A stretch of DNA of 41,226 nucleotides. Origin: Halomonas sp. (lineage in GTDB: Bacteria > Pseudomonadota > Gammaproteobacteria > Pseudomonadales > Halomonadaceae). Positions 1-41,226 of the stretch are shown piece by piece. How positions within the stretch are numbered: position 1 is the stretch's first letter; every line of letters starts with the position of its first letter. Location: positions 1-41,226 of the forward strand of contig JAGXGN010000083.1 of the NCBI GenBank assembly GCA_024636705.1, in the 5' to 3' direction. The position numbers were made by a program, and so were the translations under genes. The notes beneath the pieces were generated by a model that did no database searches, was not told the DNA's origin, and worked only from the letters and a program-made list of their open reading frames with translations.

Positions 1-325
1 GCACAGCGCCTTCCTCCAGGGTCTCGGTATCGGCCGCCACTTCCTCGTCCGTTGCCGTCAGTCCGGCTTGTGTTTCATCATCGGATGACGCCTCCTCGGT
101 GGCGACCTGATCGGATCCCTGCTCTTCAGCATCCGGGGCAGCATCCGGGGCATCCGCTGAAGGATCCACGCTCGTGGCCGACTCGTCCGCCGGGGCCGTC
201 TCTTGCGACTCCTCTTGTGACTCCCCGGTACCCGGGGTCGGGGTGTCGTCGCCATTGCCACAGGCGGCAAGACCCAATGGCAGCATCAGCACCAGAAGTG
301 CCGATCTCCAGGATAACTTCGGCAT
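1..325 (-). CDS. Acidic lipoprotein, N-terminal part (C-terminus outside window)
   Basis: Reverse strand from 325: MPKLSWRSALLVLMLPLGLAACGNGDDTPTPGTGESQEESQETAPADESATSVDPSADAPDAAPDAEEQGSDQ...; signal peptide with lipobox LAAC then Asp/Glu/Ser-rich stretch; open to window edge, so missing from the ORF track. Confidence 0.75.
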   Translation of the reverse strand, partial: MPKLSWRSALLVLMLPLGLAACGNGDDTPTPGTGESQEESQETAPADESATSVDPSADAPDAAPDAEEQGSDQVATEEASSDDETQAGLTATDEEVAADTETLEEGAV

Positions 326-394
326 TCACTCTCTCCCGTTTTCGTCGAAATATGACGGGCACCACCTTGCCCATCGACCCCTGTGCCGTTCGGC

Positions 395-823
395 TCAGGT
401 GGCGAACAACTGGCCGGCTATGTCACGGAATGCCTTGAATTCGATGGCGTTGCCACTGGGATCACGAAAGAACATGGTGGCCTGCTCACCGGGTTGACCC
501 TCGAAACGGATATGGGGTTCGATCTCGAAGGTGACCCTGGCGGCTGCCAGGCGGTCGGCCAGCGCCTGCCAGTCGTCCATCTCGAGCACCACGCCAAAAT
601 GCGGGACCGGCACACCGTGTCCATCCACCGGGTTGCGATGATTTTCGATTCCCTTCTCACCCAGTGCCGGGTTCAGGTGGCAGACGAACTGGTGGCCCAG
701 GAGGTTGAAGTCGACCCAGCTATCACTGGAACGTCCTTCCGGGCAGCCCAGCACTTCGCCGTAGAAGCGTCGGGCCTCGGCGAGATCGTGGACTTGTACG
801 GCAAGGTGAAAGGGGGTCAGCAT
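395..823 (-). CDS. VOC (glyoxalase/bleomycin resistance) family protein
   Basis: 142 aa; MLTPFHLAVQVHDLAEARRFYGEVLGCPEGRSSDSWVDFNLLGHQ...FFRDPSGNAIEFKAF typical VOC fold motifs. Confidence 0.9.
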   Translation of the reverse strand: MLTPFHLAVQVHDLAEARRFYGEVLGCPEGRSSDSWVDFNLLGHQFVCHLNPALGEKGIENHRNPVDGHGVPVPHFGVVLEMDDWQALADRLAAARVTFEIEPHIRFEGQPGEQATMFFRDPSGNAIEFKAFRDIAGQLFAT

Positions 824-905
824 CGCGAGATTCTCCGGTCAGTCATAAAGAAAAGGCACAAGTGCACTATCTTGAGGGCTTTGAACGGACTTGCCAAGAC
901 AAAGG

Positions 906-2783
906 CTATCGGGTCGGATCCGGTAACGGGCAACCCAGCGTCCAGGCGATGGCACTCAGCAATTCAGCCTCGCGAGGCGCTACCCGACCGTCGTGGGCCG
1001 CACAACACGCCATGGCCGCCAGCAACGGCGCTCGCTCTCGCTCGACCAGGCGTACCAGGCGTTCCATGGCCCAATCCAGGTCGGTCGCACTGGCAGGTTC
1101 GACAACGAAATCCAGGGAGACGCCGAGGCTCCTGGCCACCTGGTCGAAGGCCTCACGGTCATCGGGCTCGTCCCCCTGAGCGGCCAGTACCAGTGTCGAG
1201 AGCATCAAGGAAAGCGGCCCCGTCATGTCCTTGAGATGCCGGTCTCGTCGAGCGCGGCGTGCGCCATCGATCCCCTGGGTCACCAGTCGATGCATGGCCC
1301 ATTGAAGCGCACCGGGCTGCTGTTCCAGGGCCATCAGTCGACGAAGACAGGCACGGAAACGCGACGCCTGGGCCGCCGAGAGCTGACGAAGCACCGGCAG
1401 CGAGAGCTCGATCAGGGGGAGGCGTTGACCGGGAGAGAGTCGTCCCTGGGGCGCCGAAAGACGATCCAGTTCGACGAGCACGCCGGGGAGGGCCTGGTCT
1501 GTCAATGCCTGGCGCTGCCGCTCGCGGCTGGTCGGATCGATCCCCATCAGGATGCCATAGACCAGCGCCCGGGCGGCGAAGGGGTCATGGGCCGCCTCGA
1601 CCAAGGCGTCATCGATCTCGCCGAGTCGTTTGCGCGCCCGGGCAATATCCTCGGCACTGGGCTGACCGACGCTGGCGACCACCGCTGCCCCCAGAACACC
1701 CGCCGCCACGGCACCAGCGGTTTCGGCTCGGCCAGCAGGGGAGGCTGCGGGCTCGGGTGTTCTCGGGGCCCTGGGAGGCGGCAAGCGGCCATCCCAGTCC
1801 GGCAGGACGCGTCGGATGCGGGCATCGAGTGGCGGGTGCGTTGCCGTCAATCGTGCCAGGGAACGAACGCCGGTAGCGAAGTACAGATGACTGAACTCCT
1901 GGGCACGCACGGTGCGCAATCGAGATCCCGGAACGTGCGCCGCCAGGCGCTTCAACGCTTCCCCGATGCCATGCGGGTTGCGGGTATACTGGACGGCGCT
2001 GGCATCGGCGAGGAATTCCCGTTGGCGGCTCACCGCCGCCTTGATCAGGTTCCCGCACAGGGTGCCGGAATAGCCCACCACCATCAGACCCGCCCCCAGC
2101 CCCAGGACAGCCACATGGCCATTGCCGCGGCGCCTGACTCGCCGTCCCGAGACCGAGGAATGAAGCAGCAAGCGGCCGATGAAACCGATCACCAGGATAC
2201 CGTGCAAGAGCGCCACCAGGCGCAGATTGAGACGCATGTCACCATGCAGGATATGGCTGAATTCGTGGGCAATCACCCCTTGCAGTTCGTCACGGCCCAG
2301 GGTCTCGATGGCACCGCGAGTCACACCGATGGCGGCATCATGGTACTCGTACCCGGCGGCGAAGGCATTGATGCCCGGATCTTCCAGGAGATAGACCTCC
2401 GGCACCGGCATCCCCGAGGCAATGGCCATCTCCTCCACCACGTTCAGTAATTGGCGCTCGTCGTGATCCCGGGTGTCGATATTCAGGGGCCTTCCCCCCA
2501 AGGCCTCGGCCACCGCCGACCCACCCGAGCGAAGCTGGAGGTGGCGTGTCAGGCTCCCCAGGACCACTACCAGGATCACCCCCAGGGCAACGCTGCCCAG
2601 GAGTGCCGGATCGAGGGCCCGATCCAAGGGCTGACCCGCGTAGAGGCCACCGTCCAGCAGGACCACGGCCAGGGCAACCACCAAAGAAGCCACGAGGATC
2701 AGCGCCACCACGGCCAGCATCAGCAGGGCGACGAGTCGACCGGACAGCTTCCTGGCCTGGTCCTGGGCCTCGAAGAAATTCAT
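906..2783 (-). CDS. M48 family metallopeptidase with C-terminal TerB-like region
   Basis: 625 aa; N-terminal TM segments, HEFSHILHGD zinc motif; C-terminus LLAAMACCAAHDGRVAPREAELLSAIAWTLGCPLP resembles TerB-like domains. Confidence 0.88.
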   Translation of the reverse strand: MNFFEAQDQARKLSGRLVALLMLAVVALILVASLVVALAVVLLDGGLYAGQPLDRALDPALLGSVALGVILVVVLGSLTRHLQLRSGGSAVAEALGGRPLNIDTRDHDERQLLNVVEEMAIASGMPVPEVYLLEDPGINAFAAGYEYHDAAIGVTRGAIETLGRDELQGVIAHEFSHILHGDMRLNLRLVALLHGILVIGFIGRLLLHSSVSGRRVRRRGNGHVAVLGLGAGLMVVGYSGTLCGNLIKAAVSRQREFLADASAVQYTRNPHGIGEALKRLAAHVPGSRLRTVRAQEFSHLYFATGVRSLARLTATHPPLDARIRRVLPDWDGRLPPPRAPRTPEPAASPAGRAETAGAVAAGVLGAAVVASVGQPSAEDIARARKRLGEIDDALVEAAHDPFAARALVYGILMGIDPTSRERQRQALTDQALPGVLVELDRLSAPQGRLSPGQRLPLIELSLPVLRQLSAAQASRFRACLRRLMALEQQPGALQWAMHRLVTQGIDGARRARRDRHLKDMTGPLSLMLSTLVLAAQGDEPDDREAFDQVARSLGVSLDFVVEPASATDLDWAMERLVRLVERERAPLLAAMACCAAHDGRVAPREAELLSAIAWTLGCPLPDPTR

Positions 2784-2796
2784 GGCATGGCCCCGC

Positions 2797-3393
2797 TTAG
2801 AAGTTCACACGCGGCGCCGCCTGGATCTCGGCGCTGTCCGCAAACTCCAGCAGAGCGGCATCGTCTCGATGCCCCAGCGGGCCGGCGAGCAGTACCGGCG
2901 GGAAGCTCTGCTTGTAGGTATTGTATTGCATCACCGCATCGTTGAAGGCCTGGCGCGCGAAAGCGACCCGGTTCTCGGTGCTGGTGAGGGTCTCGCTGAG
3001 CTGGCGCATGTTCTCGGCAGCCTTGAGGTCGGGATAGGCTTCCATGACCATGTTGAGACGGCCCAGGGCAGACCCCAGCGCACCTTCTGCGCTCGCGAGT
3101 TCCGCCATGGGCCCCGGCTCACCGGGTCTGGCAGCGGCGTCTTTCAGGCCGGCCAGGGCATGGTTTCGTGCCTCGGTTACCGCCTGCAGGGTCTCACGCT
3201 CGTGACTCATGTAGGCCTTGGCCGTCTCCACCAGGTTGGGAATGAGGTCATAGCGACGCTTGAGCTGGACCTCGATCTGAGCGAAGGCATTGGTATAGCG
3301 ATTCTTGAGCGTCACCAGGCGATTGTAGATGGCCACCCCATAGACCAGCAGCAGACCCAGTACCACCAGCAACACGATGGTCGTGATTCCCAT
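2797..3393 (-). CDS. lemA: LemA family protein
   Basis: 198 aa; N-terminal TM then YNRLVTLKNRYTNAFAQIEVQLKRRYDLIPNLVETAKAYMSHE, LemA hallmark. Confidence 0.93.
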   Translation of the reverse strand: MGITTIVLLVVLGLLLVYGVAIYNRLVTLKNRYTNAFAQIEVQLKRRYDLIPNLVETAKAYMSHERETLQAVTEARNHALAGLKDAAARPGEPGPMAELASAEGALGSALGRLNMVMEAYPDLKAAENMRQLSETLTSTENRVAFARQAFNDAVMQYNTYKQSFPPVLLAGPLGHRDDAALLEFADSAEIQAAPRVNF

Positions 3394-3665
3394 TTTCCTA
3401 TCTCCGTACCAGGGATCGTCGTGCGCATTACCGCCATGCGGCAGGACGATACTGATGATATATTAGTCCCGTCTCACTTCGGACGGCACCTTCGCCCTGC
3501 ACTGACGACCTGCACTGATAAATAGGCTAGCAGGATGCCACGCCAGGGTCGTCATCGGAATGTTCGAGAGGATCATCCAGGAAGCCAACATTGGCCGAAC
3601 AATTCAGGAACAATGAGCGATGCCATTCTGATGGAAATAATGACAAGACACGGAGACAAGACGCC

Positions 3666-3740
3666 ATGAAGTTTTCCCTGCAGGTGGGACTGGTGACCAT
3701 GGACGATATCGTTGACACCGTCCTCGACCCGATCGAGTGA
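3666..3740 (+). CDS. Possible 24-aa small ORF (MKFSLQVGLVTMDDIVDTVLDPIE)
   Basis: Short ATG ORF ending 18 nt before the start of the 95-aa ORF, in an intergenic region; GGAG upstream at suboptimal spacing. Confidence 0.2.
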   Translation: MKFSLQVGLVTMDDIVDTVLDPIE

Positions 3741-3758
3741 GGCCCAAGGCGACCTGAC

Positions 3759-4046
3759 ATGTCCGATTTCTTTGCCTCATTCGGCGCCCTGCTGGGCGAA
3801 ATCATCCGCATCATCGTGGATTTCTTCACGGGATTCTTCGGCGACCTCGGGGATTCCGGCAGATCCTTCCTGCGCGGAATGTCCCGGTCACTCGGCATTG
3901 CCCCCTCGCTGATCAACCTGCTGGTCATCGTGCTGGGCCTCTGGATGCTGTGGAAAGCGCTGCGCGCCTTCATGCGCCGGGCCCTGTTCGTCGGCGGAAT
4001 CTGGTTATTGCTGGGAGTGGTCATCCTAAGCTGGCTGATCAATTGA
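3759..4046 (+). CDS. Small hydrophobic membrane protein, unknown function
   Basis: 95 aa; amphipathic/hydrophobic N-terminal segment and two C-terminal hydrophobic helices (LINLLVIVLGLWMLWKAL; ALFVGGIWLLLGVVILSWLIN); ends just before a strong hairpin. Confidence 0.6.
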   Translation: MSDFFASFGALLGEIIRIIVDFFTGFFGDLGDSGRSFLRGMSRSLGIAPSLINLLVIVLGLWMLWKALRAFMRRALFVGGIWLLLGVVILSWLIN

Positions 4047-4056
4047 GCAACCGGCT

Positions 4057-4100
4057 CACCACATGACAGCGCCGCCCGAGGGCGGCGCTGTCATGTGGTG
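4057..4100. terminator. 44-nt near-perfect palindrome, candidate bidirectional terminator between convergent genes
   Basis: CACCACATGACAGCGCCGCCC-ga-GGGCGGCGCTGTCATGTGGTG, 21-bp arms; lies between the 95-aa ORF (+) and pepN (-); no clear U-tract on either side. Confidence 0.6.
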
Positions 4101-4132
4101 CTATCGTATGGCGAGCCCTGGAAGCGGGAGGC

Positions 4133-6766
4133 TCAGGCCAGAGCCTTCTCGACGACCTCATAGACATTCGGCGAGAGCTGCTCGGCACGGATGCGTTCGA
4201 GTTCAGCCTTCATGCGCTCCTGGCGCACCTCATCGAAGCGCTGCCAGCGCGTCAAGGGAGCGACCAGTCGTGCGGCGATCTCGGGATTGAGCCGGTTGAG
4301 CTCGATCACCACATCGGCCAGTACCCTGTAGCCCTCGCCGTCCAGCCGATGGAAATTGACGCGATTCTGGCCGGCAAAGGCACCGATCAGGGCTCGCACC
4401 CTGTTGGGATTCTTCAGCGAGAAGGCGCGATGCTCCATCAGCACCTTCAGACGCTCCAGCACATCCGCCTGGGGACGTGTCACCTGGATACTGAACCACT
4501 GATCCATGACCAGGGGGTCATGGGCCCACTTCTCGGCGAAGGCCCGCAAGGCGGGGTCGGCAAGGTCATCGCGGGAGCTGTGCGTCAGCAGGGTCAGGGC
4601 ATGGCGCACATCGGTCATGTTGTGATCGGCACCGTACTGCTCGCGGGCAAGCTCGGTCCCCGTCTCGTCCTCGATGGCCATCAGGTAGGAGAGCGCCACA
4701 TTCTTCAAGCTGCGTGAGGCGATCTGATCGGGATCCGGGGAATAGGGGGCGTCGAGACGGTTCTGCTCGTAGAGCTGCAGGAACTCGTCTCGCAGCACGC
4801 CGGCCAGGCTCTGCTTGACGAAGGTTCTCGCGGCGTGGATGGCATCCACATCGACCAGCGGCTGTTGCTCCGCAATATACGCCTCGGAGGGCAAGGTCAA
4901 CATCTCGGCGAGAACCGCCTTGTCGTCGCTCGCCTTGCCGAGCAAGCCGCGAAAGGCCTCTACCACCCGGCTATCCATGACCTTCTCCACCCCGTTGCGG
5001 TGGGCGGCGATCAGGTCATCCAGGGCGAGCATTGCCAGGCGTTGACCGGCATCCCAGCGATTGAAGTCGTCGGAGTCATGCTGGAGCAGGAAGGCCAGAT
5101 CCTCGCGGGCATAGGGGAAGCGCAGCTTGACGGGTGCCGAGAAGCCGCGCAGCAGTGAGGGAACGGGGGCTTCGGCCACATCGGTGAAGACGAACGCCTG
5201 CTCCTCCTCGCGCAGATGCAGCACGGTGTCCTTGCCGAGGGAATGGCCATCCAGCGTCAGAGAGAGGTCACGACCGGACTTGGTACCCACCAGCCCCATC
5301 CTCACGGGGATATGCAGGAGCTGTTTCTCCGGTTGGTCGGACGTTGCCGGCGTCCGCTGACGCAGCACCAGTCGATACTCCCCGGTGGCATAAGCGTACT
5401 CGCCGCTGGCGTCGATCTCCGGTGTGCCGGCCTGGGAGTACCAGCGCATGAACTGGTCCAGATCCAGGCCCGACACCTCGGCCATACAGCCGACGAAATC
5501 CTCGATGGTCACCGCCTGACCATCGAATCGCTCGAAGTAGAGGTCGCTGCCGCGCCGGAAATCCTCCCATCCCAGCAGGTTGCGCAACATCCGCACGATC
5601 TCGGCACCCTTCTCGTAGATGGTCAGGGTGTAGAAGTTGGTGATCTCGATGTAGTGATCCGGCCTCACCGGATGGGCGGTGGGACCGGCATCTTCGGCGA
5701 ACTGGGCGGTGCGGAAGAAGGAGACATCCTGAATGCGCTTGACCGGGGCGGAGTTGGTGTCGGCGCTGTAGCACTGATCGCGAAACACCGTGAAGCCCTC
5801 CTTCAGGGAGAGCTGGAACCAGTCACGACAGGTCACCCGGTTGCCCGACCAGTTGTGGAAATACTCGTGGGCGACGATACCCTCGACCCGCTGGAAGGCC
5901 GCATCGGTGGCGGTATTGGGATGCGTCAGCACCGCCGCCGAGTTGAAGATATTGAGCCCCTTGTTCTCCATGGCGCCCATGTTGAAGTCGTTGACCGCTA
6001 CGATCATGAAGAGATCCAGATCGTATTCCCGGCCATAGGTCTGCTCGTCCCATGCCATGGCGCGCTTGAGCGAGGCCATGGCATGGTCGGTCTTGTCGAG
6101 GTTCTCCTCCTCGACCCATAGCTGCAGATCGACCTCACGATCACTCAGGGTCGTGAAGCGGTCCTCGACCTTCTTCAGGTCGCCGGCCACCAGGGCAAAG
6201 AGGTAGCAGGGCTTGGGGTGGGGATCCTCCCAGGTGACGAAGTGGCGGTCGTTGGGCAGTTCTCCCCGCTCCACCGGATTGCCATTGGAGAGCAGCACCG
6301 GCTCGCGCTGACGATCACCGATCACCGTGGTGGCGAATGTCGCCATCACGTCGGGACGATCCGGATAGAAGGTGATGCGCCGGAAACCCTCGGCCTCGCA
6401 CTGGGTACAGTACATGCCACTGGACTGATAGAGGCCGGAAAGCGCGGTGTTGTCGCTGGGGGCGATCTCCACCTCGGTATCGAGCAGGAAGGCCTCCGGC
6501 ACCCGATGCACCCGCAAGCCACTGGAGCTGACCTCGTATTCGTCCTCCCCAAGTGGCTGACCATCGATGGCGATACGCCTCAGTGTCAGCTGCTCGCCAT
6601 CGAGGTCGAGCGAGGCATCGCTCTCGCTATCGGGGTGTCGTTGCAGATGCAGGCGTGATCGTACCCGGGTAGCCGAAGGATCGAGGTCGAAGGTCAATTC
6701 GGTATGCGTCACGCGATAGGCCGGGGGGCGATAATCGCTGAGGTGAATCGACTGGGGTTCGGACAT
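4133..6766 (-). CDS. pepN: Aminopeptidase N (M1 family)
   Basis: GAMENKGLNIFNSAAVL and HEYFHNWSGNRVTCRDWFQLSLKEG motifs; start reassigned to MSEPQSIHLSDYRPPAYRV, preceded by AGGAG. Confidence 0.96.
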   Translation of the reverse strand: MSEPQSIHLSDYRPPAYRVTHTELTFDLDPSATRVRSRLHLQRHPDSESDASLDLDGEQLTLRRIAIDGQPLGEDEYEVSSSGLRVHRVPEAFLLDTEVEIAPSDNTALSGLYQSSGMYCTQCEAEGFRRITFYPDRPDVMATFATTVIGDRQREPVLLSNGNPVERGELPNDRHFVTWEDPHPKPCYLFALVAGDLKKVEDRFTTLSDREVDLQLWVEEENLDKTDHAMASLKRAMAWDEQTYGREYDLDLFMIVAVNDFNMGAMENKGLNIFNSAAVLTHPNTATDAAFQRVEGIVAHEYFHNWSGNRVTCRDWFQLSLKEGFTVFRDQCYSADTNSAPVKRIQDVSFFRTAQFAEDAGPTAHPVRPDHYIEITNFYTLTIYEKGAEIVRMLRNLLGWEDFRRGSDLYFERFDGQAVTIEDFVGCMAEVSGLDLDQFMRWYSQAGTPEIDASGEYAYATGEYRLVLRQRTPATSDQPEKQLLHIPVRMGLVGTKSGRDLSLTLDGHSLGKDTVLHLREEEQAFVFTDVAEAPVPSLLRGFSAPVKLRFPYAREDLAFLLQHDSDDFNRWDAGQRLAMLALDDLIAAHRNGVEKVMDSRVVEAFRGLLGKASDDKAVLAEMLTLPSEAYIAEQQPLVDVDAIHAARTFVKQSLAGVLRDEFLQLYEQNRLDAPYSPDPDQIASRSLKNVALSYLMAIEDETGTELAREQYGADHNMTDVRHALTLLTHSSRDDLADPALRAFAEKWAHDPLVMDQWFSIQVTRPQADVLERLKVLMEHRAFSLKNPNRVRALIGAFAGQNRVNFHRLDGEGYRVLADVVIELNRLNPEIAARLVAPLTRWQRFDEVRQERMKAELERIRAEQLSPNVYEVVEKALA

Positions 6767-6876
6767 TCGGCAAGGCTCCTTTAAGGAATGGCCCCCATTG
6801 TACGGTGCCCTTACCCCTGACCACAAAAACATGCCCCTGCTCGGCCAGTCTGCATTGCCGGATCCTGCCGACGGGC

Positions 6877-7362
6877 TCAGTCGCGGAAGTTGTCGAACTG
6901 CAAGGGCAGATCGGGGCCCGCCTCTCCCTTGAGCAATGCCATGATGGACTGTAGGTCGTCACGCTTCTTGCCGGTGACCCGGACCTTGTCACCCTGGATC
7001 TGGGCCTGGACCTTTTGCTTGCTATCCTTGATGCGCTTGACGATGTCCTTGGCCTCCTGCTGGTCCAGGCCCTGCTTGAGCTTCACCTCCTGGCGGGCAC
7101 GCACCCCGGACAGCACGGGATCCTGCACATCCATGCAACGCGCGTCGATCCCGCGGGCGATCAACTTGTTACGCAGCACATCGAGCATCTGCTTGAGCTG
7201 GAAATCGACATCGGCATCGAGGGACACCGTCTCGCCACTCAGCTCGAAACTGGCGGTGACGCCCTTGAAATCGAAGCGAGACTGGATCTCGCGGTTGGCC
7301 TGATCCACGGCGTTGGTGGCTTCGTGCTTGTCGAACTCGGACACGATATCAAAGGACGGCAT
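6877..7362 (-). CDS. yajQ: YajQ family nucleotide-binding protein
   Basis: 161 aa; [34 protein letters not shown]... Confidence 0.95.
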
Positions 7363-7401
7363 GAATGGCTCCTGGTCGGCGATGAATGTCGCTGGATTCT
7401 A

Positions 7402-7902
7402 TCAGCCTGCTCGCTCCACCGGGGACTCCCCCGCCGCATCGGATACGGGACTGCCGAGTGTCTTGACCATCTGCCAGGCGGCACAGCCATCGCTGTAGTA
7501 CGCCTCGAACCAGCTCTCGAGACGAAAGCCCATGCGTCGATAGAGACTCAGGGCCACCCGGTTGTCGGCTCGCACCTCCAGCCCCAGCCGCTCGACACCG
7601 CGTTCGCCGGCCGCCACTTCCAGCGCCTCCAGCAACTGCCTGCCCAGGCCGGTACCGCGGGCAGTGGGGTGCACACAGAAGGAATAGAGCCGCCCACGAC
7701 GGCTACCAAAGCGGAAAAGCAGGGTACCGTAACCCAGCAGTTGGCCCTCATCGCCCTCGGCGACCAGGGTTTCGGCATTGGCACGATTGAGCAGGTGCCA
7801 TAGCTGGCGACGACTGAAACGCTCGCTGCTGAAGGCCACCTGCTCGAGACGATTGAGGGCGTCCAGGTCGTACCCCGTCGCTTTCCGCAGGGTCACGCTC
7901 AT
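7402..7902 (-). CDS. GNAT family N-acetyltransferase (RimI-like, partner of RimK-like gene)
   Basis: 166 aa; LYSFCVHPTARGTGLGRQLLEALE acetyl-CoA loop, LEVRADNRVALSLYRRMGF. Confidence 0.92.
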   Translation of the reverse strand: MSVTLRKATGYDLDALNRLEQVAFSSERFSRRQLWHLLNRANAETLVAEGDEGQLLGYGTLLFRFGSRRGRLYSFCVHPTARGTGLGRQLLEALEVAAGERGVERLGLEVRADNRVALSLYRRMGFRLESWFEAYYSDGCAAWQMVKTLGSPVSDAAGESPVERAG

Positions 7903-7965
7903 GTGGTAGCTCCCGGAAAAGATGCCGTGATGATTAGCATGGCAATAGTAGGCGACAGTGGGCAG

Positions 7966-7971
7966 TATAAT
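7966..7971 (+). promoter_or_regulatory. Candidate -10 element upstream of the RimK-like gene
   Basis: Exact TATAAT in a locally AT-rich patch between the divergent genes; no convincing -35 at 17 nt. Confidence 0.3.
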
Positions 7972-8075
7972 GAAATCTTTTCACACAAGTCAGGCCTTGC
8001 CGGCGAACCGCCTCACCGCCATGCTGATGTCCTCCCGGCCATCGTCGCCGCCCCTCCCGCCCTGCAGGATTTTCC

Positions 8076-9572
8076 ATGTGCCCCTTGCGCATCGTCGTCG
8101 ACCGTCTGGATGACTGGCAGCCCTACTACCCCACCGACGATCTCATCAGTGCCGACGACTTCCTGTCACGAGACCCCTTTCAACGCGGCCTCGGCGACCA
8201 GGACCCTGCCACCCATGTGATCAACCTGTGCGGCGAGCTCGACTACCTCGGCACCGGCTACTACGTCTCCCTGCTCGCCCAGGCCCGTGGCCAGAGGGTG
8301 CTGCCGACGGTGGAAACCCTCAATGAATTGTCGCGCAAGGCATTGATCGACCTACAACTCGACACCCTGGGTCCGCTACTCGGCGAACTGTCGCGACAGG
8401 GCTCGTTGAGCGGAAACAGCCTGACCCTGAGGGTCCTGTTCGGTGAATGCCGCGAACCGGCCCTTGCCCGCCTCGCCCGGAAATTGTTCGAGCGCCTGCC
8501 CTCCCCGCTCCTCGAGGCTCGGCTGGTGCGCCGACATGATCTCTGGCAACTGGCAAGACTCAGACCGCTTCGACTCCGCGAACTCACCGCACAGGAGCAG
8601 GCGTTGTTCGCCACGGCGCTCAACCGTCACTCGCGAAAGGTCTGGCGCACGCCCAAGGCCCGCCGCCGCTACCGCTTCGATCTGGCCATCCTGGTCGACC
8701 CGGGCGAAGCCCTGCCTCCCAGCAATCGCAGCGCCCTCAAGGCCTTCATCAGGGCCGGAAGGCGACTGGGCATCGATGTATCACTGATCACCAAACGCGA
8801 TGCCGGGCGCCTCGCCGAATTCGATGGCCTCTTCATCCGTGAAACCACCGCCCTGGACCATCATACCTATCGCATGGCCAGGCGAGCGGAGCACGAGGGG
8901 TTGGTGGTGATCGACCATCCCCGGGATATCCTGCGCTGCACCAACAAGGTCTATCTCCATGCCCTGCTGCGCGCACGCGGCGTCCCGGCCCCCGAAGGCG
9001 CCCTGCTGAGACGCGGCGATCGACGCGAACTGGAAGCGCAGATCGAGGGCCTGGACTTCCCACTGGTCCTCAAGATTCCCGATGGCGCCTTTTCCCGTGG
9101 CGTAGTCAAGATCGAATCCTTGACCCAGCTCAAGCAGGCCTCCCGGCAGTTGTTCGAGGATTCTGCCCTGCTGTTGCTCCAGGAATGGATGCCCACGGAA
9201 TACGACTGGCGAATCGGCATCCTCGATGGCCAGGTGCTGTTCGCCAGCCGCTACTACATGGCCCGCGGCCACTGGCAGATCTATGACCATTCCGGCGCCA
9301 GGACCAAGAGTGGCGGGTTCAGCACCCATGACCCCGCCGAGGTGCCCGCCCCCGTGATCAAGACCGCCCTCAAGGCCACCCGTCTGATCGGCGATGGCCT
9401 CTATGGTGTCGACCTCAAGCAGAGCGGGGAGCGGGTCGTGGTGATCGAGGTCAACGACAATCCCAATATCGATGCAGGCGTCGAGGATGCCCTTCTCGGG
9501 CGGCGACTCTTCGATCGCATCATGGCGGTCTTCCTGACCCGAATGGAAGCACGCGTGCGCGAAATACCCTGA
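8076..9572 (+). CDS. RimK-like ATP-grasp ligase with RLAN-type N-terminal domain
   Basis: 498 aa; N-terminus IVVDRLDDWQPYYPTDDLISADDFLSRDPFQ; C-terminal ATP-grasp FPLVLKIPDGAFSRGVVKIES...GVDLKQSGERVVVIEVNDNPNIDAGVED. Confidence 0.92.
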   Translation: MCPLRIVVDRLDDWQPYYPTDDLISADDFLSRDPFQRGLGDQDPATHVINLCGELDYLGTGYYVSLLAQARGQRVLPTVETLNELSRKALIDLQLDTLGPLLGELSRQGSLSGNSLTLRVLFGECREPALARLARKLFERLPSPLLEARLVRRHDLWQLARLRPLRLRELTAQEQALFATALNRHSRKVWRTPKARRRYRFDLAILVDPGEALPPSNRSALKAFIRAGRRLGIDVSLITKRDAGRLAEFDGLFIRETTALDHHTYRMARRAEHEGLVVIDHPRDILRCTNKVYLHALLRARGVPAPEGALLRRGDRRELEAQIEGLDFPLVLKIPDGAFSRGVVKIESLTQLKQASRQLFEDSALLLLQEWMPTEYDWRIGILDGQVLFASRYYMARGHWQIYDHSGARTKSGGFSTHDPAEVPAPVIKTALKATRLIGDGLYGVDLKQSGERVVVIEVNDNPNIDAGVEDALLGRRLFDRIMAVFLTRMEARVREIP

Positions 9573-9682
9573 CCGGCCCTCGACACGGCTGACGATACCC
9601 GCGTTCTGGCGTAGGCTATTCCCCCTTTCCCCGAGTCGCTAGTTACTCGAGACGCTAGTTACCCGATACATCAGGAGCCGAC

Positions 9683-10282
9683 ATGACAGATCGCGATACC
9701 CGCCACCAGCAGGCCATGCAGAAACTCAAGGCCCGGGTCGACGAGAAGGTGGCCGACGCCACCGAGCAGCGCGGCTTGCTACTGGTGTTCACCGGCAATG
9801 GAAAGGGCAAGACCACGGCCGCCTGGGGCACCGTGACCCGCGCCCTGGGCTATGGTTACCGAGTCGGGGTCGTGCAGTTCATCAAGGGGCTCTGGGAATG
9901 CGGTGAACGCGATCGCCTGCAGGAAGACGCGAATCTCGAGGTAGCGATCATGGCCACCGGTTTCACCTGGGACACCCAGAACCGGGAGGCGGATACCCGC
10001 GCCTGCCAGGAGGTCTGGCGCGACGCCGAGCGAATGCTCGCCGACCCCGAGACCTATCTGGTCGTGCTCGACGAGATCACCTACATGCTGAAGTTCGGTT
10101 ATCTGGATATCGACACCGTGAAACACGCCATCGAGAACCGTCCCGAGGAACAGACGGTCATCATCACCGGGCGTAACGCCCACCGGGAACTGCTCGCCAT
10201 GGCCGATACCGTGACCGAGATGCAGGAAGTCCGGCACGCCTTCAACGATGGGTTGCAGGCGCGCCGCGGCATCGACTATTGA
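9683..10282 (+). CDS. cobO: Cob(I)yrinic acid a,c-diamide adenosyltransferase
   Basis: 199 aa; P-loop LVFTGNGKGKTTAAWGTVTRALGYGYRVGVVQFIKG, LDEITYMLKFGYLD. Confidence 0.94.
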   Translation: MTDRDTRHQQAMQKLKARVDEKVADATEQRGLLLVFTGNGKGKTTAAWGTVTRALGYGYRVGVVQFIKGLWECGERDRLQEDANLEVAIMATGFTWDTQNREADTRACQEVWRDAERMLADPETYLVVLDEITYMLKFGYLDIDTVKHAIENRPEEQTVIITGRNAHRELLAMADTVTEMQEVRHAFNDGLQARRGIDY

Positions 10283-10294
10283 GCAGGAAGAAGC

Positions 10295-12821
<2,527 letters not shown>

Positions 12822-12907
12822 GTCTTGTCATCCTGCAACACGATGAAAGGCCTCCCGGGCAAGGTCGCGCGCTGATCCCCCACGACGAACCAATGGCTGG
12901 AGGCCAC

Positions 12908-12932
12908 AAAAAAACCGGGGCACGCCCGGTTT
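12908..12932 (-). terminator. Intrinsic terminator at the end of the hfl operon
   Basis: Minus strand AAACCGGGCGTGCCCCGGTTTTTTTGTGG: stem followed by a T7 tract. Confidence 0.85.
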
Positions 12933-12969
12933 GAGGATCTTACCACATCGGCTACCGGGATAAACCCGC

Positions 12970-12994
12970 CTGCGGGCGGACATGCCGCCCGCAG
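12970..12994 (-). repeat. Perfect 10-bp inverted repeat just downstream of hflC stop
   Basis: CTGCGGGCGG-ACATG-CCGCCCGCAG; may act with the adjacent terminator. Confidence 0.6.
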
Positions 12995-12999
12995 TGCGC

Positions 13000-13884
13000 T
13001 CATTGACGGCTAGGCGTCGGACTCTTCAGATACTGGAAGAACTCGCTGGAGGGATCGAGAACCAGCATGTTGCCGTCACCCTCGAAGCTCTGGCGGTAGG
13101 CATCGAGGCTACGCCAGAAGCTGAAGAACTCCTCATCCTGACCATAGGCCTCGGAGAAGATGGCCGCCGCCTCGGCGTCACCCTCACCGCGCAGGGTTTC
13201 GGAACGCGCCCGGGCCTGGGCAAGCAGGACCTGGCGGCGTCGATCAGCATTGGCGCGGACACGCTCGGCCTCTTCCTGGCCCTGGGCACGCCACTCGCGG
13301 GCCTGGCGCTCACGCTCCGAGCTCATCCGATTATAAACCGCCGTCGAGACGTCTTCCGGAAGATCGATACGCTTGACGCGGATATCAATGATGGCCACAC
13401 CCAGCTCTTCTCGCATCAGCGAGTCGAGATCGTCGGCGGGTCCGGTCATCAGATCATCGCGGCGCTCGGCGATGATCTCCTGCAGGGTCAGGCGACCGAA
13501 CTCGTTACGCAGGCTCTCGTCGACCCGTGGCTGGATCAGCCGGATCGCCATGAGTTCATCGCCGGCCGTTGCCTCGTAATAACGCGTGGGGTTGACCACC
13601 TGCCATTGCACATAGGAGTCGACGATCACCGCCTTCTGCTCGAGGGTCAGGTAGCGGCTCGGGTCGGTGTCCAGCGTCCGCACCCGCGTATCGAAGGTGC
13701 GAATCGTCTGAGTGATCGGGACCTTGATGTGCAGCCCGGGCTGAATGTCCTCCTCGATGATCTCGCCGAAACGCAGCTTGACCGCGCGCTCGGTCTCGTC
13801 GACCACGTAGAGGCTATTGCTGGCCAGCCAGGCCACGGCGGCGATACCACCGACGATGAGCAGGGAACGATTATTGATCATCAT
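13000..13884 (-). CDS. hflC: Protease modulator HflC
   Basis: 294 aa SPFH/band 7 protein: MMINNRSLLIVGGIAAVAWLASNSLYVVDETERAVKLRFG. Confidence 0.96.
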   Translation of the reverse strand: MMINNRSLLIVGGIAAVAWLASNSLYVVDETERAVKLRFGEIIEEDIQPGLHIKVPITQTIRTFDTRVRTLDTDPSRYLTLEQKAVIVDSYVQWQVVNPTRYYEATAGDELMAIRLIQPRVDESLRNEFGRLTLQEIIAERRDDLMTGPADDLDSLMREELGVAIIDIRVKRIDLPEDVSTAVYNRMSSERERQAREWRAQGQEEAERVRANADRRRQVLLAQARARSETLRGEGDAEAAAIFSEAYGQDEEFFSFWRSLDAYRQSFEGDGNMLVLDPSSEFFQYLKSPTPSRQ

Positions 13885-15123
13885 TTAGCGGCCCTCCCTG
13901 CGGATTCCACTGCTGTTGCTGTTACTGCCGGTATTGCTGGACGACTGTGTGCTGCGCAGTCGTTCGAGCACACGTGGATCGAGCTCACCTTCCTCGCCGA
14001 GACGGGCACCACTTGATTCACCACCGCGTCCACCACCGAGGCGCTGGTCCAGAGGCAGGTACATCAAGGGACTATCCTCGGCCATGTCCACCAGCACCTT
14101 GTCGGTGTTGCCGAAGACCTCGGACATGGTGTCGAGGTACAGGCGCTCGCGCATGATGCCCGGTGCATTGATGTACTCGGAAAGCAGCTGATTGAAACGG
14201 TTCGCCTGCCCCTGTGCCTCGGCGACCACGGACTCACGATAACCCTGGCCCTGCTCGATCAAGCGCTGGGCCTGACCCTGCGCCTGCGGGATGATGGCAT
14301 TGGCATAAGCCATGGCTTCGTTGATGGTGCGCTGCCGATCTTCACGGGCACGAATAACGTCATCGAAGGCATCCTGCACGGCCGTCGGTGGCGAGGTCGA
14401 CTCTATGTTTAGTGTCTGGAGCAGAATCCCGGTCCCGTAACTGTCGAGATAGGACTGCAGCCGGCTGTTCACGGAGCTGCCGAGGATCTCGCGTCCAGAG
14501 GTCAGGATATCGATCATGTCGGTACCGCCGACCACATGACGCAGGGCTGAATCCAGGGCGTTCTCGAGGCTGAGCTCCGGGTTGCGGACATTCAGCACAT
14601 AGGCACGGGGATCGGCCACCTGATACTGCGCGGATATTTCCACGGAGACGATGTTCTCGTCCTGGGTCAGCATCGACTGCGTCTGCGTCAATGAGCGCAC
14701 GCGCGTCACGTTGACCATACGCACGTCATCGATCAGCGGCGGATTCCACTGCAGACCCGGCGTGACCACCTCCTGAAACTTGCCGAAGCGCAGCACCACG
14801 CCACGCTCGGACTGGTCGACCAGGTAGAAGCCGGTCGCCGCCCAGATCGCCAGCGCCACGATCAGCAACAGTCCCGGCAAGGCGAAGACGTTACGCGGCT
14901 TGTCACCACCGCCACCGCTCTTGCCGCCGGAACCGCCCCGCTTGCCGCCGCGGCCACCGAGCATGCTGTTGAGCTTGTCCTGAAACTTTTTCAGGGCCTC
15001 GTCGAGATCCGGAGGCCCCTGATTGCCCCCGCGATTCCCGCCGCCGTTGTCACCACCGCCGCGACGACCACCACCACTCCAGGGATCGTGCTGGTTGCCA
15101 CCACCAGGCTCATTCCAGGCCAT
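13885..15123 (-). CDS. hflK: FtsH protease activity modulator HflK
   Basis: Gly-rich N-terminus MAWNEPGGGNQHDPWSGGGRRGGGDNGGGN then TM and SPFH domain; abuts hflC. Confidence 0.96.
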   Translation of the reverse strand: MAWNEPGGGNQHDPWSGGGRRGGGDNGGGNRGGNQGPPDLDEALKKFQDKLNSMLGGRGGKRGGSGGKSGGGGDKPRNVFALPGLLLIVALAIWAATGFYLVDQSERGVVLRFGKFQEVVTPGLQWNPPLIDDVRMVNVTRVRSLTQTQSMLTQDENIVSVEISAQYQVADPRAYVLNVRNPELSLENALDSALRHVVGGTDMIDILTSGREILGSSVNSRLQSYLDSYGTGILLQTLNIESTSPPTAVQDAFDDVIRAREDRQRTINEAMAYANAIIPQAQGQAQRLIEQGQGYRESVVAEAQGQANRFNQLLSEYINAPGIMRERLYLDTMSEVFGNTDKVLVDMAEDSPLMYLPLDQRLGGGRGGESSGARLGEEGELDPRVLERLRSTQSSSNTGSNSNSSGIRREGR

Positions 15124-15285
15124 ATAGCTTTTCTCCACTCTGTGTTGCATCCCCCTGCTGAACGGCTGCCGGCAGGGAGTTCAGGTTGCGATCCTGTCAC
15201 GCCAGACATGACGCGCCTTGACCTTGACGTTGTATCGCTTTCCGCCCCATCGATGGATGAAACGGACAGCAGATGCGATTTTCTC

Positions 15286-16602
15286 TCAGGCCTCCCAGAC
15301 GGCACCTTGCTGCAGCGCAGCGGGAAGGTAATCATTGGCTCGCTCATCGAGCCTTGCCATGAGCTGCAGGAAATCCCGCCGGGGCAACCGGACCTCCAGG
15401 TGTATCCGACCCTGGTCATCGAAGGTCTCCTCGCGCACCCCGCCGAGATCATGCAGACCGGCACGCAGACGCCCCTGCTCGGGGCTGAGCGTCAAGGCGA
15501 CATCGATGACATCATCCGCCAGCCGTTCCGAGAGTGCCTGGCTGAGCAGGTCCAGTCCACGGCCCTCCTGGGCGGAGAGCCAGACCACCTCCGGCCGACC
15601 CTCGCCATCGCGCTCGATGCGCGGCGCACTGTCGAGGAGATCGATCTTGTTCATCACCTTGAGTGTCGGCACATCCAGCGCATCGATCTCGTCCAGCACC
15701 GTCTCGACCTGAACGACATTGAGCTCGCGATCCGGATCCGCAGCATCGATCACATGCACCAGGAGAGTCGACTCTGCCGCTTCCTGGAGGGTAGCGCGAA
15801 AGGCCTCTACCAACTTGTGGGGCAGATGGCGGATGAATCCCACGGTATCGGCAAGCACCACCGGCCCCACGTCCTCGATCTCCAGGCGACGCAGGGTCGG
15901 GTCGAGAGTAGCGAAGAGCTTGTCCGCCGCATAGACGGTGGATGAGGTCAGGACATTGAACAAGGTGGATTTACCGGCATTGGTATAGCCCACCAGGGAA
16001 ACACTGGGAATCTCGGCCCGGGCCCTGGCACGACGATTCTGGTTGCGCTGGCTGCGCACCTTGTCCAGCCGCTTGTGAATGGCCTTGATTCGCGCCCGCA
16101 GCAGTCGGCGGTCGGTTTCGAGCTGGGTCTCGCCGGGACCGCGCAGGCCGATACCGCCCTTCTGCCGCTCCAGGTGGGTCCAGCCCCGAACCAACCGGGT
16201 CGACATGTACTCGAGCTGGGCCAGCTCCACCTGCAGCTTGCCTTCGTGTGTCCGCGCCCGCTGGGCAAAGATGTCGAGGATAAGACCGGTACGATCCAGC
16301 ACTCGACAGTTCAGCTCCCGCTCCAGGTTACGTGCCTGGGAGGGACTCAGGGAATGGTTGAAGATCACCAGCTCGGCATGGTGAATCGCCAGGGCCTCGC
16401 GCACCTCCTCGAGCTTGCCTGAACCGACAAAGGTACGGGAATCGGGGCGATGACGACTGCCCGTGACCAGCGTCGCCATCACGGCGCCAGCGGAGCGGAC
16501 GAGCTCGAGAAACTCGCCGGCATCCTCGCGAGCCTGTTCGTCCTGAAAATCCAGGTGGACGAGTACCGCCGTTTCACCGGCGTCCGGGCGTTCAAAAAAC
16601 AA
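15286..16602 (-). CDS. hflX: Ribosome-rescue GTPase HflX
   Basis: 438 aa; VSLVGYTNAGKSTLFNVLTSSTVYAADKLFATLDPTLRR. Confidence 0.97.
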   Translation of the reverse strand: MFFERPDAGETAVLVHLDFQDEQAREDAGEFLELVRSAGAVMATLVTGSRHRPDSRTFVGSGKLEEVREALAIHHAELVIFNHSLSPSQARNLERELNCRVLDRTGLILDIFAQRARTHEGKLQVELAQLEYMSTRLVRGWTHLERQKGGIGLRGPGETQLETDRRLLRARIKAIHKRLDKVRSQRNQNRRARARAEIPSVSLVGYTNAGKSTLFNVLTSSTVYAADKLFATLDPTLRRLEIEDVGPVVLADTVGFIRHLPHKLVEAFRATLQEAAESTLLVHVIDAADPDRELNVVQVETVLDEIDALDVPTLKVMNKIDLLDSAPRIERDGEGRPEVVWLSAQEGRGLDLLSQALSERLADDVIDVALTLSPEQGRLRAGLHDLGGVREETFDDQGRIHLEVRLPRRDFLQLMARLDERANDYLPAALQQGAVWEA

Positions 16603-16610
16603 TCAATACC

Positions 16611-16862
16611 TCACACGTCGGCTTCCGGCGGCTCAGCGGGATCCTGAACCGGCAGGCGTACGTTGCGCGACGGCACCACAGTGGAAATGGCGTGCTTATA
16701 GACCATCTGGCTGACGGTGTTACGCAACAGGATGACGAACTGGTCGAAGGACTCGATCTGGCCCTGCAGCTTGATACCATTGACCAGGAAAATCGATACC
16801 GGAATGCGCTCCTTGCGCAGTATATTCAGGTACGGGTCTTGAAGGGACTGCCCTTTGGACAT
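16611..16862 (-). CDS. hfq: RNA chaperone Hfq
   Basis: 83 aa; [66 protein letters not shown]. Confidence 0.99.
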
Positions 16863-16984
16863 GTTACTCTCCCTGAAATTGTCTCTGGGGGGTTGACGTT
16901 ATATTCATCAGCGTCGCCTGGCGAAGCGATCTTTGTTACCCGAAGGGGCTTGGTCACCCGGCTGCTTGAAGCCATTATCTTACG

Positions 16985-17923
16985 CTAACTACTGAATTCG
17001 CGCACCAGTTTCACGACCTCGCCGAGGGGATCCACCCCCAGGCTATCCACCCAATGCAGGCCATGCCAGCTACGCATCCAAGTCAACTGGCGCTTGGCCA
17101 GTTGACGCGTCGCCACGATACCACGCCAACGCAGCGATTCCCGGTCCATTTCGCCATCGAGATACGCCCAGGCTTGACGATAGCCCACGCTCTTCATCGA
17201 CGGCAGTCCGGGATGCAGGCCATCGCGAGCCCTGAGGCTCGCCACTTCTTCGATCAGGCCGGCTCCCAGCATCGCCTCGAAACGTGTCTCGATACGCTCA
17301 TGCAAATCACGACGATCGAAGGGCGTCAGGCCTATCGACAACGTGCGCCAGGGGAAGGTTTCAGGGCGCTGCCGATTCCAGAGCTCGGTCAGGGTAAAAC
17401 CCGAGACACGAAACACCTCCAGGGCACGCATCAGGCGCTGGGGATCGTTGGGATGGATACGCCTCGCCGAGACCGGGTCGACACGAGCGAGTTCATCATG
17501 CAAGGCGGCGAGGCCTCGGGCGGCGACGAAGGCTTCCAGGTCATCACGAACGCCGGGGGCGGAGGCAGGCAGGTTGGCAACGCCTTCCATCAGGCGCTTG
17601 AGATACATGATGGTGCCGCCCACCAGCAGCGGGATCCGACCCGCTGCGCTGATCTGTCGCATCTCACGCAAGGCATCTTCGCGGAAATCGGCAGCCGAAT
17701 AGGCCTCCACAGGGTCACGGATATCGATCAACCGATGCGGCGCCCGGGCCAGTTCCTCGGCAGATGGCTTGGCACTGCCGATATCCATGCCGCGATAGAC
17801 CATCGCCGAATCGACACTGATCAGCTCGCAACCGAGCCGCTCATGCAGCGCGATGGCCAGGTCCGTCTTGCCGGCGGCTGTCGGCCCCATCAGCAGAATG
17901 GCGGGAGGGCGAGTATCTTGCAT
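16985..17923 (-). CDS. miaA: tRNA dimethylallyltransferase
   Basis: [53 protein letters not shown]; start trimmed to 17923. Confidence 0.96.
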
Positions 17924-17962
17924 AGGACCTCCTCTTCGACCTGCCCCCGACGCCCTGGCATG
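17924..17962. repeat. Partial copy of interspersed intergenic repeat (copy A)
   Basis: aggacctcctcttcgacctgcccccgacgccctggcat, about 33/38 identical to the segment at about 37288-37325. Confidence 0.6.
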
Positions 17963-17979
17963 CCGGTGGATTATCCTTC

Positions 17980-19944
17980 TTACTGGCCCCTCATAAAGAG
18001 CCGGTCCAGCGCCTTCATGCTCATCTCGCACCAGGTCGGGCGCCCATGGTTGCATTGACCGCTGCGCTCGGTCCTTTCCATGTCGCGCAGCAGGGCATTC
18101 ATCTCCGTCAGGGTGAGGCGCCGATTGGCGCGTACGCTGCCATGGCAGGCCATTGTCGAAAGCAAGTCGTTGATATGTGCCTCCAGCCTGTCCGAGCGGC
18201 CATAACGTTCCAGATCGGCGAGCATCCCGCAAATCAGCGGCTCCACGTCGGCCTGGCCGAGCAGCGCCGGCAGCTGGCGCACCAGCAGGGTCTCCGGGCC
18301 GGCCACGTCAAGCTCAACGCCCAGCCGAGCGAAGGCCTCACGCTCGTTCTCTGCCGTCTCCACCTCGGCGGCACTGGCGGCCAGCGACACCGGCACCAGC
18401 AGTGGCTGGGCCTCGATGGCGCCGTCATGCACCTGCGTCTTCATCCGCTCATAGACGATCCGTTCATGGGCGGCATGCATGTCGACCAGGATCATGCCGC
18501 GCTCCGTCTCGGAGAGGATATAGATGCCATGCAGCTGGGCGATGGCATAGCCCAGGGGCGGTGCCCGGGTCGCGTCCGCCTCGGGAAGGGTGTCGGCGCC
18601 GGCATCGACCCGGCGTTCGGCAAGCGCCGTCGCGGCGGCGTCTCCGCCGGCACCCGGGGCGTCCTGCCGCGGCGTCAGCAGGGTCTCTTCATGTTCGGGA
18701 TGCAGTGCCCGGTAGCCATCCATGAAAGCCCTGACGCGATTCGGCGTCACTCCCTCTCGGGCCCCTCCACCGGACTCTCCACCGGACCCTCCACCGGCCC
18801 AGTCGCCAGCGTCCGCGTGGCCGGGCAGCGACATGGGCTGCTGCTGCCATTCAACCGGGCGTTCCGCCACGCCCATTTCAGGCGTGCCTGACCCGGTCTC
18901 GTGGCTCTCCGTATCCGAATGCCCCCCGGCCCGGGCATCACCCAGGGCACGATACAGGCTGGAGAAAAGGAAATCATGGACCATGCGGCCGTCACGGAAA
19001 CGCACCTCGTGCTTGGTGGGATGGACGTTGACATCCACCAGCGTCGGGTCGACTTCCAGATAGAGCACGAAGACCGGGTGCCGGCCATGAAAGAGCACAT
19101 CCCGGTAGGCCTGCCGGATGGCATGGGCCACCAGGCGATCACGCACCACCCGGCCATTGACGAAGAAATACTGGTGGTCGGCCTGGGCCCGCGAGTGGGT
19201 GGGCAGGCCGACCCAGCCCCACAGGCGCAGGCCACCGACTTCCAGGTCGAGGTGCAAGGCATTGTCGAGGAAAGCCTTGCCCAGCAACGCCTGGAGGCGG
19301 CGCTCCCGTTCCACCAGGCTGTTGCCGGGACGCAGCTGATGCAGGGTCTTCTGGTTGTGACGCAACACCCAGCCGATATCGAAGCGCGACAGCGCCTGAC
19401 GCCGGAAAGCCTCCTCGATGTGACCGAATTCGGTCTTCTCCGTGCGCAGGAACTTGCGACGAGCCGGCGTATTGAAGAAGAGGTCACGCACCGTCACCGA
19501 AGTCCCGCGGGGATGCGGTGCCGGCGAGACGCGAGGCGCCATCTCGCGCCCTTCGGCCACCACCCGCCAACCACTCCTGGGATCCTCGTCGATATTCGAG
19601 ATCAGCTCGAGTCGCGAGACCGAACTGATCGACGCCAGGGCTTCACCGCGAAAACCCAGGCTCAGCACCTCCTCGAGGTGTTCCAGGGTAGCGATCTTGC
19701 TGGTGGCATGGCGGGACAGGGCCAGCGGCAGGTCATCCTCCTGGATTCCGCTGCCGTCATCGCGCACCCGAATCAGCCGCGCCCCGCCGGATTCGAGTTC
19801 TACCTCGATACGCTGGCTACCCGCATCGATGGCATTCTCGACCAGTTCCTTGACCACCGAGGCGGGGCGTTCCACCACCTCGCCGGCGGCGATCTGGTTG
19901 GCCAGCCGGGGATCCAGGACCTGGATGCGTCGAGTCTCGGACAT
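17980..19944 (-). CDS. mutL: DNA mismatch repair endonuclease MutL
   Basis: [49 protein letters not shown]; start trimmed to 19944. Confidence 0.97.
18765..18800. repeat. Three tandem 12-bp repeats in the mutL linker
   Basis: ctccaccggact-ctccaccggacc-ctccaccggccc; encodes part of the [12 protein letters not shown] linker. Confidence 0.85.
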
Positions 19945-19973
19945 ATCGCTCCGCAGGGTCGGGGGTGAAGGCG

Positions 19974-21422
19974 TCATGAACTGGGGATGCGCAGCACCTG
20001 GCCCACACGGATCACGTCGCCGTTGAGTTCGTTGGCCTGCTTGATCTGGGCCACCGGCACGCCGTGGCGGACGGCGATCTCGGAAAGGGTATCGCCTGGC
20101 TGGATGCGATATTCGTTGCCGCCAGTATTACGATTCCGGTCCCGCTGCCAGGCCAGCAAGCTGGCGGGAGGCGGATTGCGTTGGAAGTGGTCGCGCACGC
20201 CGGCAAACATCGCCCTGGCCAACCCCTGCTGGTGGGAGGGGTCACGAAGGCGACGCTCCTCGTCGGGATTGGAAACGAAGCCGGTCTCGATCAGCAAGGA
20301 GGGGATATCCGGTGACTTGAGCACCATGAACCCCGCCTGCTCCACCCGGCTGCGGTGCAACCGGTTGACCTGGCCCAATTGGTCAAGGACCTGACCACCG
20401 ATGGAGAGTGAATCATTCAGGGTCGCGGTCATGGTCAGGTCCAGCAATACGCCGCGCAACACCTCATCCTTGTCCTTCAGGGAGAGGCTGCCGTCTACCC
20501 CGCCGATCAGGTCGGCCCGGTTCTCGCTGGCCGCCAGCCATTGGGCGGTTTCCGAGGTCGCACCACGCTGGGACAAGGCATAGACGGAGCTGCCGTTGGG
20601 CCTCGGACTCGTGAAGGCGTCGGCATGGATCGAGACGAAGAAGTCCGCCTTCTGCTCACGGGCGATACGGGTGCGCTGGCGCAGCCCGATATAATAGTCG
20701 CCATCGCGAATCATAACCGCGCGGAAGCCTTCCGCCTCATTGACCAGCGTCTGCAGTCGCCGGGCGATGTCTATCACCACATCCTTCTCGCGAGTGCCGG
20801 ACGGCCCGATGGCACCGGGATCCTCACCGCCATGACCCGCATCGATGGCGATGATGATATCCCGCCGCGGATGCGGCCGGGCCTGCTGCAGGGTCGCCGA
20901 CGGCTGAGGTGCCGGGGCCACATTCCCGTCGGCCTCGATACGGCCCCGATTGGCAATGATCTCCTGCTCGCGGATCATCGCTTCGATGGGATCGATCGGA
21001 TCCTCCACCGCACTCTCACCGGGATATTCGAGATCCACCACCAGCCGATGACCATACTGATCGTTGGGTTGCAGGGTGAAATGACGAGGCTCGACGTCCC
21101 GTTCGAGTTCCAGGACCACGCGCAGGCCGTTGCCATCGCGCACCCCGGTGCGTAGCTGGCCGATGGCGCTACCGGACAGGTCCAGCTCGCTAACATCGGT
21201 ATTCAAACGGGTATCGGCCAGGTCGATAACCAGCCGGCGCGGATTCTCCAGGCCGAAGACGTTGGCCTGTGCAGGCGATGACAGATCGAAGACCAGACGA
21301 GCATGGTCCGGAGCGGCCCAGAGCCGGACATTATCGACCTGGTTGGCCTGGGCGACGGCAACGAGCAGCCACAAGCCCAGCGTCAGGGCGAGCCGCGAAA
21401 CGAGCAGAGCTTTCTTCTTCAT
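19974..21422 (-). CDS. amiB: N-acetylmuramoyl-L-alanine amidase (AMIN, Amidase_3, LysM)
   Basis: 482 aa; signal peptide, [35 protein letters not shown]-terminal Lys[19 protein letters not shown]. Confidence 0.95.
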
Positions 21423-21940
21423 GTCGCCGTCTCACCCTTGCTGTCCATGCGGTCGTTCCGGATCGACGCCTCGGTCGGTGACAGCGCTGCCAGTCTCGCC
21501 AGAACGCACTCCCCCCGGTCACTGAAGGCCTCCAGATCCGCCCGTCGACCCATGTCGGCAAGGCTCAGGGTCACCACCAGATCAGGGGTGGGTAACCAGC
21601 CCTCGCCGCGCTCGGGCCACTCGATGAGGCAGAGGGCATCTGCCGTCATCAGGTCGCGGCCGCCGATGAACTCCAACTCCTCCGGATCACCCAGGCGATA
21701 GAGGTCGAAATGGTGAACCCGGACGCCGCCGAGCTCATAGGGTTCGACCAGAGTATAGGTCGGACTCTTGACCGCCCCCCGGTGACCATGGGCACGCAGG
21801 ATGCCACGCGCCAGGGTCGTCTTGCCGGCACCCAGTTCGCCCTGGAGATGCACGCACCCATGACCCTGCAAGGCACGGCCCAGGCACTCACCGAAGGCGA
21901 CCTGGCGGTCTTCGTCATCGAGTTGCCGTTGCATCGCCAT
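21419..21940 (-). CDS. tsaE: tRNA threonylcarbamoyladenosine biosynthesis ATPase TsaE
   Basis: 173 aa; VHLQGELGAGKTTLARGILRAHGHRGAVKSPTYTLVEPYE; 4-nt overlap with amiB. Confidence 0.96.
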   Translation of the reverse strand: MAMQRQLDDEDRQVAFGECLGRALQGHGCVHLQGELGAGKTTLARGILRAHGHRGAVKSPTYTLVEPYELGGVRVHHFDLYRLGDPEELEFIGGRDLMTADALCLIEWPERGEGWLPTPDLVVTLSLADMGRRADLEAFSDRGECVLARLAALSPTEASIRNDRMDSKGETAT

Positions 21941-23483
21941 CGACCGTCCCGGGATTGATCAATAATTGTGCATAGGATGCCAGATCCGTTGCCAGCAAAC
22001 CACGTTCCCCACTGTCATCGGCCGCCATGTCGGCCGCCAGGGCATGCACCACCACCCCCAGGCGAGCGGCCGCTTCCAGGGGCAAGCCCTGGGCCAGCAG
22101 GGCGCCCAGGATGCCGGAGAGCGAATCCCCCATGCCGCCGCTGGCCATGCCCGGATTGCCGAAGGGACAGACCGCCAGACCCCGGGGGCCGGCGACCAGA
22201 GTGCCTGCCCCCTTGAGGACCACCACACCACCCAGACGCCGCTGGAGCTCCCTGGCAGCAGAGGGACGGTCGGCCTCCACCTCGGCGACATTTATACCCA
22301 GCAGGCGTGACGCCTCGCCGGGATGCGGCGTCAGGATCCAGCCGTCGCGGCGCGCATCATCCCGATACTCCCCCGTGAACCGCGACGCCAGCAGGTTGAG
22401 GGCATCGGCATCCACCACCAGGGGCTTGCCGGCACCGAGCGCCACCTGGAGCATCGACTGCCCCGAGCTCCCCTGCCCCAGTCCCGGCCCCACCACCAGC
22501 ACATCGGCCTGTTCGGGCAGGACGCCCAGGTCACTCCCGCCACGGACGCCGTGCACCATGACTTCCGGGCGGCGCACCAGACTCGCCGTGACATGCTCCG
22601 GTGCCGTGGCCAGGCTCACCTTGCCGGCACCGAGACGGGCACAGGCCTCGGCTGCGATCAGGGCGGCCCCGCCGAACCCCGGTGCCCCGCCCAGTATCAG
22701 GGCATGGCCGAAGTCTCCCTTGTGAGCACCGCGCCGCCGCGGCGGCATCCAGGCGCTGACCAGGCCCGCCTCGAGCAGATGGGCGGCGGGAACCAGGTCC
22801 GTCTGGGCCTCGGCATCGACACCCAGCGGACGAAAGTCCAGGTCTCCCAGATGTGACGGTGCCGCACCCGTGTGCAACCCCAGTTTGTCGCCGATGAAGG
22901 TCACGGTCAGGCTGGCACGGACGGCCGACCCCAGCTCGGCACCGGTATCGGCATGCAGTCCGGAGGGGATATCGATGGCCAGCACCGGCTTGCCGCAGCG
23001 ATTGATGGCGGTAATGGCATCCAGGGCGCCCCCCAGGACATCGCCACTGAGACCGGTACCCAGGAGGGCATCGACCAGCACCTGCCCCTGGAAGGCCATG
23101 CCCGACTGCCAGGGCTCGGCTCCGACATCGGCCGCCGTGGCCATGTCTGCCGCCAGCCGGGCATCGTCGGATAGCGACTCGATCGACTTGAGCAGGATTC
23201 GCTGTACCCTGAGCCCCTCGTTGGCGGCCAGTGCCGCTAGTACATGGCCATCGCCGCCGTTGTTACCGCCGCCGCACAGCACCGTAATCGACTGGACCCC
23301 GGGCCAGCGACGCTTGAGACTCTGCCATGCCGCCGCGGCGGCGTGCTGCATCAGGGCGAATCCGCCGATGCCCGACTCGATGGTCCGTCGGTCGAGCTCA
23401 CGCACCTGGTCGGCGACATAGAGCGGGCGACCCTGGGGCTGTCGATTCGGCCCTTCATGAGGTTCGAGCGGCGCTACGGGCAT
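21915..23483 (-). CDS. nnr: Bifunctional NAD(P)H-hydrate epimerase / ADP-dependent dehydratase
   Basis: GGGNNGGDGHVLAALA (epimerase), LTPHPGEASRLLG and GNPGMASGGMGDSLSGILGALLAQG (dehydratase). The track's TTG start at 23501 falls inside the IS end; ATG at 23483 has AGGGAGA upstream. Confidence 0.93.
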   Translation of the reverse strand: MPVAPLEPHEGPNRQPQGRPLYVADQVRELDRRTIESGIGGFALMQHAAAAAWQSLKRRWPGVQSITVLCGGGNNGGDGHVLAALAANEGLRVQRILLKSIESLSDDARLAADMATAADVGAEPWQSGMAFQGQVLVDALLGTGLSGDVLGGALDAITAINRCGKPVLAIDIPSGLHADTGAELGSAVRASLTVTFIGDKLGLHTGAAPSHLGDLDFRPLGVDAEAQTDLVPAAHLLEAGLVSAWMPPRRRGAHKGDFGHALILGGAPGFGGAALIAAEACARLGAGKVSLATAPEHVTASLVRRPEVMVHGVRGGSDLGVLPEQADVLVVGPGLGQGSSGQSMLQVALGAGKPLVVDADALNLLASRFTGEYRDDARRDGWILTPHPGEASRLLGINVAEVEADRPSAARELQRRLGGVVVLKGAGTLVAGPRGLAVCPFGNPGMASGGMGDSLSGILGALLAQGLPLEAAARLGVVVHALAADMAADDSGERGLLATDLASYAQLLINPGTVDGDATATR

Positions 23484-23556
23484 TCGGTGTCTCCCTAGCA
23501 ATCTGTCGGATTAAGGGGTGTGAATCGCAGAAGCAACGTCCCCTCGCTGGTTTCTT

Positions 23557-23577
23557 CGCAGGGTAAGCGACCCTGCG
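23557..23577. repeat. Hairpin in the IS 3' noncoding region
   Basis: CGCAGGGT-aagcg-ACCCTGCG perfect 8-bp stem. Confidence 0.55.
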
Positions 23578-23631
23578 GTTGGAGAGGCGCTTTCGTCCTC
23601 TACGGCCTCGCCTTGAGCCGCCGCCGGGCGT

Positions 23632-23658
23632 AATAAAAAGGTGAGAGGCGCTCTTCAC
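23632..23658 (-). terminator. Candidate intrinsic terminator overlapping the transposase 3' end
   Basis: Minus strand GGTGAAGAGCGCCTCTCACC followed by TTTTTATTA (stem with one bulged A). Confidence 0.6.
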
Positions 23659-24734
23659 CCTGCCTTCAGGCGGTGCATCCGTTTGATGTTCCAGGCCATG
23701 GTCGTCAATCGCCATTCACCACTGACCTTGTCGAGGCCGCGCATCGAGACCTGTCGAAACCCCATCACGTGCTTGATGATCCCGAAGACCGGTTCCACCG
23801 TATGCTTGCGCAGCGCATATTGCGCTCGTCCGGCTTGGGTCTTCAGGCGGCGTGCCATCTGCTCGACATGGTCTGCAACGTCCAGCGCCGGGGGATCAGC
23901 AGCGAAGCGCTCGAAGACGGGCAAATGGTGCACGTCGCGCTTCATGGCCAGCAGCGTTTCGATGTCATGCGCCTGGCAGGCCTCGACATTGGCGGCACTG
24001 AAGTAGCCGGTGTCGGCCAACAGGTAGGTCGGTCGCCCCAGTGCCTCGAGATAGCCTTGCCAAGCCGCCAGCAGCGGCATTACCTGCTGTTTGTCGTTGG
24101 TGGCCTGGGTGACATGCACGTGGGTCACCAACATGGTGTCGGTATCGACGGCGGCCTGAGCGTTGTAGCACTGGTCGAAGCCCTTGCCGGTGACCGGCAT
24201 GATGCGCGACTCCGGATCAGTGAGATTGACTTGGTCCTTGTCGCGCGGGCCTCTGGGATCGCGTCCTCGCGGCTTTTTGCCCGCTTTCCGCTGTGCCTCG
24301 CGTCGCGTCACCTTCTCCTGATAGGCCGCTTGCTCGACGGCATCCCGCTCCTGGGCCCGCGCTTCAATCCTGGCCTTGGCCTCGGCGATCGCGGTCAGGC
24401 GCTGGTCGCCCCGGGCAATCTCCGCCGGGATGTCCATGCCATCGGCGGTTTCGTCCTGATCGGCCGATTCGACACGCTGAGTCAGCGCCTTCACCTCGGC
24501 CTTGTGCTGGGCTTCCAGCTTCTTGGCATGGCTATACGACAACGCCTTGTGCTTGCTGGCATTGGCCTTGAGCTTGGTACCATCCAGGGCGATGGTGCCG
24601 AGCTTGAGCAGCTTCATCTCGCGGGCCAGCAACAGCACCTGAACGAACAGCTGCTCCAGTTCGGGCAGCCACTCGTCCACGGAAGGCGGCAGCAGATAGT
24701 CGGTCTGGCGGTCAACGGGGATGAAGCGGCTCAT
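23655..24734 (-). CDS. IS1182 family transposase, apparently internally deleted near the N-terminus
   Basis: 359 aa; MSRFIPVDRQTDYLLPPSVDEWLPELEQLFVQVLLLAREM...; ALDGTKLKANASKHKA, YLLADTGYFSAANVEAC, VEPVFGIIKHVMGFRQVSMRGL. Confidence 0.88.
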   Translation of the reverse strand: MSRFIPVDRQTDYLLPPSVDEWLPELEQLFVQVLLLAREMKLLKLGTIALDGTKLKANASKHKALSYSHAKKLEAQHKAEVKALTQRVESADQDETADGMDIPAEIARGDQRLTAIAEAKARIEARAQERDAVEQAAYQEKVTRREAQRKAGKKPRGRDPRGPRDKDQVNLTDPESRIMPVTGKGFDQCYNAQAAVDTDTMLVTHVHVTQATNDKQQVMPLLAAWQGYLEALGRPTYLLADTGYFSAANVEACQAHDIETLLAMKRDVHHLPVFERFAADPPALDVADHVEQMARRLKTQAGRAQYALRKHTVEPVFGIIKHVMGFRQVSMRGLDKVSGEWRLTTMAWNIKRMHRLKAG

Positions 24735-24829
24735 GGCGTCGTTCCGGTGATGGCGGCATGATGAGAATATCTCACGACGTTATCGAAAACCCGACAGCCT
24801 GCTAGGACGGCTTGCTTTACCATCCAGTC

Positions 24830-24990
24830 TGACACTCCCCGCCCTGTCGGGCGAGGGTTCTTGGGTCGCCCCGAGAACCTTCCTGCTTCGATACGCCTTC
24901 ACTAGACCACGGCTAGGCCGCCGTCCCCGCTCCAGTCGCTCCACAGGCTAACCCCGCCAGCCCGGCGGTTCGGATATTCCTGGCGGCATT
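24830..24990 (-). ncRNA. Predicted omegaRNA scaffold (extent approximate)
   Basis: Structured right end directly downstream of and overlapping the tnpB 3' end: ...GGTTCTCGGGGCGACCCAAGAACCCTCGCCCGACAGGGCGGGGAGTGTCA. Confidence 0.5.
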
Positions 24991-26037
24991 GATGTCGCGG
25001 TCGATGGCATGGCCGCAGCCGTCACAGTGCCAGTGGCGCTGTGAGAGAGGCAGCTTATCGACCCGATGGCTGCAGTGATGGCAGGTCTTGCTACTCGGCA
25101 GCCACTGGCTCACTTTGACCAGTTGTCGACCTGCCCAGTCGGCCTTGTACTCAAGCTGGCGCACAAACTCACCCCAGCCTGCATCACTGATGGCCTTGGC
25201 CAGATGCCGGTTCTTCACCATGCCGGTGATGTTGAGCGACTCGACGCAGAGGACTTGGTTTTCGTTGACGAGCGTGCGGGTCGCTTTGTGAATCGCATCG
25301 CGGCGGCAGTCCGCGATCTTGGCATGCAGGCGCGCCACTTGCTGTGTGGCCTTAGCGCGGTTTTTCGAGCCTTTCTGCTTCTTGGCCAGCCGACGCTGAC
25401 GATACACTAGCCTGGCTTCATAACGCTTGAGGTGGCGCGGATTGCCCGACTTTTCGCCGCGGCTAGTGATAAACAGATCGGTCAAACCCAGGTCAATGCC
25501 AACGGTTTTCGGTGAGACCGATAGCGCCTCGGGCGAGAACTCACACAAGCAGCTGATAAAGTAGCGGCCAGCGCGATCTCGTGAAAGCGTGATGCTGGAA
25601 GGCGCACAGGGAAGTGGGCGACTCCAGCGAATCGGTAGGAGTTCGCTGGATTTGGCAATGGTGATCTCGCCATGCCGATAGCGAAAAGCCGCCTTGGTCA
25701 GCCGAATGGACTGCCGGCGGTCCTTGCGCTTGAAGCGCGGATAGCGTGCCTTGAGCTTGGGGTTTAAAAAATTGTCTAAGGCAGCCTTCTGATCCCGAAG
25801 CGTCTGCTGCAGGATGACGCTGGAAACGTCCTTTAGCCATGGATACTCGGCCTTTAATGCCACCAGCCGCCTTTCCGCTGCTGAATGCGATACCGACTCC
25901 TCGCGCTGTTGATATACCTCAGTGCGATAGGCCAGCGTATTGTTCCAGACGAAACGGGCAGAGCCGAACGACTTCGCCAGCAGTACGGCCTGCTCAGGCG
26001 TGGGATAAAGGCGTTCTTTGTAGGCCCGTTTCGTCAT
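24913..26037 (-). CDS. tnpB: RNA-guided endonuclease TnpB
   Basis: 374 aa; RuvC motifs VGIDLGLTDLF, LCVESLNITGMVKN, CDGCGHAIDRDINAARNI; zinc finger CHHCSHRVDKLPLSQRHWHCDGCG. Confidence 0.95.
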   Translation of the reverse strand: MTKRAYKERLYPTPEQAVLLAKSFGSARFVWNNTLAYRTEVYQQREESVSHSAAERRLVALKAEYPWLKDVSSVILQQTLRDQKAALDNFLNPKLKARYPRFKRKDRRQSIRLTKAAFRYRHGEITIAKSSELLPIRWSRPLPCAPSSITLSRDRAGRYFISCLCEFSPEALSVSPKTVGIDLGLTDLFITSRGEKSGNPRHLKRYEARLVYRQRRLAKKQKGSKNRAKATQQVARLHAKIADCRRDAIHKATRTLVNENQVLCVESLNITGMVKNRHLAKAISDAGWGEFVRQLEYKADWAGRQLVKVSQWLPSSKTCHHCSHRVDKLPLSQRHWHCDGCGHAIDRDINAARNIRTAGLAGLACGATGAGTAA

Positions 26038-26226
26038 GCTGTATAAATATCAGGGTTTAGTGACAACATCAACACAGACAGGCACCGCTGAACGGTGCGC
26101 GCTTATATCACCACCCGAGTAGGCGATGCTTTACGCGCTGTTTGGTAAAATCTTCACGCCTCGCGCCAAGCCCCTGAGCATCGAAATAGGCGTCGAGGCC
26201 TCGACTTGCGTGGTTTTTACTCGATC

Positions 26227-27333
26227 ATGAGTGTTTCAACATCGCCCGATGACGACTCCCTCCCGTACCAGGCCCTGGCCCGGCGTATCAAGGCCTGGGG
26301 TCGGGAGCTGGGCTTCCAGGAGGTCGGCATCACCGATACCGACCTCGCCGGGGACGAGCAGCGACTGCAGCGATGGCTCCAGGCCGGGCATCATGGCGAG
26401 ATGGGCTTCATGGCCAAGCATGGCACCAAGCGGACACGCCCGGCCGAGCTGATACCCGGCACCCTGCGGGTGATCAGCGTGCGCCTGGACTATCTGCCTG
26501 CCGAGGTCGAGACCACCAAGGTTCTGGGCCAGCCCGAAAGGGCCTATGTATCGCGCTACGCCACCGGCCGTGATTACCACAAGCTGATGCGCAAGCGACT
26601 CGCCACCCTGGCCAGCCAGATCGAGGCCGAGGTGGGGCCCTTCGGCTATCGTGCCTTCGTCGACTCCGCCCCGGTAATGGAGCGAGCCCTGGCACGCAAG
26701 GCCGGACTGGGCTGGTTCGGCAAGAATGCCATGTTGCTCAACCCCAGGGCCGGTTCGCTGTTCTTCCTCGGTGAACTCTACACCGACTTGCCCCTGCCGA
26801 TCGACGCGCCCTTCGAGGGGGAGCACTGCGGGAACTGCAGTGCCTGTCGGACCGCCTGTCCCACCGGGGCCATCGTCGAGGACCGGGTGGTCGATTCGCG
26901 CGCCTGCATCTCCTATCTGACCATCGAGCTGTTCGGGTCAATTCCCGAACGCTTTCGGGAAGCCATGGGCAACCGGGTCTTCGGCTGCGACGATTGCCAA
27001 CTGGTCTGCCCCTTCACCCGTTTCACCCGTGTCAGCCAGGAAAGGGACTTCTCGCCCCGTCACGACCTGGACCGGGCCAGCCTGGTCTCGCTGTTCGCCT
27101 GGGGCGAGGAGGAGTTCCTGGACAAGACCGCCGGCAGTCCCCTTCGACGCATCGGCTACGAACGCTGGTTGCGCAACCTGGCCGTGGGCCTGGGCAATGC
27201 CCCCTGGAGCGAGGCCGTGGAGGCCGCCCTGATGGCGCGCCTGCCCTACCCCTCCGATCTCGTCCGTGAGCATGTGCGCTGGGCGCTGGCGCGACAGCGG
27301 GATAAGCGCGAAGCCCTTATCGCCAGAGACTAG
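26227..27333 (+). CDS. queG: Epoxyqueuosine reductase
   Basis: GWFGKNAMLLNPRAGSLFFLGELYTDLPL, Fe-S motifs CGNCSACRTACPTGA and CDDCQLVCPF; start trimmed to MSVSTSPDD. Confidence 0.96.
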   Translation: MSVSTSPDDDSLPYQALARRIKAWGRELGFQEVGITDTDLAGDEQRLQRWLQAGHHGEMGFMAKHGTKRTRPAELIPGTLRVISVRLDYLPAEVETTKVLGQPERAYVSRYATGRDYHKLMRKRLATLASQIEAEVGPFGYRAFVDSAPVMERALARKAGLGWFGKNAMLLNPRAGSLFFLGELYTDLPLPIDAPFEGEHCGNCSACRTACPTGAIVEDRVVDSRACISYLTIELFGSIPERFREAMGNRVFGCDDCQLVCPFTRFTRVSQERDFSPRHDLDRASLVSLFAWGEEEFLDKTAGSPLRRIGYERWLRNLAVGLGNAPWSEAVEAALMARLPYPSDLVREHVRWALARQRDKREALIARD

Positions 27334-27342
27334 CGCTGGGCG

Positions 27343-27960
27343 CTATTCTTCCTCATCGCTGCGCTGGCCCGGCAGGCGCAGGAAGGTGTCGCGGTAATGC
27401 GCCAGCTCGGCGATGGACTCCTTGATGTCGTCCATGGCCAGGTGTGTATTGTGCTTCTCGAAGCCCGCCATGGCCCCCGGGTTCCAGCGCCGGGCGAGTT
27501 CCTTGAGGGTCGAGACATCCAGATTGCGGTAATGGAAGAAGGCCAGCAGCTCGGGCATTTCCCGTTCCAGGAAGCGGCGATCCTGATGGACGCTGTTGCC
27601 ACACATCGGCGACGACCCCGGGTCGACATGGGCATTGAGGAAGTCGAGCGTAAGACGCTCGGCCTCGGCGGTCTCGATATCGCTGCCCCTGATGCGCTCG
27701 ACCAGCCCGGACTGGCCGTGGGTCTTGCGGTTCCAGTCGTCCATGCCCGAAAGCAGGCTCTCCGGCTGTCGAACGGCGATCACCGGTCCTTCGGCGACGA
27801 GATTGAGCTGGTCGTCGGTGACCAGGGTCGCGACCTCGATGATGCGTTCGCGGTTCGGGTCGAGACCGGTCATTTCCAGATCGATCCACACCAGGCGGTT
27901 CTTGCGTGGATCCGTTGCGTCACTCTGCGTCTTGGGAGTCATGGCGGCCTTGTCGGTCAT
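27343..27960 (-). CDS. orn: Oligoribonuclease
   Basis: [37 protein letters not shown] (DEDDh exonuclease); start trimmed to [10 protein letters not shown] at 27960. Confidence 0.97.
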
Positions 27961-28041
27961 GGCAGTGGTCCTCTCGACGTCGGCGACAGTGGACGTCCTG
28001 AATGCGTACAATACATCCATTGTACCGAGCATCGGGCCCCC

Positions 28042-29088
28042 ATGAGCAAACGAAACCTGAGCCGCCAGCAACGCTGGCGCATCGAGAAGGTCCAGGCCGA
28101 GCGTGCGAGGCGTGCCGATAGGCGTGACGCTGACGATACCGACAAAGTCGCCGCCGGCGAATACGGCGCCGAGCAACCCGGCCGGGTGGTGGCCCACTAT
28201 GGTCGAACCCTGGACGTCAGCCCCGAAGACGGAAGTCCTGCCGTGCGCTGCCACATGCGCGCCAACCTCGAGGGACTGGTTACCGGTGACCGGGTGATCT
28301 GGCGGGCCGCCAGAAACCCCGATGGCGAAATCGTGGATGGCGTGGTGGTCGCCCGAGGCAAACGTGCCAATGTGCTGGAACGTCCCGATCCCCGGGGACA
28401 GCTCAAGCCGGTCGCCGCCAATATCGACCAGATCCTGATCGTCTTCGCCGTCGAACCCGCCCCCCACGCCAATCTCATCGACCGTTACCTGGTAGCGGCG
28501 GAGGCGACCGGCATCGCCCCGGTGCTGGTGCTCAACAAGCGTGACCTGTTGCCCGCGGATGGCGGTGAACTGCGTAGACTGCTCGGCCGCTACGAGGCCC
28601 TGGGCTACGAGGTAGTGACCTCCTCCACCGAAGGGGAAAACGGTCTGGCAGCGCTGCTCGAACGGCTCGGTGGACGCACCTCGGTATTCGTGGGCCAAAG
28701 CGGGGTCGGCAAGTCGTCCCTGATCGACCGACTCCTGCCGGATGAAGACCTTCGCATCGGCGCCTTGTCCAAGGATTCACGCAAGGGCACCCATACCACC
28801 ACCACGGCACGCCTCTACCGCCTCCCCACCGCCGCGGACGGCGGCGAACCGGGAGAGCTCATCGATTCGCCGGGCATCCGTGAATTCGGCCTGATACATC
28901 TGGACGAACAGCAGGTCGCCGAGGGCTTCATCGAGTTTCGTGAACTGCTCGGCCACTGCCGCTTCCGGGACTGCCGACACCGGCAGGAGCCGGGATGCGC
29001 CATCCTGGCGGCCGTGGAACGCGGCGAGGTCCACGCGCAGCGTTTTGCCAGTTACCTCCATATCGTCGACAGTCTCGACGAGAGCTGA
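28042..29088 (+). CDS. rsgA: Small ribosomal subunit biogenesis GTPase RsgA
   Basis: [24 protein letters not shown]; circularly permuted GTPase VLNKRDLL...[18 protein letters not shown]...[12 protein letters not shown]. Confidence 0.97.
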
Positions 29089-29125
29089 TGCCTAGACAAC
29101 CACAACACCGACTCAGGAGATCCCC

Positions 29126-29956
29126 ATGAGCTCAGAAGACAACCTCTTGCCGCTGATCGTCGAACCCGAGCAGCTCGAAGCACGGCTCACTGAGCCCTCA
29201 TTGCTGATCATCGATGTCCCGGTCAAGGCCGAAAGCTACACCCAGGGCCATGTGCCCGGCGCCATCTATCTGGACCATCGTGCCCTGTTGAGCGGAGAGG
29301 GCGAGATACCCAATGACGTCCCCTCTGTCGAGGCCCTGTCGACCCTGTTTTCTTCGCTGGGCCTGACCCGCGATACCCTTGTGGTGGCCTACGACGACGA
29401 GGGTGGTGGCTGGGCCGCACGCCTGCTCTGGACCCTGGACCTGATCGGCCATACCCGCTATTCGTACCTCAATGGTGGCATTCATGCCTGGCGCCAGGAT
29501 GGCCTGCCCGTCTCCACCGAGTCCCATACACCCGAACCCAGCGATTACCGGGCCGAGATACTCAACCCCGAGGCGCTCATCGATCGCCACGAGCTCCAGG
29601 AAAAACTCGGCAAGAAAACCTTCGCCGTCTGGGATGCCCGCTCACGGGCCGAGTACGATGGAGAAAAGGGCAACAACAAGCACCTGGGCCATGTTCCCGG
29701 GGCCGTGAACATGGAATGGACCCTGGCCATGGACCCGGATCGCGGCCTGCGCATCCGCGACTACGCCGAGCTCATCACCGAACTCGAAGCCCTGGGGCTG
29801 ACCCCGGACATGGAAGTGGCCACCCACTGCCAGGGGCACCATCGCAGTGCCTTCACCTGGCTGGTGGGCAAGGCGCTGGGCTTCGAGAAAATACGCGGCT
29901 ATGCGTGCTCCTGGAAGGAATGGGGCAACCGTGACGACACGCCCATCGAAAAATAG
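29126..29956 (+). CDS. Tandem-rhodanese sulfurtransferase
   Basis: 276 aa; two rhodanese domains, active-site loop [13 protein letters not shown]. Confidence 0.92.
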
Positions 29957-29970
29957 GACGGACCCCTCAA

Positions 29971-30804
29971 GTGCCATTCTCAAGACTCTTTGCCCTGATC
30001 CAGTACCCCATTCCCCATCACCTGCTGTCGCGGCTGGTGGGGCGACTCGCCGACTGTCGCCAACCCTGGGTCAAGAACTTCCTGATCAAGACCTTCATCG
30101 AGCGCTTCGGCGTCGACATGAACGAGGCGCTGGAATCCGACCCGACGGCCTATGCGACCTTCAACGACTTCTTCACCCGCGAACTGGAAGAAGAGGCACG
30201 GCCGATCGAGGATGGCCTGGTGTCCCCCGCCGATGGAACCCTGTCACAGTTCGGTGCCATCGAGGCCGGCCAACTGCTCCAGGCCAAGGGACATCGCTTC
30301 TCGGCCATGGAATTGCTGGGCGGCGATGGCGAGGCGGCCCGGCGCTACCTGGGTGGCAGTTTCGCCACCATCTACCTCTCTCCCAGCGACTACCACCGTG
30401 TTCACATGCCGGAGACCGGGACTCTCACTTCAATGGTCTATGTGCCCGGGCGGCTCTTCTCGGTGAATGCCGCCACCGCCGAGCACGTCCCCAACCTCTT
30501 TGCGCGCAACGAGCGCCTGGTCTGCCATTTCGATACCGAACGCGGCCCCATGGTGATGGTACTGGTGGGCGCCATGATCGTCGCCGCCATCGAAACCGTC
30601 TGGGCGGGCCAGATCACGCCCCTCTCGGAGGAGGTGCAGCGAATCCGTTTCGACACACCGATTCGGCTGGCGAAGGGCGAGGAAATGGGCCGCTTCAAGC
30701 TCGGCTCCACGGTGGTCATGGCCTTCGCCGAGCCAGTCGCCTTCACTGACGCCATCGAGCCCGGCGCCAAGGTTCGGGTGGGGCAGACGCTGGGAAGCTT
30801 CTAG
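29971..30804 (+). CDS. psd: Phosphatidylserine decarboxylase
   Basis: 277 aa, GTG start; [38 protein letters not shown] (pyruvoyl-forming GST site). Confidence 0.96.
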
Positions 30805-31778
30805 CAGCGCGTCGTGGCGAAGGCCATCACCTCCGCCACGCTCGATTTACCCAGCGCCAGCTGGATCAGCCGGTCGATGCCCAGCGCGACGCCACTGCTC
30901 TCAGGCAGGCCGTGCGCCAACGCCGCCAGAAGGCGGTGATCCACGTCCACCTCGGGCAGGCCCGCGTGACGGCGTGCGGCATTGTCCGCGGTTAAGCGCG
31001 CCGCCTGTTCCTCGGCATCGGTGAGTTCATCATAGCCGTTGGCCAACTCCAGCCCCTCAAGATAGAGTTCGAAGCGGGATGCGACCCATTCACCATCCTC
31101 CGGATCCCGATGGCGTCGCGCCAGGGCCGCATGGCTGGCCGGATAGTCGACCACCACCTCGATTCCCTCGCGCCCCAGTTGCGGCTCGATGACCAGGCCC
31201 ATCAAGAGATCGAGACAGGCATCACGCGATAGCGCCGACGCGTCCAGATTCCCCCACTCCCCGGCCAGGCGGCGCAGTTCCGACAGCTCGACGGTGAAGG
31301 GATCGATGGCCAGGAGATCGCGAAACAACGCCCGGTAGCGCAGGCGCCGTGCCGGCCCCAGATTCCGCTCCAGCACGGCAGCCACCAGGTCGGTGGTTTC
31401 CTCGATCAGGGCGTCCAGTGCCATCCCGGGGCGATACCATTCCAGCATGGTGAACTCGAGGTTGTGGCGCCGGCCCACCTCACCATCGCGAAAGCTCCTG
31501 GCCAGCTGGAAGATGGGTCCGCTACCGGCCGCCAGGAGCCGCTTCATGTGGGCTTCCGGCGAGGTCTGCAGCCATAGTCGTTCGCGCCCCGCCGACGTGA
31601 TGACCTGGCAGGACAGCGATGCCAGATGGACATCGGTGCTACCGCCGTGACCCAGTACCGGTGTCTCGACTTCCAGCACCCCGCGGTCGGCGAAGAAGGC
31701 GCGCACCCTCGCCAGCAGCCGGGCACGCTTGCGCAGCGTCCCGATGTCGGCGGTCGGCTGCCAGTCGAACTCCTGCAT
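30801..31778 (-). CDS. epmA: EF-P lysine aminoacylase (GenX/PoxA/YjeA)
   Basis: [55 protein letters not shown]; class II aaRS fold, [18 protein letters not shown]. Confidence 0.96.
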
Positions 31779-31791
31779 CTTCCTCTCCACC

Positions 31792-31822
31792 AAAAACGCC
31801 GAACCTCGGTGAAGGCTCGGCG
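31792..31822 (-). terminator. Intrinsic terminator downstream of efp
   Basis: Minus strand CGCCGAGCCT-TCACCG-AGGTTCGGCG followed by TTTTTGG. Confidence 0.85.
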
Positions 31823-31844
31823 CTACCGGATCACGATTCGTGGT

Positions 31845-32411
31845 TTATGCCCGGCTGACGTATTCACCGCTGCGCGTATCCACCTTGAGGACTTCGCCTT
31901 CCTCGATGAACAGGGGGACCTTGACCACCGCGCCCGAGGAAAGGGCCGCCGGCTTTGAGCCGCCCTGGGCGGTATCGCCCTTGAGACCCGGATCGGTCTC
32001 GACCACTTCCAGTTCGATGAAGTTCGGGGCGCTCACCGAAATGGCATTATCGTTCCACAGGGTGACGGTGTAGGGCACCTGTTCCTTGAGCCACTTCTCG
32101 GTATCACCCAGGGCCTTCTTCTCCACGGCGTACTGCTCGAAGGAACCATCGGTCTTCATGAAGTACCACATGTCACCGTCGTTGTAGAGATACTCCATTT
32201 CCAGATCCATGACATCGGCAGCTTCCAGGGAGTCACCGGACTTGAAGGTCCGCTCCCAGACGCGCCCGGTCATCAGATTACGCAACTTGACCCGGCTGAA
32301 GGCCTGTCCCTTGCCGGGCTTGACCAGCTCGTTATCGACGATCGCACAGGGATCGCCGTCGAGCATCACCTTCAGCCCGCCCTTGAATTCGTTGGTAGAA
32401 TAGTTCGCCAT
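31845..32411 (-). CDS. efp: Elongation factor P
   Basis: [60 protein letters not shown]; start trimmed to 32411. Confidence 0.98.
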
Positions 32412-32520
32412 GGTTTCTCTCTGATGTTCGAACGCGCCACCGAAAACGATCGGCGGTGCGCCCATGAAAACGACTTTCGACGAGAGTATAGTCCCTCGCC
32501 CGTATTGACTGGTGTGACAA

Positions 32521-33558
32521 ATGATAACCCGAAGCCCGACCCCTTTGCAGCGTAGGCAGACTCGGGAGACGACTCCTGACACCCCGCCAAGCTGGCAGGA
32601 CCAGCTGGCCGGGGTGATTCGCGACCCCCGCGAGCTGTGCCGGCGCCTGGGGCTGGACGCCTCCTGGCTAGCCGGTGCCGAGGCCGGCCACGACCTCTTC
32701 GAGGTACGGGTCCCCGAGGCCTTCCTCGGCCGCATGCGACCCGGCGATCCAGCGGACCCCCTGCTGCGCCAGGTGCTGCCATTGGCCAGTGAGGCCGAGA
32801 CCACCCCGAGCTTCGTCGCCGACCCCCTGGCCGAGGCCGAGAGCACCGCTGCGCCGGGCCTGATCCACAAGTACCCGGGTCGGGTCCTGCTCATCGCCAG
32901 CCCCAGCTGTGCGGTCAACTGTCGCTACTGCTTCCGGCGCCATTTTCCCTACGACGAGAACGCGCCCTCCCGGGCCCAGTGGGACCGGACACTGGCGCAT
33001 CTGCATGATGACCCGTCGATCCGTGAAGCGATCCTCTCCGGCGGCGATCCGCTCGCCGCCAGTGACCGCCAGCTCGCCTGGCTGGTCGAGCGGCTCGAGG
33101 CCATCCCGCACCTGAAACGCCTGCGAATCCACACCCGACTCCCGGTGGTCATCCCCGATCGCATCGATGCTGCCTTGCTGCAATGGCTATCGTCGACACG
33201 CCTGCAGAAGGTCGTCGTCCTGCACATCAACCATGCCAACGAGATCGACGAAGCCGTCATCGGCGCCTGCACGAGACTCCGCGAGGCAGGAGCGACCCTA
33301 CTCAACCAGAGCGTGCTGCTGCGTGGCGTCAACGACGGCATCGCGCCCCTGGCCGAGCTCTCGGAGCGGCTCGTCGAGGCCGGCATCCTGCCCTACTACC
33401 TCCACGTCCTGGATCCCGTCGCCGGCGCCGCCCATTTCGACGTGCCGGACGACGAGGCCCGCGAGCTGGTCGCGGGCCTGCGGGACGTACTGCCGGGGTT
33501 CCTGGTGCCCAGGCTGGTGCGGGAAATCCCCGGCGAGGCCAGCAAGACGCCGCTGTGA
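32521..33558 (+). CDS. epmB: EF-P beta-lysylation protein EpmB (lysine 2,3-aminomutase-like radical SAM)
   Basis: 345 aa; [15 protein letters not shown] radical SAM motif; adjacent to efp/epmA. Confidence 0.95.
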
Positions 33559-33572
33559 GCGCCGAGCGCCCA

Positions 33573-33603
33573 GTAGGCCGGATAAGCCGAAGGCGCATCC
33601 GGC
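33573..33603. repeat. REP-like palindrome
   Basis: GTAGGCCGGATAAGCCGAAGGCGCATCCGGC; outer stem GCCGGAT/ATCCGGC, inner GCC/GGC; resembles enterobacterial REP consensus. Confidence 0.7.
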
Positions 33604-33663
33604 GGGAGCAGCCCGGTGCGCTATCGCTTACCGGCCCTGTCGCCGGAATCAGCCGCGCTTCAC

Positions 33664-35379
33664 CTACTTCGCAACGGCCAAACTTTCGGTCGTGACATTG
33701 GCCGCCGGGGCCTGGGTGGACAGGTGACGGTTGATGGCACTCATCACCGCCTTCATCGAGGCACTGGTGATGCTCTCGTCGGTACCCACGCCGAACACCG
33801 CCTTGCCGTCGATGCGCACCTCCACATAGGCGATCGCCTCGGCGTCGGCACCCTGGCCACGCGAATGTTCGTGGTAATCGATGATCTCCACCTCCTTGCC
33901 ATCCGAGGCCAGCGCCTTGACGAAGGCCGCCAGGGGACCATTGCCCTCAACCCGGATGGTGCGCCGTTCGCCGTGCTCCTCGAAGGTGGCGTCCACACTG
34001 ACCCTGGGGCTATCCGGCTCGGAAGACAGGCGATGGCCGAGCATGGCGTAGGGCGAACGCTGCTCGAGGTATTCGTCGGCGAAGGCCTGGTAGATCATCT
34101 GCGAGGTGATCTCCTTGCCGGTGCGGTCGGCCACTTCCTGCACAACCTGGCTGAACTCGATGGAGAGGCGACGGGGCAGTTCGATGCCATGCTCCTGCTC
34201 CAGCAGGTAGGAGATCCCCCCCTTGCCCGACTGGCTATTGACCCGGATCACCGCCTCGTAGCTGCGCCCCACGTCTAGGGGATCGATGGGCAGGTAGGGC
34301 ACCGCCCAGCGGGAATCGGGATGGGCACGATGCTCGGCCATGCCCTTCTTGATGGCATCCTGGTGGGAGCCCGAGAAGGCCGTGAACACCAGATCCCCCA
34401 CATAGGGATGGCGAGGGTGCACGGGCAACTGGTTGCAATACTCCACCTCGCGCATGATCGGCGTGATATTGGAGAAATCGAGCCGGGGGTGCACACCCTG
34501 GGTATAGAGATTCATGGCCAGGGTGACGAGATCGACATTACCGGTACGCTCGCCGTTGGCGAAGAGCGTTCCTTCGACTCGATCGGCACCGGCCATCAGG
34601 GTCAGTTCGGCGGCGGCCACCCCGGTGCCGCGGTCGTTATGGGGATGGACGCTGACGATCAGGCTGTCGCGACGCTTGACCTGACGACAGAACCACTCGA
34701 TCTGGTCGGCATAGTTGTTGGGCGTGGCGACTTCCACGGTGGCCGGAAGATTGACGATCATGCGATTGTCGGGCGTGGCGCCATAGGCCTCCATGACCGC
34801 CTCGACGATCTGAAGCGCGAAGTCCATTTCCGTGGTGGTGAACAGCTCAGGGGAGTACTGGAAGGTCCAGTTCGTCGCGGGGGCGGCTTCCATGTGCCGA
34901 CGAATCCGGGTGGTGGCATCCACGGCAATCTGCACGCATTCCGCCTTGTCGACCCTGAACACCACCTCACGGAACATCGGATCGGTGGCGTTGTAGACAT
35001 GCACGATGGCGTTCTTCGCTCCCTCGAGGGCCTCGAAGGTCCGGTCGATCAACTGGGGCCGCGCCTGGGTCAAGACCTGGATGGTGACGTCATCGGGAAT
35101 CCGGTTCTGCTCGATCAAGTCACGCACGAAGTCGAAATCGGTCTGGGAGGCCGAGGGGAAGCCTACCTCGATCTCCTTGAAGCCGATCTTGACCAGCAGG
35201 TCGAAGAAGCGCTGCTTGCGCTCCTGGTTCATGGGATCGATCAACGACTGATTGCCATCACGCAGGTCGACGCTGCACCAGATCGGGGGTGAGTCGATGC
35301 GCTGGTTCGGCCACTGGCGATCCGGAATATCGAAGGCGACGAAGGGGCGGTACTTGGTAGCGGGATTGTCGAGCATCAT
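33664..35379 (-). CDS. leuA: 2-isopropylmalate synthase
   Basis: [50 protein letters not shown]; start trimmed to 35379 from the 35556 ORF start. Confidence 0.96.
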
Positions 35380-35470
35380 GGCGGCGAACTCCTGACTAAA
35401 AGTATTCAGTGTGTATAGGTTTTCAACGTGTTTAGGTTTTCTACGAATAATAGAGGCATTCAAGAACGAG

Positions 35471-35505
35471 GACGCCCCGCATGGTTCTCGACCATACGGG
35501 GCGTC
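35471..35505 (-). terminator. Candidate attenuator hairpin in the leuA leader
   Basis: Minus strand GACGCCCCGTATGGT-CGAGA-ACCATGCGGGGCGTC (15-bp stem, one G-T wobble) followed by CTCGTTCTTG; weak U-tract. Confidence 0.6.
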
Positions 35506-35671
35506 ACTAGGGGAATCTGGCAGGACGAAGGCGCACGACAGTCGTCCGCTCGCCAATGATGGCGGGATCCCATTCGGGTGTTCATGGAGATGACGGCAGT
35601 GGGAATGAACATGGTACGACCTCGTTTCAACCTGGACAGAACAGCGATGCCCAAGGCATCGCCCGGCGCGC

Positions 35672-35722
35672 TCAGGAGCGCGCTAGTAGTCGTAGGTCGA
35701 GGCGGTACGATGTCTGTTTCAT
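35672..35722 (-). CDS. Putative leu leader peptide [16 protein letters not shown]
   Basis: 16 codons; Leu codons CTC, CTA, CTA, CTA with a CTA-CTA pair just before a hairpin containing the TGA stop. Confidence 0.75.
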
Positions 35723-35734
35723 GTGACTAGACAA

Positions 35735-35959
35735 TCAGGCTTCGCCCCTCCTGTCAACCGTCTCTTGCCCTTGACGGGCCTGCATGGTGGCCTCCACACG
35801 CGACAACTGCTCACCGAGGCGACGCACGTCATCGCGCAGGCCATGCAGTTCCGCCGCTTCGCCTTGCCCGCTTTCGAGTTCCATCTGCAGGTTTTCCTTC
35901 TGCATCACGTCGAGCACGATACCGATCATCATGTTGAGGAAGATGAAGGTGGTGCTCAC
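35735..35959 (-). pseudogene. C-terminal fragment of a voltage-gated ion channel (S6 half + charged tail), or a small membrane protein derived from it
   Basis: 74 aa, GTG start: MSTTFIFLNMMIGIVLDVMQKENLQMELESGQGEAAELHGLRDDVRRLGEQLSRVEATMQARQ; pore/voltage-sensor regions absent. Confidence 0.6.
35752..35757 (-). promoter_or_regulatory. Candidate -35 (TTGACA) for the leuA leader transcript
   Basis: Exact TTGACA on the minus strand; poor -10 (TTGTCT at 35729-35734) at 17-bp spacing. Confidence 0.3.
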
Positions 35960-37182
35960 TCCGCCTCCTCCAGATCCACCTGGCGGTAGCCGATCAGGTA
36001 GAGCACGGCATCCAGCCCCAGGGTCGAGATGGACTGCCGCGCCTGGGCACGCACCAAGGGCTTGGCACGAAAGGCGATACCGAGGCCGGCGGCGGCGAGC
36101 ATCCTGAGATCGTTGGCACCATCGCCCACGGCGATGGTCTGCTCCATGGCTAGCCCCTCGCGTTGGGCGATTTCGTGGAGTAGCAGCGCCTTGCGGTCGG
36201 CATCGAGGATCGGCTCGGAGACCTCGCCGGTCACCTTGCCGTTCTCGATCAGCAGTTCATTGGCGTGGACTTCATCGAAGCCGAGCCGCGCCTGTAGGTG
36301 GCGGGCGAAATAGCTGAAGCCCCCGGAGAGGATCACCGTGCGGTAGCCCAGGCGCTTGAGCTGCTTCATCAGCCGCTCGACGCCGTCCATGAGTGGCAGT
36401 TCCGCGGCGATCTCGGCCAGTACCGACTCGTCCAGTCCCTTGAGCTTGGCCATCCGTTCGCGAAAGCTCTGCTGGAAGTCCAGTTCGCCGCGCATGGCGC
36501 GTTCGGTGACCGCCGCGACCTCTTCAAAGACACCGTGGCGTCGCGCCAGCTCGTCGATCACCTCGACCTGGATCAGGGTGGAGTCCATGTCGAAGCACAC
36601 AAGGCGGCGGTGTCGGCGCCAGATGGAGTCTTCCTGGATGGCGATGTCCACGCCGTGCATGGCGCCCAGCGCCAGGGCCTTCTCGCGCAAGGCGTCGAGG
36701 TCGACCTCCTCCCCGCGCAGCCAGCACTCCACGCAGGCACCCTGGATGCTCTGGTGGTCACGGTGGATCCCGCCGTCCAAGGGCTCACGGCCAGAGAGCC
36801 GATGGATCAACTCCACGGTGAGGCCGTGCTCGGCGGTCAGGGCCCCCACCTCGGCGAGGATCCCCGCCGGCAGATGAGGCGCCAGCAGGGTCAGGATCAG
36901 GCGGGGCTGGCCGGCATGAGCGCTCCAGCGCTGGTAGTCGTCGGCGCTGACCTGGATCGTCTGGATATCCAGGCCCAGGTCGTCGCCCGCCGCCACCAGG
37001 GCCGCTTCAAGATCGTTGTCCTGGTTGATCCCCACCAGCGCCTCCAGGGAAAGCCTGTCGAAGGTCACGCTCTGGTTGATATCCAGCAGGCGGGCGCCAC
37101 ACTTCGCCAGTGCCTTGCCCAGACCGGCCAGTTGGCCGGGGCACGCCTTGCCAGTGGCGCGGATCAATACTCGTCGTGTCAT
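35956..37182 (-). CDS. serB: Phosphoserine phosphatase with N-terminal ACT domains
   Basis: 408 aa; LVCFDMDSTLIQVEVIDELARRHG, VILSGGFSYFARHL, VGDGANDLRML. Confidence 0.96.
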   Translation of the reverse strand: MTRRVLIRATGKACPGQLAGLGKALAKCGARLLDINQSVTFDRLSLEALVGINQDNDLEAALVAAGDDLGLDIQTIQVSADDYQRWSAHAGQPRLILTLLAPHLPAGILAEVGALTAEHGLTVELIHRLSGREPLDGGIHRDHQSIQGACVECWLRGEEVDLDALREKALALGAMHGVDIAIQEDSIWRRHRRLVCFDMDSTLIQVEVIDELARRHGVFEEVAAVTERAMRGELDFQQSFRERMAKLKGLDESVLAEIAAELPLMDGVERLMKQLKRLGYRTVILSGGFSYFARHLQARLGFDEVHANELLIENGKVTGEVSEPILDADRKALLLHEIAQREGLAMEQTIAVGDGANDLRMLAAAGLGIAFRAKPLVRAQARQSISTLGLDAVLYLIGYRQVDLEEAE

Positions 37183-37211
37183 GGTTGCCTCGGGAACTCA
37201 CTCGGTTTCGC

Positions 37212-37223
37212 GGCTTATCCGGC
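37212..37223. repeat. REP-like half-site
   Basis: ggcttatccggc = reverse complement of gccggataagcc in the REP-like element at 33577-33588. Confidence 0.4.
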
Positions 37224-37238
37224 GACAGGCACTACGAG

Positions 37239-37324
37239 GAGGCGCTGTAAACCCCTCCCTGGGCGCTACCTTTTCCTTCCCTGGAAAAGGACCTCCTCTT
37301 CGGCCTGTCCCCGGCGCCACGGCA
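37239..37324. repeat. Interspersed intergenic repeat (copy B, longer)
   Basis: aggcgctgtaaacccctccctgggcgctaccttttccttccctggaaaaggacctcctcttcggcctgtccccggcgccacggca; internal TTTTCC/GGAAAA stem; second partial copy at 17924. Confidence 0.65.
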
Positions 37325-39586
37325 TCATGTTGTCAAGTGTCGATTCGATACCTCCAGCCGGTCCACCTTCTGCAGGCCGCGGGGCAGCTTGCTGCCGCGA
37401 CGACCGCGTTCACCTCGATAGTAATCCAGATCGGTGGACTTGAGGGTCAGGTGGCGCTTGCCGGAGTGGACCACCAGGGAGGTGCCGGCGGGCAGTACCA
37501 CCAAGTCACGCACGAACTCCTCGCGCCGCGCCGCCCTGGCACCCGGAATATCGATCATCTTGTTGCCCTTGCCCTTGCTCATCTCGGGGAGTTGCTCTAG
37601 CGGAAAGACCAGCAGGCGTCCCTCGTTGGAGATCGCCGCCACGCTGGCACCGGGTTCGTCCGGGATCGGACGGGGGGGCAGTAGGTTGCAGCCCTTGGGC
37701 AGGCTGAGCACGGACTTGCCGGAGCGGTTCTTGCCCACCAGATCATCGAGCCGGGCGATGAAGCCATAGCCCCCGTCGGAGGCCAGCAGGAAACGGCTCG
37801 ACAGCGGCGCCAGCATCAAGCCCGCCATGTGCGCCCCGGCGACCACATTGACTCGGCTGCTGACCGGTTCGCCCTGGCCCCGAGCGCTGGGTAGATTATG
37901 CGCGGAGAGAGTGTAGGCGCGCCCGGTGTCATCGAGCAATACCAGCGGCTGGTTGGTCTTGCCCCGGCCGGCCAGGGCGAAGCGGTCCCCGGCCTTGTAG
38001 GAGCGCCCGGCGGGATCGATCTCGTGCCCCTTGGCGCTACGTATCCAGCCCTTCTCGGAGACCACCACGGTGATCGGGTCGGCACCGACCAGTTCCACCT
38101 CGGAGAGCGCCCTGGCCTCCTCGCGCTCGACGATCGGCGAGCGTCGGGGGTCGCCATGCGCCTCGCCCGAGGCGCGCAGCTCCTTTTCGATGAGATTGGT
38201 GAGCTTGGCTTCGCTGCCCAGCAGCGCCTGGAGAGATTTCCGTTCGGCCTCCAGCTCGTCCTGCTCGCCTCGGATCTTCATTTCCTCGAGCTTGGCCAGG
38301 TGGCGCAGGCGCAACTCCAGGATCGCCTCGGCCTGGCGATCGCTGAGGCCGAAGGCTTCCATCAGGGCGGGCTTGGGCTCGTCCTCCTCGCGGATGATGC
38401 GGATCACCTCGTCGATGTTGAGGTAGGCGATCAAAAGCCCCTCGAGGAGGTGCAGGCGATCCTCGACCTTGCCCAGGCGGTGTTCGAGGCGGCGACGCAC
38501 CGTGGTGCGCCGGAAGCGCAGCCATTCCCCGAGCATGTCCGGCAAGGGCATCACCCGCGGTCGACCGTCCAGGCCGATGACGTTCATGTTGACGCGGATG
38601 TTCTTCTCGAGGTCGGTGGTGGCGAAGAGGTGTGCCATCAGCGCCTCGATGTCGACGCGGTTCGAGCGCGGCTCGATCAGCAGCCGCGTCGGTTCCTCGT
38701 GGGTCGACTCGTCACGCAGGTCGGCCACCATGGGCAGCTTCTTCGCCTGCATCTGGGCGGCGATCTGTTCGAGCACCTTGGAGCCGCTGACCTGATAGGG
38801 CAGCGCCGTGATCACCACGTTGCCCTCCTCCATTTCGTAGCGGGCGCGCAACTTCACCGAGCCGCGGCCGCTCTCGTAGAGCTTTCGCAGGTCCGCACGC
38901 GAGGTGATGATCTCCGCCGCGGTGGGGAAGTCCGGTGCCGGCACATACTCGACCAGCTCGGCGACCGTCGCCTCGGGACGACGCAACAGATGGCAGGTCG
39001 CCTCGACCACTTCGCTGACGTTGTGGGGCGGGATATCGGTGGCCATGCCCACGGCGATGCCGGTGCCGCCATTGAGCAGCACATGGGGCAGGCGCGCCGG
39101 CAGCACCACCGGCTCGTTCATGGTGCCGTCGAAGTTGGGGGTCCAGTCCACCGTGCCCTGGCCGAGTTCGGCGAGCAGCACCTCGGCGAAGTTCGACAGC
39201 CGCGCCTCGGTGTAGCGCATGGCGGCGAAGGACTTGGGATCGTCGGGACTGCCCCAGTTGCCCTGGCCATCCACCAGTGGATAGCGGTAGCTGAAGGGCT
39301 GGGCCATCAGCACCATGGCCTCGTAGCAGGCGCTGTCGCCGTGGGGATGGAACTTGCCCAGCACGTCGCCGACGGTACGCGCCGACTTCTTGTACTTGGC
39401 ATTGGCGGAGAGCGCCAGCTCGCGCATGGCGTAGACGATGCGCCGCTGCACGGGCTTCATGCCGTCGCCGATGTGCGGCAGTGCTCGGTCGAGAATCACG
39501 TACATCGAGTAGTCGAGGTAGGCCTTCTCGGAGTACTCGCGAAGGGATAGACGCTCGACGTCGCCCTCCGCTACCTGGATATCCAT
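37325..39586 (-). CDS. parC: DNA topoisomerase IV subunit A
   Basis: [41 protein letters not shown]...[37 protein letters not shown]. Confidence 0.98.
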
Positions 39587-39669
39587 GGTCATGGGTTCGG
39601 GGCCCTATCTGCCATCATGGAAAATTCGCGGGATGTGCCCGCACGAAACGTACTGGAAGAGCTGTCAGC

Positions 39670-41226
39670 TTATACTTCTATGTCAGCGAGGTTGCCGTAG
39701 TCTTCCAGCCAGCTCTTTCGGTCGGGCGCGCGCTTCTTGGCCAGCAGCATGTCCATCATCTCCATGGTGCCGTCGTCGACCTCCCGGGTGAGCTGCACCA
39801 GGCGGCGGGTCTCCACCGCCATGGTGGTCTCGCGCAGCTGCAGCGGGCTCATCTCGCCTAGGCCCTTGAAGCGCTGCACGTTCACGGTGCCGCGCTTGCC
39901 CTCGAGCTTGCGCAGGATGGCCGCCTTCTCGCTCTCGTCCAGGGCATAGTGGACCTCCTTGCCCAGGTCGATGCGGTAGAGCGGCGGCATGGCCACGTAG
40001 ACGTGGCCGGCATCCACCAGGGCCGGGAAATGGCGCACGAAGAGCGCACACAGCAGGGTGGCGATGTGCAGGCCATCGGAGTCGGCATCGGCGAGGATGC
40101 AGATCTTGTGATAGCGCAGCTTGGTGAGGTCATCACTGCCGGGATCCATGCCCACGGCGACGGCGATATCGTGGACCTCCTGGGAGCCATAGATCTCATG
40201 GGACTCCACCTCCCAGGTGTTGAGGATCTTGCCGCGCAGGGGCAGGATCGCCTGGGTCTCGCGGTTGCGGGCCTGCTTGGCACTGCCACCGGCGGAGTCG
40301 CCCTCGACGAGGAAGAGCTCGCTCTGGGCGGGGTCCTGACCGTAGCAGTCGGCCAGCTTGCCGGGCAGCGCCGGCCCCGAGGTGACCTTCTTTCGCGCGA
40401 CCTTCTTCGCGCTCTTCTGGCGACGCTGGGCGGCGTTGATCACCAGCTCGGCCAACGCCTCGGCCTGGTCGACATGATGATTCAACCATAGCGAGAAGGC
40501 GTCCTTGACCACCCCGGAGACGAAGCCCGCCACGGTTCGCGACGATAGCCGCTCCTTGGTCTGACCGGCGAACTGGGGATCGAGCATCTTCACCGAGAAG
40601 ACATAGGCGACCCGCTCCCAGAGGTCCTCGGCACTCAGCTTGACGCCCCGCGGCAGGAGACTCCGGTACTCGCAGAACTCGCGCAGGGCCTCGAGCAGGC
40701 CGGCGCGAAGGCCATTGACGTGGGTACCCCCCTGGGTCGTGGGGATCAGGTTCACATAGCTCTCGAGCAGCGGCTCGCCGCCCTCGGGTAACCACTGAAT
40801 CGCCCAGTCCACCGCCTGTTCATCGTCGGCGAAGTGGCCGACGAAGGGCGACGCCGGAAGGACATCAAAGCCATCAATGGCCTGGGCCAGGTAGTCACGC
40901 AGACCGTCCTCGTACTGCCAGACGCTCTCGCCGCCATCGACCTCCACCAGGGTGACCTTGAGCCCGGGACAGAGCACCGCCTTGGCCCGCAACAGATGCT
41001 TGAGGCGCGAGACGGAAATCTTCGCACTGTCGAAGTAGTCGACTTCCGGCCAGAAACGCAACAGGGTGCCGCTGGCTCGCTTGGGGACGCTACCGATCAG
41101 GGTCAGCGGTGAGACCAGGTCGCCATGCTCGAAGGCGATGGCGTGTCGACCGCCGTCCTTGAGCACCTCCACCTCGAGCCGTCGGGAAAGCGCATTGACC
41201 ACCGAGACCCCGACCCCATGCAGGCC
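39670..41226 (-). CDS. parE: DNA topoisomerase IV subunit B (N-terminus outside window)
   Basis: LFLVEGDSAGGSAKQARNRETQAILPLRGKILNTWE; open reading to the window end (upstream residues GLHGVGVSVVNALSRRLEVEV). Confidence 0.97.
   Translation of the reverse strand, partial: GLHGVGVSVVNALSRRLEVEVLKDGGRHAIAFEHGDLVSPLTLIGSVPKRASGTLLRFWPEVDYFDSAKISVSRLKHLLRAKAVLCPGLKVTLVEVDGGESVWQYEDGLRDYLAQAIDGFDVLPASPFVGHFADDEQAVDWAIQWLPEGGEPLLESYVNLIPTTQGGTHVNGLRAGLLEALREFCEYRSLLPRGVKLSAEDLWERVAYVFSVKMLDPQFAGQTKERLSSRTVAGFVSGVVKDAFSLWLNHHVDQAEALAELVINAAQRRQKSAKKVARKKVTSGPALPGKLADCYGQDPAQSELFLVEGDSAGGSAKQARNRETQAILPLRGKILNTWEVESHEIYGSQEVHDIAVAVGMDPGSDDLTKLRYHKICILADADSDGLHIATLLCALFVRHFPALVDAGHVYVAMPPLYRIDLGKEVHYALDESEKAAILRKLEGKRGTVNVQRFKGLGEMSPLQLRETTMAVETRRLVQLTREVDDGTMEMMDMLLAKKRAPDRKSWLEDYGNLADIEV

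Follow-up and report, generated by a model that had tools for sequence, protein, structure and literature searches.

A putative serial leucine attenuator with two short open reading frames upstream of leuA in Halomonas

The leader of leuA in Halomonas sp. is very probably a ribosome-mediated leucine attenuator, as judged from a 41,226-nucleotide stretch of contig JAGXGN010000083.1 (the window, in which all leader features given below lie on the minus strand) and from homologous leaders of the Halomonas family. We consider it probable that the leucine signal is relayed through a second short open reading frame, ORF2, and a terminator-like hairpin, hairpin 3, and we lean, with somewhat more caution, towards a serial attenuator in which a ribosome stalled in a leaderless sensor ORF, ORF1, gates a product-less ORF2 whose own ribosome is the antiterminator. 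The relay is based on the observations that all of its parts are conserved, that the helices P1, P2 and P3 covary, that ORF2 is open through the terminator-like hairpin in every leader and that the geometry of the ribosome footprint fits.

ORF1, its promoter and the CTA control codons

ORF1 (35672–35722), a putative leader peptide of 16 codons, is located upstream of leuA (33664–35379, minus strand), the gene for a 571 amino acid 2-isopropylmalate synthase with HMGL-like, IPMS_D2 and LeuA_dimer domains. A sequence-only reading of the window had proposed a leucine-type attenuator at this position, with CTA as a rare and therefore sensitive stall codon. The ORF and its Leu codons, CTC, CTA, CTA and CTA, are present as that reading described, and the rarity of CTA is borne out, this codon accounting for 18 of the 682 Leu codons (2.6%) in 11 long ORFs of the window.

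A DNA query composed of the leader plus the beginning of leuA matched 145 of 151 family genomes, for the most part at leuA itself, and 68 leaders, 48 of which are non-redundant, were extracted from the fetched upstream regions. CTACGACTA is almost unchanged across the 68 leaders, which represent 12 or more genera of the Halomonas family and are related, so that the 48 non-redundant sequences do not amount to 48 independent events. The control-codon core, CTACGACTACTA (CTA CGA CTA CTA, 35684–35695), shows almost no variation within the family. Of the 274 Leu codons in the ORF1s of the 48 leaders, 178 are CTA, as opposed to 2.6% in the window genes, with a mean of 3.7 and a minimum of 2 CTA per leader, and the leader is always found upstream of leuA. 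A short leader ORF rich in codons of the regulated amino acid is therefore present 5′ of its biosynthetic gene, and conservation lends good support to leucine attenuation with CTA as the control codon, the alignment across relatives showing both a conserved CTA core and covariation in hairpins 1 and 2 of the earlier reading. A DNA pattern composed of the promoter, the ATG and the core retrieved 105 stretches from public genomes and, among the 80 matches listed, all but ∼8 belong to Halomonas, Billgrantia, Vreelandella, Onishia, Litchfieldella, Franzmannia or Modicisalibacter. Combined, the 68 homologous leaders, the covarying hairpins and the yield of the pattern search indicate that the region is more than a chance arrangement.

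The promoter, which was absent from the sequence-only reading, consists of a perfect −35 element, TTGACA (35752–35757), which begins exactly 35 nt 5′ of the A in the ORF1 start codon, and an extended −10 element (35729–35737), TG-n-TTGTCT here and TGATTTTCT in most relatives, which was positioned by conservation and ends 6 nt before the ATG. Every leader with the core has TTGACA 35 or 36 nt 5′ of the ORF1 ATG, and the TG-extended −10 element ends ∼6 nt before this ATG across the leaders. As TTGACA is placed 35–36 nt before the ATG, at normal promoter spacing, ORF1 is probably leaderless, with transcription starting at the ATG or within 1–2 nt of it; from the placement of the two elements we infer that +1 falls on the ORF1 ATG. 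When the same promoter-ATG spacing was searched elsewhere in two complete genomes, no further leader-like peptide was found.

A conserved fold around the start of ORF2

Hairpin 1 of the earlier reading (P2 here, 35666–35683), which spans the ORF1 stop codon, and hairpin 2 (P3, 35644–35662) are both recovered in the minimum-energy fold of 35722–35606, a fold with a z of −4.35 whose stability was reached by 0 of 200 shuffled sequences. They are enclosed by a larger conserved stem, P1, which hides the ORF2 start site. The 5′ strand of P1 (35694–35714) lies within the first half of ORF1 and the 3′ strand (35608–35633) covers the Shine-Dalgarno sequence (SD2) and the AUG (AUG2) of ORF2, the CTC Leu codon of ORF1 pairing with the GAG of SD2. 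P1, too, belongs to this minimum-energy fold of 35722–35606, fold modelling having been confined to nested pairs. This pairing, which the sequence-only reading did not contain, is by comparison of the leaders long-range, conserved and covarying.

P2 is paired in 91% of cells, with changes on both sides in 5 of 5 pairs, and P3 in 95%, with such changes in 7 of 7; both helices are well supported on both alignments. Covariation over the whole fold is 0.244, compared with 0.04–0.09 for slid partners, on a MAFFT alignment made without reference to the structure, and reaches 0.306 for P1, P2 and P3, compared with 0.05–0.07, on a model-fitted alignment of 59 distinct rows that is biased towards its own structure and includes ∼6 wrong-strand or poor rows. 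On the latter alignment, double changes occur in 7 of 9 outer and 4 of 7 inner pairs of P1. Plain RNAalifold on the MAFFT alignment recovered P1 in part only, because the strands shift register, and the model-based alignment recovered it better. Native ORF1-SD2 duplexes are stronger than most of those formed after partners were swapped between species or shuffled (on average, fractions of 0.25, 0.22 and 0.13 were as good), and changed SD2 sequences (GAGAAAG, GAGAGA) are often matched by a changed ORF1 strand (TTTCTC, TCTCTC). P1 is weak or unclear in several leaders (L036, L045, L069).

A compact three-helix fold with its basal stem on a Shine-Dalgarno sequence could also be a ligand- or protein-binding element in which ORF1 is not the sensor, a protein-binding role having been proposed for the actinobacterial LEU element (PMC1262725). 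This is highly unlikely, as the Leu codon core is the only strongly conserved unpaired stretch, and the promoter-to-ATG spacing and the reading frame are fixed.

ORF2 (35460–35612, 50 codons), likewise missing from the earlier reading, is preceded by the Shine-Dalgarno sequence GAGG (35620–35623), is open through hairpin 3 and stops 11 nt past it. The ORF2 ATG was taken as the first ATG with a Shine-Dalgarno-like motif, a choice independent of ORF length; selection by the longest ORF was dropped as biased. Such an ATG is present in every one of the 48 leaders, 55–86 nt 3′ of the ORF1 stop, and in all 48 its frame contains no stop before the end of hairpin 3, compared with 19 and 18 of the 48 for the other two frames. 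With one leader per genus, ORF2 is open in 12 of 12 against a background of ∼0.39, which is unlikely by chance. On this comparison, ORF2 is a conserved part of the leader. Its frame crosses hairpin 3 in all three registers (36, 7 and 5 leaders) and pN/pS is ∼0.76, values which suggest that the ORF2 peptide is at most weakly constrained and that translation, rather than its product, seems to be kept. For the same reasons, and with general sequence conservation lacking, it is exceedingly improbable that ORF2 is a conserved small protein whose overlap with the hairpin is incidental, although it would suit this explanation that every leader has such an open frame behind a Shine-Dalgarno-like motif. 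The same layout is found in L082 and L083, two more distant leaders of another genus that are not among the 48: ORF2 has 67 codons there, passes through a strong hairpin followed by a T-rich tail and ends 14 nt short of leuA, and comparison of the two by eye reveals a compensatory change in a stem at SD2.

Hairpin 3 and the proposed relay

Hairpin 3 (35471–35505), a 15-bp GC-rich stem-loop inside ORF2 that resembles an intrinsic terminator, lies where the earlier reading placed it, is the sole terminator-like site detected by the scanner in the region and is found as a long GC stem in 48 of 48 leaders. The caveat of that reading, that the U-tracts are weak, also holds: the tail is CTCGTTCTTG here, the 9 nt after hairpin 3 contain a mean of 4.4 T in the 48 leaders, and the U-tract is poor in many species, this one included, with T5–T6 tails in some lineages. 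P3 was considered as a general terminator and rejected because it has no consistent U-tract, downstream T content varying by species when inspected by eye.

In classical leu-type attenuation, a stall at CTA would block hairpin 1 and free an antiterminator, which would exclude the terminator. Such a mechanism is in keeping with the rare Leu codons of the leader peptide, which adjoin a hairpin, and with the terminator-like hairpin 5′ of leuA, and in the Salmonella leu attenuator control is known to be exerted by CUA codons, the replacement of which by CUG lowered sensitivity (PMC1183508). However, the best upstream complement to the 5′ arm of hairpin 3 was no better than those of shuffled sequences (fraction 0.50), and an antiterminator arm shared with the terminator, as in the three-hairpin leu, his and trp arrangements, was not found. 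P3 does not serve as a general terminator either, and both the open ORF2 and the pairing of P1 with the ORF2 start are left unexplained, so that we regard classical attenuation as unlikely. The interpretation given in the sequence-only reading is thus supported with regard to leucine attenuation and the CTA control codon but not with regard to the three-hairpin logic, as no antiterminator was detected and P1 encloses hairpins 1 and 2.

Translation of ORF2 could also act independently of intrinsic termination, by protecting the transcript from Rho or by coupling into leuA, with hairpin 3 being merely a stabilising or 3′-processing element. The weak U-tracts favour this explanation, as does the ORF2 stop, which lies on the leuA ATG (ATGA) in 19 of the 48 leaders, and in E. 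coli toiL-topAI termination by Rho is relieved when a stall uncovers a ribosome-binding site (PMC12121999). Conversely, hairpin 3 is a long GC stem in every leader, followed by T5–T6 in some lineages, and ORF2 ends before leuA begins in 16 of the 48 leaders and within leuA in 13, which indicates that coupling is not uniform; the ATGA overlap itself arises from an ATGATG start, in one frame of three. We consider a route through Rho or coupling not very likely.

As no antiterminator was found, translation of ORF2 through hairpin 3 is the simplest route from a stall to leuA, and it is this relay that we favour. Transcription would start at or next to the ORF1 AUG, and ribosomes would translate ORF1 from the 5′ end of the transcript. 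With leucine plentiful, the ribosome would reach the ORF1 stop, leaving the first half of ORF1 free to pair as P1 with SD2 and AUG2; ORF2 would then be untranslated, hairpin 3 would form and transcription would end before leuA. When leucine is short, the ribosome would stall at the CTA codons, which are directly 3′ of the P1 strand, and cover this strand, such that P1 would be blocked and the ORF2 start exposed. A second ribosome would then translate through the hairpin 3 sequence, preventing the terminator, and leuA would be transcribed. From the arrangement of the leader we infer where transcription starts, that the ribosome stalls, that transcription terminates at hairpin 3 and in which causal order these steps occur.

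The geometry of the leader is consistent with these steps, as the P1 5′ strand is largely covered when a core CTA codon occupies the ribosomal A site, but not when the ribosome is at the ORF1 stop. In a footprint model of the 48 leaders, in which ribosome-covered positions were forced to be unpaired, the mean unpaired probability of SD2 and AUG2 is 0.12 in the free leader and 0.12 with a ribosome at the stop, and 0.35 and 0.30 with a ribosome at the first and second core CTA, respectively. SD2 and AUG2 are more exposed by the stall than by a ribosome at the stop in 38 of the 48 leaders and less so in 2, the modelled exposure of SD2 upon stalling (0.35) being only partial.

The main physical difficulty, and a real weakness of the relay model, is the race between ribosome and polymerase. 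A translating ribosome does prevent termination in pyrL (PMC5021804), and terminators within the first 100 bp of a coding region are still efficient in E. coli (PMC4824070). As hairpin 3 starts a median of ∼103 nt (68–170) after the ORF2 AUG in the 48 leaders, the ORF2 ribosome may arrive late. Pausing of the polymerase at P2 or P3 could solve the timing.

Known attenuators, distribution and neighbouring features

Amino acid attenuation is usually taught as one peptide with competing hairpins, and pyrL senses UTP through polymerase pausing. To our knowledge, as drawn from open-access papers, no described attenuator joins stall sensing, start exposure and ribosome antitermination in series. The evolutionary record of this leader points to a second round of translation as the antiterminator, an open frame being kept while its peptide is weakly selected. 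If true, the leader would be a clean natural case of selection on translation itself and not on its product, and would join start exposure of the toiL or erm type and ribosome antitermination of the pyrL type in one leader. It would also provide a leucine-sensing regulatory part for Halomonas, a genus used in biotechnology.

The leader resembles the enterobacterial leu attenuator (leuL of Salmonella and E. coli) in its Leu-rich peptide, rare CUA codons and terminator-like hairpin before the structural gene (PMC1183508), and differs from it in the probably leaderless ORF1, the ORF2 that runs through hairpin 3, the stem on the ORF2 start, the lack of a detected antiterminator and the lack of an Rfam match. 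As in the actinobacterial LEU element 5′ of leuA, a basal stem is formed between the stretch of an upstream ORF that holds the leucine codons and a Shine-Dalgarno sequence; in the LEU element, described as a pseudoknot, this stem is at the Shine-Dalgarno box of the translation start (PMC1262725), whereas the Halomonas stem covers the Shine-Dalgarno sequence of the intermediate ORF2, and not that of leuA, ∼230 nt upstream of the leuA start and followed by a terminator-like hairpin. This is a likeness of layout, with no relatedness shown.

The E. coli pyrBI attenuator also depends on a short ORF, pyrL, whose ribosome must translate into the terminator (PMC5021804), although translation of the Halomonas ORF2 would be gated by a ribosome stalled on another ORF. 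Exposure of a downstream ribosome-binding site by a ribosome stalled on an upstream ORF is common to E. coli toiL-topAI (PMC12121999) and erm leaders, where the exposed site is that of the gene itself; in Halomonas it would be that of a short ORF acting on a terminator. Two short ORFs are likewise found in the attenuating leader of Salmonella mgtCBR, where mgtM and mgtP are independent and additive and respond to different signals (PMC3641672), whereas the Halomonas ORFs would act in series. In Sinorhizobium meliloti, the mRNA from which the trpL leader peptide is made is leaderless, AUG being its first codon (PMC10117765); control there is by tryptophan and is not known to involve an ORF2 relay.

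The leader was compared with Rfam 15 in the window and in 32 relatives, and no leader family was matched at the gathering score or at E-values up to 1–10. A 'leuA-Halomonas' RNA motif, as named in the sequence-only reading, may cover part of the RNA fold of this leader; no paper naming a Halomonas leuA RNA motif was found among the open-access papers searched. A covariance model of the fold (R1) gave 4 matches in 296 genomes of the order, all in the leader's own family, in a search whose filters lose weak matches, and a covariance-model search of its own genome detected no second copy of the leader. A sub-threshold match to RsmY (20.9 bits, with a gathering score of 57) near the leuA leader in L062 (164–285, plus strand) is probably due to chance.

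In several family members (L049, L053, L063, L071 and L075–L078) leuA is directly 3′ of a channel-like gene and the leader is absent from the upstream stretch searched. As leuA adjoins this gene with no leader between, part of one genus (g11) seems to have lost or replaced the attenuator; others in the family are also devoid of it. The window carries a 74-codon frame (35735–35959, minus strand) that resembles the C-terminal end of a membrane-channel-like gene (FIFLNMMIGIVLDVMQKE...) and directly follows a SerB-like gene (35956–37182) with ACT and HAD-hydrolase domains. The channel-like gene precedes leuA in relatives, and the remainder of it seems to be missing here, as the result of a deletion or of a join in the assembly. 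At its 3′ end, the 74-codon frame overlaps the leuA promoter. Between hairpin 3 and leuA, an AT-rich stretch (35380–35460, minus strand) that is absent from the nearest relatives could hold a second, leader-independent promoter; a sigma-70 scan of this stretch found none. Elsewhere in the window, an IS605 OrfB/TnpB-type transposase gene with OrfB_IS605 and Cas12f1-like_TNB domains is located at 24913–26037 on the minus strand.
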